Origin: Kitasatospora fiedleri
GTDB taxonomy: Bacteria; Actinomycetota; Actinomycetes; Streptomycetales; Streptomycetaceae
Direction of reading: 5' to 3'
DNA length: 64,000 nucleotides
NCBI RefSeq assembly: GCF_948472415.1
Contig: NZ_OX419520.1
Coordinates: forward strand, 1 to 64,000
Shown: one piece after another, positions 1-64,000 of the stretch
How positions within the stretch are numbered: position 1 is the stretch's first letter
Layout: each line of letters begins with the position of its first letter
Position numbers and translations under genes: made by a program
Notes under the pieces: model-generated
What the model was told of the DNA's origin: nothing
The model's input: the letters and a program-made list of their open reading frames with translations, nothing else
Database searches by the model: none

Positions 1-1
1 C

Positions 2-488
2 GGCGTCAAGATCGTGATCGAGAACTGCGTGATGGAGGGCTGGCACCCCGACGGCTACCCCGGCAACTCGCCTACTCGCCCGAGCTGTGGGAGTGGATGT
101 TCTCCCTCGGCCTCTACCTCAACTACGACCCCTCGCACCTGGTCTGGCTGGGCATCGACCGATCGCCGCCCTGCGGCCGTACGTCGACCGGGTCGCCCAC
201 GCCCAGGCCAAGGACGTCCAGCTCGACCCGGCCGCCCGCGACCGCTACGGCTGGCCGGCCGGGCCGTCGCCCGCACCGACCCCTGGGACACCCGGCTGGT
301 GGCGCTACCGGGTGCCCGGCCTCGGCCAGGTCGACTGGCGCCGCGTCGTCGACACCCTGTACGAGGGCGGCTTCGACGGCGTGCTCTCCGTCGAGCACGA
401 GGACCCCGTCTGGTCCGGCGACCGCCACCGCACCGAGAACGGCCTGAAGATCGCCCACCGCACCCTCGCCCCGCTGCTGGTCGGCTGA
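2..488 (+). CDS. Sugar phosphate isomerase/epimerase (TIM barrel), C-terminal part
   Basis: This is the 3' part of an AP-endonuclease-2-like TIM-barrel sugar isomerase; its start lies before the window. Recognisable segments are VKIVIENCVMEGWHP, GLYLNYDPSHLVWLGID, YVDRVAHAQAKDVQ, GWWRYRVPGLGQVDWRR and VLSVEHEDPVW, which carry the acidic and histidine metal-site residues typical of the family (family knowledge). Frame changes are needed near 66, 165, about 250 and about 293. The first two are one missing C in a CC or CCC run, so the gene is probably intact in the organism. It ends about 100 bp before the GH52 gene on the same strand, consistent with a sugar-catabolic operon. The exact substrate cannot be told. 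Confidence 0.75.
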
Positions 489-590
489 ACCGCCCGCCCC
501 GCACGGAAAACCACCCCCACCCCGCCGCCGGCCGGTGCGCGCCGCCCCCTGCCCGCACCGGCCGGCCCGCCTCCCCAGGAGCGCACCACC

Positions 591-2653
591 GTGGACATCA
601 CCAACGTCCAGCACAGTCCGATGGGCGCACACGCCTCCTTCACCCTCGGACACCCCGGCCCGCACGGCGGCCTCGGCCTCGGCCTGGCCGGACCGGCCGG
701 GCAGAACGTCTACATCGCCGTCGAGGAGGCCCCCGCAGCGGCACCTACCGCGGGCTGCCGTTCTTCGCCGTCGACCAGGACGACCAGCTCGCCCGCTTCC
801 AGGGCGGCGAGGAGGGCCGCCCCCCGGCACCCGCCGGGCCGCTGACCGCGCTGGCCGCCGACCAGGTCCGGCGGACCTTCGACCCGGTGACCGACCGCTG
901 GACGGCCGGACCGCTGGACTTCGCCGTCCACTCGCCGCTCGGCGCGCTGCCCGAACCGGGCACCGCCCCGGAACCCGGGCGGCCCCGGACGAGGCACTGC
1001 GCCGCGCCGTCCTGCCCGCCGTGCTGGCCGAGTTCACCGTCGACAACACCGGCGGCACCGGCCCGCTGCGCGCCTTCGTCGGCTACGCGGGCTCCGACCC
1101 GTACGCGGGCATGCGCGTCATCGAGGGCCCCGGCTTCACCGGGATCGGCGAGGGCACCAGGACCGCGATCGTCACCGACGCCCCCGGGGCCCGCACCGCG
1201 ATCGGCTTCGACATCCCGTTCATCCTCGGCGACGACCGCCGCCCGGGCGACGGCTTCGGCCTCGGCCAGACCGGCCTGCTGGTCTTCGAGGTGCCGCCGG
1301 GCGAACGCCGCACCCACCGGCTCGCCCTGTGCTTCCACACCGCCGAGTACCTGACCGCCCCCGAGCGCTGCCGCTACCTCTACAACCGCTACTACCCGAC
1401 CTGGAGGCGGTCGCCACCACCGCCCTGGCGGAGTTCGACCCGCTGCTCGCCGACTGGCGGCGGGCCCGCGACGAACTCGGCACGGCCGCGCTGAGCGAGG
1501 ACCGCGCGTTCATGCTGGCGCTCGCGATCCGCAGCTACTACGGCAGCACCGAACTGCTGGAGGACGCCGACGGCCGCCCCGTCTGGGTCGTCAACGAGGG
1601 CGAGTTCCGGATGATGAACACCCTCGACCTCACCGTCGACCACTCCTTCTTCGAGGCCCGCCAGCACCCTGGACGCTGCGCAACGTGCTGGAGCGCCACC
1701 TCGCCCTACAGCTACACCGACCGCTACGGGATCAGCTTCACCCACGACATGGGAGTCGCCAACGTCTGGTCCCCGCACGGCCACTCCTCCTACGAGCGGC
1801 CCGGCCTGTCCGACTGCTTCTCGTACATGACGGGCGAGCAACTGCTCAACTGGGTGCTGGCCGCCGCCGTCTACACCGCCGCCACCGCGCGACACCGCCT
1901 GGCGCGCCGCCCACGCCCCCACGCTGCGCGCCTGCCTGGACAGCATGCTGGCCCGCGACCGGGCGCGGACGGCGTCCAGACCGTGGACTCCGACCTGGTG
2001 GCCGGCGGCGCGGAGATCACCACTACGACAGCCTCGACACCTCGCTCGGCCAGGCCCGCTCCAGCAGCTACCTGGCCGTCAAGGGCTGGGCCGCCTACCG
2101 CTGGCTGGAGCGCGCCCTGCACGACCTCGGCGACCCGGACGCGGCGGCGGAGGCGGACCTGCGCGCCGGACGCGCCGTCAAGGCCCTGCTGGAGTCCGTC
2201 GGCCCGGACGGCACGGTGCCGGCCCTGCTCGACGAACCGGACGGCGCCCGGATCATCCCGGTCGTCGAAGGACTCGCGCTGGCCCACCTCACCGGCACCG
2301 ACGTGCACGGCGAACCGGAGCTCACCGCCGCGCTCCGCGGCCACCTGCTGGCCGTGCTCGGCTCCGGCCGGTGCCGGTTCCCGGACGGCGGCTGGAAGCT
2401 CTCCGAGACCAGCGACAACTCCTGGCTGTCGAAGACGTACCTCTGCCAGTACGTCGCCCGCGAGCTGCTGGCCGTCCCCGACGACGCCGAGATGGCCGCC
2501 GCCGACCGCGCGCACGCCGACTGGCTGCGCCACCCCACCGAGTCCCGCTGGTCCTGGAGCGACCAGATGATCAGCGGCGTCGCCGCGGGCAGCCGCTACT
2601 ACCCGCGCGGCGTCACCGCCGTCACCTGGCTGCTGGAGGCCGGCACCCGCTGA
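591..2653 (+). CDS. GH52 family beta-xylosidase (frameshifted as read)
   Basis: Pieced across frames, the product follows family 52 beta-xylosidases end to end: the N-terminal HSPMGAHASFTLGHPG segment, QNVYIAVEEAP, WVVNEGEFRMMNTLDLTVDH (the segment holding the catalytic Glu nucleophile in characterised GH52 enzymes), GISFTHDMGVANVW, YDSLDTSLGQARS (the acid/base Asp region), FPDGGWKLSETSDNSWLSK, and WSWSDQMISGVAAGSRYYPRG near the end. The enzyme would release xylose from xylo-oligosaccharides; no signal peptide is visible, so it is probably cytoplasmic. GTG at 591 is chosen because it precedes the conserved N-terminus. Breaks fall near 733, 985, 1400, 1672, 1700, 1890, 1965 and 2025, mostly a missing C or G. 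The density is higher than elsewhere, so real decay is not excluded. GH52 is best known from Geobacillus-type bacteria. Confidence 0.85.
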
Positions 2654-2829
2654 GGCGGCGCCAGGAGCACACCATCGTCCATGCGGCCGTGCCCATTCGT
2701 CATGGGAACGCGTGCGGGACCGGGCCATCCTGGTGGTCGACCGAGCGGGCAGGCCCGGTCGCGGTGCCCCACCACCACCGCCGCCGCCCCGCCCGCGTCA
2801 CCCCCACCCCACGGACCCATGGAGCCACC

Positions 2830-3647
2830 GTGAACCTCCTGCACCGCTTCGCCCGCACCCGCCGCGGCGCCGCCACCGCCGTCCTGGCCGCCGCCCTGCT
2901 GACCGGCGTGGCCGCCGCCCCCGCCCAGGCCGCCACCGTGCAGAACTGCAACGTCGAGGGCGCGATCATGTACGGCAAGTACTACGCGCACAACAGCCAG
3001 TGGGGCAACACCTACAACGGCTGGGGCTACGGCAGCCAGTGCGTGTCGCACTCGGACACCGAGCTCGGCAACAACTGGTACTCCAGCTTCACCTGGTCCA
3101 ACAACGGCAACATCTCCGACGACGAGTGGCACATCAAGGCGTGGCCGTCCGTGGTCAGCGGCTGGCAGTGGGGCTACGCCAACCCCGACCACGGCGGCTT
3201 CCCGGTGCGCCTCGGCGACGAGCACTCGGTCGTCACCAACTGGGACTTCGAGGTCCACGCCGACAACTGGAAGGGCGACTCGATCTACGACCTGTGGGTC
3301 GACCCCTCGCAGAACCCGAGCAGCCAGCCGCAGAACGAGGTGATGGTCTTCCTCAACTACAGCGACGGCGCCATCCCGAGCTCCGCGGACAAGGTCGGCA
3401 ACGTCTGGTCAACGGCGCCAACTGGGACGTCTACCGCAGCTACGGCTCCTGGCAGGTCATCAGCTACGTGCGCACCGACCAGACCTGGAGCGTGTCCGGC
3501 CTGAACCTGCGCGACTTCCTGGACCACTCCCAGGGCGCCGGCTGGCTCGACCCCAACCTCTACCTGGTCAGCGTCCAGGCCGGCCACGAGATCTGGCACG
3601 GCTCGGGCACCACGCACACCTGGAACTACAGCGTCGACGTCTCCTGA
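2830..3647 (+). CDS. Secreted GH12 endoglucanase/xyloglucanase
   Basis: A GTG start gives a classic signal peptide (MNLLHRFARTRR, a hydrophobic alanine/leucine core, then PAQAA) and a mature beta-jelly-roll glycoside hydrolase of family 12. Visible GH12 marks are WGYGSQCV, WSNNGNISDDEWHIKAWP, the catalytic segment NEVMVFLNY (nucleophile Glu) and GHEIWHGSG (acid/base Glu). The enzyme would cut beta-1,4-glucan or xyloglucan outside the cell, feeding the importer downstream. One frame break near 3411 (GTCTGGTCAAC where GTCTGGGTCAAC restores WVNG) is a missing G. The gene ends just before a strong bidirectional terminator and faces the AraC gene. Confidence 0.9.
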
Positions 3648-3662
3648 CGCGCGACCGCCGTC

Positions 3663-3702
3663 GGCCGCCGTCCCTCCCGGGTCTCCGGGAGGGACGGCGG
3701 CC
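3663..3702. terminator. Bidirectional hairpin terminator
   Basis: A perfect 18-bp inverted repeat (3663-3680 and 3685-3702) with a 4-nt loop lies between the convergent GH12 and AraC genes. It would terminate both. There is no U tract, as is common for actinomycete terminators. Confidence 0.85.
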
Positions 3703-3729
3703 TCGTGCCGTCCGCGGTGCGCCCGGCGC

Positions 3730-4904
3730 TCAGATGCCGGTCAGCCGGACCAGCGCCCGCACCGCCGGGCTGTCGCAGCGCCGCGCGGCGGCCTCCGGGG
3801 TGCGGCGGAAGACCTGCGGCGCCAGGCCGTGGGTGGCCCGGAAGCGGCGCGAGAAGTGCAGCGGATCGGCGAAGCCGCAGGCGCGGGCGACCTGCGAGAC
3901 GTTCAACTCGCCCGCGGCGAGCAGCCGTTCGGCGTGCGCCAGCCGCACCTGTTCGAGCGCCGTGACCGCGCCGACGCCGAAGTGCGCCTGGAACATCCGG
4001 GCGAAGTGCCCCGCGAGACGGCGGCGGCATCGGCCAGCTCCACCAGGGTCAGCGGGCGCGGCCCCTCCCGCCAGACGTCCCGGACGTACCGCAGCGCGGC
4101 CGCCAGCTCCGGTCTGGCGGGTTCGGCGGGCTCCTTCCGGAGGAGCGGGCCGGAGCCGGCGGCCGGCCCGCCCGCGGGGCGCGGTGCGGGCGCACCGCCG
4201 CCGGACTCGGCCGGCAGCCGGTTCGGCGGACAGCCCTCCAGCAGCACGGACAGCACCATCCACAGGGACTGCGCGGCCAGCTCCCGCCAGCGCTCCGGGC
4301 GCGCGGTCCCCAGCCACAGCAGGTACTCCAGCAGCACCGGCGACGGGTCGGGGGAGCGCGGCACCCGCACCCACGGCTGGGCCTGCTCCGGCGGGCTGCC
4401 GGGCCAGCAGAACTCCGCCTCGCCGAGCGCGGTGGACGCCGCCGCCGCCTCGATCCAGTCGGACCGGTGCGGCGGCACCAGGGCGATCGCGCCCGGCGGC
4501 AGCAGCGGCCGCCAGCCCGGCACCGCCGCCCGCCGCTCCCCGCCGGCCCGCGGCGGGGGCGGGGCGCCGAGCGACCAGACCAGCCGCCAGACCCGTTCGG
4601 CGCCCGGGTGGCGCTGGGCGGCCCCCGGGCCCGCCCGGCCGTCGTCCGCCACCCGGGCCTGGAGCGCGCCGGGCGGCCGGAGTTCGCGCGGTTCGGCGCG
4701 TCCGCGGCCGGGGTACGGGTGCGCCCCGGCCCGGCCGGTCCGACCGGGGCGGAGCTGGCCGGGGACCGTTCCGCGGCCCCGGGCGGGCCGGACGGTGGGG
4801 GCGGAGCGGAGCACCGGCAGCGCCACCGCCTGCACGGCGGCGGCGTAGCGGGCCGGGGTGGCGGCGAGGGTCGCGGCGGGGGTCGCTGCGGGGGTCGTGA
4901 ACAC
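3730..4904 (-). CDS. AraC family transcriptional regulator
   Basis: The N-terminal two thirds is a cupin-like sensing region (VWRLVWSLGAPPPP, LLPPGAIALVPPHRSDW). The C-terminus has the double helix-turn-helix of AraC/XylS proteins: LTLVELADAAAVSRGHFARM, then EQVRLAHAERLLAAGELNVS and ARACGFADPLHFSRRFRATHG. The GTG start at 4904 has a GGGAGG site ahead of it. One frame break near 4018 (CGGGGCACTTC, one G short) lies inside the first HTH; correcting it rejoins VSRGHFARMF. The gene is divergent from the LacI gene and convergent with GH12, so it is a likely activator for saccharide uptake or hydrolase genes here. The effector is unknown. Confidence 0.85.
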
Positions 4905-5240
4905 GCGGTACCTCCCAGGGGCCCGTGACCGGGCCGCGCGGCTGCGTTCGGGAACCGCGTCCCGGCGCTGGTGCCCGGACGGGCCCGGCGCGGCCGGAAC
5001 GGCGGACCGTGGGCGGATCCTAGGGCCGTCCCGGCCTGATCACCACGGAAAAGTTTCGGTAAGATTTACCGTCCGGAAGTCTAGGAGCGCCGTTTGCGGC
5101 GGTCAACATCCGCGCCGCACCGACCGCCGTCCCGGTCGCGCCTCGCTACCCTGGCAGCCCCCGCAGGGCCGCGGGCCGCCCCCACGCCGACGGCGGCGGA
5201 CGCGTCCGGCGCGGGCCACAGGAGAGGAACCGCGGATCAC
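4905..5240. promoter_or_regulatory. Divergent AraC/LacI promoter region with palindrome CGGTAA-GAT-TTACCG
   Basis: This 336-bp gap separates the divergent AraC and LacI genes. A perfect inverted repeat CGGTAA-3-TTACCG lies at 5057-5071, in a locally AT-richer stretch that starts around 5041. LacI-type proteins often bind such short palindromes, so it may be the autoregulatory operator of either regulator (inference). No other gene is seen in the gap. Confidence 0.5.
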
Positions 5241-6262
5241 ATGACAGAGGACACGACCGGAGGCGGCAGAGGCGGACGGGTCACCCTGGCGTCCGTCGCG
5301 GCGGACGCCGGGGTATCGGTGGCGACGGTCTCCAAGGTGCTCAACGGCCGGGGGACATCTCGGCGCAGACCCGGAGCAAGGTGCAGAGCCTGCTGGTCAG
5401 CCACGGGTACCAACTGCCGGCCGGGCGCCGCCGGGTGGGCGTGGTGGACATGCTGATCGACAACATGTCCAGCTCCTGGTCGGCGGAGCTGGCCCGCGGC
5501 GCCGTCGAGGCCGCGGCGAGCACGAGGTCAGCGTGGCCATCACCACCCGCCAACTGCGCGGCGCGCCCGAATCGCGCTGGATCGACCAGGTGCTGCGCCG
5601 CGGCACCGACGGCCTGATCGTGGTGCTCGACTCGCTGACGGCCGCCGAGCGCGAACTGCTCGACGCGGGCGTGCCGTGCGTCCTGCTCGACCCGGTCGGC
5701 GAGCCGCAGCCGGGCTTCCACATGGTGGGGGCGACCAACTGGCAGGGCGGCCTCGACGCCACGCTGCACCTGGTCGAGCTCGGGCACCGCCGCATCGCCT
5801 GCCTCGGCGGTCCGCCGGAGCACTGGTGCGCCCGGGCCCGGCTCGACGGGTACTACGCGGCGCTGGCCCGCAACGGCCTGCCCGTCCGGCCCGAACTGGT
5901 GCGCACCGGGCTCTTCCAGGAGGAGTCCGGGTACCGCCTGATGGGCGAGCTGCTGGAGCTGCCCGACCCCCCGACCGCGGTGTTCGCCTGCGACGACGTG
6001 CTCGCCATGGGCGCCATCAAGGCCGCCGCCGAGCACGGACTCGCGGTGCCCGGAGGGCTCAGCGTGGTCGGCTTCGACGACGTGCCGTTCACGCAGTGGA
6101 CGGCCCGCCGCTGACCACGGTGCGCCAGCCGCTGGCCGCGATGGCCAGCACGGCGGTGCGCATCCTGATGCAGCAGCGCGACCGGGGGCCCGAGGAGCCG
6201 CAGCGCCTGGAGATGGCGACCACCCTGATCGTCCGGGGAGCACCGCGCCGCCCGTCCGCTGA
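5241..6262 (+). CDS. LacI family transcriptional regulator
   Basis: The N-terminus has the LacI headpiece (VTLASVAADAGVSVATVSKVLNGRG). It is followed by a periplasmic-binding-protein-like effector domain with RRGTDGLIVVLDSLT, HLVELGHRRIACLGGPPEH, PTAVFACDDVLAMGAIKAA and LSVVGFDDVPFTQW, and a C-terminal PPLTTVRQPLAAMASTAVRIL. Breaks near 5350, 5520, 6105 and 6238 are each one base short in a G or C run. Correction gives a normal length of about 340 residues ending LIVRGSTAPPVR. ATG at 5241 follows GGAGAGGAACCGCGG. It sits directly upstream of the sugar ABC genes and most likely represses them in the absence of a xylo- or gluco-saccharide inducer. Confidence 0.87.
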
Positions 6263-6378
6263 CCGCCCCCGACCAGGGGAGGGCCGCCGCGGCACTGCTG
6301 CGGGAGCCCTCCCCGGCATGGACGTTCGTGCCCTCCCCGGCACGATTCACCACCCTCGGGGCCCGCCCCGGACCCGAG

Positions 6379-6419
6379 TTTTCGGAAACCCGCCGAAAAT
6401 TCTGTGGAACACCTTGACA
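6379..6419 (+). promoter_or_regulatory. Candidate LacI operator and -35 element of the sugar ABC operon
   Basis: A perfect inverted repeat TTTTCGG-7-CCGAAAA (6379-6399) lies in the 413-bp leader between lacI and the first permease, 15 bp before a consensus TTGACA (6414-6419). The TTCG/CGAA core resembles operators of Streptomyces LacI-type xylan and cellobiose regulators (family knowledge). No clear -10 was found. The rest of 6263-6675 shows no gene; it is C-rich with GGCACCGGTCC-type repeats. Confidence 0.5.
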
Positions 6420-6675
6420 GGCGGGGGTGCTGGGGCGGAGCCTCACTGCGGTCGGGATCACCGCCCTGACCGGCGGACGGTCGACGGAGCCCAGGCTCCC
6501 CCGGCACCCGCCACGCCCCCACCCACCCGCAGACCGCTTTCGGCCTGGAGCCGAAACCGGGCCGGTGCCCGCCGCAGGCACCGGTCCGGCCCGTCCCGCA
6601 CCGCCGGGCACCGGTCCTGCGCACCCACGCCGAGCCACGGCAGCGCCCGTCGCCACCGGCAGGGAAGGAACGACG

Positions 6676-7641
6676 ATGTCCGTAGAACCGGTCGCGAGGG
6701 AACGCCCCCCCGCCCGCCCCGCCCCGAAGGCCCGCCCGGCCGGATCGCTGCGCACCCGCATGTGGCGGGCCCGCTCGATGTACCTGATGATGCTGCCCGG
6801 CCTGCTCTTCTTCGTGGTCTTCTGCTACGTGCCGCTGCTGGGCAACGTCGCCGCCTTCCAGGACTACTCGCCCTACCTCGGCTTCTCGGGCAGCGAGTGG
6901 GTCGGCCTCCACAACTTCGCCGTGATGTTCGACGACCCCCAGCTGGTCACCGCCGCGAAGAACACCGTGGTGCTGAGCTTCCTCCAGATCGTCTTCGCCT
7001 TCCCGGCGCCGATCGCGCTGGCGATCCTGCTGAACAGCGTGATGAGCGACCGGATCAAGCGCTGGGTGCAGGCCGTGGTCTACCTGCCGCACTTCGTCAG
7101 CTGGGTGATCGTCATCGCCATCTGGCAGCAACTGCTCGGCGGCGACGGACTGCTCACCAACCTGGTCTCCGACCACGGCACCCAGTCGGTGGCGATCATG
7201 AGCGACCCGCACTGGTTCAAGTCCCTGATCACCGCCCAGGTGATCTGGAAGGACACCGGCTGGAACACCATCATCTTCCTGGCCGCCATCACCCGGATCG
7301 ACTCCCAGCTCTACGAGTCGGCCGCGGTGGACGGCGCCGGACCGTGGCGGCGGATCTGGCACGTGACCCTGCCCGGCATGCGCGGCGTGCTGGTGCTGAT
7401 GCTGATCCTGCGGCTGGGCAACGTGCTGACCGTCGGCTTCGAGCAGATCCTGCTCCAGCAGCACACCGTCGGCATGGAGACCGCGCAGGTCCTGGACACC
7501 TTCGTCTACACCCGCGGCGTGGTCGGCGGGGACTGGGGGCTGGCCACCGCGGCCGGCCTGTTGAAGGGCGTGATCGCCACGGCCCTGGTCGTCACCGCCA
7601 ACAAGCTCGTCAAGCGCACCGGTTCGGAAGGGGCATTCTGA
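6676..7641 (+). CDS. Sugar ABC transporter permease, LplB/UgpA type
   Basis: A membrane protein of about 321 residues with six predicted hydrophobic segments, beginning LMMLPGLLFFVVFCYVPLLGNV. It carries the permease EAA loop near the C-terminus (YESAAVDGAGPWRRIWHVTLPG), which docks to the ATPase. ATG at 6676 follows AGGGAAGGAACG. The family (LplB-like) imports oligosaccharides together with a YtcP-like partner and a lipoprotein receptor, both encoded next. Its stop overlaps the next start in ATGA. No ATPase gene is present in the locus, so it probably uses a shared MsiK-like ATPase encoded elsewhere (inference). Confidence 0.92.
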   Translation: MSVEPVARERPPARPAPKARPAGSLRTRMWRARSMYLMMLPGLLFFVVFCYVPLLGNVAAFQDYSPYLGFSGSEWVGLHNFAVMFDDPQLVTAAKNTVVLSFLQIVFAFPAPIALAILLNSVMSDRIKRWVQAVVYLPHFVSWVIVIAIWQQLLGGDGLLTNLVSDHGTQSVAIMSDPHWFKSLITAQVIWKDTGWNTIIFLAAITRIDSQLYESAAVDGAGPWRRIWHVTLPGMRGVLVLMLILRLGNVLTVGFEQILLQQHTVGMETAQVLDTFVYTRGVVGGDWGLATAAGLLKGVIATALVVTANKLVKRTGSEGAF

Positions 7642-8609
7642 TGGCCGACACCACCACCCGGCCGCGACCCCGCACCGTGACCCTCCCGGCCGACGCCGGC
7701 CGCCCGCGTCCGGCCCGGCCCCGCTCCGCCCGGCCGGTGTGGGCCGAACGCCCCTCCCGGGCCGGCACGGCGGCCAAGGGCGTCGTCCTCGCACTGATCT
7801 GCCTGGTCGTCCTCTACCCGATGGTCTACATCCTGGCCGTCAGCCTCAGCGACCAGAACGACCTGGCCGGCAGCGGCCTGCTGCTGTGGCCCAAGCACTG
7901 GTCGCTGGAGTCCTACCGGACCATCCTGGAGGGCGGCCTGGTCACCCGGGCGCTGGTGGTCAGCGTCCTGGTCACCGTCGTCGGCACCGCGCTGTCCATG
8001 GTGCTGACCGTCCTCACCGCGTACTCGCTCACCCGCACCCGCGAGGTGCCCGGATCGCGCTTCGTCCTGTGGCTGGTGCTCGGCACCATGCTGTTCAGCG
8101 CCGGGATCATCCCCAACTTCCTGATGGTCAAGCAGGTCGGGCTGCTGAACAGCTACTGGGCGCTGATCGTCCCGGGCGCGATCAACGCCTTCAACCTGGT
8201 GGTCGTCCGCAACGCCTTCATGGAACTGCCCGCCGAACTCCTCGACTCGGCGCGGATCGACGGCGCCGGCGAGTGGCAGATCCTCTGGCGGGTCGTGCTG
8301 CCACTCTCCAAGGCCGTGCTCGCCGTGGTCGCGCTGTTCTACGCGGTCGCCCTGTGGAGCGACTTCTTCAGCGCGATGATCTACCTCAACGACACCACGA
8401 AGTGGCCGATCCAACTGGTCCTGCGGCAGTACGTGCTGGAGGGGCAGTCGATGGCCCAGCTCGCCCCGAACCCCAACCGCCCGATGCCGCAGCCGCAGAC
8501 CCTGCAGATGGCCGTCACCGTGGCGGCGACCCTGCCGATCCTGATCGTCTACCCCTTCGTGCAGCGGTTCTTCACCAAGGGCATCCTGGTCGGCGCGATC
8601 AAGGGCTGA
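7641..8609 (+). CDS. Sugar ABC transporter permease, YtcP/UgpE type
   Basis: The second permease of the importer, about 322 residues, starts in a 4-bp overlap with the first. A proline/arginine-rich cytoplasmic N-terminus precedes six transmembrane segments (VVLALICLVVLYPMVYILAV first). The EAA loop is LLDSARIDGAGEWQILWRVV, and the tail FTKGILVGAIKG is typical of YtcP-like proteins. It would form the heterodimeric channel with the upstream gene product. Confidence 0.92.
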   Translation: MADTTTRPRPRTVTLPADAGRPRPARPRSARPVWAERPSRAGTAAKGVVLALICLVVLYPMVYILAVSLSDQNDLAGSGLLLWPKHWSLESYRTILEGGLVTRALVVSVLVTVVGTALSMVLTVLTAYSLTRTREVPGSRFVLWLVLGTMLFSAGIIPNFLMVKQVGLLNSYWALIVPGAINAFNLVVVRNAFMELPAELLDSARIDGAGEWQILWRVVLPLSKAVLAVVALFYAVALWSDFFSAMIYLNDTTKWPIQLVLRQYVLEGQSMAQLAPNPNRPMPQPQTLQMAVTVAATLPILIVYPFVQRFFTKGILVGAIKG

Positions 8610-8751
8610 GCCCCGCCGACCCGCCCCCCGCGCACCCCTCCCGCGCACCCCTTCCACCCCGGACGCCGCCCGCCGCGGCGCGGTCAGCCGTGCGCCGACC
8701 GCGCCCGGGCGCCCCACCCCACCCTCAGCCGGACCCCGGAAAGGCCCCGCC

Positions 8752-10444
8752 ATGAGACAGCCGAACACCTCCCCCTGAACGCCCTGGCCTCCCGCCGCAC
8801 CCTGCTCACCGGCGCCCTCGGCCTCGGCGCCGGACTCACCCTCGCCGCCTGCGGCAGCGGGGGCGGCGGGGGCGGGAGCCACACCCCCGGCGCGGCCTTC
8901 CGCACCCCCCAGGCCGGCCCGGTCCCCTCCCCGCTGCCCGGCGAGCACCGCGACCCGATCCACGGCGTCCCGCCGCCTACGACCGCTACCCGTCCGCCGC
9001 CGAGCAGTTCGCCTCCGTCGCCAAGGCGCCCGGCAGCGGCGGCACCATGACCGCCCTGATGCAGCTGGCCACCACGCCGGCCCCCGGCCGCGGCGACAAC
9101 CGCTGGTGGCAGGAGCTGGAGAAGCGCCTCAACCTCACCTGGCAGCCCACCCTGGTCGGCGGCTCCGACATCGGCGACCGCGCCCAGACCATCATCGCCA
9201 GCGGCGACATGCCCGACCTGTTCAACGTCAACCACTACTTCTCCCCGGCCATCGACCGCAGCGTCAAGCAGGGCGCCTTCACCGAACTCTCCGACTACGT
9301 CGGCGGATCGGCGATCCTCGACTACCCGAACCTGGCCCGGCTGCCCGACTGGGCGTGGCGCAACAGCTCCATCGACGGCGGCATCTTCGGCGTGCCCCGG
9401 CCCACCCCACTGGTCAACAACGTGGCGTTCTACCGCGAGGACTGGCGCAAGAAGCTCGGCCTCGGCATGCCGCGCAACGCCGACGAGGTGTACGCCCTGC
9501 TCACCGCGTTCACCAAGTCCGCCCCGGCCGGCGACGGCGTCAAGACCTGGGGCCTGTCCGACCTCAACAGCGGCTTCTTCGCCGCCATGCACCGCGTCCC
9601 GTCCACCTGGCGCCTCAACCCGGACGGCACGCTGACCAAGGACCACGAGACCGACGAGTGGGAGGCGATGCTCGCCTACATGCGCAAGCTGTGGGTCGGC
9701 GGCGCCTTCCACCCCGACGCCCCCACCATGCCCTGGGACCAGCAGCGCCAGCTCTTCCTCAACGGCTCGATCGGCATGCACGCCGAGGGCTTCAACGGCA
9801 TGGTCGCCGTCGGCGGCGACCTCGGCGTCATCCAGCGCAACAGCCCCGGCGCCGACCTCCAGCCGATGCTGCCGCCCGGCTTCGACGGCGGCAAGCCGCT
9901 CATCGCCCAGGACACCGGCTACTGGGGGTACTACAGCATCCCCGCCAAGCTGCGCGGCAACAAGGACAAGGTCCGCGAGGTCCTGCGGGTCTGCGACTAC
10001 TTCGCCGCGCCGTTCGGCAGCAGCGAGTACACCTTCGTCAACTACGGCATCGCCGACCACCACTTCACCTACGGCCAGGACGGCTCCCCGGTACCCACCA
10101 CCAACGCCGCCCGGCTCTCCGAACTCAGCATGGCGTACATGTGCCAGCCGTCCGAGCTGAACTTCTTCTTCGCCGGACAGCCCGCCCAGGTCGCCCAGGG
10201 CGCCCAGACCTTCCTGCACGACGCGATGCCCGTCAGCGCGCCCAACCCGGTCGTCAACCTGTACTCGGAGACCGCGATCTCCAAGACGCCGGTGCTCAAG
10301 CAGCTCATCGACGACCTGATGGTCGCCGTCGTCACCGGCCGCAAGCCGATCAGCGCCCTCGCCGAGGCCCGCCAGTCCTGGAAGAGCCAGGGCGGCGACC
10401 AGATGCGCGCCGAGTACGAGAAGGCACTGGCGAAGAAGAACTGA
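8752..10444 (+). CDS. Extracellular sugar-binding lipoprotein, LplA-like
   Basis: A solute-binding protein of about 560 residues. The start ATG at 8752 is followed by a twin-arginine/lipoprotein leader (ASRRTLLTGALG, then LTLAAC, with the lipobox Cys near residue 35). The body has DMPDLFNVNHYFSPAID, LPDWAWRNSSIDGGIFGVPR and the C-terminal LIDDLMVAVVTGRKPISAL, as in large LplA-type receptors. Two frame breaks near 8776 and 8982 are a missing C and a missing G (CCGCCGCC for CCGGCCGCC). It belongs to the permease pair upstream and would capture a saccharide at the membrane surface. Confidence 0.9.
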
Positions 10445-10482
10445 CCGCCCGGCCCGTCCGCACAACCCCCCATGGAGTCACC

Positions 10483-11679
10483 GTGACCATCAGCATCGGC
10501 GTCGTCGGAGCCGGGCAGTTCGCCCGCGCGTTCATCCCGCTCTTCCAGGCCCATCCCGGCGTCCACGACGTCCGCCTGACCGAGGCCGTCCCCGAGCGGC
10601 TGGAGCGCGAGGCGGCCCGGCACGGCATCGCCACCACCTACGCCTCCTTCGAGGAGATGCTCGCCTCCGACGTCGACGCCGTCGCGATCTTCACCCAGCG
10701 CTGGACCCACGGCCCGCTCGTGGTCCAGGCCCTGGAAGCCGGCAAGCACGTCTACTCGTCCGTCCCGATGGCCGTCTCCGAGGAGGAGATCGCCGCCATC
10801 GTCGAGGCGGTCGCCCGCACCGGCCTCACCTACATGATGGGCGAGACCAGCTACTACAACCCGGCCGCCGTGTACTGCCGCGCGCGGCACGCGGAGGGCG
10901 CGTTCGGCGAGATCTTCTACGCCGAGGGCGACTACGTCCACGACATGGACCTGGGCTTCTACGACGCCTACAAGTTCAGCGGCGGCGACGGGTGGAAGGC
11001 GGACGCCAGCTTCCCGCCCATGCACTACCCCACCCACGCCCTCGGCGGGGTGCTCGCCGTCACCGGCTCGCACGTCACCCACGTCTCCTGCCTGGGCGTC
11101 ACCGACACCCGCGGCGACGGGGTCTTCGACCGCGCGGTCAGCCGCTGGGGCAACGACTTCTCCAACGCCACCGCGCTGTTCCGCACCGCCGACGGCGGCG
11201 CGGTGCGCACCAACGAGATGCGCCGCGTCGGCTACCCGTCGCCGCTGCGCGAGTCCAGGTTCCGGTTCTTCGGCACCGAGGGCAGCTTCGAGCAGCTCGC
11301 CACCACCACCCTGTGGCAGGACCGCGAGAAGGCCGAGGACGTCGAGGAGCTGATGCGCACCGTCCCCACCGCCCGGCTCGACGACGAGGCGCTGGCCGAC
11401 ATCGACCCCTCGCTGCGCGACGCCTTCGTCAGCGGCTTCGCCCCGGTGCACGACCTGAGCCGGCTGCCCGCCGAGTTCACCGGGCAGCCCAACGGTCACG
11501 AGGGCTCGCACCAGTTCCTCGCCGACGACTTCGTCACCGCCTGCCTGACCGGCGACCTGCCGCCGGTCAACGCCTGGACCGCCGCTCGCTACACCCTGCC
11601 CGGGCTGGTCGCCCACCGCTCCGCGCTGGCCGGCGGCGTCCAGCTGGAGGTCCCCGACCACGGCGACGCCCCGCGCTGA
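10483..11679 (+). CDS. Gfo/Idh/MocA family oxidoreductase
   Basis: The N-terminal Rossmann fold is seen at IGVVGAGQFARAFIPLF with the dinucleotide motif GAGQFA, followed by LEAGKHVYSSVPM, the position of the usual EKP motif (here SVP). The C-terminal domain has FPPMHYPTHALGGVLAV, where the His could bind substrate. The start GTG at 10483 follows a GGAGTCACC site. The protein, 398 residues, follows the binding protein by 38 bp and is probably co-transcribed. Members oxidise or epimerise sugars with NAD(P); a role in processing an imported sugar is inferred. The Lys-to-Val change in the EKP motif is unusual and makes dehydrogenase activity uncertain. Confidence 0.88.
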   Translation: MTISIGVVGAGQFARAFIPLFQAHPGVHDVRLTEAVPERLEREAARHGIATTYASFEEMLASDVDAVAIFTQRWTHGPLVVQALEAGKHVYSSVPMAVSEEEIAAIVEAVARTGLTYMMGETSYYNPAAVYCRARHAEGAFGEIFYAEGDYVHDMDLGFYDAYKFSGGDGWKADASFPPMHYPTHALGGVLAVTGSHVTHVSCLGVTDTRGDGVFDRAVSRWGNDFSNATALFRTADGGAVRTNEMRRVGYPSPLRESRFRFFGTEGSFEQLATTTLWQDREKAEDVEELMRTVPTARLDDEALADIDPSLRDAFVSGFAPVHDLSRLPAEFTGQPNGHEGSHQFLADDFVTACLTGDLPPVNAWTAARYTLPGLVAHRSALAGGVQLEVPDHGDAPR

Positions 11680-11766
11680 CCCGCCCCGTTCCGCCGTCCC
11701 GCCGACCGCTCCCCAGGCCGGCGGGACGGCCGCACCCCCGCCCCCGCACCGGAGGAACCGACCACC

Positions 11767-12517
11767 GTGACCGCAACCACCCCGCTGGCCGTCCAGCTCT
11801 ACGGCCTGGACCGGGCCATGACCGCCGACCGGCGCGACACCCTGCGGCGGCTCGCCGCCATGGGCTACACCGGCGTCGAACCGTACGACGTGCTCACCGA
11901 CCCGCACGGACTCCGCGCCGACCTGGACGAGTTCGGCCTGCGGGCGTGCAGCGCGCACGCCTGGATCACCGGCGAGCAGCAGGCCGAGATCCTGGCGGCG
12001 CTGGCCGTGGTCGGAACCGACACCGTGGTCCTGCCCTACGCCGCCCCGAGCGGCTGGCCGACCGCGACGCGGTCGCCGCCCTCGCGGACGAACTCAACGC
12101 CGCCGTCCGGGCCGCCGCCGAGCACGGCATCCGGGTCGGCTACCACAACCACGAGTTCGAACTCGCCACGCTCCTCGACGGCGTCCCCGCCCTGGAGGTG
12201 CTGGCCGACCTGCTGGACCCGGCCGCCGTCCTGGAGGTCGACACCTACTGGGCGGCCGCCGGCGGGCAGGACGTCCCCGCGCTGCTGGGCCGGCTCGGCG
12301 ACCGGGTCCGCCTGCTGCACGTCAAGGACGGCCCGATCACCGTCGACCGCGAGCAGCCCAACACCGCGGTCGGCGCCGGCCGGATGCCCGTCCCGGCGGT
12401 CCTCGCGGCCGCCCCGCCGCCGAATGGCACATCGTCGAACTCGACCAGTGCGCCGGCGACCCGTTCGACGCCATGGCGCAGAGCCACGACTACCTCACCA
12501 CGGAGGGCGTGCGATGA
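11767..12517 (+). CDS. Sugar phosphate isomerase/epimerase
   Basis: A TIM-barrel isomerase of about 250 residues: PLAVQLYGLDRAM, MGYTGVEPYDVL, HGIRVGYHNHEFEL (metal-site His), VLEVDTYWAAAGG and RVRLLHVKDGPI. The start GTG at 11767 has GGAGGAACC ahead. Two frame breaks near 12050 (a C short) and 12418 (a G short) are homopolymer errors; correction gives APERLADRDAVAAL and AAEWHIVELDQCAGDPFDAM. The stop overlaps the next ATG (ATGA), so it is translationally coupled to the following dehydrogenase, a pairing common in inositol and rare-sugar catabolism. Confidence 0.88.
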
Positions 12518-13634
12518 CCCCGGCGCACCGGCACCGCACCGGTCCGATGGGCGTCGCCGTCATCGGCTGCGGCACCATCAGCGACCAGTACCTGACCAAC
12601 CTGACCGCCTTCCCCGACCTGCGGGTGCTGGTCTGCGCGGACCTCGACCCGGAACGCGCCCGCGCCCAGGCCGAGGCGTACGGCGTCCCCGGGTGGGGCG
12701 GCCCCGCCGAGGCGCTCGCCCACCCGGACGTCGAACTGGTCGTCAACCTGACCGTCCCCGCCGCGCACGCCGAGGTCGGCCTGGCCGCCGTCGCGGCGGG
12801 CAAGCACGTGTGGAACGAGAAGCCGCTGACCGCGGACGCGGCCGGCGCCCGGGAACTGCTCAAGGCGGCCGAGGCCGCGGGCGTGCGGGTCGGCGGGGCA
12901 CCGGACACCTTCCTCGGCGCGGGCCTGCAGAGCGCGCTGCGGCTGATCCGCTCCGGCGCGATCGGCACGCCGCTGACCGCGCTCAGCCTGATGCAGATCC
13001 CCGGCCCCGAGTCCTGGCACCCGGGCCCCGAGTTCCTCTACCGCGCGGGCGGCGGGCCGCTGTTCGACATGGGCCCCTACTACCTGACCGCCCTGGTCGC
13101 GGCCCTCGGCCCGGTCCGCCGGGTCAGCGCCGTCGGCTCCCGCTCCCGCGACCGCCGCACGATCGGCTCCGGCCCCCGGGCGGGCACCGAGTTCGAGGTC
13201 ACCGTGCCGACCCACGTCTCGGCGCTGCTGGAGTTCGCGGGCGGCGGCTCGGCCACCGCGGTCTTCAGCTTCGAGTCCCCGCAGCTGCGGCTCGGGTTCG
13301 TCGAGGTCACCGGCACCGACGCCACCCTCGTCCTGCCCGACCCCAACCACTTCGACGGCCCCGCGCGGATCGAGGACGGCGGCCCCACCCGCGAGGTCGC
13401 GGCCACCGGCACCACGGCGGGCCGCGGCATCGGCGTCCTGGACCTGGCCCGCGCGATCCGCTCCGGCGAGCCGCACCGGGCGACCGGCGAACTCGCCCTG
13501 CACGTCCTCGCCGTCATGGAGGCGATCGAGGCCGCCGCGGCCGCCGGCGCACCCGTCGAGGTGGCGGGGGGCGCTCCGTCGCCGCAGGCCCTCCCGAGGA
13601 CTGGGACCCGTACGCGGCCACCCTGGCCCCCTGA
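12514..13634 (+). CDS. Gfo/Idh/MocA family sugar dehydrogenase
   Basis: The second NAD-dependent oxidoreductase of the cluster, with canonical motifs: VAVIGCGTISDQYLTNL (nucleotide binding), AAGKHVWNEKPLT (EKP with catalytic Lys) and GGGPLFDMGPYYLTAL (His replaced by Tyr in the usual DxGxH position). It overlaps the isomerase gene by 4 bp. A frame break near 13575 (six Gs where seven restore the frame) changes only the last 20 residues, which should read RSVAAGPPEDWDPYAATLAP. It ends just before a strong terminator and is the last gene of the saccharide operon. Confidence 0.9.
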
Positions 13635-13649
13635 CACGACCCCGCCCCG

Positions 13650-13696
13650 ACGGCCGTGGCCGGTACCGACCGAACGTCGGTACCGGCCACGGCCGT
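13650..13696. terminator. Bidirectional hairpin terminator
   Basis: A perfect 21-bp inverted repeat (13650-13670 and 13676-13696) with loop CGAAC lies between the convergent dehydrogenase and binding-protein genes. It closes the saccharide operon and the amino-acid-binding gene from the other side. Confidence 0.88.
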
Positions 13697-13713
13697 TGCG
13701 GGAGCGGGGAACG

Positions 13714-14670
13714 TCAGTCGACCGCGCCGTTGACGGTCGCCTTCGCGATCGCGATGTCCGGGACGTGGTACGCCTGGAGGATCTTCTGGTAGGAGCCGTC
13801 GTCCATCAGGGACTGCAGCGCGCCCTGGATCGCCTCCTTCAGGCCGGGCACGGACTTCGCCACCCCGATGCCGATCGGCGAGGCGCTGACCGGGCCGACG
13901 GCCGCGGTGCCGGCCACGGTGTCGAAGACGGCGCCGCCGTCCGCGGTGTCGGCCACGTACGCGGCGGTCACCTCGTCCAGGAAGTCGGCGCTCACCTTCC
14001 CCGAGCGCAGGGCGAGTTGGGCCTCGGAGTCCTTCCCGAAGGCCAGCACGGCGATGGCGGGCAGGCCCTTCTGCCGGCACAGCTCCTGGCGCTGCTCCAG
14101 GAGCTTCTGGTGGTTGGTGCCGGACTGGACGGAGACGCTCTTGCCGCAGACGTCGGTGACGGCCGCGATGTGCTCGGGGTTGCCCTTCTTCACCAGCCAG
14201 CCGGGCCCCGCGTTGACGTAGTCGACGAAGTCGACGGCCTGCTGGCGCTCCTTCTTGTCGGTCATCGCCGACATCACCGCGTCGAACTTGCCGGCCTGGA
14301 CCGCCGGCAGCAGGCCGTCGAACTTCTGCGCGGTGAACTCGAAGCGGACGCCGAGCCGGGCACCGACGGCCTGTCCGAGGTCGTAGTCGATGCCGGTCAT
14401 CTCCTGGCTGCCCTCGGAGACGTACATCTCGAACGGCGGGTAGGGGACGTCGGTGGCGACCCGGACCTTCCCGGCCTTCCGGACCGCCTCGGGCAGCGCC
14501 CCGGCCAGCTTCGCGTCGGCGTTGATCGTGACGCCCTTGACCGTGACGGCGGCCGCCGTCGTCGTCGGGGCCGGTGCCGGACCGGAGCTCGAACAGGCGG
14601 TCAGCGCCAGCGCGCAGACGGTCGCCGCGGTGGCGGCCGGGAGCACCCGGCGGGTCGGGGAGAGGGGCAT
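13714..14670 (-). CDS. Amino-acid ABC transporter binding lipoprotein (paralogue 1)
   Basis: A 318-residue family 3 solute-binding protein. The lipoprotein signal ends LALTAC (lipobox). The mature domain has [58 protein letters not shown] and DFVDYV, typical of polar amino-acid receptors. It is closely similar across its length to the product of 16416-17371, so the two arose by duplication. It sits downstream of a cyanophycinase gene on the same strand, 135 bp away, but has no permease of its own; it probably shares the permease/ATPase at 17373-19091 (inference). Confidence 0.92.
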   Translation of the reverse strand: MPLSPTRRVLPAATAATVCALALTACSSSGPAPAPTTTAAAVTVKGVTINADAKLAGALPEAVRKAGKVRVATDVPYPPFEMYVSEGSQEMTGIDYDLGQAVGARLGVRFEFTAQKFDGLLPAVQAGKFDAVMSAMTDKKERQQAVDFVDYVNAGPGWLVKKGNPEHIAAVTDVCGKSVSVQSGTNHQKLLEQRQELCRQKGLPAIAVLAFGKDSEAQLALRSGKVSADFLDEVTAAYVADTADGGAVFDTVAGTAAVGPVSASPIGIGVAKSVPGLKEAIQGALQSLMDDGSYQKILQAYHVPDIAIAKATVNGAVD

Positions 14671-14703
14671 GGCGGACGTTCCTCCGGGGTCGGGCGGCGG
14701 GGA

Positions 14704-14746
14704 AGACGGGCGGACGGGCGGACGGGCGGGCGGACGGGCGGGCGGC
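14704..14746. repeat. GGCGGACG-type short tandem repeat
   Basis: Low-complexity units of GCGGACGG and GGGCGGAC fill the gap between the binding-protein start and the cyanophycinase stop. This is probably slippage-prone filler; no gene is seen in it. Confidence 0.6.
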
Positions 14747-14805
14747 GCCTGGGTGCGCCGCCCGCCCGGTGCGGTGGGGGTCAGCGGTGGGGTCGGCGGT
14801 GGGGG

Positions 14806-16095
14806 TCAGTAGACGTACAGGTGGGTGGTCAGGTTGACGAAGGAGATCGCGCTGCCGCTCTTCCACGCCTTGTAGCCGGTGCCCTTGGTGAGGTCGGCCT
14901 CGAAGGTCGGGCCGCTCTCGTAGCTGATGCCGTACTGGGTGGTGCTGCGGCCGGCGCCGACCAGTTCCTTGGCCATCTTGACCATCTGGTAGGCGTGGTC
15001 GGTGGAGGAGTTCGGGGAGGAGAAGACGTCGCTCCAGCGGCTGCCGACCGTCCCGCTGGTGGGGGCGTAGGCGGGCTTGGTGGAGGTGGCGGTCCAGGTG
15101 GCGGGGTTGTAGGTGTCGCCGCTGGTCAGGTAGCTCCACTTGACGCCGTCGACCGACCAGTAGCCGCTGTGGGTGCCGACGGTGTCGCCGCGCAGGTCGA
15201 GGACCGAGACGCCGTTGGTGCCGACCACGGCGTCCGACTCGTTCGCGGTGCCGGGGTTGGTGACGACCAGGGCGGTGTCCTCGTCGATGCCGAAGGCGCG
15301 GGTGTGGCCGGTGGCGGCGGCGAGGCGCACGATGCGGCCCTCGCGGCCGCGGGCGGCGAAGTGGGTGTCGATCAGGCCGGAGGTGAAGAAGTTGAAGCCG
15401 CCCTCGGGCCGGTAGGTGAGGTCGTCGGGGTGGCTGTCGCTGATGGTGGTGTACGGGCCGTAGCGCAGGGCGTCCCAGCTCTCGCCGCCGGTGACCATGT
15501 CGCGGCCGTTGGCGATGGCGGTGCCGGCGCTGGTGCCCATGATCGCCGCGCCGGCGGCGAACTTGGCGCGGATCGCGGCCAGCGCGGGGGAGTCGCTGTT
15601 GTCGCTCTTCATCAGGGTGGTGACCAGGCGGCTCTGGTCGCCGCCGCCGAAGAAGAAGCCGGTCATCGAGTTGATCTGGTTGATGACGCTCTGGCTGGCG
15701 TTGTTGGAGATGTGGTCCAGGTCGATCGGAATCCACTGGGCGTCGGCCGCGCCGTAGCTGTTCTTCAGCAGGCCGGTGTAGTAGGCGCCGTTGCAGACGG
15801 AGTTGGAGCAGGTGGCCGGGTCGTTGGCGTCCGGGTCGTCGGCGGGGACGACGGAGGCGGCGGTGATCACGCCGATCCGCGCCGCGGAGCCGCCGGACTT
15901 GGCGACGAAGGTGCCGTAGACGGCGCTGTTGGTGTCGGCGATGGCGCCGCCGCCCAGGATCAGCGCGCCGGGGCCGGTGGCGGCGTGCGCCGCGCCGACG
16001 GGCGTGAGGGCGCCGAGCGCCGCGGTGAGGGCGGTGGCGACGGCGAGGGCGGAGGTGCGGCGAGCGGTGGAGGTGCGGCGAGCGGTGGAGGGCAC
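14806..16095 (-). CDS. Secreted cyanophycinase-like peptidase, family S51 (copy 1)
   Basis: Family S51 serine peptidases include cyanophycinase, which cuts cyanophycin to beta-Asp-Arg dipeptides. Here GALILGGGAIADTNSAVYG opens the domain; INSMTGFFFGGGDQSRLV follows, then the nucleophile elbow IMGTSAGTAIANG (Ser in GTSAG) and GLIDTHFAARGREGR (conserved His/Arg region). GTG at 16095 is preferred: it follows GGAGCAGCCA and begins an export signal (RRTSALAVATALTAALGAL, cut after AHA). That gives 429 residues; the frame continues upstream without homology. The C-terminal 130 residues, beyond the usual catalytic domain, are shared with copy 2 at 20470. The gene is divergent from the second binding protein. 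Confidence 0.88.
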   Translation of the reverse strand: MPSTARRTSTARRTSALAVATALTAALGALTPVGAAHAATGPGALILGGGAIADTNSAVYGTFVAKSGGSAARIGVITAASVVPADDPDANDPATCSNSVCNGAYYTGLLKNSYGAADAQWIPIDLDHISNNASQSVINQINSMTGFFFGGGDQSRLVTTLMKSDNSDSPALAAIRAKFAAGAAIMGTSAGTAIANGRDMVTGGESWDALRYGPYTTISDSHPDDLTYRPEGGFNFFTSGLIDTHFAARGREGRIVRLAAATGHTRAFGIDEDTALVVTNPGTANESDAVVGTNGVSVLDLRGDTVGTHSGYWSVDGVKWSYLTSGDTYNPATWTATSTKPAYAPTSGTVGSRWSDVFSSPNSSTDHAYQMVKMAKELVGAGRSTTQYGISYESGPTFEADLTKGTGYKAWKSGSAISFVNLTTHLYVY

Positions 16096-16244
16096 TGGCT
16101 GCTCCGTGGGGGAGGGCCCGGACGCGGTGGGGCTCCGGGCAGCGGGGCCCGGGCGTCGGATGCGCGCGGGCGGATGCTCGGCCGACGGGGGGTGGGGCCC
16201 GGCGAGCGATGAAACGGAACATACAGAAGCTCGACGGAGACGGA

Positions 16245-16351
16245 TAGATGTAATGGACGGTTCGCCGGAGGTTTTACACGGACGTGCCATTGTGGTCTGG
16301 TCCACTGCCCGTAAGGCCGCCGTTATCCATTCGTATCCGCCATTACATCTA
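16245..16351. promoter_or_regulatory. Paired 12-bp inverted repeats in the divergent cyanophycinase/ABC promoter
   Basis: TAGATGTAATGG (16245-16256) and its exact reverse complement (16340-16351) sit symmetrically in the 320-bp gap between the divergent cyanophycinase and binding-protein genes, 83 bp apart. The stretch is the most AT-rich of the locus. This looks like one operator half-set per promoter, bound by a common regulator, possibly the RpiR protein of the cluster (inference). Confidence 0.55.
16293..16304. promoter_or_regulatory. DasR-like (dre) site, imperfect
   Basis: TGGTCTGGTCCA matches the palindromic consensus of the GntR-type nutrient regulator DasR (TGGTCTAGACCA) at 10 of 12 positions. 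It lies midway between the paired 12-bp repeats, which fits a regulatory role, but a chance match is quite possible. Confidence 0.3.
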
Positions 16352-16415
16352 GCGCTGCAACTGACTGATCTGTAACGTCTGCGGAGCCTGCTTCGGCACC
16401 CCTGAAAGGTCCCCC

Positions 16416-17371
16416 ATGCTTCGCTCCGCCCTGCGCAGAACCGCCCTGCCCGCCGTCCTGCTCACCGCCGCCCTCGCCGCCACCGCGTGCGGCAGCTCCA
16501 CCGCCCCGGCCGCCACCGGCGCCTCCGCCGCGGCCCCCGTGACCGTCGCGGGCGTCAGCATCACCCCGGACCAGGCCCTGCACGACGCGCTCCCCGACGC
16601 GGTCAAGAAGTCCGGCAAGGTCCGGGTCGCCACCGACGTCCCCTACCCCCGTTCGAGATGTACGTCTCCGAGGGCAGCCAGGAGATGACCGGACTCGACT
16701 ACGACCTCGGGCAGGCCATCGGCGCCAAGCTCGGCGTCCGCTTCGAGTTCCAGGCGCAGAAGTTCGACGGCATCGTCCCCGCCCTCCAGGCCGGCAAGTA
16801 CGACGCCGCGATCAGCGCCATCACCGACAACAAGGAGCGCGAGCAGGTCGTCGACTTCGTCGACTACTCGGTCTCCGGCAGCGGCATCCTGGTCGCCAAG
16901 GGCAACCCGCAGAAGATCGCCACCCTCGACGACCTGTGCGGCCACCCCGTCGCCGTGCAGACCGCCACCAACCAGCAGAAGCTGCTGGAGAAGCACCAGG
17001 ACAAGTGCCGCGAGCTGGGCAAGGGCGCCGTCGACGTGCAGACCTTCCCCAAGGACTCCGACGCCCAACTTGCCCTGCGCTCCGGCAAGGTGGTCGCCGA
17101 CGTCCTCACCAAGCCCGCCGCCGGCTGGACCGCCAAGACCGCCGACAGCGGCGCCGCCTTCGAGCTCGCCGACGACCCGGCCGCGCTCGGCGGCTACAAC
17201 GCCTCCCCGAACGGCATCGCCGTCGCCAAGAACCTGCCGCAGCTGACCGACGCCGTGCAGAAGGCCCTCCAGTCGCTGATCGACGACGGCTCGCTCGCCA
17301 AGATCTACGACAAGTACGGCGTCGCCTCGATCGCCGTGCAGCAGGCCACCAAGAACAGCGCGGTGGACTGA
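16416..17371 (+). CDS. Amino-acid ABC transporter binding lipoprotein (paralogue 2)
   Basis: A family 3 receptor of about 318 residues. The leader ends LAATAC (lipobox) and the domain has [57 protein letters not shown] and a C-terminal [17 protein letters not shown]. One frame break near 16650 (five Cs where six restore YPPFEM) splits the gene as read. It is the first gene of an operon: the permease starts 2 bp after its stop. The paralogue at 13714 shares most of this sequence, so the pair may differ in ligand range. Confidence 0.93.
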
Positions 17372-17372
17372 C

Positions 17373-18322
17373 ATGCCCGTCACCGCACGCCCCGCCGAGG
17401 CGGCCCCCGCCCGGCCGGACGACCTGGTGGCCGTCCCGGTCCGGCACTGGGGGCGGTGGATCGCCGCCGTCGCGGCCCTGGTCGGCCTCGTCGGCCTGGT
17501 CGGCTCGCTCGCCAAGAACCCCAACCTGCACTGGGACGTCGTCGGCCACTACCTGTTCGCCGACCTGATCTTCGACGGCCTGGCCACCACCCTGTGGCTG
17601 ACCGCCGCCGCGATGGCGGTCGGCCTCGGCCTGGGCACCCTGGTCGCCGTCCTGCGGCTGTCCGACAACCCCGTCCTGTACGGGCTGTCCACCGGCTTCG
17701 TCTGGCTGTTCCGCGGCACCCCGCTGCTGGTCCAGATCCTCTTCTGGGGCTACGCGGCCGCGCTCTACAAGCACCTGATGATCGGCATCCCGTTCACCAC
17801 CGTCACCTTCGTCCGGTTCGACACCAACGACCTGCTCCCGGCGTCCGTCGCCGCGCTGCTCGCGCTGGGCCTGAACGAGGCCGCCTACGCCTCCGAGATC
17901 ATCCGGGCCGGCATCCAGTCCGTCGACCCCGGCCAGACCGAGGCCGCCCACTCGCTGGGCATGAAGCCCGTCCTGACGATGCGCCGGATCGTGCTGCCGC
18001 AGGCCATGCGGGTCATCATCCCGCCGATGGGCAACGAGACCATCAACATGCTCAAGACCACCGCGTACGTCTCGGTGATCGCCGCGCACGACCTGATGTC
18101 CAACATCCAGGACGTCTACGCCCAGAACTACCAGGTCATCCCGATGCTGGTGGTCGCCGCCCTGTGGTACCTGGCGCTGGTCACCGTGCTCTCCGTGCCG
18201 CAGGCCTGGCTGGAGCGCCGCTACGGCCGCGGCACCGCCCGCGCCGGGCACGTCCCCCGCTGCGGCGGATGCTCACCGGCCTCCCCGGCCTGCTCCCCAC
18301 CACCCGCGAACGGAAGGGCTGA
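17373..18322 (+). CDS. Polar amino-acid ABC transporter permease
   Basis: A His/Glu/Gln-type permease of about 316 residues. Hydrophobic segments include [18 protein letters not shown] and [20 protein letters not shown]. The permease signature is [20 protein letters not shown] followed by [20 protein letters not shown], the ATPase-docking EAA loop. A frame break near 18262 (five Cs where six fit) affects only the last 20 residues, which should read [22 protein letters not shown] and end at 18322, five bases before the ATPase start. A single permease gene suggests a homodimeric channel. Confidence 0.93.
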
Positions 18323-18326
18323 ACCG

Positions 18327-19091
18327 ATGGCCCGGCCCATGGTGCACGCCGAGGGCGTGCGCAAGCACTTCGGCAGGCTGGACGTCCTCAAGGGCATCGA
18401 CCTGACCGTGGAGCGCGGACAGGTCTGCTGCCTGCTCGGCCCGTCCGGCTCCGGCAAGTCCACCTTCCTGCGCTGCATCAACCACCTGGAGAAGGTCGAC
18501 GGCGGACGCCTGACCGTCGACGGCGACCTGGTCGGCTACCGGCAGTCCGGCAACCGGCTGCACGAACTGCGCGAGGCCGAGGTCGCCGAACGCCGCCGCG
18601 AGATCGGCATGGTCTTCCAGCGCTTCAACCTCTTCCCGCACCTGACCGCGCTGGAGAACGTCACCGAGGCGCCGGTCCGGGTCGCCGGCGTCAACCGCGC
18701 CGACGCCCGCGCCGAGGCGCTGCGGCTGCTGGACCGGGTCGGCCTCGCCGACCGCGCCGACCACTACCCCGCCCAGCTCTCCGGCGGCCAGCAGCAGCGC
18801 GTCGCGATCGCCCGCGCGCTGGCCATGAAGCCCAAGCTGATGCTCTTCGACGAGCCGACCTCCGCCCTCGACCCCGAACTCGTCGGCGACGTCCTGGACG
18901 TGATGCGCGACCTGGCCGCCGACGGCATGACGATGGTCGTGGTCACCCACGAGATCGGCTTCGCCCGCGAGGTCGGCGACACCGCCGTCTTCATGGACGA
19001 GGGCGTGGTCGTCGAGGCCGGACACCCCCGCACCGTGCTGGTCGAACCGGAGCAGGAGCGCACCCGCGCCTTCCTGTCCAAGGTCCTGTGA
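18327..19091 (+). CDS. Polar amino-acid ABC transporter ATP-binding protein
   Basis: A 254-residue ABC ATPase of the GlnQ type. Walker A is GPSGSGKST, the Q-loop [11 protein letters not shown], the signature [15 protein letters not shown], Walker [13 protein letters not shown] and the switch His is in VVVTHE. ATG at 18327 closely follows the permease stop. Its stop overlaps the GTG of the M20 peptidase (GTGA), so transport and peptide hydrolysis genes are translationally coupled. Confidence 0.95.
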
Positions 19092-20302
19092 GCGCCGCCC
19101 CCACCCGGGCCGTCCCCGACCCGCGCGCCGCGGCGCTGCTGGACGCCGCCCGGGCCGCCCTGCCCCGCTACCTCGCCGACCTGGCCGACCTGGTCGCCAT
19201 CGACTCCGGCAGCCACCACCGGGACGGGGTCAACCGGGTCGCGGACTGGCTCCAGCACCGGCTGCACGGCATCGGGTTCACCACCGAGCGCCTCGCCGTC
19301 GACCCCGTCGAGGGCCGCGCGTTCGGCGACGTCCTGGTCGGCCGACTGCCCGGCACCCTGCCGGCGGCCGAGGGCGGCGCCCGGATCGTCCTGATCGGCC
19401 ACATGGACACCGTCTTCGAGGACGGCACCGCCGCCGCCCGGCCGTTCCGCGCCGTCGGAACCCGGGCGTACGGGCCGGGAGTCAGCGACGACAAGGGCGG
19501 CCTGCTGGCCGGCGTCACCGCCGCCGAACTGCTGGTCCGCCACCGGCGGACCGCCTTCGCCGAACTCGTCCTGATCGCCACCCCCGACGAGGAGGTCGGC
19601 TCGCCCGCCAGCCGCCCGGTGACCGAACTGCTCTGCCGCGACGCGGACTTCGCGCTCGGCCTGGAGTGCGCCCGGGAGAACGGCGACCTGGTCGTCCAGC
19701 GCAAGGGCGTCGCCGACCTGCTCGTCACCGTCACCGGACGGGCCGCGCACGCCGGCATCGAACCCGAACGCGGCGCCAACGCCGCCCTCGCCGCCGCCCA
19801 CCTGGTGGTCGCCCTCCAGGCCCTCAACGACACCTGGCCGAGCGTCACCCTGAACGTCGGCGTCGTCCGGGCCGGCACCCGGCCGAACATCGTCTGCCCC
19901 GAGGCCGAACTCCAGGTCGAGGTCAGGGCCGCCACCAGCGCCGCCCTGCGCACCGCCCTCGACGCGATCCGGGACACCGCGAGCCGCACCGCCGTCCCGG
20001 GCACCACCGCCCGGGTCGACCAGCTCGACCTCTGCCCGCCGATGGAGTTCGGCCCCGCGACCCGTGCCGTCCTCGCCCTGGCCCGCAGCGCCGCCGCCGA
20101 CCTCGGCCTCACCGTGGGCGGCGCCGCCACCGGCGGCGTCGGCGACGCCAACCTCACCTCCGGCCTCGGCGTCCCCACCCTCGACGGACTCGGACCCGTC
20201 GGCGGGGCCGACCACACCCCCGAGGAGTGGCTCGACACCGCCAGCGCGCCGACCCGGATCGCCCTGCTGGCCACCCTGGTCGATTGCCTCCGGCGGGCCT
20301 GA
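19088..20302 (+). CDS. M20 family metallopeptidase (carboxypeptidase G2-like)
   Basis: A dinuclear zinc peptidase of 404 residues. Metal and catalytic residues are visible in [28 protein letters not shown] (catalytic Glu), LGLECAREN and [10 protein letters not shown]. The dimerisation domain starts at [17 protein letters not shown]. No signal peptide is seen, so it is cytoplasmic. It overlaps the ABC ATPase by 4 bp. Family members cut glutamyl or aspartyl dipeptides and folate-type conjugates. In this setting a role in splitting imported beta-aspartyl dipeptides released by the flanking cyanophycinases is likely but unproven. Confidence 0.92.
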
Positions 20303-20469
20303 GCCCGCACCTCCGTCCCCCTCGCACCACCGAACGGCCCGGCTCCGCCCGGGCGCCCGCGAACCGCCGCTCCCACCCCCGGCGGGCCCGCACCGGACAC
20401 CGCCGGGTGCCGGTCCGGGCCCGCCGCACCCCGCGCCCGCACCGGCCCGATCGCACCTGGAGACCACGG

Positions 20470-21776
20470 ATGAACCGCCACCTCCCCGCCCGCCCCCGCC
20501 GGGCCGCCCTCGTCCTCGCCGCGGCCCTCGCCACCGTCGCCGCGACCGCCCCGTCCGCCCTCGCCGCCCCGGCCCCCGCCGGGCACCACCCCGGCGGCAC
20601 GCTGGTCCTGGTCGGCGGCGGCTCAAGGACGACAACACCGAGATCTACCAGGAGATCATCGCCAAGGCCGGCGGCGCCGGGAAGGCCCGGATCGGCGTCC
20701 TCACCGCCGCCTCCGTCCCCGAGAGCCAGGACCCCGACGCCGCCGACCCCGCCACGTGCTCCAACTCGGCCTGCAACGGCGCCTACTACGCCGACTTGCT
20801 GCGCCACCACGGTGCGGCCGACGCCCAGTGGATCCCGGTCGACCTCGACCACCTCGACGCCGCCGACTCGGACGCCGTGGTCGCCCGGGTCGAGTCCATG
20901 ACCGGCTTCTTCTTCGGCGGCGGCGACCAGTACCGCTACGTCACCACCCTGCTGCACGGCGACGCCCACACCGACTCCAAGGTCCTGGCGGCCATCCGCC
21001 GCAAGCTCGCCGCCGGCGCCGTCGTCGCGGGCTCCAGCGCCGGCGCCCAGATCGCCTCCGGACCGGACATGGTCACTGGCGGCGACAGCTACCAGGCCCT
21101 GCGCGACGGCAGCGCCCCCGGCTACTTCGACGACCCCACCCGACTCGGCTACCTTCCGCGCGGCGGCTTCGGCTTCTTCGACGCCGGCCTGCTGGACACC
21201 CACACCGGCACCTACGGCCGCGAGGGCCGCGCCGTCCGGCTGGCCGCCGACACCGGCCACGACCGGGTGTTCGCCCTGGACGAGGACACCGCGATCGAGG
21301 TCGAGCACGCCGGCACCCGCGACGAGACCCTCCGGGTGCTCGGCACCCACGGCGTCACCGTCCTCGACCTGCGCCACGCCCACGCCCGTACGACCGGCGG
21401 CCGCTGGAGCGTCGAGGGCGTCCGCTACAGCTACCTCACCGACGGCGACCGGTACGCCCCGCGCACCTGGACCGTGCGGCCCGCCCCCGCCAAGGACCGC
21501 CTCAAGCCCGCCGACACCGCCCCCGTCCCCGCCAACCACGACGCGTTCTACTCGGTCGACGACCCGGACGGCACCCCCTACTCGCTCTCCGGCACCGCCC
21601 GCGCCCTCACCGCCCAGCGCACCCGGCGCACCGCCACCGCCACCACCTACGAGACCGGCCCCGCCTTCACCGTCACCCTCCAGCGCCGACCCGACACCCG
21701 GGCCTGGACGCTCGACGGCGCCACCGCCGCCTCGTTCACCGACCTCGACCTGGCGATCGCGCCCACCGCGCACTAG
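20470..21776 (+). CDS. Secreted cyanophycinase-like peptidase, family S51 (copy 2)
   Basis: A paralogue of the protein at 14806-16095. The signal peptide is RRAALVLAAALATVAATAPSA, the domain opens GTLVLVGGG, and it carries VESMTGFFFGGGDQYRYV, the nucleophile elbow VVAGSSAGAQIASG (Ser) and GLLDTHTGTYGREGR. One frame break near 20622 (GGCTCAAG for GGCCTCAAG) is a C short. The last part, YETGPAFTVTLQ onward, matches the unusual C-terminal extension of copy 1. The gene follows the M20 peptidase by 168 bp on the same strand. Its TAG stop is formed by the first bases of an inserted palindromic element, so the native end may have been changed. Confidence 0.9.
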
Positions 21777-21940
21777 GCCCTGTCCGGCCGATCTTGCCGG
21801 GCGCGCGACGCCGGGCATCCCGGCTGGAAGCACCGGCGAAACACCCAAGTACACCCAGTACGAGGGAGTTCCGCCGGCACTCCCAGCCGGGCCCCCGACG
21901 CCGCGCGCTGATCCGACAAGATCGGCCGGACAGGGCCTAG
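21773..21940. mobile_element. MITE-like 168-bp palindromic element
   Basis: Perfect 24-bp terminal inverted repeats (21773-21796 and 21917-21940) begin and end with CTAG. The interior continues the pairing imperfectly for about 75 nt per arm (for example CCCGGCTGGAAGCACCGGCG against its partner) around a short centre with GTAC-5-GTAC. There is no reading frame for a transposase. The termini read GGCCCTGTCC, similar to ends of some actinomycete insertion sequences (recollection, not checked), so it may be a non-autonomous derivative mobilised in trans. CTAG at both ends may include a TA or CTAG target duplication. Confidence 0.65.
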
Positions 21941-22054
21941 GCCGCCGGCCGACATTCCCGAACAAGATCCCCGCGGCCCGGCCCTTCGCTAGGCTGCGGA
22001 CCACCACAGCTCCGGACCGTCCACCCCGCCGACGCCCGGGAAAGGAACCGCGCC

Positions 22055-22942
22055 ATGGCACCCGTCACGCTCGCCGAGGACATCCGCCAGCGCCTCGGCG
22101 ACTGCAGCCCCGCCGAGCGGAAGGTCGGGCGCGTCCTGCTCGCCGGGTGGCCGGCCGCCGGCTTCGAGACGGTCGCCACCCTCGCCGAACGCGCCGACGT
22201 CAGCGCCCCCACCGTCATCCGGTTCGTCAACCGGCTCGGCTACCGCGGCTTCCCCGACTTCCAGGCCGCCCTGCGCACCGAACTCGACGAACGCCAGGCG
22301 TCACCGCTGACCCTCTACAGCACCGCGCGCCACGGCGGCACGGGCGAGGACGGCGGGCGCCCCCCGCAGCCGGGCACGGCGGGTCTGCTCGCGCACGGCC
22401 GCGAGGTGTTCACCGCGGCCGTCGACCGCACCCTGGCCGAGGTCAGCCCGCACGAGCTGGAACGGGCCGTGCAGCTGCTCGCCGACCCCAAACGCCGCGT
22501 CACCCTGGCCGGCGGGCGCTTCACCCACCTGCTCGCCCAGTACCTCGGCCTGCACCTGATGCAGCTCCGCGACGACGTGCGCTTCCTCCCCGACCGGCCG
22601 GTCGAGCGGACGGCGCTGCTCGCCGCGCTCGGCCGCCGCGACGTGCTGGTCGTCTTCGACTACCGCCGCTACGAGACGGACAAGGTCACCCTCGCCGAAC
22701 TCGTCCGCGAAGCCGGGGGGCGCGTCATCCTGTTCACCGACGCCTGGCTGTCGCCCGTCAGCACCCAGGCCGAGGTCGTCCTCTCCAGCCAGGTCGGCGC
22801 ACCGTCCCCGTACGACAGCCTGGTGCCGACCCTCGCCGTGGTGGAGACCGTCGTCGCCGGTCTCGTCACCGCGCTCGGAGAGCGGGCCCCCGAGCACCTG
22901 AAGCACGTCGAGGAGACCGCCGGCCGCATCGGCCTGACCTGA
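22055..22942 (+). CDS. MurR/RpiR family transcriptional regulator
   Basis: A 295-residue regulator. The N-terminal RpiR-type HTH spans residues 1-75 (LAEDIRQRLGDCSPAERKVG, VATLAERADVSAPTVIRFVN). It is followed by a SIS sugar/phosphosugar-binding fold (RRVTLAGGRFTHLLAQYLG, LVVFDYRRYETDKVTLAELV, VILFTDAWLSPVSTQAEVVL). The AAAGGAACC site before ATG supports the start. It lies on the same strand after copy 2 of the cyanophycinase and is the only dedicated regulator of the cluster, so it may bind the paired repeats at 16245-16351 (inference). The ligand could be an amino-acid or sugar derivative. Confidence 0.88.
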   Translation: MAPVTLAEDIRQRLGDCSPAERKVGRVLLAGWPAAGFETVATLAERADVSAPTVIRFVNRLGYRGFPDFQAALRTELDERQASPLTLYSTARHGGTGEDGGRPPQPGTAGLLAHGREVFTAAVDRTLAEVSPHELERAVQLLADPKRRVTLAGGRFTHLLAQYLGLHLMQLRDDVRFLPDRPVERTALLAALGRRDVLVVFDYRRYETDKVTLAELVREAGGRVILFTDAWLSPVSTQAEVVLSSQVGAPSPYDSLVPTLAVVETVVAGLVTALGERAPEHLKHVEETAGRIGLT

Positions 22943-22992
22943 TCCCGGCCGGAAGCCGGAGGCGGGGACGGCGCCGGGCCGGGCGGAGGCGG

Positions 22993-23829
22993 TCAGGTGA
23001 AGGCGGGGGCGTGGTCGGCGGCCCAGGTGGTGAAGGTGCGGGCCGGGTGGGAGAGGAGGCGGGGGAGAGTGTCGGTGGTGGGGCCCGGGGCGGCCAGGCA
23101 GGCGGCGGCGTAGCCGATCAGGCGGTCGGGGACGTCGGCGGGCAGGCCCTGGGCGAGCAGAGCGCGGCGCAGCACCTCCGGGGGGACCTCCTCGAAGGTG
23201 ACCTCCCGGCCGAGCACCGCACCGAGCAGGCGGGCCCGGTCGTACTGGGTGAGGGACCGGGGGCCGGTGAGGGCGTACGCCCGGCCCGCGTGGCCGTCCT
23301 CCCGCAGGGTCAGGACGGCGGCCTCGGCGACGTCCCGTTCGTGGACGGGGGAGGTGGCGGCCGCGCCGTGCACGCCGCGGGCGGTGCCGGTGGCCCGGAT
23401 CTGCGGGGCCCAGGCGAGGGTGTTGGCGGCGAAGTCGGCGCAGCGCAGGAACGTCCAGGTCAGGTCGGAGGCCCGGGCCGCGGCCTCGATCCGTTCGAAC
23501 TCCGCGGCGAAACGGCGGTACCCGCCGCCGTACTCCACGGTCACCGCCGACAGCACCACCACCCGCCGCACCCCGCGCTCCGCCGCCAGCGCCAGCAGCT
23601 CGGCCGCCGCCCCGCCGACGGCCCGCGGGCTCAGCAGCAGCGCCGCCACCCCGTCCAGCGCCCCCGCCAGCGACCCGGGCCGGGACGGGTCGCCCACCAC
23701 CCGCCGGACCCCAGCGGGGAACCGCGCCGCCGGATCGCGGGTCACGGCGGCCACCTCGACGCCCCGGGCGGCCAGCAGCCGCACCACCTCGCGTCCGACC
23801 GTTCCGGTCGCACCCGTCACCATGATCAT
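22993..23829 (-). CDS. NmrA-like NAD(P)-binding oxidoreductase
   Basis: An atypical short-chain dehydrogenase of 278 residues with the motif MVTGATGTVGREVVRLLAARG, VRRVVVLSAVTVEYGG and LRCADFAANTLAWAPQIR, as in NmrA/quinone-oxidoreductase-like proteins. The usual Tyr-x3-Lys catalytic pair is not seen, as expected for this subfamily. The first ATG at 23829 is taken; a second ATG two codons on is equally possible. It stands alone and is convergent with the rpiR gene. Confidence 0.85.
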   Translation of the reverse strand: MIMVTGATGTVGREVVRLLAARGVEVAAVTRDPAARFPAGVRRVVGDPSRPGSLAGALDGVAALLLSPRAVGGAAAELLALAAERGVRRVVVLSAVTVEYGGGYRRFAAEFERIEAAARASDLTWTFLRCADFAANTLAWAPQIRATGTARGVHGAAATSPVHERDVAEAAVLTLREDGHAGRAYALTGPRSLTQYDRARLLGAVLGREVTFEEVPPEVLRRALLAQGLPADVPDRLIGYAAACLAAPGPTTDTLPRLLSHPARTFTTWAADHAPAFT

Positions 23830-23997
23830 GTGTCCGCTCCTCGTCGCGTTCCGCCGACGGGGCCGCTGCCCCGCCGTTCGAACCCGAGAGCCGGACGGGG
23901 CGCCGGGTGTGACATCCCGCGCTGTCCCGCCGGACGGGTCCGGGCCGCTCCGGGAGGGTCCGGGAGGGGCCGGTCGGTCTGCGGTGCGGTCGGTCCG

Positions 23998-24212
23998 GTC
24001 CGCGAACCCGCCGAGGAGACCGGGCTCACCGGTCTCGGCCTCGTCCACCCGCACGCCGCCGACTTCACCGGCCGCAAGGGCACCCGGGACCGCCAGTTCG
24101 CCTTCACCGCCGTCGTCCCCGACGGCACCCCCGTCACGCTCGCTGGTCCCCGCTGGACGAACTGCCGGTGGTCGGCGGCCACCACCGGGAGATCCTGGAC
24201 CGCCTGCGGTAG
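23998..24212 (+). pseudogene. Nudix hydrolase C-terminal remnant
   Basis: REPAEETGLTGLGLVHPHAA matches the second half of a Nudix box (REVxEETG-type). It is followed by RDRQFAFTAVVPDGTPVTL and, after a frame change near 24145, WSPLDELPVVGGHHREILDR and a stop. The N-terminal half and the GX5 part of the box are absent and no start codon fits, so this is a truncated relic. The rest of the 23830-24398 gap has a small hairpin CCTGACG-3-CGTCAGG (24286-24302), no complete gene, and a promoter described separately. Confidence 0.6.
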
Positions 24213-24312
24213 CGCCCCCGCTGCTGGCGGCGCCGCACCCGACCAGGTCGCGCGGGAGGGAGAAGGGCGGCGGACGCGGGGGTTCCTGACGGGCCGTCAG
24301 GAGAGCTGCGGT

Positions 24313-24336
24313 GTTTGGGGAGCGTGATACGGGTCA
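24313..24336 (+). promoter_or_regulatory. Possible SigB-type stress promoter
   Basis: GTTT-14-GGGTCA resembles the Streptomyces sigma-B consensus (GNNT-N14-16-GGGTAC/T) with one mismatch in the -10. It lies 63 bp before the start of the 24399 gene. Stress regulation would suit the small anchored protein and its repeat-rich neighbour (inference). Confidence 0.4.
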
Positions 24337-24398
24337 CCCGACACCGCGAGCGAACCGAACAGGGCGGCCCGAGCGGCCCCCGCGTCAGGAGGCAGAGC

Positions 24399-25037
24399 AT
24401 GTCCAGCGGTCTGATCGTGGCGATCGTCGTGATCGTCGTGGTGGTGGCGGCGCTCGGTGCGTTCGCCCTCCGCCGTGGCCAGCAGCACCCGAGCCTGAGC
24501 CGCCGGTTCGGGCCCGAGTACGAGCGCACCGTCGCCCGCCACGGCGGCGACACCACCGCGGCCGAGCGCGAGCTCGCCCAGCGCGTCGAACGCCACCGGG
24601 AACTGACGCTCACCCCGCTGGGCAGCGCCGAGCGCGCCCGGGCCGAGCAGCAGTGGGCGCAGGTCAAGACGCGCTTCGTCGACGACCCCCGGCAGGCACT
24701 GGCCGACGCCGAAGCGCTGCTGGCCCGGGTGGCCCGCGAGCGCGGCTACCCCGACTCCGACGTGGACGCGCAGATCGACACCATCTCGGTCGACCACGGC
24801 GAGCACGTCGAGTCCTACCGGGTGCTGCACGCGATCTCCCGGCCGGACGCCGCCGGGCGGGCCAAGAACACCGAGGAGCAGCGCGCGGCCCTGGTCCGGG
24901 CCCGGGAACTGTTCCTCGCGCTGATCGGCCCGGACGGCGAGCCGGAGCGCGCCGCGACCCACACCACCACCAAGGACCGCATGCCGACCGCCCGCCGCAC
25001 GCGGCAGGTGCCGACGCAGCGCGAGCACCACGCCTGA
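24399..25037 (+). CDS. Membrane-anchored protein with FVDDPRQA motif, function unknown
   Basis: A 212-residue protein. One N-terminal transmembrane helix (GLIVAIVVIVVVVAALGAFA) is followed by a charged, largely helical cytoplasmic or surface domain with RFGPEYERTVARHGG, KTRFVDDPRQALADAEALL and YPDSDVDAQIDTISVDHGEH. The FVDDPRQA sequence recurs in the next gene, so the two are related or act together. ATG at 24399 has AGGAGGCAGAGC ahead. Conserved in streptomycetes as far as I recall, without a known function. Confidence 0.8.
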   Translation: MSSGLIVAIVVIVVVVAALGAFALRRGQQHPSLSRRFGPEYERTVARHGGDTTAAERELAQRVERHRELTLTPLGSAERARAEQQWAQVKTRFVDDPRQALADAEALLARVARERGYPDSDVDAQIDTISVDHGEHVESYRVLHAISRPDAAGRAKNTEEQRAALVRARELFLALIGPDGEPERAATHTTTKDRMPTARRTRQVPTQREHHA

Positions 25038-25099
25038 ACGCGGGCCCGGACCCCCACCACGACGACACCGTCGCTCCACCGTTCTTCGAGGAGGACCGC

Positions 25100-26089
25100 A
25101 TGACCATCAGCGACCACGGCCGACGCACCGACGCCCTCAACGCCGACGCCGACACTGACACCGACACCGCTCAGGACGGCGCCCGCACCCCCGCCGCCGA
25201 CCGCAACCGCGACGCCGCCGGCCGACCGGAGCAGCCGGAACGGCTTGAGCAGGCGGAGGAGGTGCGGCGCGAGACGGCCGACGCGACCGACCCGCACCGC
25301 TTCCCGCGCAACGGCGCCCCGGGCCGGTTCGTCACCAGCGACGAGACGCCGCGCGGCACCGGTGACACCCGGCCCGCGACCGGCGGCGCCCAGCGCCCCG
25401 CGCCGACGGGCAACACCGCCGCCGCTGCCACCGGTGCGAGTGCCACCTCCGGCGTGACGGCGAAGGACGAGGACCGCGACCGTATCCGGGCTGCCGCTAC
25501 GGGCGTGGAGACCACCGGCGCGGGTGCCACCTCCGGTGCGATGGCGAAGGACGAGGACCGCGACCGTATCCGGGCCGCTGCCACCGGCGTGGAGACCACC
25601 GGCGCGGGCACCGCCACCGGTGCGATGGCGAAGGACGAGGACCGCGACCGTATCCGGGCCGCTGCCACCGGCGTGGAGACCACCGGCGCGGGCACCGCCA
25701 CCGGTGCGACGGCGAAGGACGAGGACCGCGACCGCGCCCGGTCCGCCGCCGGGCAGCCGCGCACGGCGGACGGCTCCGGCACCCACCAGCCGCTCCTCCC
25801 GTCGGACCTCACCTCGCAGCTGACGCAGCGGATGGACCACGCGATAGGCACCTTCGTGGACGACCCGCGCCAGGCCGTGCAGGAGGCGGACAAGGCGCTG
25901 GACGAGACGGTGCAGCGGCTGACCGAGGGCCTGCGCGAGCGCCGCACCGCGCTGCGCGACTCGTGGCACGCCGACGGCGACAAGAACGGCGAGCGCCGGG
26001 GCGCGGCGGACGACTCCTCCCGCACCGAGGACCTGCGCCTCTCGCTGCGCGAGTACCGCGACCTGCTCCAGCAGCTCCTCGCGGTCTGA
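25100..26089 (+). CDS. Repeat-rich protein with C-terminal FVDDPRQA domain, function unknown
   Basis: A 329-residue hydrophilic protein starting 62 bp after the previous gene, with GAGGAGGACC as ribosome site. The first 115 residues are low-complexity and acidic. Residues 118-215 hold three complete 28-residue repeats and one partial copy with core AKDEDRDRIRAAATGVETTG. The C-terminus has a helical domain with FVDDPRQAVQEADKALDETV and LRLSLREYRDLLQQLLAV, similar to the upstream anchored protein. It has no signal peptide. It may be a scaffold or stress-related protein; the repeat region is probably disordered or helical. Confidence 0.78.
   Translation: MTISDHGRRTDALNADADTDTDTAQDGARTPAADRNRDAAGRPEQPERLEQAEEVRRETADATDPHRFPRNGAPGRFVTSDETPRGTGDTRPATGGAQRPAPTGNTAAAATGASATSGVTAKDEDRDRIRAAATGVETTGAGATSGAMAKDEDRDRIRAAATGVETTGAGTATGAMAKDEDRDRIRAAATGVETTGAGTATGATAKDEDRDRARSAAGQPRTADGSGTHQPLLPSDLTSQLTQRMDHAIGTFVDDPRQAVQEADKALDETVQRLTEGLRERRTALRDSWHADGDKNGERRGAADDSSRTEDLRLSLREYRDLLQQLLAV
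25451..25755 (+). repeat. 84-bp in-frame tandem repeats
   Basis: Units begin at 25451, 25535, 25619 and 25703, each 84 bp; the last is partial. The second and third are almost identical, a sign of recent duplication or copy-number change within the gene. Confidence 0.92.
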
Positions 26090-26233
26090 CCGCGACTGCG
26101 TACGCGACCGCGCACGCGGCAGCGCCTGCGACCGCGCCCCCGGCCGAGCCCCCGACCAGATCCCGGCCGGGGGCTCGGCCGCGCGCTGTCACTGTCGCTG
26201 CGGGCGCGCCACCGCAGCCCAACAGAATTGGAA

Positions 26234-26255
26234 TGACAGTTTTTGAAATCTGTCA
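26234..26255. promoter_or_regulatory. Inverted repeat TGACAG-10-CTGTCA before the aldo/keto reductase
   Basis: This palindrome in an AT-rich stretch ends 22 bp before the ATG of the aldo/keto reductase. Its size suits a TetR-type dimer, and a TetR gene follows the reductase, so it may be that regulator's operator (inference). Confidence 0.5.
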
Positions 26256-26277
26256 GCGGTGCGCGTACGGTGGAGCC

Positions 26278-27266
26278 ATGGAGAACACCACGCTCGGCAC
26301 CACCGGCCCGTCCGTCTCCCGCCTCGGCCTGGGACTGATGGGCATGTCCGGCATGTACGGCCCGGCCGACCGGGCCGAGAGCATCGCCACCGTGCACGCC
26401 GCCCTCGACCGGGCGTCACGCTGCTCGACACCGGCGACTTCTACGGCATGGGGCACAACGAGATGCTGCTCCAGGAGGCACTGCGCGGACGCGACCGCGA
26501 GCGGGCCGTCATCAGCGTCAAGTTCGGGGCGCTGCGCGACCCGGACGGCGCCTTCCACGGCGTGGACCTGCGCCCCGCCGCGATCAGGAACTTCGTCGCC
26601 TACAGCCTCCAGCGGCTCGGGACGGACCACATCGACGTCTACCGGCCGGCCCGGATCAGCCCCGAGTTCCCGATCGAGGACGTGGTCGGCACGCTCGCCG
26701 AACTGGTCGAGAAGGGCTGGGTCCGGCACATCGGCCTGTCCGAGGTGAGCGCGGAGACACTGCGCCGCGCCCACGCCGTCCACCCGATCACCGACGTCCA
26801 GATCGAGTACTCGCTGATCTCGCGCGGCATCGAGCAGGACATCCTGCCCACCGCCGAGGAACTCGGCGTCGCCGTCACCGCCTACGGCGTGCTCTCGCGC
26901 GGCCTGATCAGCGGCCACTGGAAGCCGCAGGCTGCCGCTGGCGACTTCCGCGCCCACCTGCCGCGCTTCAGCGGCGACGCCCTCGACCACAACCTCGCCC
27001 TGGTCGAGGCGCTGCGGGCGATCGCCGAGGAGAAGCGGGTGACGGTCGCCCAGCTCGCCATCGCCTGGGTGCTCGGCCGCGGCGACGGACTCGTCCCGCT
27101 GATCGGCGCGCGCCGCCGCGACCGCCTGGACGAGGCGCTCGGTGCCCTCGACGTCACCCTGACCCCGGCCGACCTCGCCGCCATCGAGGCCGCCGTGCCC
27201 GCCGACGCCGCCCGCGGCGAGCGCTACGACCCGGCGCAGATGGCGATGCTCGACAGCGAGCGGTAG
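26278..27266 (+). CDS. Aldo/keto reductase with altered catalytic tetrad
   Basis: A (beta/alpha)8 NADPH reductase of about 330 residues. TLGTTGPSVSRLGLGLMGMS opens the barrel; LLDTGDFYGMGHNE holds the catalytic Asp and Tyr, VISVKFGALRDPDG the Lys, and GWVRHIGLSEVS and PLIGARRRDRL the cofactor loops. At the position of the tetrad His (usually HR in the YxxHR segment) this protein has YRPAR, that is Ala for His. One frame break near 26413 (CGGGCGTC for CGGGGCGTC) is a G short. A TetR gene follows by 111 bp. Confidence 0.88.
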
Positions 27267-27288
27267 GCGCGGACGCGGAGCGGGCCCA

Positions 27289-27345
27289 GCCCGGCCGGGT
27301 CCGGACCGGTTGTCCGGCCCGGTCCGGCTGTCCGGCCCGGACCGG
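27289..27345. repeat. GTCCGGCCCGG short repeats, possible terminator
   Basis: Alternating TGTCCGGCCCGG(T/A)CC units can fold into GC hairpins between the reductase stop and the TetR start. This may be an attenuating terminator or simple repeat; no gene is seen in it. Confidence 0.4.
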
Positions 27346-27377
27346 GGACGACGTGGGCGAACGGTAACCTCGAGGCC

Positions 27378-27962
27378 ATGACCGAACAGCTGACCGCCGA
27401 GCGGATTCTCGACACCGCCGAGGAGGTCCTGCGCCGCTACGGCCCGGCGAAGGCGACCGTGGTGGACGTCGCCCGCGCGCTCGGCGTCAGCCACGGCAGC
27501 GTCTACCGCCACTTCGGCACCAAGGCGGCCCTGCGCGAGGCGGTCGCCGAACGCTGGCTGCGCCGGACGTCCGCGCCGATGGCCGCGATCGCCGACGACC
27601 CGGCGCTCCCGGCCCCCGAACGGCTGCGCCACTGGGTGCGCGCCCTCCACGCGACCAAACGGCAGTACGCCCTCCAGGACCCCGAACTACAGCGCACCTT
27701 CCGAGAGTTGATCGGCGAGTCGACCGCCGTCGTCACCGCGCACGAGGACGAGCTGGCCGGGCAGCTCGGCCGGATCGTCGCCGCCGGAGTCGCCGCGGGC
27801 GACCTCACCGCGGCCGACCCGGCCGTCGCGGGCCGGGCCGCCTTCCAGGCCACGGCCCGCTTCCACCACCCCGCCCACGCCGCGGACTGGACCTCCCCGA
27901 CCGACGACGCCGACCTGGACGCCGTCGTCGACCTGCTGCTGACCGGGCTCGTCCCGCGCTGA
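27378..27962 (+). CDS. TetR family transcriptional regulator
   Basis: A 194-residue regulator with an N-terminal HTH (ILDTAEEVLRRYGPAKATVV, DVARALGVSHGSVYRHFGTK) and a helical C-terminal ligand domain of the TetR_C_7-like kind (ALHATKRQYALQDPELQRTF, VAAGVAAGDLTAADPAVAGR). It follows the aldo/keto reductase on the same strand and probably controls it through the palindrome at 26234-26255. Confidence 0.9.
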   Translation: MTEQLTAERILDTAEEVLRRYGPAKATVVDVARALGVSHGSVYRHFGTKAALREAVAERWLRRTSAPMAAIADDPALPAPERLRHWVRALHATKRQYALQDPELQRTFRELIGESTAVVTAHEDELAGQLGRIVAAGVAAGDLTAADPAVAGRAAFQATARFHHPAHAADWTSPTDDADLDAVVDLLLTGLVPR

Positions 27963-28168
27963 CCGGCGCCGGACGCTGCGGTTGACGCTCCGTCACCGGT
28001 CGGGCGACGGTGCCGGATCGCCCGGGCGTGGCTCCGGGGCTGGCCGATCGGGTGACAGTGCGTCAACGAAGGGATGGCGGGCTTTCTCTCCTGGTGATGA
28101 CTGGGCGTGACCGTCGAGCGGATCGGCGGCCGTCCCGTCCCACGGGCTTCCAGCCGAGCAGGAGAGAC

Positions 28169-28674
28169 ATGCCCCGCACCCCCTGGCGCCGCCGCCTCCC
28201 CGCAGCCCTCGCCGTCCCCGTCGGCGTCCTCGCACTGACCGCCGTCGTCCCGCACCCGGTCCCGCCCCCGAGCCCGGTGCCGGTGGCGCGATGCCGCCCG
28301 CCGCCCGCGACACCGAACCGGTCTGCACCGGCGCCGCCGGGCCCGCTCTCCCCGTCACCGCAGGCACCGTCACCTGGTGCCAGACCGCCGGCGGCGGACG
28401 GCTCGCCTTCACCAACACCGGCCACGCGCCCGCCGACCTCTCGCTGGTCGTCCACGACTGCGACGGCGGCAAGGCCCCCGACCTCGACGCCGCGAAGTGC
28501 GCCGCCACCCTGCGCGGCACCAGCGACGTCATCTGGCGGCAGATCGAGCCCGGGCGGACCGCGACCGCCGACTTCGCCATCGAGAAGGGCGCCAACGCCC
28601 AGGTGTGGTGGACCGCCGACACCCCCGACCGGGCCACCGACCTCAGACTGCTGGGGACGCCGTGGAACTCCTGA
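28169..28674 (+). CDS. Secreted protein of unknown function
   Basis: A start with GCAGGAGAGAC ahead and a signal-like N-terminus (RRRLPAALAVPVGVLALTAVV), then a secreted domain with two or more Cys: PVCTGAAGPALPVTAGTVTWC, LSLVVHDCDGGKAPDLDAAKC, FAIEKGANAQVWWTADTPDR. A frame break near 28288 (GAGCCCGG for GAGCCCCGG) is a C short; the corrected join reads PSPGAGGAMPPAARD. About 168 residues. Its end overlaps the start of the next secreted gene by 13 bp, so the two are probably produced together. I do not recognise the domain. Confidence 0.72.
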
Positions 28675-29132
28675 CGCCCCCGCGCCCGCGCCGCGCCCTC
28701 GCTGCCGCCGCCACCGCCGTCCTGCTGCTCACCGCCGCCGCCCCGGTGGCCGCCGCCCCGGGCACCGCCCCGCCCGACGCTCCTGCCGCCGTGAGCAACC
28801 CGCCCGGGGTGCACGTCCTGAACGGGGACAGCCGCACCGCCCGGCAGGTCGACTGCCCGGCCGGCTGGGTCTGCCTCTACGACGGCGTCCACTTCGACCA
28901 CGCCGCCGTCGCGCTGCTGCCCGGCACCGAACTCCCCGACACCGAACGCCTCCGACTCCCCGACGGCTCCCGGTTCACCGGCACCGCGGGCGTCTCCGCC
29001 TGGGTCGACAACTCGCCCGTCGCCTACTGCTGGTACCCCGGCAAGGACTACCAGGGCACCGCCACCGCGATGGCCCCCGCCACCCGGGGCAACGCCTCCG
29101 ACGACGCCCTCACGTCGCTCCGCCCCTGCTGA
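28662..29132 (+). CDS. Secreted peptidase-inhibitor I36-like protein
   Basis: A 156-residue exported protein starting at GTG inside the end of the previous gene. The signal peptide is ALAAAATAVLLLTAAAPVAAA. The mature part is a beta/gamma-crystallin-like inhibitor I36 domain: CPAGWVCLYDGVHFDHAAV, WVDNSPVAYCWYPGKDYQGT and a terminal LRPC, with four Cys for two disulfides. Family I36 contains a Streptomyces metalloproteinase inhibitor, but many members are untested. The overlap with the upstream secreted protein suggests joint function. Confidence 0.8.
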   Translation: MELLTPPRPRRALAAAATAVLLLTAAAPVAAAPGTAPPDAPAAVSNPPGVHVLNGDSRTARQVDCPAGWVCLYDGVHFDHAAVALLPGTELPDTERLRLPDGSRFTGTAGVSAWVDNSPVAYCWYPGKDYQGTATAMAPATRGNASDDALTSLRPC

Positions 29133-29215
29133 CCCGCCCCCCACCCGGGGCGGTCGGCCCCCGCCGCGCACCGTCGCACGCCGTCGCACACCGCCCCGTC
29201 CGGACGCCCGGGTGG

Positions 29216-29256
29216 CATGATCCGTCCAGCCGACGAAGTGTCATGATCCGTCCAGC
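29216..29256. repeat. 15-bp direct repeat upstream of the membrane-protein gene
   Basis: CATGATCCGTCCAGC occurs at 29216-29230 and again at 29242-29256, 26 bp apart, in the 217-bp leader of the next gene. It could be a tandem operator. Confidence 0.45.
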
Positions 29257-29349
29257 GAACGGGCGGTGTGCCCGGTTCCCGCAGTGGATATCCTGCGGAA
29301 AGACGGCCTGAGGAAGTGTCGGCCGACCATCGAGGGGGATATCGCACCC

Positions 29350-29912
29350 ATGTCTTACCTGCGCACGTTCCTGCCCTGGATCATCTTCGCGGTGGTCCCT
29401 TCGTCCCAGTGGCAGTGGGCCGCGCTGGCCGGCCTGGTGGTCGCGGCCGCCGTCATCGTCCAGCAGCGTCTCGCGGGCGCCGGATGGGACGCGCTGATCA
29501 TCGAGACCGGCTCCGCCCTGTACTTCGCGGTGCTGGCCGCGATCGCCTTCGCCGATCCGCACTCCGGCGTCCGCGACTACTCCGCGACGCTGTCCTCCGC
29601 CGTCCTCGCGGTGATCGCCGGCGGCTCGCTGCTGATCGGCAAGCCGTTCACGCTCGGCATTGCCAAGCGCACCACCCCGCAGGAGTTCTGGACGCTCAAG
29701 CCGTTCATCCGGGTCAACGTGATCATCACCGCGGTGTGGACGGCCGCCTTCGCGGTCACCGCCGTGGTGCTGGGCGTCCTCGCCCACGGCGGCCACGGGC
29801 ACTCGACCGCCTCGCTGATCGTCCAGATCGCCGGCTTCGTCGTCCCGATGGTCTTCACCATCCGCTACGTCGCCCTCGTCCAGGCCCGCGCCCGCGCGCC
29901 CAGCAGGGCTGA
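29350..29912 (+). CDS. Integral membrane protein, function unknown
   Basis: About 187 residues with five or so hydrophobic segments: FLPWIIFAVVPSSQWQWAAL, LAGLVVAAAVIVQQRLAGAG, ALYFAVLAAIAFADP, SAVLAVIAGGSLLIGKPFTL, VNVIITAVWTAAFAVTAVVL and IAGFVVPMVFTIRYVALV. The open frame runs on antisense to the EF-hand gene, which is unlikely. A single-base shift near 29895 gives a stop at 29910-29912 after RARQQG-like residues, so I end it there. ATG at 29350 follows GAGGGGGATATCGCACCC. The partner and role are unknown. Confidence 0.7.
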
Positions 29913-29952
29913 GCAGCCGGCGCCCCCGCCCGCGCTTATTCGGAGGCCGCCC

Positions 29953-30516
29953 TCAGGCTCCGGCGGCGCTGTCCGCCGCCGGAGCGAGTGCCCCGCACAG
30001 GTGGTTGCCCGGGTCCGCCGGGTCCGCGCTGATCCAGAACTGGGCCCACAGTTCGGTGAACTCCTCCCGGGAGAGGAAGCCGTCGCCGTCCAGGTCGACC
30101 AGGTCGAAGACGCCGGTGGTGTCCGTCGGCTGCCCGTTCCACACGTCGACCAGGCGGCGGTGCTCCTCCCGGGAGATCCGGCCGTCGCCGTTCTCGTCGA
30201 TCGCGTCGAAGACGGTGTCCGAGGTCTCCGCCACCGCCGGGCGCATCTCCGGCAGCCGGTCCACCACGGCCAGGATCTCGTCCATGTCGACCAGGCCGTC
30301 GCCGTTGGTGTCCGCCGCCGCGTACAGGGTGTCCCACCAGCCGAGCATCACCCGTTCCACCCGGGCCGCCAGCTCCGGCTCCGCCGCCACCCGGGGCAGC
30401 TGCTTCCAGCGGTCCGCGAGGGCCCGGAAGTCCTGCTGGTCCAGGTAGCCGTTCCGGTCCGTGTCGAAGGCGTGGAACATGCTCGTGAGCTTGTGACGCT
30501 GGAACTCGCTCGCCAT
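29953..30516 (-). CDS. EF-hand calcium-binding protein, four hands
   Basis: A 187-residue calmodulin-like protein of the calerythrin/sarcoplasmic type. Four loops are visible: DTDRNGYLDQQD, DTNGDGLVDMDE, DENGDGRISREE and DLDGDGFLSREE, all with the acidic 1, 3, 5 and 12 positions except Gln-Asp variants in the first. It has no signal peptide, so it would sense cytoplasmic Ca2+. It is divergent from a second EF-hand gene 255 bp away. Streptomycetes use such proteins in development (family knowledge). Confidence 0.93.
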   Translation of the reverse strand: MASEFQRHKLTSMFHAFDTDRNGYLDQQDFRALADRWKQLPRVAAEPELAARVERVMLGWWDTLYAAADTNGDGLVDMDEILAVVDRLPEMRPAVAETSDTVFDAIDENGDGRISREEHRRLVDVWNGQPTDTTGVFDLVDLDGDGFLSREEFTELWAQFWISADPADPGNHLCGALAPAADSAAGA

Positions 30517-30771
30517 GGCGGTGCCTTTCTCGAAGCCCGGCCCGGATTCCCACCTCGTCCGGGTGCGAGGTGATCCTTTCCACCCCGGCGCTCCCTACGG
30601 CAGCGCGCGGTCGCACGGCGCGCACACGACTCCGCGCCGGGGGAGTGCGGAGCCCGGCACGCGCCGGACCGGGACCGGCTTGTCGGCCGGTCGGGAACGG
30701 CGGCTATTGTGGCCCGCGCGTCGAACACGGCGTCGAGTAAGCAGTGGAACAGTGAGAAAAGGGGTGGGTTC

Positions 30772-30984
30772 GTGGCGGACATCGAAGCGGCACGGGCGGC
30801 ATTCGCGCGCTTGGACGTCGACGGCGACGGGCGGATCACCGCGCGTGAGTACAAGACGGTCATGGCCCAGCTCGGCGACTACCACGTCACCGAGACGGTC
30901 GCCCAGGCGATCATCAACGCCAAGGACGCGAACGGCGACGGCAAGCTGTCCTTCGAGGAGTTCTGGGCCTCCCTCCAGGGCTGA
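30772..30984 (+). CDS. Small EF-hand protein, CabB-like
   Basis: A 70-residue two-hand protein starting at GTG with GGGGTGGGTTC ahead: ARAAFARLDVDGDGRITARE, then ETVAQAIINAKDANGDGKLS and FEEFWASLQG. Both loops keep all metal-coordinating positions. Length and ending fit the small Cab proteins of Streptomyces coelicolor. The divergent four-hand gene makes this a calcium-sensor locus. Confidence 0.9.
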   Translation: MADIEAARAAFARLDVDGDGRITAREYKTVMAQLGDYHVTETVAQAIINAKDANGDGKLSFEEFWASLQG

Positions 30985-31162
30985 CGACCGACGGCGGACG
31001 GCCCCTTCCCGGTCGGCGCACGGCGCGGCACGCGCGGCGCGGCGCGCCGACCGGGCGCGGTCGGTCAGCCGGTCAGCCGGTCGGCCGGTCGGCCGTGCGA
31101 TCGCTGACGCCGCCGCGGCGGCGAGGTTGCCCGACCGCTGCCGGACGCCGTACAACTGACCG

Positions 31163-31740
31163 GTGCCGTCGAACGACCTCCGCGCGCGCCACCGCGCCGC
31201 CTGCGCCGCCGCGCCCAGCTACCCCGAGGTCGGCGCCACCCGGTCCGCCGCCCCGCCCGCCGGGTACGCCCGGCTGCGCCGCCGGGTCCACCTCGGCCGC
31301 GGACCCGGCGTGCTGGAACGGGCGGGGCGTACGTGCTCGGCTGGGGCGTCCAGTTGGGCTCTGGCTTCGCGATCCACCCGGCGCCCGGCCGGATGCTCCC
31401 CGGCGACACCGTCCTGCTCCGGCTCGCCCTGCCCGGACTGCGGCTGCCCCGCCTGGTCATCCCGTGCCGGGTGGTCTGGACGGTCGAGGAACCCGACCGG
31501 ATCGGCTTCGCCTACGGCACCCTCCCCGGGCACCCCGAACGCGGCGAGGAGTCCTTCGTGGTGAGCCGGGACGCGGACGGCGAGGTGTGGTTCGAGATCA
31601 CCGCGTTCTTCCGGCTCGCGGCCTGGTACGCCCGGCTCGGCCGCCCCGTTGCCCTGCTGCTCCAGCACCTCGCGATCGAACGCTACCTGCGGGTGGTCGC
31701 CCGCACGGCGGCCCGGGAGGGGAGCGGCCGGCCGGCCTGA
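31163..31740 (+). CDS. DUF1990 (UPF0548) family protein
   Basis: The order of conserved pieces is YPEVGATR, PPAGYARLRRRVHLGRG, YVLGWGVQLGSGFAIHPAPG, GFAYGTLPGHPERGEESFVV and ITAFFRLAAWYARLG, as in DUF1990 proteins of about 190 residues. One frame break near 31326 (GGCGGGGCG, a G short) joins the halves at ERAGAYVLGWG. Start GTG at 31163 is the best fit. Function is unknown; a lipid- or ligand-binding fold has been suggested for this group. Confidence 0.85.
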
Positions 31741-31828
31741 ACGGGGCCACCGGGCGGGGCCACCGGCCAGGTCCACCGGCCAGGTCCACCGGCCGGGCCG
31801 CCGATCGGGGAGCCGGGCGGGGACGCGG

Positions 31829-32812
31829 CTACTGCGGGTCGGCGGCGAAGGCCCGGACCGCCGCCGTCGCCACGGACTCGACCAGCGCGATGCCCGCGTC
31901 CTCGCTCGCCGAACCGTCGCTCAGCACGGACACCAGCAGGGACCGGCCGCCGTACTCGATCCGGCCGATGCTGTTGACCACCCACAGGCCGGTGCTGTCC
32001 CGGGGCAGCCAACCGTTCTTCAGCTGCACCGCGCCGCCCTGGTCCGCCGCGGAGACGCCCCAGTCCTGGTCGTCCGCGACCAGGCCCATCAGTTTTGCCA
32101 GGTAGGCGCGGGAGGCGGAGCCCAGCGGGGAGTCCGCGGTGAACACCACCCGCAGCAGCCGCGCCTGGTCGGCCGCGGTGGTGCTGGTCAGCCCCCAGAA
32201 GCCGTCCGTCCCGGCGACCGTCCCGGTCAGGCCGAAGGCCGCGTTCGCCCGGTCCAGGCCCGGCGCGCCGCCCACCGCGTCGAACAGGGCGGTCGCCGCG
32301 TCGTTGTCGCTCTGCTCGATCATCAGCGCCGCCGCGGCCCGCTGGTCGCCGGTCAGCACGCCGTCGTTGTCCAGCAGCAGGGCCGCCAGGATGTCGACCT
32401 TGACGATCGACGCGGTGACGAACGCGTCGCCGCCCCAGCCGGCGGTGGCACCGGAGTCGGGGTCGGTCACCGTGACGGCGAAGTGCCCGTCGAGGCCGCC
32501 GAGCGCGGCGGCCAGCGCGGAGTCCGCGTCCGTGTTCGCGTTCGTGTTCGCGCCCGCGTCCGGTGTGGTGCCGCTGTCGGCCGTCGGGTCCTGGGCCGCG
32601 TCGTCGGCGGTGTCGCCGGTGTCGGCCGACGGCACCGAGGCGGACGTCACCGCGCTCGCCGGGGCGCCGGTGGTCGAGCGGGAGAGCACCAGCCAGGTCC
32701 CGAGCGACGAGAGCACCACCGCCACGGCGACCGCCCGCCTGATCCGCCCGGCGCGTCTGGCCCGGCGCTCCTGCCGGCGGGAGGAGGTCCGGGGTTCCGA
32801 TGGTGCTGTCAT
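31829..32812 (-). CDS. Anchored class A beta-lactamase-like serine hydrolase
   Basis: A 327-residue penicillin-recognising protein. A basic N-terminus and one membrane helix (VAVAVVLSSLGTWLVL) anchor it outside the cell, followed by a long Thr/Asp/Ala-rich linker (residues about 50-98). The catalytic motifs are SIVK (Ser135, Lys138), SDN (168-170) and KNG (264-266) in place of the usual KTG. The omega-loop Glu of true class A enzymes is not evident, so it may be a peptidoglycan-acting or inactive member rather than a resistance enzyme. The start is the ATG at 32812; the open frame extends further upstream without support. Confidence 0.85.
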   Translation of the reverse strand: MTAPSEPRTSSRRQERRARRAGRIRRAVAVAVVLSSLGTWLVLSRSTTGAPASAVTSASVPSADTGDTADDAAQDPTADSGTTPDAGANTNANTDADSALAAALGGLDGHFAVTVTDPDSGATAGWGGDAFVTASIVKVDILAALLLDNDGVLTGDQRAAAALMIEQSDNDAATALFDAVGGAPGLDRANAAFGLTGTVAGTDGFWGLTSTTAADQARLLRVVFTADSPLGSASRAYLAKLMGLVADDQDWGVSAADQGGAVQLKNGWLPRDSTGLWVVNSIGRIEYGGRSLLVSVLSDGSASEDAGIALVESVATAAVRAFAADPQ

Positions 32813-33378
32813 GCGGACGATGCTCTGCCGCCCGCCTTGACCTGCGATGAGCCCCGCCTGAGCGGCCACTGAGAAGCCGGGCGGGGGAGTGGTCGCGCAA
32901 GAAGGTGACAGTCTGCTTGCGCTATTTGCGCAAACAAGCGGAAGGAATCGACCCGAGAAAGCGCTGCAGGGCCCCGCCCTGCCCGCTCTCGCCCCGCGCC
33001 CGGACGGCCTGAGCCCCGCCAGAAAGCCGCTGAGCTGCGGTGAGGTGCGGCGGCGCGGGCACTCCCCACCAGTTCGGATTTTGCATCGAACTCTACACTT
33101 CTTGCTGCCGCCCCGTTTACCTCGGGGAAACGGGCCGTTCAACGGCGCAGCAGCGGACCCCGCGCCCGGTCCTCGCCCCTGCTGCCCAGCCCCGCCCCCT
33201 GTGCACCATCGCCCGTTGCCGCCCATCGGTCGATCCGTATGCGGAGCCTCTTTAGAGTCCGTTGACACTCTCATCACCCCTCTGTAACTCTTGAGTGCCC
33301 TCGCGCAAAAAACAGACAGATGTCTGTCGTTTTCTCGACTTTCCCCTCCCCCCACCCACCCCCAGACAGAGGGACGTC
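32813..33378. other. 566-bp intergenic region before the GH87 gene
   Basis: No gene is seen. It includes an AT-richer stretch with TTGCGC-TAT-TTGCGCAA near 32917-32933 and poly-T/C segments just before the GH87 start, probably the divergent promoters of the hydrolase and the glucanase. Confidence 0.5.
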
Positions 33379-36300
33379 ATGAGATCCAAGCGCCTACTGC
33401 CACGCCTGACGGCGACGTCGGTCGTGGCGGGAATGCTCCTGCTCACCGGCCCCGTGCTACCGGCCCACGCGGCCGGCGGCCCCAACCTGGCCGCCGGGAA
33501 GCCCGTCACCGCGAGCAGTGCCAACGGCCAGTACACGGCCGCGAACGTCAACGACGGCAACCAGGCCAGCTACTGGGAGAGCGGCAACGGCGCCCTCCCG
33601 CAGTGGGTCCAGGTCGACCTGGGCAGCGCCTCCTCGATCGACCAGGTGGCGCTGAAGCTGCCCACCGGCTGGGGCGCCCGCACCGAGACGCTGACCGTGC
33701 TCGGCTCCACCGACGGCAGCACCTTCGCGCCGCTGGTCGGCTCCGCCGGGTACTCCTTCGACCCGGCGACCGGCAACACCGTCCGGATCACCTTCCCCGC
33801 CGCCAGCGCCCGCTGGGTGCGCGTCCAGGTCTCGGCGAACAGCGCCTGGACGGCCGCCCAGTTCTCCGAACTGGAGGTCTACGGGACGAGCGCCGCCTCC
33901 GCCAACCTGCTGGCCGGACGCACCCTCACCGCCAGCGGCACCTCGCAGAACTACACCCCGGGCAACGCCGCCGACGGCAACCAGGCCAGCTACTGGGAGA
34001 GCAGCAACAGCGCCTTCCCGCAGTGGCTCCAGGGCGACCTGGGCTCCGCGGTCAAGGTCGACAGGCTGGTGCTGAAGCTCCCGCCCGGCTGGGAGCAGCG
34101 CAGCGAGACCTTCAAGGTCCAGGGCTCCACCGACGGCAGCTCCTTCACCGACCTGCTGGCCCCCGCCGCCTACAGCTTCGACCCGGCGGCCGGGAACCAG
34201 GTCACCGTCTCTTTGCCCACCAGCACCACCCGCTACCTGCGGCTGCTGTTCACCGCCAACTCGGCCTGGCCCGCCGCCCAGTTGGCGGAGTTCGAGGCGT
34301 ACGGCCCGACCTCCGGCGACACCCAGGCGCCCACCGCGCCGACCGGCCTGACGTACAGCCAGCCCGAGGCCGGGAAGATCAAGCTGGTCTGGGCCGCGGC
34401 CACCGACAACGTCAAGGTGACCGGCTACGACGTGTACGCCAACGGGCAGTTGGCGGCCTCGGTGGCCGGCGACGTGCTGACCTGGACGGACAGCCGCCCG
34501 GCGAGCGAGACGGTCACGTACACCGTGCGGGCCAAGGACGCCGCGGGCAACCAGTCCAACCCCAGCGCCCCCGTCACCCGCACCGGCGAGGCCCCCGGCG
34601 ACACCGTCAAGCCCAGCGCGCCAGGCAACCTCGCCTACACCGAGCCCGCCGCCGGACAGATCAAGCTGACCTGGGACGCCGCCACCGACAACGTCGGCGT
34701 CACCGGCTACGACGTGTACGCCGACGGGCAGTTGAAGGCCAGCACCGCCGCCACCGTCCGCACCTGGACGGACAGCCAGCCCGCCACCGCCACCGTCACG
34801 TACACCGTGCGGGCCAAGGACGCGGCCGGCAACCAGTCCGACCCCAGCGCCCCCGCCACCCGCACCGGCAGCGGCACCGGCACCCCCGGCAGCAACCTCG
34901 CCGCGGGCAAGCCGATCGAGGCCTCCGGGCAGGCCTGGACCTTCGCCCCGGCCAACGCCAACGACGGCAGCCTGTCCACCTACTGGGAGGGCAACTCCGG
35001 CGCGTTCCCCAACACCCTGACCGTCCACCTGGGCACCGACGCCGACCTGCAGAGCGTCGTCGTCAAGCTCAACCCCGACCCGGCGTGGGGCGCCCGCACC
35101 CAGAACATCCAGGTGCTCGGACGGGCCGACGGCGCCACCGGCTTCACCAGCCTGAAGGCCGCCGCCGACTACCGCTTCGACCCCGCGAACGGCGGCAACA
35201 GCGTCACCGTCCCGGTCACCGGCCGGGCCGCCGACCTCCAGCTGAAGTTCACCTCCAACACCGGCGCCCCCGCCGGACAGGTCGCCGAACTCCAGGCCAT
35301 CGGCACGCCCGCGCCCAACCCCGACCTCACCGTCACCGACGTGTCCTGGTCCCCGGCCGACCCCGACGAGGCCACCGCGATCACGCTGCGCGCCACCGTC
35401 AAGAACACCGGCAACCTGCCCGCCGCCGCCACCAGCGTCGACCTGCTGCTCGGCGGCGCGCTCGCCGACAACGTCGCCGTCCCCGCGCTGGCCGCCGGTG
35501 CCTCCGCCACCGTCAGCAAGGAGATCGGCACCCGCCCGCAGGGCAGCTACCTGCCCAGCGCCCGGGTCGACCCCAAGAACACCGTCCGCGAGCGCAACGA
35601 GGACAACAACCTGCTCGCCGCGAGCAGCCCGATCACCGTCCGCCAGGCGCCCGGGCCCGACCTCGAGGTCCTCGACGTCACCCCCAATCCGGCCAGCCCC
35701 GCGGCCGGCGCGGCCACCTCGTTCACCGTCAAGCTCCACAACCGCGGCATCGACCCGGCCCCCGCCGGCGTCACCCGGCTCACCGTCGGCACCGCGACGC
35801 TGAACACCACCACCCCGGCGATCCCCGCCGGCCAGACCCTCACCCTCCCGGTCACCGGCACCTGGACCGCCGTCGCCGGCGGCGCGACGATCACCGTCAC
35901 CGCCGACGCCACCGGCACCGCCAAGGAGACCAACGAGAACAACAACACCTTCAGCAAGGCCATCGTGGTCGGCCGCGGCGCCGCCGCACCCTTCACCAGC
36001 TACGAGGCCGAGGACGGCGCCTACCAGGGCGAACTGCTCCAGGCCGACGCCACCCGCACCTTCGGCCACACCAACTACGCCTCCGAGTCCTCCGGCCGAA
36101 AGTCGGTGAAGCTCACCGCCACCGGCCAGTACGTCGAGATCACCTCCACCGTCCCGACCAACTCCATCGTGGTGCGCAACTCGATCCCCGACGCCCCCGG
36201 CGGCGGCGGCATCGACGCCACGCTCAGCCTCTACGCCGACAACGTGTTCGTGCAGAAGCTGACCCTCTCCTCCAAGCACAGCTGGCTGTACGGCAACACC

Positions 36301-37722
36301 GACCAGCCCGAGGGCCTCACCCAGACCCCGCAGGCCGACGCCCGCCGGCTCTTCGACGAGACCCACGCGCTGCTCCCCAAGAGCTACCCGGCCGGCACCA
36401 AGCTGCGCCTGCAGCGCGACAGCGGCGACACCGCGTCCTTCTACACCATCGACCTGGTCGACCTGGAGCAGGTCGCCCCGCCCAAGGCCAAGCCGGCCGA
36501 GTGCACCTCGATCGCCGACTTCGGGGCCATCCCCGACGACGGGCAGGACGACACCGCCGCCCTCCAGGCCGCCGTGACGGCCAACCAGAACGGCACCATC
36601 CCCTGCGTGTGGATACCGTCGGGCCAGTGGCGCCAGGAGAAGAAGATCCTCACCGACGACCCGCTCAACCGGGGCATGTACAACCAGGTCGGCATCCGCG
36701 ACGTCACCATCCGCGGCGCGGGCATGTGGTACTCGCAGTTCTACACGCTCACCGAACCGCAGAACGCCACCGGCAGCATCAACCACCCGCACGAGGGCAA
36801 CTTCGGCTTCGACATCGACGACAACACCAGGATCTCCGACATCGCGATCTTCGGCTCCGGCCGAATCCGCGGCGCCTCCGACGGCGCCGAGGGCGGCGTC
36901 GGCCTGAACGGCCGGTTCGGCAAGAACACCAAGATCGAGAACGTCTGGATCGAGCACGCCAACGTCGCCGTCTGGGTCGGCCGCGACTACGACAACATCC
37001 CCGACCTGTGGAACCCCGCCGACGGCCTCCAGTTCAGCGGCATGCGCATCCGCGACACCTACGCCGACGGCATCAACTTCGCCGACGGCACCCGCAACTC
37101 CTCGGTGTTCAACTCCACCTTCCGCACCACCGGTGACGACTCGATGGCCGTCTGGGCCAACAAGTACGTCAAGAACACCGCCGTCGACATCGGCCACGAC
37201 AACGCCTTCGTCAACAACACCGTCCAGCTCCCGTGGCGCGCCACCGGCATCGCGGTGTACGGCGGCTACGGCAACCGGATCGAGAACAACCTGGTCTACG
37301 ACACCGCCAACTACCCCGGCATCATGCTCGCCACCGACCACGACCCGCTGCCCTTCTCCGGGCAGACCCTGATCGCCAACAACGCGATCTACCGCAGCGG
37401 CGGCGCGTTCTGGAACGAGGCCCAGGAGTTCGGCGCGCTCACCCTGTTCGCCGCCAGCCAGGACATCCCCGGCGTCGTCATCCGCGACACCGAGATCCAC
37501 GACAGCACCTACGACGGCATCCAGTTCAAGACCGGCGGCGGGGCCCTCCCCGACGTCAAGATCAGCAACGTGCGGATCGACAAGTCGAACAACGGCGCGG
37601 GCATCCTGGCGATGTCCGGCGCCCGCGGCAGCGCCGTCCTCACCAACGTGCAGGTCAGCAACTCCGCGGACGGCGACATCGTCCGCCAGCCCGGCACCAG
37701 CTTCACGATCACCAACGGGTAG
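33379..37722 (+). CDS. Secreted multidomain GH87 alpha-1,3-glucanase (mutanase)
   Basis: A 1447-residue secreted enzyme, intact in one frame. Order: signal peptide (TATSVVAGMLLLTGPVLPAHA), two discoidin-like domains (residues about 32-175 and 176-312), two fibronectin III domains (about 316-408 and 412-495), a third discoidin-like domain (about 507-645), two CARDB-type domains (about 648-760 and 765-870), a CBM6/35-like domain (YEAEDGAYQGELLQAD onward), and the catalytic beta-helix from about 1040. Catalytic acids fit TYADGINFADGTRNSSVF (Asp1230) and TGDDSMAVW (Asp1253, Asp1254); the 23-residue spacing matches characterised GH87 enzymes. It would hydrolyse fungal or biofilm alpha-1,3-glucan. 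Confidence 0.93.
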   Translation: MRSKRLLPRLTATSVVAGMLLLTGPVLPAHAAGGPNLAAGKPVTASSANGQYTAANVNDGNQASYWESGNGALPQWVQVDLGSASSIDQVALKLPTGWGARTETLTVLGSTDGSTFAPLVGSAGYSFDPATGNTVRITFPAASARWVRVQVSANSAWTAAQFSELEVYGTSAASANLLAGRTLTASGTSQNYTPGNAADGNQASYWESSNSAFPQWLQGDLGSAVKVDRLVLKLPPGWEQRSETFKVQGSTDGSSFTDLLAPAAYSFDPAAGNQVTVSLPTSTTRYLRLLFTANSAWPAAQLAEFEAYGPTSGDTQAPTAPTGLTYSQPEAGKIKLVWAAATDNVKVTGYDVYANGQLAASVAGDVLTWTDSRPASETVTYTVRAKDAAGNQSNPSAPVTRTGEAPGDTVKPSAPGNLAYTEPAAGQIKLTWDAATDNVGVTGYDVYADGQLKASTAATVRTWTDSQPATATVTYTVRAKDAAGNQSDPSAPATRTGSGTGTPGSNLAAGKPIEASGQAWTFAPANANDGSLSTYWEGNSGAFPNTLTVHLGTDADLQSVVVKLNPDPAWGARTQNIQVLGRADGATGFTSLKAAADYRFDPANGGNSVTVPVTGRAADLQLKFTSNTGAPAGQVAELQAIGTPAPNPDLTVTDVSWSPADPDEATAITLRATVKNTGNLPAAATSVDLLLGGALADNVAVPALAAGASATVSKEIGTRPQGSYLPSARVDPKNTVRERNEDNNLLAASSPITVRQAPGPDLEVLDVTPNPASPAAGAATSFTVKLHNRGIDPAPAGVTRLTVGTATLNTTTPAIPAGQTLTLPVTGTWTAVAGGATITVTADATGTAKETNENNNTFSKAIVVGRGAAAPFTSYEAEDGAYQGELLQADATRTFGHTNYASESSGRKSVKLTATGQYVEITSTVPTNSIVVRNSIPDAPGGGGIDATLSLYADNVFVQKLTLSSKHSWLYGNTDQPEGLTQTPQADARRLFDETHALLPKSYPAGTKLRLQRDSGDTASFYTIDLVDLEQVAPPKAKPAECTSIADFGAIPDDGQDDTAALQAAVTANQNGTIPCVWIPSGQWRQEKKILTDDPLNRGMYNQVGIRDVTIRGAGMWYSQFYTLTEPQNATGSINHPHEGNFGFDIDDNTRISDIAIFGSGRIRGASDGAEGGVGLNGRFGKNTKIENVWIEHANVAVWVGRDYDNIPDLWNPADGLQFSGMRIRDTYADGINFADGTRNSSVFNSTFRTTGDDSMAVWANKYVKNTAVDIGHDNAFVNNTVQLPWRATGIAVYGGYGNRIENNLVYDTANYPGIMLATDHDPLPFSGQTLIANNAIYRSGGAFWNEAQEFGALTLFAASQDIPGVVIRDTEIHDSTYDGIQFKTGGGALPDVKISNVRIDKSNNGAGILAMSGARGSAVLTNVQVSNSADGDIVRQPGTSFTITNG

Positions 37723-37764
37723 CCGCTCCCGGCGCCCCGCGCGCCCCTAGCAACCCGGTGCGAC

Positions 37765-37806
37765 GGCCCCGGTCGGACGGAGGAACCACTCCGCCCGGCC
37801 GGGGCC
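37765..37806. terminator. Hairpin terminator between convergent genes
   Basis: GGCCCCGG at 37765 and CCGGGGCC at 37799 pair, with additional pairing of GGAG and CTCC inside and one or two mismatches. It lies between the GH87 stop and the stop of the opposite gene. Confidence 0.6.
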
Positions 37807-37830
37807 GGACCGCGTCCCGGGGCGGACGGC

Positions 37831-38655
37831 TCAGCGGGTAGCGGCGGCCGGGGCGGGGGTGACGGGAGTGACGGCGTGCAGGTGCGGGGGGCTGTCCGGG
37901 GGACGGTGCCAGGAGGTGCGCAGGCCGCAGGCGGTGAGCGCAGAGCCGACCGCGTGGTGCATGGCCTCCCGGACGGCGGCGGACACCGCCGGGGCGCCGG
38001 GCAGTCGCGGGGACGGGCGCCAGGCGACGTCCACGGCGTCCACGACGTCCACGACGTCCACGGCGTCCACGGCGTCGGTGGTGAGCGGTGCGTCCGGTGC
38101 GGGCGGGCAGGTGGTGAGTGCGACGCCGGCCGCGCGGGGGTGCCGGGCCAGCGGGAGGCCCGCGAGCGCGGCGCTGCGGCGGACGGCGGCCAGGGTCTCG
38201 GCGGGGAGGTGCGGCGCCGGGACCGCTGCGGCGGTGACGGTCTGCCGGGCGGGGTCGGCGGGATCGGCGGGATCGGCCGGCCCGACCCGGGTCGGGCCGT
38301 CGGGCGTCTCGCGGACGGCGGCCAGACCGAGGGCGGGCAGCAGTTCGGCGAGCGCGGTCTCGACGCTGGCCGCCACCACCTGCCGGGTCCGGAGCCACGG
38401 GCTGCCCGCCCCGGCCGCCGCGGCGGCGTCCTCCAGCCGGGCGGAGCAGAGCCAGCGCAGCGTCAGCGGCCAGCGGTCCGGATCGACCCCGTCCCCGGCC
38501 GCGCCGCCGGTGGCGAACAGGTGGACGCCGGGCCCGTGGCCGCCGTGTGCGACGGGCAGACCGACGAGCAGCAGCGCTTCGACGACCCGGTCGGCCAGCA
38601 GCGGATCGACCCGCGCCGCCCGCGCACCGGCCGCCACCACCCCGTGGACTCCCAT
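37831..38655 (-). CDS. Hypothetical protein with DxVDVVD repeats
   Basis: Unrecognised. ATG at 38655 follows GGAAGGGGGG and gives 274 residues. Visible stretches are DPLLADRVVEALLLVGLPVA, HGGHGPGVHLFATGGAAGDG, PLTLRWLCSARLEDAAAAA and AVREAMHHAVGSALTACGLR. Two simple repeats interrupt it: PADPADPADPAR and a 17-residue DAVDAVDVVDVVDAVDV block coded by 9-bp units at 38029-38080. No signal peptide or membrane helix is evident. The opposite strand is also open, but third-position GC and the ribosome site favour this one. Confidence 0.55.
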   Translation of the reverse strand: MGVHGVVAAGARAARVDPLLADRVVEALLLVGLPVAHGGHGPGVHLFATGGAAGDGVDPDRWPLTLRWLCSARLEDAAAAAGAGSPWLRTRQVVAASVETALAELLPALGLAAVRETPDGPTRVGPADPADPADPARQTVTAAAVPAPHLPAETLAAVRRSAALAGLPLARHPRAAGVALTTCPPAPDAPLTTDAVDAVDVVDVVDAVDVAWRPSPRLPGAPAVSAAVREAMHHAVGSALTACGLRTSWHRPPDSPPHLHAVTPVTPAPAAATR

Positions 38656-38868
38656 CCCGACCCCCCTTCCGACCGGCGGGGCGCTCCCGCGCGTGAGACT
38701 ATCCATGAACACGTAAAGGCCGTCAACAGCCCTTCCGCGCAAGGCTCTTGAAGGGCCACCGCCCCTCCCGCGCCGCACCGGCCCCGGCCGGAAACCGCGA
38801 GCGCCGCCCCGCACGGCGGCGGGACGGCGCTTCGGTGAACAGTGCTTCGTGGCGCGGTGGCCGAGCCG

Positions 38869-39390
38869 TCAGGCGCTGTGGTCGGTGCCCACGGCACCGG
38901 CCGCCGGCTGGACCGGAGCCGTCGGCTGGGTCGGGATCTGCTGCTGCGGGGCCTGCGGCTGCACCGGGGCCTGCGGCTGGGTCGGGATCTGGCCCGGGTA
39001 CGGCGGCTGGGCCTGGCCCTGGTACGGAGCCTGGCCCGGGTACGGGGCCTGCCCCTGGAAGGGCGCCTGGCCCGGGTACGGGACCTGGCCCTGCGGGGGG
39101 ACCGGGGTGCCCTTGGCGCGGTTCATCATCGACCGGACGAAGTTGGCGACCAGCACGATCGGAACGATGAACGCCTTGAAGATGATCAGGTACTCGCTGC
39201 CCTCGAAGAAGAAAGCGAGGTAGACGCCGTAGCCGAAGAACGCGGCACCGGCGAGGCCGCTGAAGATTCGCAGACCGGTGCTCAGGCCGGAGGCGGGGAC
39301 GAGAGCGGTGCAGATCGTTATCAGACCGCTGATCATCAGCAGGACGACGTACCAGGAGAAGCCCGGGTTGAGGCTGAAGTCAATGTTCAC
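38869..39390 (-). CDS. Small membrane protein with PGQ-rich tail
   Basis: A 173-residue protein from GTG at 39390. Three hydrophobic segments (WYVVLLMISGLITICTALVP, IFSGLAGAAFFGYGVYLAFF, YLIIFKAFIVPIVLVANFV) are followed by a cytoplasmic tail of repeated YPGQAP/QGQAP units. Such Pro/Gln/Gly tails often mediate self-association. Common in streptomycetes, function unknown. Confidence 0.8.
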   Translation of the reverse strand: MNIDFSLNPGFSWYVVLLMISGLITICTALVPASGLSTGLRIFSGLAGAAFFGYGVYLAFFFEGSEYLIIFKAFIVPIVLVANFVRSMMNRAKGTPVPPQGQVPYPGQAPFQGQAPYPGQAPYQGQAQPPYPGQIPTQPQAPVQPQAPQQQIPTQPTAPVQPAAGAVGTDHSA

Positions 39391-39613
39391 AGAAATCCCA
39401 AACTGGACATAAGGTGTGCATAAAGAGTCGATCGGTTGACGTACCGTACCGGAGTCCCGCCCTTCCGGTCGCCCCGGTTCTCCCGCCGGTTCGAGAACCC
39501 GGAGAAAGGCTCCCGGGGAAAGCGGGACCCACCGTCGAAAAGGGCGCCAAAACGGGCGGCCGCCCGTCGGCCCGGCCGAACCGGGACGCCGCCCTCCTGA
39601 TAGCGTCCCGGCC

Positions 39614-40426
39614 GTGTCCCCTTCCCCTGCTTCCCCCGCCCCGCTGTACGCCGCCGCCGACATCCACGGTCACCGCACGGAGTTCCGCGACGCACTGCGG
39701 GAGGCGGGGCTGACCGGCGAGGACGGGGGCTGGACCGGCGGGCGGGCCCGGCTGTGGCTGCTGGGGGACTACGTCGACCGGGGGCCGGACGGGATCGGGG
39801 TGATCGAGGACGTCCGGCGGCTCGCCGAGCAGGCCGCGGACGCCGGCGGCCGGGTAGGGGCGCTGCTGGGCAACCACGAGGTGCAGCTGCTCGCCGCCCA
39901 CCGCTTCGGCACCGCGCCCGTACCCGGGTGGAGCCAGCCCGGCGGGTTCCACGGCGGCTGGGCCCGGTTCGGCGGACAGGAGCGCGACCTGCGCCGACTG
40001 ACCCCCGACCACCTGGACTGGCTCGCCGCACTCCCCGCCGCCGTCCTGGTCGACGACCACCTGCTGGTGCACTCCGACACCACCCAGTACCTCGAACTCG
40101 GCACCGGGATCGACGACGTCAACCGCGCCGCCGCCACCGCCCTGACCGACGAACGCCCCGGCGCCTGGCTGGAGTTCAGCCGCCGGATGAGCTCCCGCGG
40201 CTCCTTCCGGAACGCCCGGTCCGCCGATCCCGGCGACCCGGTCGCCCGGATACTGGACGCCCTGGGCGGCACCGTCCTGGTGCACGGCCACAGCACCCTC
40301 ACCAAGCACTTCGGCATCCCCCCGGAGCACGTCCGGGAGGCGCTGCGCTACGCCGAGGACCGGGTCGTCGCCATCGACGGCGGCGTGTACGAGGGCGGTC
40401 GCATCCTGCTCACCCGCCTGGTCTGA
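39614..40426 (+). CDS. Calcineurin-like metallophosphatase
   Basis: A 270-residue phosphoesterase with all five metal-binding blocks: AAADIHGHRTEF, LWLLGDYVDRGPDG, ALLGNHEVQLLA, LVHSDTTQYLEL and LVHGHSTLTKHF. This is the serine/threonine-phosphatase-like bacterial type (PrpE/ApaH group). GTG at 39614 is the start. No signal peptide, so cytoplasmic. The substrate, a phosphoprotein or dinucleotide, cannot be told. Confidence 0.9.
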   Translation: MSPSPASPAPLYAAADIHGHRTEFRDALREAGLTGEDGGWTGGRARLWLLGDYVDRGPDGIGVIEDVRRLAEQAADAGGRVGALLGNHEVQLLAAHRFGTAPVPGWSQPGGFHGGWARFGGQERDLRRLTPDHLDWLAALPAAVLVDDHLLVHSDTTQYLELGTGIDDVNRAAATALTDERPGAWLEFSRRMSSRGSFRNARSADPGDPVARILDALGGTVLVHGHSTLTKHFGIPPEHVREALRYAEDRVVAIDGGVYEGGRILLTRLV

Positions 40427-40662
40427 GCCCGCTGGTCTGAGCCGCCCCGGTCGCCCCCGCGTCCCCGTGGCTCCGCGTCCCCGCGCCCTCGCGTCCTCGC
40501 GTCCTCGCGCTCCAGCTCCGCCGCGCGGGCCCGGTCCACCCCGAGTTGCCGTTCTCCGTCCGGGCGGGGCTCCGTCGGCGGGCCGTCGGCCGACCGGGGT
40601 GCGGCCGCGTCCGTGGCTGGTGGACACCGTCAGTTCCCTTGCGGAACAGGCCGGTTGGCGGC

Positions 40663-40680
40663 TTACTGACCGGTAGTCAA
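40663..40680. promoter_or_regulatory. Quasi-palindrome around ACCGGT upstream of the sapA-like gene
   Basis: TTACTGACCGGTAGTCAA has twofold symmetry about ACCGGT, the form of many TetR-type operators. It is followed by TTGATC (40682) and TATCGT (about 40697), possible -35 and -10. The rest of the 321-bp gap 40427-40747 contains GCGTCCTC-type short repeats and no gene. Confidence 0.4.
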
Positions 40681-40747
40681 TTGATCTTGGTCGCTGCTAT
40701 CGTGCCTGCGGAAGTTCCGATGCGAGTACGGAGACAAGGGGAGATTC

Positions 40748-41158
40748 ATGCGCACGTCACAGCGGAGGGCCGCCCTCGCGCTCAGCGTTCTGGCCATGAC
40801 CGCGGGGATGGTGTCCGTCTCCGCTCCGGCCGAGGCCGCCAGCACCCCGAGCGGGGCCTGCGGCAGCGGCTACTACCAGATCGACCACCACGCCCTCGGC
40901 TCGGTGGCCGACATCTACCTGTTCTACAACGGGTCGAGCAACTGCGCCGTCACCTGGGTGCGCAGCCCGACCGGGACCAGGACGTACGACCTGCGGGTAC
41001 ACATAGACCGGGAGAGCGACCTGGTGGGCTCCGCCGACGGGGGCTACTACAAGTACTACGCCGGCCCGGTCAAGCTCAGCGCCAAGGGCACCTGCATCTC
41101 GTGGGGCGGCTACGCGGAGGGCATCAACTGGGGCTCCGACTGGGAGCACTGCGGCTGA
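40748..41158 (+). CDS. SapA-like secreted protein
   Basis: A 136-residue exported protein: signal peptide (RRAALALSVLAMTAGMVSVSA, cut after AEA), then GACGSGYYQIDHHALG, GYYKYYAGPVKLSAKGTC and ISWGGYAEGINW ending HCG, a pattern I recall from spore-associated protein A of Streptomyces. Four Cys suggest two disulfides. It may be found on spores or in the medium; molecular role unknown. Confidence 0.82.
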   Translation: MRTSQRRAALALSVLAMTAGMVSVSAPAEAASTPSGACGSGYYQIDHHALGSVADIYLFYNGSSNCAVTWVRSPTGTRTYDLRVHIDRESDLVGSADGGYYKYYAGPVKLSAKGTCISWGGYAEGINWGSDWEHCG

Positions 41159-41265
41159 CCGACCTCCGCCGCAACCCGCCCGGCCGGTTCGCGGCGCGGC
41201 AACCACCCGCGCGCGTCCGGTCCGGCCCGGCGGGGCCTTCGGGCCAGGTGAGGGCCAGGTGAGGG

Positions 41266-41721
41266 TCAGGTGCGGGTCAGCCGGTGGCGGGACTCCACCG
41301 CCGCGACGGTCTTCTTCAGCGCGTTGCCCAGGACGCCCCTGCCGACGCTGCCCAGCAGCAGGCCGGTGATCCGGCCCCTGAGGTTCTTGCCCTCGCGGAC
41401 CACCACCGCGTCCAGCCGGGTCGTGCCGTCGGGCAGCGGGGTGAAGGTGTAGGTGTGGCCCGAGGCGCCGCCCCAGAGGTTGGAGTCGACCGTGGTCATC
41501 ACCACGCGGTGCGGGTCGGACCAGTCGTAGCGCAGCCGTTCCCAGACGCCGCCGGAGCCCTCGGTGACCTCGGCGTGGTCGGGGCCCTCCGTGTGGACCC
41601 GGAGGAACTCGTCGGCGCTGTTGGGGAACAGCTCCCGGCGGCCCGGGGTGAAGTCGGTGAGGCACGCCACGAACTGCTCCGGGGTGGCCAGGGTCCGCTC
41701 GGTGAAGTGGATGGTTGCCAT
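41266..41721 (-). CDS. SRPBCC (polyketide cyclase-like/DUF2505-type) protein
   Basis: A 151-residue START-like protein. FTERTLATPEQFVACLTDFT, WERLRYDWSDPHRVVMTTVD and YTFTPLPDGTTRLDAVVVRE show the beta-sheet grip of the SRPBCC fold. ATG at 41721 has GGAGAAACCCC ahead. Members bind hydrophobic ligands or act in lipid or antibiotic metabolism. It is divergent from a VOC protein gene with a large hairpin in between. Confidence 0.85.
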   Translation of the reverse strand: MATIHFTERTLATPEQFVACLTDFTPGRRELFPNSADEFLRVHTEGPDHAEVTEGSGGVWERLRYDWSDPHRVVMTTVDSNLWGGASGHTYTFTPLPDGTTRLDAVVVREGKNLRGRITGLLLGSVGRGVLGNALKKTVAAVESRHRLTRT

Positions 41722-41787
41722 GGGGTTTCTCCCTGCGCTCCTCGCGTCGGTCTGCCGGACGGCCCCCAGACTGCCCGGTGCCCGCAC

Positions 41788-41881
41788 CCCGTCGAGCCGG
41801 TGCCGGACCCTGGCCCGGGCCGACCCGTGCCCGGCCCGGGTACGGGACCCGGGGACCAGGGTCCGGCACCGGCTCGACGGG
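41788..41881. repeat. Perfect 26-bp inverted repeat between divergent genes
   Basis: The arms 41788-41813 and 41856-41881 are exact reverse complements, with 42 bp between that themselves contain CCCGGG and GGCCCGGG palindromes. It lies in the 226-bp promoter gap of the SRPBCC and VOC genes, where a terminator would not be expected. Confidence 0.8.
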
Positions 41882-41947
41882 CCCGCGGTCCGGGGATCGT
41901 GGTCGGTGGGACGCCGACCGGCGTCCCGGGCCGCAGAGGAGCCGACG

Positions 41948-42553
41948 ATGGTGGAATTCAAGATCGAGGTCGTGGTCGTCCCGGTTTCGGACGTGGACCG
42001 GGCCAAGGAGTTCTGGACCCGGATCGGGTTCCGCGAGGACGTCGACCACACCGGCCCCGGCGGATTCCGGGTGGTGCACCTGACCCCGCCCGGCTCGGCC
42101 GCGTCGCTGATCGTCGGCAGCGGGGTGACCGCCGCGGCACCGGGCTCCGAGCACGGCGTGCACCTGGTGGTGGACGACGTCGTCGCGGCCCGCGCCGAGC
42201 TGGCGGCGGCCGGGGTCGAGGTCAGCGAGGTGTTCCACGACGCGGGCGGGGTCTTCCACCACGCCGGCACCGCCGGGCGGGTCGCCGGCCCGCACCCGAA
42301 GCGGCAGTCGTACGGCTCGTTCGCCTCGTTCGCCGACCCGGACGGCAACACCTTCGTCCTCCAGGAGGTCACCGAGCGGCGCCCCGGGCGGATCGACCAC
42401 GTGGTGTACCGCTCCGCCGACGCACTCGAATCGGCGCTCCGCGACGCCGCGACCGCCCACGGCGCGCACGAGGCCGAACTCGGCCACGCCGACCCGGACT
42501 GGCCCGCCTGGTACGCCGCCCACATGGCGCGCGCGGCCGGGCTCGGCCGCTGA
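41948..42553 (+). CDS. VOC family (glyoxalase/dioxygenase-like) protein
   Basis: A 201-residue vicinal-oxygen-chelate protein: VVVVPVSDVDRAKEFWTRIG, FRVVHLTPPGSAASLIVG, HGVHLVVDDVVAARAELA and YGSFASFADPDGNTFVLQEV, the last with the metal-site Glu. The C-terminal 45 residues (HVVYRSADALESALRDAATA) are an extension seen in Streptomyces members. ATG follows a GGAG site. Small-molecule binding or modification, substrate unknown. Confidence 0.88.
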   Translation: MVEFKIEVVVVPVSDVDRAKEFWTRIGFREDVDHTGPGGFRVVHLTPPGSAASLIVGSGVTAAAPGSEHGVHLVVDDVVAARAELAAAGVEVSEVFHDAGGVFHHAGTAGRVAGPHPKRQSYGSFASFADPDGNTFVLQEVTERRPGRIDHVVYRSADALESALRDAATAHGAHEAELGHADPDWPAWYAAHMARAAGLGR

Positions 42554-42563
42554 GTGGGCCGGC

Positions 42564-43506
42564 GTGAGCGGCATGAGCGGGGCGGGAGCGGGCGGCTGCG
42601 GGCGGTGCGCCGGTACCGCGACGGCGGCGGGACCGGTGACGGCGGTGGCAACGGTGGCAGCGGCGGGCCGCGAGGCCGAACGGGCGCAGCTGGCGGCGTT
42701 CGTGACGTCCGCCGCCGGCCGGGCCCTGGTGCTGCGCGGGCGGCGGACGCCGACCGGGTCGCGCTGCTGGGCCACGCCGGCGCCCTCGCGGAGCGGGAGG
42801 GCCACACGGTCGTCCGGGCGGTCGGCGTCGAGGTGGAGTCGGCGCTGCCCTGGGCCGGGCTGCACCAGTTGCTCCACCCGCTGCTCGCCGACGCCGCGCG
42901 GCTGGACGAGGCGGCCCGGGCCGCGTTCGACACCGTGTTCGGCGGCCCGCGCGGTAGCTCGCGCGGCGGCTCGGACTGCGGCCCGGGCGGTGCCCCGGGC
43001 TGCGGCCCGCCCTCGGTCATGACGCTCGGCATCGCGGTGCTGCGCCTGCTGGCCCTCGCCACCGAGCAGCGGCCGCTGCTGCTGGTCCTCGACGACGGGC
43101 AGTGGCTGGACGAGGCCAGCGCCGACGTCTGCGGCTTCGTCGGCCGCCGCCTGACGGGTCGTCCGGTGCGGCTGCTGGTCGCGGTCCGCCCCGGCCTGCC
43201 GTCCCGGTTCGACGCCGCCGCCCTGCCCGAACTGCCGGTCGCGGCCCTCCCCGACGAGCCCACGGCCCGCCACCTGCGGCTCGCCGGGACCCCGCCCCCA
43301 CCCGGCCCCCGGCGCCGGACGCACTGACCTGGCAGGAACGCCGCATCGCCGACCTGGCCGCCAGCGGCCTGACGAACAAGCAGATCGGCGCCCGGATGCA
43401 CCTGTCGCCGCGCACCGTCAGCTCGCACCTGTACCGCGTCTTCCCCAAGCTGAGCGTCACCAGCCGGGCGGCCCTGCGCGACGCGCTGACCCGCCACGCA
43501 GGCTGA
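42564..43506 (+). CDS. Miniature LuxR-type (LAL) regulator with degenerate ATPase domain
   Basis: About 310 residues after two frame corrections near 42742 and 43300. The N-terminus follows LAL regulators (GREAERAQLAAFVTSAAGRA), but where Walker A (GEAGVGKSALL) should be it reads roughly GGADADRVALLG, without the Gly-Lys-Ser. Walker B is kept (LLLVLDDGQWLDEASADVC). The central 500 or so residues of normal LAL proteins are missing, and a LuxR HTH follows directly (LTWQERRIADLAASGLTNKQ, IGARMHLSPRTVSSHLYRVF). It may be an ATP-independent regulator or a decayed copy. It begins 10 bp after the VOC gene. Confidence 0.72.
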
Positions 43507-43576
43507 CCTCCCGTCACCTCCCTCCCCTCCCTCCCTCTCACCCCGGGGCGCCGCGCGCCTCCGGAAAGGACCGGAA

Positions 43577-44662
43577 ATGATCAGCAGGCGCACCTTCACC
43601 ACCGCGGTCGGTCTCGGCGTCGGCGCCACCGCTCTCCCGGCCACCGCCCCGGCGGCCGGCGCGCTCACCGCCGACGACCGGCCGACCACCCTCGTCGCGA
43701 CCGTCCCCGCCACGACCGTCCCGGCCGTCGTCCCCGGCACCCACACCGGCTTCGCCGACCTGAGGCGGGTCCAGGCCGGCGTGCTGGACATCGGCTACGC
43801 GGAGACCGGCCCGAAGGACGGCCCGACGGTGATCTGCCTGCACGGCTGGCCGTACGACATCCACAGCTTCGTCGACGTGGCCCCGCTGCTCGCGGACGCC
43901 GGCTACCGGGTGATCGTGCCGTACCTGCGGGGCCACGGCACCACCGCGTTCCTCTCGCCGACCACGCCCCGCAACGGGCAGCAGTCCGCGATCGCGCTCG
44001 ACATCGTCGCCCTGATGGACGCCCTGAAGATCCGCCGGGCGGTGCTGGCCGGCTTCGACTGGGGCTCGCGGACCGCCGACATCATCGCCGCGCTGTGGCC
44101 GGAGCGGGTCAAGGCGCTGGTGTCGGTGAGCGGCTACCTCGTCACCCACCTCCCGGCGCAGCGCACCCCGCTGCCGCCGAAGTACGAGCGGGCCTGGTGG
44201 TACCAGTACTACTTCGCCACCGACCGCGGCCGGGTCGCCATGGAGACCAAGGAGAACCGGCACGACCTGGGCCGGTTGGTGTGGGACGAGGTCTCCCCGA
44301 CCTGGGACTTCGACGAGGCCACCTTCGAGCGCACCGCCGCCGCGTTCGAGAACCCCGACTACGCCGCCGTCGTGGTCCACAACTACCGCTGGCGGCTGGG
44401 GCTGGCCGACGGCGAGCGCCGCTACGACCGCTACGAGCGGCTGCTCGACGCCCAGCCGCCCGTCACGGTGCCGACCATCACCCTGGACCCCGCCCTCGAC
44501 CCGTTCCTGGCCTCCACCGACGGCACGGCCTACCGGAAGTTCTTCACCGGCGCCTACGAGCACCGGGTGCTCGCCGGGATCGGCCACAACGCGCCGCAGG
44601 AGGCGCCGACCGCGTTCGCCCAGGCCGTGGTGGACGCCGACCACCTGGCGGCGCGGCCGTGA
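43577..44662 (+). CDS. Tat-exported epoxide-hydrolase-like alpha/beta hydrolase
   Basis: 361 residues. The N-terminus ISRRTFTTAVGLGVGATALP is a twin-arginine signal. The fold shows VICLHGWPYDIHSFVDVAPL (oxyanion hole), VPYLRGHGTTAFL, the nucleophile elbow VLAGFDWGSRTADI with Asp rather than Ser as in epoxide hydrolases and haloalkane dehalogenases, and a final His in GIGHNAPQE. It would open epoxides or dehalogenate outside the cell membrane. AAAGGACCGGAA precedes ATG. The stop overlaps the next start (GTGA). Confidence 0.9.
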   Translation: MISRRTFTTAVGLGVGATALPATAPAAGALTADDRPTTLVATVPATTVPAVVPGTHTGFADLRRVQAGVLDIGYAETGPKDGPTVICLHGWPYDIHSFVDVAPLLADAGYRVIVPYLRGHGTTAFLSPTTPRNGQQSAIALDIVALMDALKIRRAVLAGFDWGSRTADIIAALWPERVKALVSVSGYLVTHLPAQRTPLPPKYERAWWYQYYFATDRGRVAMETKENRHDLGRLVWDEVSPTWDFDEATFERTAAAFENPDYAAVVVHNYRWRLGLADGERRYDRYERLLDAQPPVTVPTITLDPALDPFLASTDGTAYRKFFTGAYEHRVLAGIGHNAPQEAPTAFAQAVVDADHLAARP

Positions 44663-44907
44663 GCGGCCCGGCCGACAACGGGCGGGTGCGCGGTCCGGAC
44701 GCCGACACGCACGTGCGCGGGCCGGACGCCGACGCGCGGGCCGCCGAGGTCCGCCGGGCCCGGTTCGGCGCGCTCCCCGAGCGGGTCGCCCTCGCCGACC
44801 TGGTCGAGGAACGCCCGGTCCCGCCGCCGCACCGGACGGCCGACGCCCACGACCCCGACAGCCAGGCGGTGCGGTTCTCCTGCCTGGCGGCCGACCTCGG
44901 CCTCTGA
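44659..44907 (+). CDS. Small protein coupled to the hydrolase gene
   Basis: An 82-residue hydrophilic protein translated from GTG overlapping the hydrolase stop. It has a repeated RGPDAD element near the start, then RFGALPERVALADLVEERPV and a C-terminal VRFSCLAADLGL. No signal or helix is seen. I recall no function; the last part looks conserved in actinomycetes. Confidence 0.65.
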   Translation: MSGPADNGRVRGPDADTHVRGPDADARAAEVRRARFGALPERVALADLVEERPVPPPHRTADAHDPDSQAVRFSCLAADLGL

Positions 44908-44948
44908 ACCCGTCGGTCCGCCCCGCGCCCCGAGCCCCCCGCGCCCCG

Positions 44949-46184
44949 TCACTCGATCTCGTACATCCCGTCGCCGTCGAGGTGGCGCACCGTGTTGAGG
45001 TCGCGCTGGAGCACCGCGTCCACCGGGTGCTCCAGGGTGAGGGTGGCCGGGTAGCCCCGGTCGTACGTGGTCGGGCTGATCGGGTCGCCGGGGCGGACCA
45101 GCACGGTGAGGTCGCGGAAGCTCTCCAGCTCCGCGATCCGGTCGAGCGCCCGGTAGCGGACCAGCCGCCCGGCCGCCGGGGCGACCAGCGCGGCCCAGGC
45201 GAACGCGTGCCGCCGCCGGTACCCCCGGCCGGCCCGGGCCCGGAAGCGCTCCGGGCGGACGTAGGCGTCCACCACCCACTCCAACTGGCCCTCGCCCAGC
45301 AGGTGGGCGGTGTAGTAGGGCAGCCCCGACATCCGGGCGCCCGCCTCGACCAGCCGCGGGCCGTCCGGCGTCAGCTTGACCTCCAGGTGGGCGGCGCCGT
45401 ACCGGATGTCCAGCGCGTCCAGCACCCGGCGGCCGTACGCGGCGAGTTCGGGCACCGGCGGCTCGTCGCAGCGCAGCAGCACCTGGGCCACCACCAGGTC
45501 CCGCACCCCGTTGGCGGTGATCCGCTCGGTGCGCCAGGCGTCGGTCAGCTGGTGCGTCCCGCCGCTGCTGACCGTGTTGAGGACGTACTCGGTGCCGACC
45601 AGGTACTCCTGGGCCACCACCTCCTCGACCGGCTCGCCCTGGACCGTCCCCCGGGCGCGCAGCCGGCGCAGCGCCGCGACCGAGTCCCCGGGCGCGTCGC
45701 AGAACGACACGCCGTCGCCCCAGTAGCTGCGCAGCGGCTTGACCACCGCCACCCCGCCCAGCCGCCGGTGCCAGGCGCGCAGCACGTCCGGGTCGCCGGT
45801 GCGCAGCTGGCGCATGCCGGGCACGCCCCGGGCCTTGAGCGTCTCGATCTGCACGTACTTGTCGCGGCGCGCCGCGCTGGCCGCGGTGCCGTTGGAGGGC
45901 AGCCCGAGCCGCTCGGAGAGCGCGTCGGCCAGCTCCACCCCGGTTTCGCGGCCCGCCAGCACCGCGACCGGCCGCAGCGCCGCCAGCCGCTCGGCCAGGG
46001 CGTCCACCCCGCCGTCGTGGACCAGCACGCTGCCGAACCGTCCCGGGTCCACCGGGTCCACGCCGAACGGGAGTTCGGGCGTGCTCTGCACCTGGACGAC
46101 CTCGCCGCCCACCGCGCCGAACGCGTCGACGTGGCCGAAGGCCGCCCCGAACGCATCGACGACCGCCACGCGGAACGCTGCCAT
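44949..46184 (-). CDS. ATP-grasp ligase
   Basis: A 411-residue ATP-grasp enzyme with a pre-ATP-grasp Rossmann-like domain (FRVAVVDAFGAAFG) and the ATP-grasp fold: SNGTAASAARRDKYVQIETL, GGVAVVKPLRSYWGDGVS (ATP-lysine), VEEVVAQEYLVGTEYVLNTV and AAHLEVKLTPDGPRLVEAGA (metal-binding Glu). Such ligases join a carboxylate to an amine in small-molecule or peptide biosynthesis. ATG at 46184 has a strong TAGGAGGCAGAC site that overlaps the stop of the PrnB-like gene 9 bp upstream, so the two form an operon. Confidence 0.9.
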   Translation of the reverse strand: MAAFRVAVVDAFGAAFGHVDAFGAVGGEVVQVQSTPELPFGVDPVDPGRFGSVLVHDGGVDALAERLAALRPVAVLAGRETGVELADALSERLGLPSNGTAASAARRDKYVQIETLKARGVPGMRQLRTGDPDVLRAWHRRLGGVAVVKPLRSYWGDGVSFCDAPGDSVAALRRLRARGTVQGEPVEEVVAQEYLVGTEYVLNTVSSGGTHQLTDAWRTERITANGVRDLVVAQVLLRCDEPPVPELAAYGRRVLDALDIRYGAAHLEVKLTPDGPRLVEAGARMSGLPYYTAHLLGEGQLEWVVDAYVRPERFRARAGRGYRRRHAFAWAALVAPAAGRLVRYRALDRIAELESFRDLTVLVRPGDPISPTTYDRGYPATLTLEHPVDAVLQRDLNTVRHLDGDGMYEIE

Positions 46185-46193
46185 GTCTGCCTC

Positions 46194-47423
46194 CTACGGA
46201 CGGGTGTGGGTCGGGGCCGCGGCGAGGTCGAGCACCTCGCGGCGGAGTTCGAGCAGCCGGTGCACCGCGTTCGTCAGCACGTGGCGCACGCTGAAGCCCG
46301 AGGTGCCGGTGTCCCCGGGGTGCCGGGCGTCCCCGGCGGCCAGGACGCTCCGCTCGCCGTCCTGCGCGCCGATCTCCCGCCGGGTCAGCCCCGACCGGTC
46401 CGGGAACGCCTCCGGCAGCAGGCGCCGGGTGATCCCCAGGTGCACCATCCGGAAGTCGACGAACCCGTCGATCAGCCGGACCAGCTGCTCCGTCCCGGCG
46501 TCGTCGAGCACCAGCCGGCCGTCCCGCACCGACTGCCACACGTTCGCGCCCAGGCCGGAGGCGCTCCGCCAGCGGGCGACCACCGGCCGGGCCCAGGACG
46601 GGAAGTAGGACATCGCCTGGTCCAGGTAGACGCCGTACTCCCCGGTCGGCGGCAGCAGCACCAGTTCGAGGAGCTGGACGCTGGGCATGAAGGCCCCGCT
46701 CGCCCCGCGCGGACCGCCGGGGTGGCCCAGGTGGTACGGCCGGAAGCGGCCGAACGCCTCCCCGGTCAGCCTGCGGTAGCCCGCCATGTCCGAGGTGAAC
46801 TCCGCGACGCAGCGCGCGGCGTCCTCCAGCACCGCGGCCGGCTTCACGGCGTCCGGCGCCGCCACCAGCGCGCGCAGACCGTAGGCGGCCGACCTGATCC
46901 ACGGCTCGGAGAGGTGGTGCCCGAGGTAGAAGTCCCGTTCGAGGGTGCCCAGCCGCCCGGGCGAGAACACCCTGATGTCACCGCAGCGCGCGTACTCCTC
47001 GCTGTTCACGTCGATCAGCAGCTCGTAGCTCAGGTGCGGGTCCAGACCGGGGAAGCGCGCGCACTGCGCGGAGACCAGCTCCACCAGCTCGCGCGGAGCG
47101 GCGTGCGGCCCGGCCGGAGCGAACCCGTTGAGCATGAAGAGCAGGTCGAGCTGGGTGACCCGGGCCGCGCGCGGGTCGTCGTCGGCGAGGCAGCGCCGAC
47201 CGTACTCGACCAGCAACTCGCGCTGTTTGTCCGCCAGTTGGCGGTACGTCAGGCCGTCGCCGCCGACCTCGGACAGGTCCTGCGGAAGTTCGCGCAGGAC
47301 GTAGTCGCGGAACGGCGAGGAGGACCGCAGGAGCGCGCGCGGCCCGTTCGGCCCGCTCGGTCCGTTCGGCGGGAGGTTCCGGTGGGGGTCCGCGGAACCG
47401 TTGAAGAGATCACTGCTGTCCAT
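46194..47423 (-). CDS. PrnB/indoleamine-dioxygenase-like heme protein (DUF1864-type)
   Basis: 409 residues. The C-terminal two thirds resembles PrnB (monodechloroaminopyrrolnitrin synthase) and the IDO/TDO superfamily: YLGHHLSEPWIRSAAYGLRA, FRPYHLGHPGGPRGASGAFM, VQLLELVLLPPTGEYGVYLD, DGFVDFRMVHLGITRRLLPE and GDTGTSGFSVRHVLTNAVHR. His328 in the RMVHLG helix is the likely proximal heme ligand by analogy with the RYRH helix of tryptophan dioxygenases. ATG follows AAGGAGCGGAC. PrnB rearranges an indole amino acid; with an ATP-grasp ligase next to it, oxidation of tryptophan or a derivative followed by amide formation is a reasonable guess. Confidence 0.75.
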   Translation of the reverse strand: MDSSDLFNGSADPHRNLPPNGPSGPNGPRALLRSSSPFRDYVLRELPQDLSEVGGDGLTYRQLADKQRELLVEYGRRCLADDDPRAARVTQLDLLFMLNGFAPAGPHAAPRELVELVSAQCARFPGLDPHLSYELLIDVNSEEYARCGDIRVFSPGRLGTLERDFYLGHHLSEPWIRSAAYGLRALVAAPDAVKPAAVLEDAARCVAEFTSDMAGYRRLTGEAFGRFRPYHLGHPGGPRGASGAFMPSVQLLELVLLPPTGEYGVYLDQAMSYFPSWARPVVARWRSASGLGANVWQSVRDGRLVLDDAGTEQLVRLIDGFVDFRMVHLGITRRLLPEAFPDRSGLTRREIGAQDGERSVLAAGDARHPGDTGTSGFSVRHVLTNAVHRLLELRREVLDLAAAPTHTRP

Positions 47424-47529
47424 GTCCGCTCCTTGTCCGCAGTAGGGGGCAGTGAGGGTGGGCGGGCCGGTGCCGTCGCCGCCGGCCCGCCCGGGCGCTT
47501 GAAGGTGCTCGTGGGCGCTTGAGGGCGTG

Positions 47530-49161
47530 TCAGGGCCGGACGCAGCGGAAGCTGTCCGCCGCGGCCGGGTCGCCGTGGGTGTAGCGGGAGACCATCGGGT
47601 AGCGGCACAGGTCGCGGGCGACGCTCCGGCCGTCCGCGGTGGTCAGGGTGGCGTGCAGGACGTCCGGGGCCTGGCCGCGCTCGACCCAGGCCGTCAGCGC
47701 CGCCAGGTCGTCCACGCCGCCGTCCTTCAGGCCGCAGTGCGCGACGCCCGGGGCCAGGAAGACCCGGTAGAAGCCGTCGACCCGGGCCGCGCCGCCCATC
47801 CGGGCCTCGACGCGCTCGCGGTAGTCCACCGTCCCCCGGGTGGGGATCAGCTGGTCGGCGCTGCCGTGCCAGGTGAGCAGCTTGCCGCCGGCGTCGCGGA
47901 ACGCCGACAGGTCCGCGTCCCGGGAGCCGATCACGGTGTCGTACTCGGCGCGGGCCGCGCGGAAGATCCGCTCGAACTGCTGGTACGTCAGGTCCGCCGA
48001 GTCGAACCCGGGCTGCTTCAGCACGAAGTCGGCCACCCACTGGGCGGGGACGGTGAACGGTCGGCCGGTGGGCACGCCGTCCACGGGGGCGCTGGCGGCC
48101 AGCGCGGAGAAGTCGGCGCCGACCGGCAGCCCGTACCAGAGCCGCCGGCCGCCGCCGTCCCGCGGGCCGTCCCAGATCCGGCGGACCACCTCGGCGTCGG
48201 CCGCGTCGATGGTGTACTCCTCGCCCTCGCACAGCACCTTGCTGCCGATCAGCCGGCGCGGGTCGAAGTCGCAGCGGTCCGGGTCGCCGATCAGCCCGTC
48301 GGCCACGCCGTCCAGCCGGTCGCAGGCCCGCAGCGCGGCCCGGTTGAAGGCGTCGAACTCGCAGGTGGTCGGATAGGTGTGCTCCTGCTTCATCACCACC
48401 TGCGGCCACAGCGTGGCCACTTCGAACTGGTTCCAGTTGATGCCCGGGGCGGCGGCGTTGATGCCGTCGAAGTCGGTCGGGTACCGCTGCGCCTCCACGT
48501 AGCCCTGGCGGCCACCGGTGGAGCAGCCGTTGAAGTACGAGTGGAACGCGCTGCCGCCGTACCCGTCGCCGACGACCTGCTTGGCGACCAGCGCCAACTC
48601 GTGCACCGAGCGCGAGGCGAAGTTCTCCAGCAGCGCGGCGTCGACCCGGCCCTGCGGGTCCAGCCCCCAACTGCCGTCCCAGCCGGTGGTGTACACGCCC
48701 GCGTCGGTGGTGGCCGCCGCGTAGCCCTGCTTGACCGCGACGGCCACCGCGCCGATGTCACCGGCGGCGTAGCCGGTACCGCCGACCGCCTGGAACCGCC
48801 CGTTCCACCCCGCCAGCGGCAGCCAGACCTGCACCCTCGCCCGGTCGTCCGCGCCCGGATGGGTCAGCGTGACCGTCACCTCGCAGTGCGCCGGGACGTC
48901 GGTCACCGAGTAGCCGCCCAAGGGCAGCACCCCGGGCACCTCGAACGTCCCCGCCGGCACCGCCGCCGCGGCCACCGACTCCACCACGGCGCCCTCCGGC
49001 GCCGCCGGCCGGAACGCGGCACAGGCCGCCACGGCGGACCCGCGACCGGCCCGGTCCGCACCACCCGCCGGACCGGTCGACGCGCTCGCCGGCGCGCACA
49101 GGGCCACGGCCGCCGCCAGCGAGAACCCCGCCGCCGCGAGCCTCGGAAGCCGTCGGTTCAT
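47530..49161 (-). CDS. Secreted tannase/feruloyl esterase family hydrolase
   Basis: 543 residues from the ATG at 49161 (GGAGAGACACAC ahead). Signal peptide RLPRLAAAGFSLAAAVALCA. Family marks: VWLPLAGWNGRFQAVGGTGY, YFNGCSTGGRQGYVEAQRYP (nucleophile Ser, disulfide Cys), INAAAPGINWNQFEVA, WHGSADQLIPTRGTVDYRER (catalytic Asp) and FLAPGVAHCGLKDGGVDDLA (His and partner Cys), so the CS-D-HC motif is complete. It would release phenolic acids from plant polymers or gallate esters outside the cell. Confidence 0.93.
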   Translation of the reverse strand: MNRRLPRLAAAGFSLAAAVALCAPASASTGPAGGADRAGRGSAVAACAAFRPAAPEGAVVESVAAAAVPAGTFEVPGVLPLGGYSVTDVPAHCEVTVTLTHPGADDRARVQVWLPLAGWNGRFQAVGGTGYAAGDIGAVAVAVKQGYAAATTDAGVYTTGWDGSWGLDPQGRVDAALLENFASRSVHELALVAKQVVGDGYGGSAFHSYFNGCSTGGRQGYVEAQRYPTDFDGINAAAPGINWNQFEVATLWPQVVMKQEHTYPTTCEFDAFNRAALRACDRLDGVADGLIGDPDRCDFDPRRLIGSKVLCEGEEYTIDAADAEVVRRIWDGPRDGGGRRLWYGLPVGADFSALAASAPVDGVPTGRPFTVPAQWVADFVLKQPGFDSADLTYQQFERIFRAARAEYDTVIGSRDADLSAFRDAGGKLLTWHGSADQLIPTRGTVDYRERVEARMGGAARVDGFYRVFLAPGVAHCGLKDGGVDDLAALTAWVERGQAPDVLHATLTTADGRSVARDLCRYPMVSRYTHGDPAAADSFRCVRP

Positions 49162-49521
49162 GTGTGTCTCTCCTCGGATTCGGCAATCGCGACCCCACTG
49201 TCGCCGACCCACCGACCCGGGCACATCGGTCAACTGACGCCCCGCCGGGGGAGCAGTCGACGTGCAGTCAGATGACGGATGCGGCCGACCGGACGGCCGA
49301 CCGGACGGCCGACCGGCTGACTGACCGCTCGACCGGCCGGGCAGCGCCCCGGACGACGCCGGGGCCCGGCACGGCCCGCCGTCACCGGCGGGGCAGTTGC
49401 CGTCGCCGGGCCCGCCGCCGGGCCCGTCGCCACCGAGCCCGCCGTCACCGGTCGGCAGGCAGCATCCGCCATCGCGCCGCCGCGCCCGTCGTCTCCGCGT
49501 CCGCCACCGCCGCGCCCGCCG
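49162..49521. other. Intergenic region with GACCGGACGGCC tandem repeats
   Basis: About 360 bp between the tannase start and the LAL stop. Three to four copies of GGCCGACCGGAC lie at 49281-49320. No convincing gene on either strand. Confidence 0.5.
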
Positions 49522-52257
49522 TCACCCTCCGGCGAGGGCGTCGTCGAGCTCGCGGCGGGAGGAGACCCCCAACTTGGTGAACACCTTGCGCAGGTGCCAC
49601 TCGACGGTGCGCGGGCTGAGGAACAGCTGGGCGCCGATCTCCGCGTTCGGGTGCCCGGTGGCCGCCAGCCGGGCGATCCGGGCCTCCTGCGGGGTGAGGA
49701 CGGGCTCGCCGCCGGTGTCGCGTCGGCGCACCGTCTCGCCGGTGGCCAGCAGCTCCCGCCGAGCCCGCTCCGCGAACGCCTCCATGCCCATCGCCGCGGC
49801 CGCCCCGTGCGCGGCGCGCAGTTCGTCGCGGGCCTGCGCCCGCCGGTTCCGGCGGCGCAGCCACTCGCCGAACAGCAGCCGGGCCCGGGCCTCCAGCCCG
49901 CCCAGCCCACCCAGGGCGAAGTGGTCGACCGCCTCGCGGTAGCGCTCCTCGGCCTGCTCCGGCGCCCCGGCCAGGGCCTCCGCCAGCGCCCCGGCCCCCA
50001 GCGCCCAGGGCGTCCCGGCCCGGGCCCAGTCGGCCAGCTGCTCGCGCGCCCCGGCCGCCGCGTCCGGCCGCCCGGCCCGGACCGCCGCCTCGACCAGCTC
50101 CCCGCACGTCCAGTGGTGCACGGCGAGATCCCGGTGCTCGGTGCCCCGCAGCGCGGCCTCCAGCGCGAGCGGGTAGGCGCCCAGGCCGTTGTGCAGCACC
50201 GCCCGCGCCAACGCCGCGGTGGCCGCCAGCCGGCCCAGACCGCGCTGCTCACACTCCCGCTCCGCCCCTTCGATCTCCGCCAGGGCCGACCCGTCCCGCC
50301 CCCGGTACGCGCCGATCAGCGCGGCCGTGACCGCCCGGGTCGCCGCGCCCGCGGTCTCCTCGACGGCCGCCGCCCCGGCCAGCAGCGCCCCGGCCTCGGC
50401 GAACCGCCCCGCGAAGCCCAGCGAGGCCGCCCGGTACGGCAGCGCCGCCGCGAGGGTCGACAGAGCCCCGGTCGCCCGGGCGGAGCGCACCGCCCGGTCG
50501 GTGACGTCCAGCCAGGCCCCGAGGTCGCCCAGCTCGGCGGCGGCGTTCACGACCGCCCACAGCAGGGCCGGGTCCTCGACCTCGGTCCGCGACCGCAGCG
50601 CCCGCGCCAGCAGCGGCTGGGCGGCGACCGGCCCGTCCGCGCTCCACGCGGCCAGCGCCCGCAGCAGGACGGCGGCCTGCTCGTCCCCGGGCGGCAGCGC
50701 GCGGGCGGCCGCCGCGACCCGCCGGAGCGCCTCCCGGTCGTGGCGGCCGGCCCGGACCGCCGCGCCGAACGCGGTCAGGCAGGTCTCCCGCGCGGCGGCC
50801 GGATCGAGCCCGCCGAGCCGCTCCGCCGCGTCGAGCAGCGGCCCCACCGCCCCGGCCCCCCGGTCCCGCAGGGCGGACGCCCGGGCCCGCAGCCGGTGCA
50901 CGTCGGCCTGCTGCACCAGGTTCAGCGGCCCCAGCTCGGCGGCGGCCAGCAGGTCCGGCACCCGGGCCGTCAACCCGGCCGCGAGGGAGGCCGCCGCAGC
51001 CGCCAGCGCCCGCCGCGCCTGCCCCTTCGGCTCGGGGGAGAGCGCGGCGGCCCGCTCCAGGAAACCGGCCGCGGCGGCCCGGCCGCCCCGGGCCAGGGCC
51101 CGGTCGGCGGAGTCCTCCAGCGCGGCGGCGACCTGCTCGTCCGGCCCGGCCGCGGCGTGCGCCAGGTGCCAGGCCCGCCGGTCGGGGTCGCGCCCGCCGT
51201 CGGTGGCCTCGGCCAGCGCCCGGTGGGCGGACCGCAGGGCGGCGGCGTCCGCGCCCCGCCACACGGCGGACCGCACCAGCGGGTGCCGGAACCGCACCGG
51301 GGCGCCCAGGGTGACCAGCCCGGCCGCCTCGGCCGGGGCCGCCGCCTCCGGCCCGATGCCCAGCAGCCGCAGCGCGTGCCACAGCAGCGGCCCGTCGCCG
51401 ACCGGTTCGACCGCCGCGACCAGCAGCAGCGCCCGGGTGTCGGCCGGCAGCGCCGCCACCCGCCGCCGGAACCCCTCCTCCACCCGGGACGCCAGCGGAC
51501 CGGCCCCCGGCCCGCCGAACCCGAACGCCAACTCCGCGGGCGACAGGCCGCGCGGCAACTCCAGCAGCGCGAGCGGATTCCCGCCGGTCTCACCGACCAC
51601 CCGGTCCCGCACCCGGGCGTCCACCGGCCCCGGCAGCACCCGGTCCAGCAGCGCCCTGGCCTCGGCGTCGCCCAGCCCGCGCAGCGGGAGGTCCGGCAGC
51701 CCGGCGAAGCCCGCGTCACCCACCCCGTCGACGGTCCGCTCGGCGAACACCAGCGCCACCGACTCGGCGTCCAGCCGTCGGCCGACGAACGCCAGAATCC
51801 GCTGCGACATCAGGTCCAGCCACTGGGCGTCGTCCACCAGGCACACCAGCGGACCACCGGCGGCGGCCTCCGCGAACAGCCCGAGCACCGCCATCCCGAC
51901 CAGCAGCATCTCGGGCGCCGCCCCCGCGCTCAGCCCGAACGCCACCCGCAGCGCCTCCCGCTGCACCGGCGGCAGCCCGTCCAGCCCGTCCAGCAGCGGA
52001 GCGCACAACCGCTGCAACGCCGCGTAGGCGAACTCCGCCTCCGCCTCCACCCCGGCCGCCCGGACGACCCGCAACCGCCCCGCCCGCTCGGCCCGTTCGG
52101 CCACCAGGTCCAGCAGTGCCGACTTGCCGACCCCGGCCTCCCCCCGCAGCACCAGCACCCGGCTACGGCCCTCCCGCACCTCCCGCAGCAGCTCCTCCAG
52201 CGCCCCCGACTCCCGCTCCCGGCCGAGCAGCCGCTGCACCGCGTGATCCGACATCAC
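49522..52257 (-). CDS. LAL-type LuxR family transcriptional regulator
   Basis: A full-length 911-residue LAL regulator. The ATPase domain has Walker A (VLVLRGEAGVGKSALLDLVA), Walker B (PLVCLVDDAQWLDLMSQRIL) and VGETGGNPLALLELPRGLSP. A long TPR-like helical middle follows, and the C-terminal LuxR HTH is LTPQEARIARLAATGHPNAE and LFLSPRTVEWHLRKVFTKLG. Start is one of two adjacent ATGs at 52257. It may control the tannase gene just downstream on the same strand or the PrnB/ATP-grasp operon beyond (inference). Confidence 0.95.
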   Translation of the reverse strand: MMSDHAVQRLLGRERESGALEELLREVREGRSRVLVLRGEAGVGKSALLDLVAERAERAGRLRVVRAAGVEAEAEFAYAALQRLCAPLLDGLDGLPPVQREALRVAFGLSAGAAPEMLLVGMAVLGLFAEAAAGGPLVCLVDDAQWLDLMSQRILAFVGRRLDAESVALVFAERTVDGVGDAGFAGLPDLPLRGLGDAEARALLDRVLPGPVDARVRDRVVGETGGNPLALLELPRGLSPAELAFGFGGPGAGPLASRVEEGFRRRVAALPADTRALLLVAAVEPVGDGPLLWHALRLLGIGPEAAAPAEAAGLVTLGAPVRFRHPLVRSAVWRGADAAALRSAHRALAEATDGGRDPDRRAWHLAHAAAGPDEQVAAALEDSADRALARGGRAAAAGFLERAAALSPEPKGQARRALAAAAASLAAGLTARVPDLLAAAELGPLNLVQQADVHRLRARASALRDRGAGAVGPLLDAAERLGGLDPAAARETCLTAFGAAVRAGRHDREALRRVAAAARALPPGDEQAAVLLRALAAWSADGPVAAQPLLARALRSRTEVEDPALLWAVVNAAAELGDLGAWLDVTDRAVRSARATGALSTLAAALPYRAASLGFAGRFAEAGALLAGAAAVEETAGAATRAVTAALIGAYRGRDGSALAEIEGAERECEQRGLGRLAATAALARAVLHNGLGAYPLALEAALRGTEHRDLAVHHWTCGELVEAAVRAGRPDAAAGAREQLADWARAGTPWALGAGALAEALAGAPEQAEERYREAVDHFALGGLGGLEARARLLFGEWLRRRNRRAQARDELRAAHGAAAAMGMEAFAERARRELLATGETVRRRDTGGEPVLTPQEARIARLAATGHPNAEIGAQLFLSPRTVEWHLRKVFTKLGVSSRRELDDALAGG

Positions 52258-52412
52258 ACCTCCGCCCGGTCCCCCCTCCCCGGAGGGACCGACCCCATCC
52301 TACGAACCGCCCCGCCCGCGCCCGTCGCGGCGTCAGTTCGTGGGCGTCCGCGCGGTATCGCCGGGGGCACCGGAGTCCGCGCCGCCGGAACGCCGCCCGG
52401 CGGCGCGAACGG

Positions 52413-53543
52413 TCAGCCCCCGTCGGCCGTCTGACGCTCCACCGTCTCGCGCAACCGCCGCCGACGCTCCGTCGCCCGGCGCCGCTCGTCCTCGTCGGCG
52501 GCGGTGATGTCCAGGAAGACCTGGTCGAAGTCCGGGCACACCGACCTGATCCGCTGCCTCAGCTCCACGCACAGCCGCTCGACCCCGGAGCTGTCCAGCC
52601 CGTCCACCAGGTCCATCCGGGCCGCGAGCAGGGCGGAGTCCGGGCCGAGCTGCATCGTCAGCAGCCGGGTCACGGTGTCGATCTCGGGCCGCTCGGTCAG
52701 CACCTCCAGCGCCCGCTGCTGGAGGACCGGGTCGACGGCCTGCCCGACCAGCCGGTCCTTGGCGTCGCGTCCGAGCCGGTAGGCGACGTACATCAGCAGC
52801 ACCGCGATGGACAGCGCCGCGCCTGCCTCCCACGCCGGCTGCCCGGTCCACTGGTGCAGCCCCGCGCCCGCCAGGGCCAGCAGCACGCCGAGCACCGCCG
52901 CCGCGTCCTCCGCGAACACCGTCCGCACGGTCGGGTCGTCGCCCCGCCGCAACTGCGCCACCACGCCGCGCCCGGCCTGCTTGGCCTGCCCGCGGACCTG
53001 CACCGTCGCCCTGACCAGCGAGGCGCCCTCCGCGAGCAGCGACACCGCCAGCACCACGTAGACGATCAGGTAGCCGCCGGTCTCCTCGGCCTCCGGGTTC
53101 AGCAGGGTGTGCAGGCCCTGGTAGAAGGAGAAGCAGCCGCCGGTGACGAAGATCCCGACGGCCGCCAGCATCGACCAGAAGAAGCGCTCCTTGCCGTACC
53201 CGAACGGGTGCCGCGCGTCCGCACGCCGGCGGCTGCGGCTCAGCGAGGCCAGCAGGAACACCTCGTTGAGGCTGTCCGCCACCGAGTGCGCGGCCTCCGA
53301 CAGCAGCGCGGGCGAACTCGCGATCAGCCCGCCGGCCACCTTGGCCAGCGCGATCACCAGGTTGGCCACCAGCGCGATCAGCACCGTGCCCCTGGTCTCG
53401 CCGTCCCCCTGCCCGCCGCGCTCGTTGCCCTTGTTGCCCTTGTTGCCCTCGGCACCCGGGTCCGTGTCCGCGGCCGTGCCGCGCCCGTCGTCGTGTTCGT
53501 CGCCCCTCGTCACGCCCGCCGTCTGCCCCGGTTCCCCGCGCAC
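52413..53543 (-). CDS. Cation diffusion facilitator family transporter
   Basis: 376 residues. A hydrophilic Gly/Asn/Asp-rich N-terminus (NKGNKGNERGG) precedes six membrane helices: VLIALVANLVIALAKVAGGL, the metal-site LLSEAAHSVADSLNEVFLLA (His-x3-Asp), FFWSMLAAVGIFVTGGCFSF, IVYVVLAVSLLAEGASLVRA and VFAEDAAAVLGVLLALAGAG (second site, Glu-Asp instead of the usual HxxxD). The C-terminal cytoplasmic domain is LLTMQLGPDSALLAARMDLV. It exports Zn2+, Mn2+ or a similar ion. Confidence 0.92.
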   Translation of the reverse strand: MRGEPGQTAGVTRGDEHDDGRGTAADTDPGAEGNKGNKGNERGGQGDGETRGTVLIALVANLVIALAKVAGGLIASSPALLSEAAHSVADSLNEVFLLASLSRSRRRADARHPFGYGKERFFWSMLAAVGIFVTGGCFSFYQGLHTLLNPEAEETGGYLIVYVVLAVSLLAEGASLVRATVQVRGQAKQAGRGVVAQLRRGDDPTVRTVFAEDAAAVLGVLLALAGAGLHQWTGQPAWEAGAALSIAVLLMYVAYRLGRDAKDRLVGQAVDPVLQQRALEVLTERPEIDTVTRLLTMQLGPDSALLAARMDLVDGLDSSGVERLCVELRQRIRSVCPDFDQVFLDITAADEDERRRATERRRRLRETVERQTADGG

Positions 53544-53570
53544 AAGCGCCGGACCGGGCGCCCGGCCGGC

Positions 53571-54232
53571 TCAGTCGGCGACGGCCGTCCCGGTCCCGAT
53601 CAGGAAGGCGGTGAGGACGCGGCGCAGGCGGGGCTCGACCTCGACGACCGCGTGGGCGAGGCGGGGGTCGGAGGTGTAGAGCTCGCGCAGGAGCGGACCG
53701 GGGCTGGCGATCTGCCACAGGGCGCCGGCCATCCCGGTGGCGGTGGCGACCAGGTCGAGCACCTGCTGCTCGGACAGGCCCAGCAGGCGCGCCAACTCCT
53801 CGCCGATCAGGGCGACTTCCTGCAGGGTGAGGAGCTTGAACGCGCGCACCGCCTCCAGCGACACGTTGCGCTCCAGGTTGAGCGGCGCCTGCGCGAGCAG
53901 GTCGCAGAACACCGGGCGGTCCGCCAGCGTCGAGGCGAGGAGCGCGCCGACGTCCGCGGGGAGGCGGCCGTCCGCGCCGCCAGCTCGGCGCGGAGCGTCG
54001 CGGACCACTCCCGCCAGCCCTCGGCGGTGAGTTCGAGGAAGATCTGCTCCCTCGTCTCGAAGTAGCGCAGCAGCGCCGACTTGTGCATGCCGACCTCGGC
54101 GGCGATGTCGGTGAGGCTGACGTCCCGGATGCCGCGTTCCCGGCCGAGCGTCCGGGCCGCGTCCAGGATCGCCGTCTCGCGCACCTGCTTGGCCTCGGCG
54201 CTGCGGGCCCGTCGGAAGGCTGGCTGACTCAT
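53571..54232 (-). CDS. TetR family regulator of the divergent SDR gene
   Basis: About 220 residues: HTH (ETAILDAARTLGRERGIRDV, TDIAAEVGMHKSALLRYFET) and a TetR ligand domain (LADRPVFCDLLAQAPLNLER, LLTLQEVALIGEELARLLGL). A frame break near 53975 (CGGACGG for CGGGACGG on the coding strand) is a G short. The ATG at 54232 lies six bases after a TATGAT -10, so the message is probably leaderless. It is divergent from the SDR gene and overlaps the direct repeats that probably bind it. Confidence 0.87.
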
Positions 54233-54238
54233 GGCCCC

Positions 54239-54244
54239 ATCATA
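54239..54244 (-). promoter_or_regulatory. -10 element of a leaderless tetR transcript
   Basis: TATGAT on the minus strand, with GGCCCC between it and the ATG. In actinomycetes this spacing puts the transcript start on the start codon. No ribosome binding site is present. Confidence 0.55.
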
Positions 54245-54255
54245 GGAGGAGTTAA

Positions 54256-54290
54256 GAGAACGGTGTTGCTTTATTAGGAGAACGGTGTTG
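54256..54290. promoter_or_regulatory. 13-bp direct repeat operator between tetR and SDR
   Basis: GAGAACGGTGTTG occurs at 54256-54268 and 54278-54290, 22 bp apart (two helical turns). Each contains the symmetric core AAC-GGT-GTT. The position covers both divergent promoters, typical of a TetR dimer-pair operator. Confidence 0.65.
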
Positions 54291-54300
54291 TACTAATTGC

Positions 54301-55188
54301 ATGAGCGAACACGCGCACAGCACCCGGCAGGTCTGGTTCATCACCGGCTCGTCCCGCGGGCTCGGCCGCGCCCTGGCCGTCGCCGCCCTCGACGCGGGCG
54401 ACCTCGTCGTCGCCACCGCCCGCCGCCCCGAAGCCCTCGCCGAGGAGCTGGCCCCCTACGGCGACCGGGTCCTCGCCCTGCCGCTGGACGTCACCAGCCC
54501 CGACGCGGCCCGCACGGCCGTCGACGCCGCACTCGCCCGCTTCGGCCGCATCGACGTCCTGGTCAACAACGCGGGGTACGCCAACGTCTCGCCGGTGGAG
54601 AGCGCGGACGACGACGACTTCCGCGCCCAGTTCGAGACCAACTTCTGGGGCGTCTACCACGTCACCAAGGCCGCGCTGCCCGCCCTGCGACGGCAGCGGG
54701 CGGGCACCGTCGTCCAGTTCTCCTCGATCGGCGGGCGAGTCGGCGGCTCCCCGGGCATCGCCTCCTACCAGGCGGCCAAGTTCGCCGTCGACGGCTTCAC
54801 CCGGGCGCTGGCGGCGGAGACCGCCCCGTTCGGCATCCGCTTCATGGTCGTCGAACCGAGCGGCTTCGCCACCGACTGGGCCGGCTCGTCGATGACCGTC
54901 CACCCCGTCCCGGAGGCGTACGAGGAGACCGTGGGCGCGATGAACCGCCGGGTGCGCCAGAGCACTTCCGGCGCCGCGGGCGACCCGCGGCGGGCGGCCG
55001 GGATCATCGTGCGCACCGTCCACCGCGGCCGGGTCCCGGGCCACCTGCTCCTCGGCGTCAACGCCGTGGAGATGGCGCTCGACCACTCCCGCCGCCAACT
55101 GGCCGAGGCGAGCGCCTGGGAGAAGGTGAGCCGCTCGGCCGACTTCGCCGAGCCCCACCCCGTCGACCTGCCGCCCGAGACGGCCTGA
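54301..55188 (+). CDS. Short-chain dehydrogenase/reductase
   Basis: A 295-residue SDR: cofactor motif VWFITGSSRGLGRALAVAAL, RIDVLVNNAGYANVSPVESA, catalytic Ser in VVQFSSIGGRVGG and YQAAKFAVDGFTRALAAETA (Tyr-x3-Lys). Classical NADP-type, commonly paired with a divergent TetR repressor in actinomycetes. ATG at 54301 is only 4 bp after TACTAAT, so either the message is leaderless or a different -10 is used. A 16-bp unit ACGGCCTGAGTGCCTG is repeated at its 3' end (55179-55215). Confidence 0.93.
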   Translation: MSEHAHSTRQVWFITGSSRGLGRALAVAALDAGDLVVATARRPEALAEELAPYGDRVLALPLDVTSPDAARTAVDAALARFGRIDVLVNNAGYANVSPVESADDDDFRAQFETNFWGVYHVTKAALPALRRQRAGTVVQFSSIGGRVGGSPGIASYQAAKFAVDGFTRALAAETAPFGIRFMVVEPSGFATDWAGSSMTVHPVPEAYEETVGAMNRRVRQSTSGAAGDPRRAAGIIVRTVHRGRVPGHLLLGVNAVEMALDHSRRQLAEASAWEKVSRSADFAEPHPVDLPPETA

Positions 55189-55269
55189 GTGCCTGACGGC
55201 CTGAGTGCCTGACGGCCTGTCGCCCCGCTCCTGCTCCGTCCCGGCCGGACGGGTCCGATCCGGGGTGCC

Positions 55270-55375
55270 GGAACGTTTCGGTGCGTCAAGAACCTTGGCC
55301 ATGTCCGGTGGTGCCGCCCCGTCGAGCGGTACCTTCGCACCCGGGCCCGCCCGCGGCGACCCACCGAAACGTTCC
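55270..55375. promoter_or_regulatory. 14-bp inverted repeat pair before the N-acetyltransferase gene
   Basis: GGAACGTTTCGGTG (55270-55283) and its exact reverse complement (55362-55375) flank the presumed promoter; the second ends 17 bp before the ATG. Each has the palindromic core AACGTT. A looping or paired operator is likely, the binding protein unknown. Confidence 0.55.
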
Positions 55376-55392
55376 GCCCGAAAGGCGCCCCG

Positions 55393-56214
55393 ATGACCGT
55401 CGATCTCGACAAGTACTTCACCCGCATCGCGTGGGACGGCGATCGGGCCCCCACCCTCGCCACCCTCCGCTCCCTCCACCGCGCCCACGTCCTCGGCATC
55501 CCGTTCGAGAACCTGGACGTCGTGATCGGCGAGGTGCCGTCGCTGGACCTCCGCGACCTCCAGGCCAAGCTGGTCGAATCCGCCCGCGGCGGCTACTGCT
55601 TCGAGCACAACAGCCTGTTCGCCGCCGTCCTCGAACGGCTGGGCTTCGCCGTCCGCCGCCTCACCGGCCGGGTCCGGGCCGGGGCCCGCCCGTGGGAGGA
55701 GCGCCCCCGCACCCACATGGTGCTGGCCGTCGAGATACCCGGCGTCCCCGGCCGGTACCTCGCGGACGTCGGGTACGGCAACACCGGCGCACTGCTGGAA
55801 CCGCTGCCGATGGTCCCCGGACAGGAGCACGAGACCGCCGGCCGCCGGCACCGCCTGGTCCTGGAGGAGGCCGACGGCCCGGCCCCGATCTGGGTGGTGC
55901 AGGTCCGCGGCAGCGGCGGCTGGCAGGACCAGACCGCCTTCACCATGGACCGGGTACCCGTCGCCGACCTCGTGCTCGGCAACTGGTTCACCGCCACCTA
56001 CCCGCGCTCACCCTTCCACCGGCTCTACGTCCAGCGCACCCTCGCCACCGGCCACCACCTCCTGCTCGACGGAACCACCTTCGTCCGCACCGCACCCGAC
56101 GGAACCCGCTCCGTCCGGGAGATCGAGAACCCCGGCGACCTCCGGGACCTCCTGCACACCGAGTTCGGCCTCACCCCGCCCGCCGGCTTCCGCCCGCCGA
56201 CCCGCCGCGCCTGA
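55393..56214 (+). CDS. nat: Arylamine N-acetyltransferase
   Basis: A 273-residue NAT with the full catalytic triad: Cys69 in ARGGYCFEHNSLF, His108 in PRTHMVLAV and Asp125 in YLADVGYGN. IPFENLDVVIGEVPSLDL is the usual N-terminal mark. It transfers acetyl from CoA to arylamines or hydrazines; in actinomycetes NAT homologues also cyclise or release aromatic-amine polyketides (family knowledge). ATG has GAAAGGCGCCCCG ahead. Confidence 0.95.
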   Translation: MTVDLDKYFTRIAWDGDRAPTLATLRSLHRAHVLGIPFENLDVVIGEVPSLDLRDLQAKLVESARGGYCFEHNSLFAAVLERLGFAVRRLTGRVRAGARPWEERPRTHMVLAVEIPGVPGRYLADVGYGNTGALLEPLPMVPGQEHETAGRRHRLVLEEADGPAPIWVVQVRGSGGWQDQTAFTMDRVPVADLVLGNWFTATYPRSPFHRLYVQRTLATGHHLLLDGTTFVRTAPDGTRSVREIENPGDLRDLLHTEFGLTPPAGFRPPTRRA

Positions 56215-56350
56215 TCCGCACCACCACCGGCGACGGGGCCGGGGCCGTCGACGGGGCCGGTCGGGGCGGCCGCACCCTCCGCGCCCCTTGCCCCTGGCCC
56301 TCGTCGGCGGGCACGCTCGACTGCACGTCGAATCCGACACCCGGGGCCCC

Positions 56351-56509
56351 GTGAACGACATCGACCGTCGCAACCGCCGCAACCGCCCCAACCGCCGAGG
56401 CGCCCTGGGCTGCCTCCTCCTCGTCCTCCTCCTCGCCGCCGCCCTCACCGCCTTCGTCGTGTGGGCCTGGAACCAGCCGGGCGGAAACACCCCCAGCTAC
56501 TGGCACTGA
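56351..56509 (+). CDS. Small single-helix membrane protein
   Basis: A 52-residue protein from GTG: an Arg/Asn-rich start (NDIDRRNRRNRPNRRG), one hydrophobic helix (CLLLVLLLAAALTAFVVWAW) and a short outer tail NQPGGNTPSYWH. Compositionally like many small streptomycete membrane peptides; role unknown. Confidence 0.6.
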   Translation: MNDIDRRNRRNRPNRRGALGCLLLVLLLAAALTAFVVWAWNQPGGNTPSYWH

Positions 56510-56549
56510 CGCCCGTGCCACCCACCGGCCCGGACCGGCCGCCCGGGCC

Positions 56550-57678
56550 CGCCCCGGACCGATGACGGCGGCCGGCCCTCCGCCGACTACCGGCTCACCG
56601 CGCTGTCCGACGTCGAGGAGGAGCCGAACAGCTTCGGACGCAAGGCCCCCTGGCTCCTGGAGGACCGGCTCCGCGTGGGCGGAGGCCGCCAAGTCCGGCG
56701 GCGCCGCAGTCTGGATGCAGATCAACCACCCCGGCCGCCAGGTCGCCTCCGACATGCCCGGCGTCGTCTGGGGCCCCTCCGACCTCGGCGTCGACCTCGG
56801 TCGGCACAGCGGCCGCTTCGGCCGCCCCACCGCCATGACCCCGAGCAGATCGCGGCCACCGTGCAGCGCTTCGCCCGCACGGCCGCCCGCGCCGAACAGG
56901 CCGGCTTCGACGGGGTGGAGATCCACGCCGCGCACGGCTACCTGCTGTCGCAGTTCCTCTCCCCGCTCGTCAACAGGCGCACCGACGCCTGGGGCGGCCC
57001 CCTGGAGAACCGGGCCAGGATGCTGCTGGACACCGTCCGCGCCGTCCGCGCGGCCGTCCCGCCCGCCTTCACCGTCGCCGTGAAGATCAACTCCGCGGAC
57101 TTCCAGCGCGGCGGATTCGACGCCGACGACGCCCGCCAGGTGATCGCCTGGCTGGCGCCGCTCGGCGTCGACCTGGTCGAACTCTCCGGCGGCAGCTACG
57201 AGAGCCCCGCCATGACCGGCCGCGCCACCGACACCCGCACCCGGCCCGCGAAGCCTACTTCCTGGAACTGGCCGAGGACCTGGTCACCACCAGCCCCCTC
57301 CCGCTGATGCTCACCGGCGGCATCACCCGCCGCGCCACCGTCGAACAGGTCCTCGCCGGCGGCGTCGCACTCGTCGGCATGGGCACCGCCCTCGCCGTCA
57401 CCCCCGACCTCCCGGACCGCTGGCGCCACGGCCGCGAAGCCGACCAGCGGATGCGGCCGGTCACCTGGAAGGACAAGCCCCTCGCCTCCGCCGCCGCCAT
57501 GGCCCAGGTCCGCCGCCAACTGCGCCGCCTCGCCCGTGGCAGCCGCCCGCGCCCCGGCTTCCACCCGGCCCTCGCCCTGCTGACCGAGCAACTCCAGCAG
57601 CGCCGGGCCCTGCGCCGCTACCGCGCCTGGCTGCCGACGCGGCAGCACGCCACCCCCGACAGCCACCCGCACCGGTGA
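56550..57678 (+). pseudogene. 5'-truncated NADH:flavin oxidoreductase (old yellow enzyme)
   Basis: The C-terminal three quarters of an OYE-type FMN enzyme: SGGAAVWMQINHPGRQVAS, AGFDGVEIHAAHGYLLSQFL (active-site His), RTDAWGGPLENRARMLLDTV, TVAVKINSADFQRGGFDADD, PLMLTGGITRRATVEQVLAG and GVALVGMGTALAVTPDLP. Frame changes near 56838 and 57245 are each one base short, but near 56685 two bases are missing or one is added. The first 45 or more residues, with the FMN-binding PxxLGPLxLRN segment, are absent because the preceding small gene ends 40 bp upstream. It is therefore probably a relic. Confidence 0.75.
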
Positions 57679-57733
57679 CGGCGGGCCGGTTCCGCGCCCG
57701 GCGGAGCCGTCCGCCGGACGCTTCGGCTCCGAC

Positions 57734-57985
57734 TCAGTCGCCCACCACGACCTCGGCCCCGGCCCCGGTCTCGACTTCCGCCCCGGCCTCCCAGCGCAGC
57801 AGGTCGCCCGGCTGGCACTCCAGCACCTCGCAGAGCGCGGCGAGCGTCGCGAAGCGCACCGCCTTGGCGCGGCCGTTCTTGAGCACCGCCAGGTTGGCGG
57901 GCGTGATTCCCACGCGGTCCGCGAGTTCGCCGACGGACATCTTCCGCCGGGCCAGCATCACGTCGATGTCGACCGCGATCGGCAT
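57734..57985 (-). CDS. XRE (Cro/C1-type) regulator, small
   Basis: 83 residues: MLARRKMSVGELADRVGITP, ANLAVLKNGRAKAVRFATLA and ALCEVLECQPGDLLRWEAGA are the HTH and end helix of the YozG/Cro group. The start ATG overlaps the DUF2975 stop (TGATG), so the two genes are translationally coupled. Such pairs are autoregulated membrane-protein/regulator units. Confidence 0.92.
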   Translation of the reverse strand: MPIAVDIDVMLARRKMSVGELADRVGITPANLAVLKNGRAKAVRFATLAALCEVLECQPGDLLRWEAGAEVETGAGAEVVVGD

Positions 57986-58476
57986 CAGATCACCTCGTCC
58001 AACTCGGCCTGCATCCTGGCCGCTTCGACGTCGCGGGCGACCGCCTGGGCGAGCAGCGTGCGCAGCACGAACACGATGAGCGCGACTCCCAGGACCGCCA
58101 CGCCGATCCCGCCCATGATGAGGGTGACGCCGGGGTCGTCCCGCTGGCCGGGCGCGTTCAGGGCCGCGACCGCGAACCACACGACGGCCGCCGCGACGAT
58201 CGCCCCGATGATGCCGTCCACGTACCGGAAGGCGGCGGGGGAGAACACCGTCCCGCGCCGCACCATCGTGACCAGCCGCCACACGCAGACCATGGCGGCC
58301 TGGGCCGCCCCGATCCCCAGGATCGTGACCACGCGCAGCGAAGTCAGCGGGAGCGACCCGTCCTCCGGGTCGCTCCCACTGACCAGCACCCACAGCATCA
58401 GCGCCTGCACCAGCACGCTGCCGGCGAACACCACCGCGAGCACGGCGCGCAGCGCGCGCACCACCAGCTCTCCCAT
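57985..58476 (-). CDS. DUF2975 membrane protein
   Basis: 163 residues, four hydrophobic segments: LVVRALRAVLAVVFAGSVLV, VVTILGIGAAQAAMVCVWRL, IIGAIVAAAVVWFAVAALNA and IMGGIGVAVLGVALIVFVLR. The ATG at 58476 is chosen because GGAAGGATGG precedes it; an ATG five codons earlier is possible. It commonly pairs with a small XRE regulator, as here. It may signal membrane state to the regulator (inference). Confidence 0.88.
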   Translation of the reverse strand: MGELVVRALRAVLAVVFAGSVLVQALMLWVLVSGSDPEDGSLPLTSLRVVTILGIGAAQAAMVCVWRLVTMVRRGTVFSPAAFRYVDGIIGAIVAAAVVWFAVAALNAPGQRDDPGVTLIMGGIGVAVLGVALIVFVLRTLLAQAVARDVEAARMQAELDEVI

Positions 58477-58487
58477 GCCCCATCCTT

Positions 58488-58525
58488 CCATCGAGATGCG
58501 ATGGAAATCTATCGAAAATCGATAG
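58488..58525. promoter_or_regulatory. Two adjacent palindromes upstream of DUF2975/XRE
   Basis: CCATCG-5-CGATGG (58488-58504) and CTATCGA-3-TCGATAG (58509-58525) lie back to back just before the DUF2975 start in an AT-rich stretch. They share the ATCG/CGAT half-site and are probably operators of the XRE protein. Confidence 0.65.
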
Positions 58526-58641
58526 GTGGAGCAAGGTTCGAGCCGGAGGGCGGACAGCGCCCCCGCGCAACCGGTTCATCGACCCCTACGGCCGCGGCGG
58601 CCGGAGCCGCCGCCTCGCCACGCTCATCGCGCTCACCACGT

Positions 58642-58859
58642 TCACCACGCGAAGATCCGCCCGACGGCGAAGCCGATGCAGCAGACGACCATCACCACGA
58701 TGATCAGGAGGGGTATCCAGCCGGGCCAGGCCGTGTGCAGTTCCACCGGCTCGGGGTGGAGATGCCGTGCGTCGTGGAGCCTTCGCCCTCGGGCGTCTCG
58801 GTCGGTGCGGAGTGGCCCGGCAACTGCACCGGGGCGGGAACAGAGTTGCTGACGGACAT
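58642..58859 (-). CDS. Small membrane protein, recovered by one frame correction
   Basis: As read, the upstream half (MSVSNSVPAPVQLPGHSAPT, then ETPEGEGSTTHGISTP) and the downstream half (EPVELHTAWPGWIPL, IIVVMVVCCIGFAVGRIFAW) lie in different frames. Adding one C to the CCCC run near 58755 joins them into about 72 residues: a Pro/Ser/Thr-rich front and one terminal membrane helix. A good GGAGGACGCC site precedes the ATG at 58859. Confidence 0.65.
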
Positions 58860-58976
58860 GGCGTCCTCCCGATTTCCCGAGTGGTCTGGTGCGTCGACGT
58901 GCTTCCACCTCCACGGTCCACCCGACGGCGCCCGAGCGCAAAACCCGGGCCGGAACCGCTGCGCCGCCGCGCCGCC

Positions 58977-59870
58977 TCAGACCTGTTCGCGGGGCACGGG
59001 CATCGCCCAGCGGATCGCCCGCACCACGGCCAGACCGAGCGGCCGGACCGCCGCGGCGCTGAGGGGATCGGACGGCAGGCCCAGCAGGGCGCGGTGTTCC
59101 GGGGCGGGCAGGCCCGTGGCGGCCGCGGCCAGCGCGCCGTAGGCGGGACGCACGGGCAGGGGGAGCGGCGGGCGGAACAGCAGGAAGCGGGCGGCGGCCC
59201 GGGCCTCGGCCGTCCTGGCCAGCTCCGGCCGGTAGGAGCGCAGGACGGCGGCGAGGGCCGCGAGGTCGCGGGGCGGGTCCTGCACCCCGAGGGCGGCGGC
59301 CACCTCGGCCGTGTCCGCCACGTAGGCGTCACAGCCCGCGGCGTCCAACGGCCGTGCCCCGTACACCTGGTGGGCCCGCAGGAAACTGTCGGTCTCCGCC
59401 GCGTGCACCCAGGCCAGCAGGTGCGGGTCGTCGGCGCGGTAGGGGAGCCCGGCGGCCGTGGTGCCACGGACGCGGGCGTGCACGGCGCGGACCCGGTCCA
59501 CCGCGGCCCGGGCGTCGTCCGCGGTGCCGAAGGTGGTGACGGCCAGGAAGGTGCTGGTGCGCTGGAGCCGCCCCCACGGGTCGCTGCGGTAGCCGGAGTG
59601 CGCGGCGACCGCCGCCATGGCCGACGGGTGCAGCGACTGGACCAGCAGCGCGGCCAACCCGCCGACGAACATCGAGGCGTCACCGTGCACCGTCCGGATC
59701 GGCCGGTCCGGAGCGAACCAGCGCGCCCCCGGAGTCCCGTGGATGCGCTGCCGCACCGCCGGCCCGTCCGGCCCGGCCACCCTCGCGAACAGCGCCGCCC
59801 CCAACCGCTCCCGCAGCCCGAGCCGCTCCTGCACCCCGCCCGACGACACCCCGCCGCGCTCCGCGTCCAT
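58977..59870 (-). CDS. DUF2236 (MpaB-like) oxygenase family protein
   Basis: 297 residues: IRTVHGDASMFVGGLAALLV, QSLHPSAMAAVAAHSGYRSD, PWGRLQRTSTFLAVTTFGTA, LLAWVHAAETDSFLRAHQVY and LPAPEHRALLGLPSDPLS are family segments related to the heme proteins MpaB and latex-clearing protein. Start ATG at 59870 has GTGGAGGGC before it. Heme-dependent oxygenase activity is likely for the fold but the substrate is unknown. Confidence 0.88.
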   Translation of the reverse strand: MDAERGGVSSGGVQERLGLRERLGAALFARVAGPDGPAVRQRIHGTPGARWFAPDRPIRTVHGDASMFVGGLAALLVQSLHPSAMAAVAAHSGYRSDPWGRLQRTSTFLAVTTFGTADDARAAVDRVRAVHARVRGTTAAGLPYRADDPHLLAWVHAAETDSFLRAHQVYGARPLDAAGCDAYVADTAEVAAALGVQDPPRDLAALAAVLRSYRPELARTAEARAAARFLLFRPPLPLPVRPAYGALAAAATGLPAPEHRALLGLPSDPLSAAAVRPLGLAVVRAIRWAMPVPREQV

Positions 59871-60387
59871 GCCCTCCACGGTAGGCGCTGACCCGGACGG
59901 CACCAAGCCGCGCACCCGCCCACCCGTCCGCCGACCGGCTCTGTCCAGGGCGCGGGAGATCGGGCCTCGGCGTGGAACCGCCCCGGCGCGACGTCCACGT
60001 CCCCGCCGCAACGACACGAGACCGGGCGCGGTAGTGGTCGGCCGCCGGGCCCGGCCCCAGGCCCGGCCCCGGGCGCAGCGCGCACCCCGCCGTGCCAGCG
60101 GGCCGCCGTGGTGGAACTCCTGCCCGGGCGACGGTCGGTGCGGACCGAGACCCGGGCCCTACCGCGCGGGGGCCGGTTACCGCTCAGGTCTGTCCCGTCC
60201 GCCGCCAGGGCTGTTGCGCCGCTTGCCCGCCGTCCCGGTCGGTCGACGCGGTCTCCGCAGCCACGTTCGAGGCGGCTGGCCCGGTCGCCTCGGGTCCGGG
60301 CCCGGTGGCAGCCGCGGAACGGTTCCACCGGCCCGGCCGACCACCCCGGTCGGCGACGGCTCCTTCCCGGGCGGGGGAGACCCCCCG
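59871..60387. other. 517-bp gap without a recognised gene
   Basis: GC-rich; open frames on both strands have no family features. GGCCCGGCCCCAGGCCCGGCCC-like repeats near 60047-60070 may end the MFS transcript. Confidence 0.5.
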
Positions 60388-61935
60388 TCAGGAACCGACC
60401 ACACCGTCCGCCTCACCCTCACCCTCACCCGCGCCCGCGTCCGCCTCCGCCCCGTCCCCCTCCCCGGCCCGGGCGATCCGGGCGGCCAGGAAGGCGAACG
60501 CCAGGGCCAGCACGGCCTGCACGGCCACGGTGACGGCGAAGCCGCGGGACAGCCCGCCATCGGCACCGTCGCTCGCACCTCCGCTCGCACCGCCGCCGCC
60601 CGCCGTCGCGGTGGCCACGGCGTGGAAGAGCCCGCCCAGGAGGGCCACGCCCAGGCCGAGGCCGAGTTGCTGCAGCGTGGTGAAGAGTCCGCCGGCGACG
60701 CCCGCCGCCCAGGTGGGGGTGCGCGACAGGACCGTGCGCAGGACCGGACCGTACATCAGGGCCTGGGTGACGCCGAGCAGGACCAGCAGCGGTTGCAGGG
60801 CCGCCGGGGCCCCGCCGCGGGTGCCGTCCACGGTGAGGGCGAGGCCCAGCAGCACGGCCGCCTGCCCGACGGCCGCGCCGGTCATCGTCCAGCGCCCGGT
60901 GCGGCGTTCCACGGCCGGCAGGACGAGGGCGGTGACGACGAATGCCGCGCCGAAGCCGAGCAGCAGCAGGACGGTGCCCCAGGCGTCCACGCCGAACGCG
61001 CTCTGGGCGAGCGCCGAGAACTCGTACAGGAAGGCCCCGTAACCGGTGAAGAACAGCAGCGTCATGACCAGGCCCCGGCGCACGGCCGGGGTGCGCAGCA
61101 CGCTCGGCGGCACGACGGGCAGTTCGCCGCGGCGTTCGGCGGCGCGCTGCGAGCGGGCGAAGACGGCGAGCACCGCGGCGCCCGCGGCCAGCATCGCGGA
61201 CACCGGGGCCGGGCCGCCCGCGGAGGTGCCGAGGGTCAGCGGCACCACGACGAGGAGCAGGCCGGTGCCGAGCAGCGTGGCCCCGCGCAGGTCGAGCGCC
61301 AGCGGAGCGGTCGAGCGCGACTCGGGCACGGTGCGCAGGGCGAGCAGCGCCGCCGCGCCCAGCGCCCCGGTGAGCACCTGGACCAGCCGCCAGCCCCAGT
61401 GCTCGCCGGCCGCCTGCGCCACCGCGCCCGCCAGGAGTTGGCCGGTGACGGTGGCGATGCCGCTGACGGCGGCGAACAGCGTGACGCCCAGCGCCCGCAG
61501 CCGCCCGGGCGCCGTGGACTGGATGGTGGACAGCACCTGCGGGGTGAAGAGCCCGGCGGCGGCGCCCAGCACGGCGCGCAGCACCACCAGGACGGCCAGG
61601 TTCGGCGCGAGCGCGGCCAGCACCGAGGCCGCGCCGAACGCGCCGACCCCGGCCGCGAGCAGCCGCCGCCGCCCGAACCGGTCGCCCAGGCGCCCCGCGA
61701 CGACGAGGGTCGCGGCGAACGCGGTGGTGTACGCGGACAGCACCAGCTGCCCGCCCGACACGCTCACCCCGAGGTCCGCGGTGATCGCGGGTTCGAGCAG
61801 GTTGACCGACCCGAACGTCATGTTCACGGGCAGGTAGGCGAGCAGCAGGACGGCGAGGCCGCCGCCGGTGAGGGCGCGCGCCGGACGCGGCACCACGGGA
61901 CGGGTGAGGGGAACGGTCTGTGCGGTCATGACCAC
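60388..61935 (-). CDS. MFS drug exporter, DHA2 type (14 helices)
   Basis: About 515 residues with roughly 14 hydrophobic segments. Helix 1 is AVLLLAYLPVNMTFGSVNLL, motif A is GRLGDRFGRRRLLAAGVGAF, and motif C-like residues lie in AAVSGIATVTGQLLAGAV. The C-terminal tail is Gly/Glu/Ala-rich (EGDGAEADAGAGEGEGEADG). An efflux pump for drugs or secondary metabolites. It is divergent from an XRE regulator and the operator-like palindromes at 61956-61989 lie between. A second ATG at 61929 is possible. Confidence 0.92.
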   Translation of the reverse strand: MVMTAQTVPLTRPVVPRPARALTGGGLAVLLLAYLPVNMTFGSVNLLEPAITADLGVSVSGGQLVLSAYTTAFAATLVVAGRLGDRFGRRRLLAAGVGAFGAASVLAALAPNLAVLVVLRAVLGAAAGLFTPQVLSTIQSTAPGRLRALGVTLFAAVSGIATVTGQLLAGAVAQAAGEHWGWRLVQVLTGALGAAALLALRTVPESRSTAPLALDLRGATLLGTGLLLVVVPLTLGTSAGGPAPVSAMLAAGAAVLAVFARSQRAAERRGELPVVPPSVLRTPAVRRGLVMTLLFFTGYGAFLYEFSALAQSAFGVDAWGTVLLLLGFGAAFVVTALVLPAVERRTGRWTMTGAAVGQAAVLLGLALTVDGTRGGAPAALQPLLVLLGVTQALMYGPVLRTVLSRTPTWAAGVAGGLFTTLQQLGLGLGVALLGGLFHAVATATAGGGGASGGASDGADGGLSRGFAVTVAVQAVLALAFAFLAARIARAGEGDGAEADAGAGEGEGEADGVVGS

Positions 61936-61955
61936 GACCCTGCGCCCCGCCCGAT

Positions 61956-61989
61956 CCTGGTACCAGGAGCCTGGTCATACGGGTACCAG
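61956..61989. promoter_or_regulatory. CCTGGTACCAGG palindrome in the divergent MFS/XRE promoter
   Basis: A perfect 12-bp palindrome at 61956-61967 is followed by a second, gapped CTGGT-9-ACCAG (61971-61989). Both lie in the 96-bp gap between the genes and are the likely operator of the XRE protein. Confidence 0.7.
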
Positions 61990-62031
61990 CACCACCTGGA
62001 TCTGCCCGCCGCGAGCCGCGACACTGGTGCG

Positions 62032-62922
62032 GTGACCACCTCGACGCCCGACCGCAGCGCCCTCGGCGCCTTCCTGCGCGCCCGCCGCGCCCGCCTCACC
62101 CCCGGCGACGTGGGCCTGCCCGCGGCCGGCCGCCGCCGCACGCCCGGCCTGCGGCGCGAGGAGGTCGCGCAGCTCGCCGGCGTCGGGGTCACCTGGTACA
62201 CCTGGCTCGAACAGGGCCGGGCCAAGAACGCCTCCGACCAGGTCCTGGACGCGGTCGCGCGCGTCCTGCGCCTGGATGCCGCCGAACACCGGCACCTGAT
62301 GGCGCTCGCGGGCCGCGGCACGGCCGCCCAGCCGGGGCCGCCGATCGACCTGCGCCCCGAGCACACCGCCCTGCTGGCCAAACTGCTGCCGTACCCGGCC
62401 GCCGTGCAGACCGACTGCTACGACCTGGTCGCGGCCAACCGCACCTACCGCTACCTGTTCGCCGACCTGGACGCGTACCCGGTCGAGGAACGCAACTGCG
62501 CCTGGCTGATGTTCACCGAACCGAGCTGGCGCAACAGCCTGGTCGACGAGGACACCGTCCTGCGCGAGATCACCGCGAAGCTCCGCACCCGCCAGCCCGA
62601 GCACCGCGACGACCCCCGCTGGAACGCCCTGATCACCCGGCTGCGCCAGGAGTCGCCGGACTTCGTGCGGCACTGGGAGTCGTACGAGGTCGTGGGCGAC
62701 CGCACCCAGCTGCGCCGCTACCAGTCCCCGCGCGTCGGCACCCTCGACGTCCAGTTCCAGAGCCTGTGGCTGGACCGGGCCCGGGACGCCCGGATCGTCG
62801 TCATGACCCCCACCGACGCCGCCACCACCCAACGCCTGGAACGCCTCGACTCCCTGGTCGGCGCCGCCCCGGCCTGGACCTCCCGCGACGACTCCGCCGC
62901 CGACGCGGCCACCGGCGCCTGA
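62032..62922 (+). CDS. XRE regulator with MmyB-like ligand domain
   Basis: 296 residues from GTG. The HTH is LGAFLRARRARLTPGDVGLP, RRTPGLRREEVAQLAGVGVT and WYTWLEQGRAKNASDQVLDA. The rest is the MmyB-like PAS-type fatty-acid-binding domain (LPYPAAVQTDCYDLVAANRT, LMFTEPSWRNSLVDEDTV, FVRHWESYEVVGDRTQLRRY). This family usually controls an adjacent exporter or dehydrogenase; here the MFS gene is divergent. Confidence 0.93.
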   Translation: MTTSTPDRSALGAFLRARRARLTPGDVGLPAAGRRRTPGLRREEVAQLAGVGVTWYTWLEQGRAKNASDQVLDAVARVLRLDAAEHRHLMALAGRGTAAQPGPPIDLRPEHTALLAKLLPYPAAVQTDCYDLVAANRTYRYLFADLDAYPVEERNCAWLMFTEPSWRNSLVDEDTVLREITAKLRTRQPEHRDDPRWNALITRLRQESPDFVRHWESYEVVGDRTQLRRYQSPRVGTLDVQFQSLWLDRARDARIVVMTPTDAATTQRLERLDSLVGAAPAWTSRDDSAADAATGA

Positions 62923-63059
62923 GCACCCCGTCCTGGACGCCGCCGGTGCCGCCACGGCGCGCTCTGCGGCAGCCACATCGGCCGACTCGACGCGGTCGCC
63001 GACATCTCGGGCTGCTTCACCATCAGCTGACCCGCCGCACCCCGGGGCCGGCCGCCGGG

Positions 63060-63258
63060 CCTGTTCGCAGGCAGCCTCGACGTCCGCGAGCCAGCCGAGG
63101 TACCAGCCGGCGAAGTCCAGGGGAGAGCCGTCGGTGCCGCGCACCGGCTGAAGGTCCGTGCCGCCGATGCGATCGTCATGCCGCATTCGGCCCCGCTCCG
63201 GCCCGGTGACCACCAGCCGGACCACCGTCCAGCAGCCCTCCTCGCACGGGGGCAGCGC
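63060..63258 (-). pseudogene. SMI1/KNR4-like C-terminal remnant
   Basis: PCEEGCWTVVRLVVTGPERG, then DLQPVRGTDGSPLDFAGWYL and GWLADVEAACEQ resemble the end of SMI1/KNR4-domain proteins, which are often immunity proteins for contact-dependent toxins (family knowledge). A stop lies in frame just upstream (63259-63261) and there is no start, so only the tail remains. The assignment rests on pattern memory. Confidence 0.45.
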
Positions 63259-63957
63259 CCTAGCCGTGCGGCGCGGTCGTGGCGCCCGACCCTATCGCTG
63301 CCCCGGGCGCTCGGCCTGCCCGGGGCGCCGGCGCCGACGACGGCCGGAAAGTACCGCCGTCGAGCTCAGCGGAACCAGCAGAGCACCCGACAGAGGGGCC
63401 GGCCGTCGAACTCGCGGCCATCAAGATCGGCAGAACAACCGCCACCCACCGCCCCTTCCACGCCCGCCACCGCGCGAACGGATCGGCCGGACGCGGGCTG
63501 TCCGCCGGCGGTAGGGCAGACTGTGCCCATGAGTCCCGACCGCCGCCCCCTGGGGCTGGCCTTCTCCGAACCCGCGGCCGACCAGGCCCTCCCGGCAGGC
63601 CAACACCCGCGCCCCCTGTCCGTCGACCGCTCCCCGTTCCTCGAGCCGGACCCGGACGCGCCCGCCCCGCCGGCACTCCGCCGCCCGCCCAATCACCAGG
63701 TCTGAGCTCCCGATCCGGCTCGCCCTCTGCACCGTCCTGGCTGTCCCCGCCACCACCTCGGCCCCGCCCTTCGTGCTCTGACGGGGCGACAGAACCAGAC
63801 TTCAGGAATCAAGCCGGACGCCTCCCCGCAGCACGCTGAGGAGGTCCTTCGCGGACGTGGTCGGCCAGGGCCCAGTAGCCGTGGTTGCGGCCGTCGTTCG
63901 GCACCACGGATTCCGGTTCCCGCCCCCGGGTCCCTGTCGCCACCTCTGCCCGGGCCG

Positions 63958-64000
63958 GCGCGCAGACCCACGGGAGCACTGCGCGCAGACCCACGGGAGC
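63958..64000. repeat. 20-bp direct repeat at the window edge
   Basis: GCGCGCAGACCCACGGGAGC occurs at 63958-63977 and 63981-64000, period 23. The array may continue beyond the window. Confidence 0.75.

Follow-up and report, generated by a model that had tools for sequence, protein, structure and literature searches.

The window, a stretch of 64,000 nucleotides at the start of a contig of 112,066 bases in a Kitasatospora genome of 8.07 Mb, carries an oxygenase-like gene and an ATP-grasp ligase gene in close co-directional order, placed between a gene for an 82-residue protein and a tannase-like gene (Table 1). The oxygenase stop and the ligase start are separated by 9 nt. Inspection of the junction letters, CCGTAGGAGGCAGACATG, bears out the earlier note, which had placed the ribosome site of the ligase over the end of the preceding gene: the TAG that closes the oxygenase gene overlaps the GGAGG ahead of the ligase start. 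Third-position G+C is 0.95 and 0.98 in the two genes of the pair, and across the eight locus pairs compared dN/dS falls at 0.14-0.48 for the oxygenase and 0.15-0.38 for the ligase, so that both open reading frames represent coding genes under constraint. Purifying selection acts on both genes.

Table 1 Genes and junction of the oxygenase-ligase pair and its surroundings in the window
Feature	Position	Strand	Description
Epoxide-hydrolase-like alpha/beta hydrolase	43577-44662	+	Abhydrolase_1, E 3.7e-21; neighbour, outside the unit
82-residue protein	44659-44907	+	No known family; overlaps hydrolase gene by 4 nt; neighbour, outside the unit
Ligase gene	44949-46184	-	411 aa; ATG start; L-amino-acid-ligase-type ATP-grasp
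Junction	46185..46196	-	Oxygenase TAG stop overlaps GGAGG ribosome site of ligase
Oxygenase-like gene	46194-47423	-	409 aa; ATG start; IDO/PrnB fold; predicted axial His328
Tannase/feruloyl-esterase family protein	47530-49161	-	Neighbour, outside the unit
Large LuxR-family (LAL-type) regulator	49522-52257	-	Neighbour; persists where the pair is missing

The oxygenase had been described beforehand as PrnB-like, PrnB being a member of the IDO/TDO superfamily; searches with the single sequence gave this name no backing. The protein matched no Pfam or NCBIfam family, that of PrnB included, and phmmer returned no match in the PDB. The PrnB model PF08933 likewise matched neither the oxygenase nor any of the 10 family members scanned. 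In the window's own genome it gave 0/1 genomes matched, with the search controls silent; the model works in relatives, where 18 of 200 Streptomycetaceae genomes scored above the family cut-off. Scanning ten oxygenase members against Pfam at E up to 10 produced TFIID_20kDa (three members, best 0.0064) and SQS_PSY (one member, 0.02), both implausible families that we take as chance matches. Profile searches of the PDB with the oxygenase family gave nothing better than E 0.4: IDO1 ranked fifth in one (E 1.8), behind four unrelated chains, PrnB was third in another (E 1.4) with two unrelated chains ahead, and the search with A5 had zero matches. Local profile-profile comparison of the family with PF08933 members gave E 2.9e-4 (Prob 41), and a smaller oxygenase alignment gave E 4.0e-4 (Prob 35) against 0.46 and 0.18 for two unrelated control families. 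The local alignment spans the middle part of the protein only and ends ahead of the GTSG loop, and in global mode the profiles give a weak result, with E 0.011 and Prob 1.8.

In contrast to the sequence searches, structure comparison backs the name. Two AlphaFold models were built from the oxygenase family alone. For model 1, generated from ten family members (pLDDT 65, pTM 0.60), the top Foldseek matches were IDO structures, and after realignment PrnB was best with a Z of 17.0 (7.2 A over 284 residues). Model 2, with three members added, is of moderate confidence (pLDDT 68, pTM 0.69) and has a best Foldseek E of 5.8e-6; it aligns with the bacterial protein SO4414 (Z 23.2, 4.2 A over 312 residues), with PrnB (Z 22.8, 3.8 A over 314 residues) and with human IDO1 (Z 21.3, 4.5 A over 319 residues). 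All 50 among the matches listed for model 2 are IDO1, IDO2, PrnB or SO4414, at Z 20.5-23.2, well above the value of about 13 that helical models may reach without kinship. TDO, MarE and SfmD are not among these 50 structure matches, but may be kin as well. The superfamily assignment is supported at the level of fold; membership of the PF08933 sequence family is not. The protein appears to form a branch of the heme-dependent aromatic oxygenases (HDAO; IDO/TDO/PrnB superfamily) that is new and deeply diverged, with Luz15 and BifE compared by description.

His328, to which the earlier note had drawn attention, is invariant in 14/14 oxygenase copies and aligns in the local profile comparison with a histidine of the PrnB family. 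By count in PrnB 2v7i this is His313, which we take to be the heme ligand, and His328 is thus predicted as the likely axial ligand. His169 is also invariant; a faint profile match to the IDO1 S167H entry (E 1.8) places it on the residue changed in that mutant, a position that presumably corresponds to the place of the distal histidine of TDO. Two loops, GASG at 240-243 and GTSG at 373-376, follow one another along the chain in the order of the TDO type. Both are poorly modelled, as model 2 is weak (pLDDT <50) at 232-244, where the GASG loop lies, and at 333-377, the segment after His328 that takes in the GTSG loop. The first loop reads (G/S)(A/V)SG in 14/14 copies and the second GTSG in 13, with GTGG in the Streptomyces clavuligerus copy, whose loop pair is SASG/GTGG. 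GASG/GTSG resemble the PASG/GTGGS loops of human TDO, as given in PMC11904535. Near the N-terminus, an invariant Leu-Phe at residues 6-7 precedes a variable linker and may, as a matter of speculation, act as a docking element.

The ligase matches the L-amino acid ligase 30vh at 2.9e-46 over residues 50-402, and more weakly BL00235 (3vot) at 4.8e-8. Further matches are to PRK07206 (5.1e-78, below cut-off), to the model of DdaF, dapdiamide A synthase (2.6e-45, far below its equivalog cut-off), and to Pfam ATP-grasp_4 (1.8e-5, below its cut-off). Residues E268, E280 and R284 are invariant in 11/11 ligases and match the same residues of 3vot; they are taken as the conserved Glu and Arg positions that mark the ATP-grasp site. 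The matches to 30vh, BL00235, PRK07206 and DdaF class the ligase by homology as the L-amino-acid-ligase type of the ATP-grasp superfamily, in line with the coupling to such an enzyme proposed earlier. ATP-dependent dipeptide formation would be its predicted activity.

To describe the distribution of the pair, oxygenase genes were sought across several genome sets. Protein searches gave matches in 8/70 Kitasatospora genomes and in 13/394 Streptomycetaceae genomes, the latter comprising ten near-full copies, two fragments (G007, G302) and one spurious match (G128, E 7.7e-5), which was dropped from the family since its frames show no family-like protein. Profile searching of 392 Streptomyces genomes, a partly overlapping set, found 7, with four new near-full copies. 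In a class-wide search of 394 genomes, which scored no more than four candidates per listed genome, the matches listed are the window's own genome and one weak match (G555, E 2.6e-4). The S. clavuligerus copy, found on plasmids, is 43% identical, and a distant relative in Rhizobium gallicum is 30% identical over 241 columns, with no annotated ATP-grasp gene within 10 kb. Genome G246 holds two copies from different branches. The copy of G1039 (locus L058) is 55% identical over residues 29-397 and has an adjoining ligase and a start in an unexpected frame; it is counted as near-full but was excluded from alignments and tree. In G011, a genome of the same species, an in-frame TAG interrupts the oxygenase gene (codon 114 there, equivalent to window Gln120) beside an intact ligase, and the pathway may thus be dispensable in that strain.

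The near-full copies number sixteen (window, G011, G013, G046, G026, G065, G003, G240, two in G246, G326, G765, G928, G1039, G891 and S. clavuligerus), and in 16/16, from Kitasatospora and Streptomyces, the ligase adjoins the oxygenase. The survey of gene co-occurrence suggested in the earlier note thus reveals a conserved pairing. The oxygenase gene comes first in 15 of the 16, with gaps of -4 to 45 nt, and the S. clavuligerus locus is reversed, with the ligase first and 185 nt between the genes. No ligase match was found around the two oxygenase fragments. Viewed from the ligase, a full-length protein of at least 78% identity occurs in 7 of 70 Kitasatospora genomes, and an oxygenase gene accompanies it in 7/7 (one with the stop codon). 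In contrast, the next 13 Kitasatospora ligase matches, at no more than 54% identity in that search and 42-53% when their loci were compared, are accompanied by an oxygenase in 0/13, and profile searches of called genes at those 13 loci gave no oxygenase of either kind. At three of the related-ligase loci, the scanned neighbours fall into chorismate-binding, amidotransferase, cyclase, AMP-binding, aldehyde-dehydrogenase, SDR, PLP and MFS families.

Phylogenetic analysis separates the paired ligases from their relatives. In a midpoint-rooted tree, the 15 paired ligases (without G1039) all fall to the same side of a branch supported at 100/100, and the contrast set comprises 17 other ligases from Kitasatospora loci, namely the 13 next-best places and tandem neighbours. 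Oxygenase and ligase distances correlate across 14 loci (Pearson 0.95, Spearman 0.89); this correlation and the grouping of the ligases are partly expected from linkage alone. Clustering of called genes in 13 stretches revealed no third gene that recurs at all loci. A search of the open-access literature found no paper on this gene pair, most subscription papers being outside its reach.

The genes around the pair behave differently from the pair itself. The earlier note had tentatively joined the epoxide-hydrolase-like protein, whose N-terminus MISRRTF has a signal-like twin-arginine look, and the 82-residue protein with the pair in one biosynthetic cassette. Both genes are conserved in relatives, but they occur with the pair in only 3/16 near-full copies (window, L018, L019), and the tannase-like gene does so in the window, L018, L019 and in part L023. 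The regulator lies near the pair at 7/8 Kitasatospora loci, one being a truncated copy. At the Streptomyces loci examined no hydrolase, 82-residue, tannase or regulator gene was found, with flanks that are short at two of the 16 loci (L027, L058). A regulator ortholog, with E no higher than 1e-200, is present in 8/8 Kitasatospora genomes with the pair or a remnant and in 11/62 others, an association with a Fisher p of 8e-6 when genomes are taken as independent of descent. Eleven Kitasatospora comparison genomes without an intact pair, picked for having the regulator ortholog, carry the hydrolase-like gene in 11/11 (one an 18-residue stub, one in two frames), the 82-residue gene in 7/11, the tannase-like gene in 5 and the pair in none. 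The proposed cassette does not survive this comparison, and we reject the hydrolase-like, 82-residue, tannase-like and LuxR-type genes as needed pathway members because they persist in genomes that lack the pair. The LuxR-type regulator may control the pair, although it also persists without it.

The interval that holds the pair in the window is informative in these relatives. In G001, G005 and G008, all that separates the convergent 82-residue and tannase-like genes is a spacer of ~70-120 bases that folds into a strong hairpin. The pair occupies that interval in the window, where a strong hairpin is kept on the tannase side (47424-47529), and in G067 the same interval contains about 1 kb with no match to the pair. 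G001 further holds a 44-residue ligase relic beside an SDR gene, which indicates at least one loss of the pair. Since the neighbourhood exists without the pair, the latter is best seen as a separate unit that has been set into, or lost from, stable surroundings. L021-L023 have an SDR gene immediately upstream of the pair, as has L028 upstream of its truncated copy. It was considered as a needed pathway member and rejected, as L095 and L097, both without an intact pair, carry it at 89-90% identity.

In HDAO enzymes an aromatic amino acid sits above a heme with a histidine ligand and receives one or two oxygen atoms; ATP-grasp ligases produce an acyl phosphate, which an amine then attacks. The simplest reading is that an aromatic amino acid is oxidised either before or after an amide is made. 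Taking these activities together with the locus data, we consider it probable that the two genes form a self-contained operon with a patchy distribution, in which a heme oxygenase and a dedicated ligase give an oxidised aromatic dipeptide or amide. The oxygenase gene would encode a histidine-ligated heme oxygenase of a new IDO/TDO/PrnB (HDAO) branch, for which heme binding, an aromatic substrate and oxygen insertion are predicted properties. The ligase would activate a carboxylate as an acyl phosphate and join it to an amine, so that an aromatic amino acid, most likely tryptophan, would end up as an oxidised amino acid within a dipeptide or other amide, with no NRPS involved. As the oxygenase is tied to a ligase, its chemistry could be read out in the form of a dipeptide or amide. 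Tryptophan is favoured because most relatives described in the sources consulted use it; it is a guess all the same, as other HDAO members take tyrosine derivatives according to PMC11904535. A more specific version, to which we give somewhat less than even weight, is an NRPS-free pathway of two enzymes, a new HDAO branch and its own ligase, that travels as the two genes alone and makes oxidised aromatic dipeptides or amides of a so far undescribed type, with the heme enzyme possibly acting after ligation.

Several other readings were weighed against this operon, and the likelihoods of two of them overlap with that of the preferred explanation, of which they are sharper versions. One places the oxygenase after ligation, such that the ligase makes an aromatic dipeptide or amide that the heme enzyme then oxidises or rearranges. 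The ligase-first S. clavuligerus locus is consistent with this order and means that gene order does not fix step order; moreover, for PdnC, a PrnB homologue, hydroxylation of Trp7 on the completed paenidepsin peptide has been put forward, a function that its authors term speculative (PMC13036774). PrnB, IDO, MarE, Luz15 and BifE, however, are described in the sources consulted with free amino acids or simple derivatives, and we regard oxidation after ligation as rather unlikely. The second, a plain tryptophan dioxygenase-like enzyme that yields N-formylkynurenine or kynurenine for ligation into a kynurenine dipeptide, would account for the invariant His169 on the residue mutated in IDO1 S167H and for the canonical GTGG of the S. 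clavuligerus copy. The His169 alignment is far below significance, though, and IDO itself also performs monooxygenation (PMC12921851), such that mono- and dioxygenation cannot be separated by sequence; we hold this reading to be distinctly unlikely.

The remaining two depart further from an oxygenase-ligase pathway. The heme protein could be a sensor or a dead enzyme, with the ligase acting on a cellular peptide or protein, as the want of a third recurrent gene in the clustering of 13 stretches and the stop codon in the oxygenase gene of one sister strain might suggest. We judge this improbable: the predicted axial histidine, the two loops on the substrate side and dN/dS values <0.5 speak for retained catalysis, and the related ligases at the three loci scanned stand among chorismate-binding, amidotransferase, cyclase, PLP-enzyme and MFS families. 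Least credible is a cassette of six genes (hydrolase-like, 82-residue, ligase, oxygenase, tannase-like esterase, LuxR-type regulator) that makes and processes the compound. All six stand together in the window, L018 and L019, and the regulator ortholog tracks the pair or its remnant among Kitasatospora genomes; yet eleven genomes without an intact pair hold all or part of the neighbourhood, three have just the short hairpin spacer between the 82-residue and tannase genes, and the four flanking genes were not found at the Streptomyces loci examined, two of the 16 loci having short flanks. The six-gene cassette is thus largely refuted.

The novelty of the two-gene operon lies in a new branch of a known fold and in a new pairing, and new chemistry is not claimed. 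The pair adds an HDAO branch that no Pfam or NCBIfam model scanned recognises, and it suggests a hitherto unexplored natural-product pathway of very small size. With two genes in the unit, it should be easy to reconstitute in E. coli or a Streptomyces host. The pair would help to show the reach of the fold's oxygen chemistry, which spans dioxygenation, hydroxylation and rearrangement; PrnB itself was inactive in vitro with common redox systems (PMC11791213).

Comparison with known systems places each half of the pair near described enzymes. The L-amino acid ligases 30vh, BL00235 (3vot) and DdaF are homologous over most of the pair's ligase, and to our knowledge none has a heme enzyme as partner. 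IDO/TDO enzymes and SO4414 have the fold in common with the oxygenase (Z 23 for SO4414, 20.5-21.3 for IDO1 and IDO2), and its loop pair is TDO-like; identity to IDO and SO4414, in contrast, is 12-18%, and the oxygenase is linked to an amide-forming ligase. Luz15 (Shi et al. 2023, as cited by others) and BifE are TDO-superfamily heme enzymes that oxidise tryptophan for a natural product, and BifE, in contrast to what is proposed for the pair, feeds an NRPS. The heme hydrazine synthases KinJ/KinI are often clustered with ATP-grasp ligases; by the description in PMC12154649 they are of a different protein family, with residues up to H541, beyond the length of the oxygenase, and their system requires ferredoxin. 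PrnB (PF08933), of the pyrrolnitrin pathway, shares the IDO fold and the aligned axial histidine with the oxygenase, yet identity in structural alignments is 16-18% and the PF08933 model misses the oxygenase. No halogenase was found among neighbours scanned at the pair loci, nor prnA, prnC or prnD among the part of genes covered there; unlike PrnB, the oxygenase has a ligase as its partner.

The junction between the 82-residue and tannase-like genes may be a favoured site of insertion, since the Kitasatospora genome G067 (locus L097) carries ~1 kb of DNA with no match to the oxygenase–ligase pair at this position. Inspection of the same interval at junctions lacking the pair (loci L095, L103 and L105) reveals a strong hairpin. 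The pair itself is present twice in one Streptomyces genome (G246; loci L024 and L026), where the copies come from different branches and one sits ~40 kb into a contig of 7.3 Mb.

Within the oxygenase, Leu-Phe at residues 6-7 of the window protein is invariant in 14/14 sequences, while the N-terminal stretch around it is otherwise variable and poorly modelled. The oxygenase gene of the same-species genome G011 is interrupted by an in-frame TAG at codon 114, with the remaining frame and the ligase both intact. This stop codon represents either a sequencing error or a recent loss.

Coordinates of the oxygenase genes, a distant homolog and one other gene of the window
Feature	Location	Description
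Window oxygenase	window 46194-47423 (-)	Leu-Phe at residues 6-7
G011 oxygenase	L018:8814-10025	in-frame TAG
Locus of the distant oxygenase homolog	L054:8226-10912	rhizobial plasmid
1429-residue protein	window 33433-37722	alpha-1,3-glucanase (CatAgl), F5/8 type C and CARDB domains

A distant oxygenase homolog is found on plasmids of Rhizobium and Bradyrhizobium from root nodules (L054, L093 and L094). In R. gallicum it follows a HemN-like gene, annotated as coproporphyrinogen-III-oxidase family, after 17 nt; the matching gene of R. tropici spans 1770 bases and is annotated as a GNAT acetyltransferase. These plasmid loci possibly represent a second heme-linked pathway.

Proteins of the PrnB family proper (PF08933) are not rare in Streptomycetaceae, occurring in 18 of 200 genomes (loci L033-L044 among them). 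At two of these loci, L040 and L042, the PF08933 gene is directly followed by a frame that, judged by eye, resembles an FAD-dependent monooxygenase.
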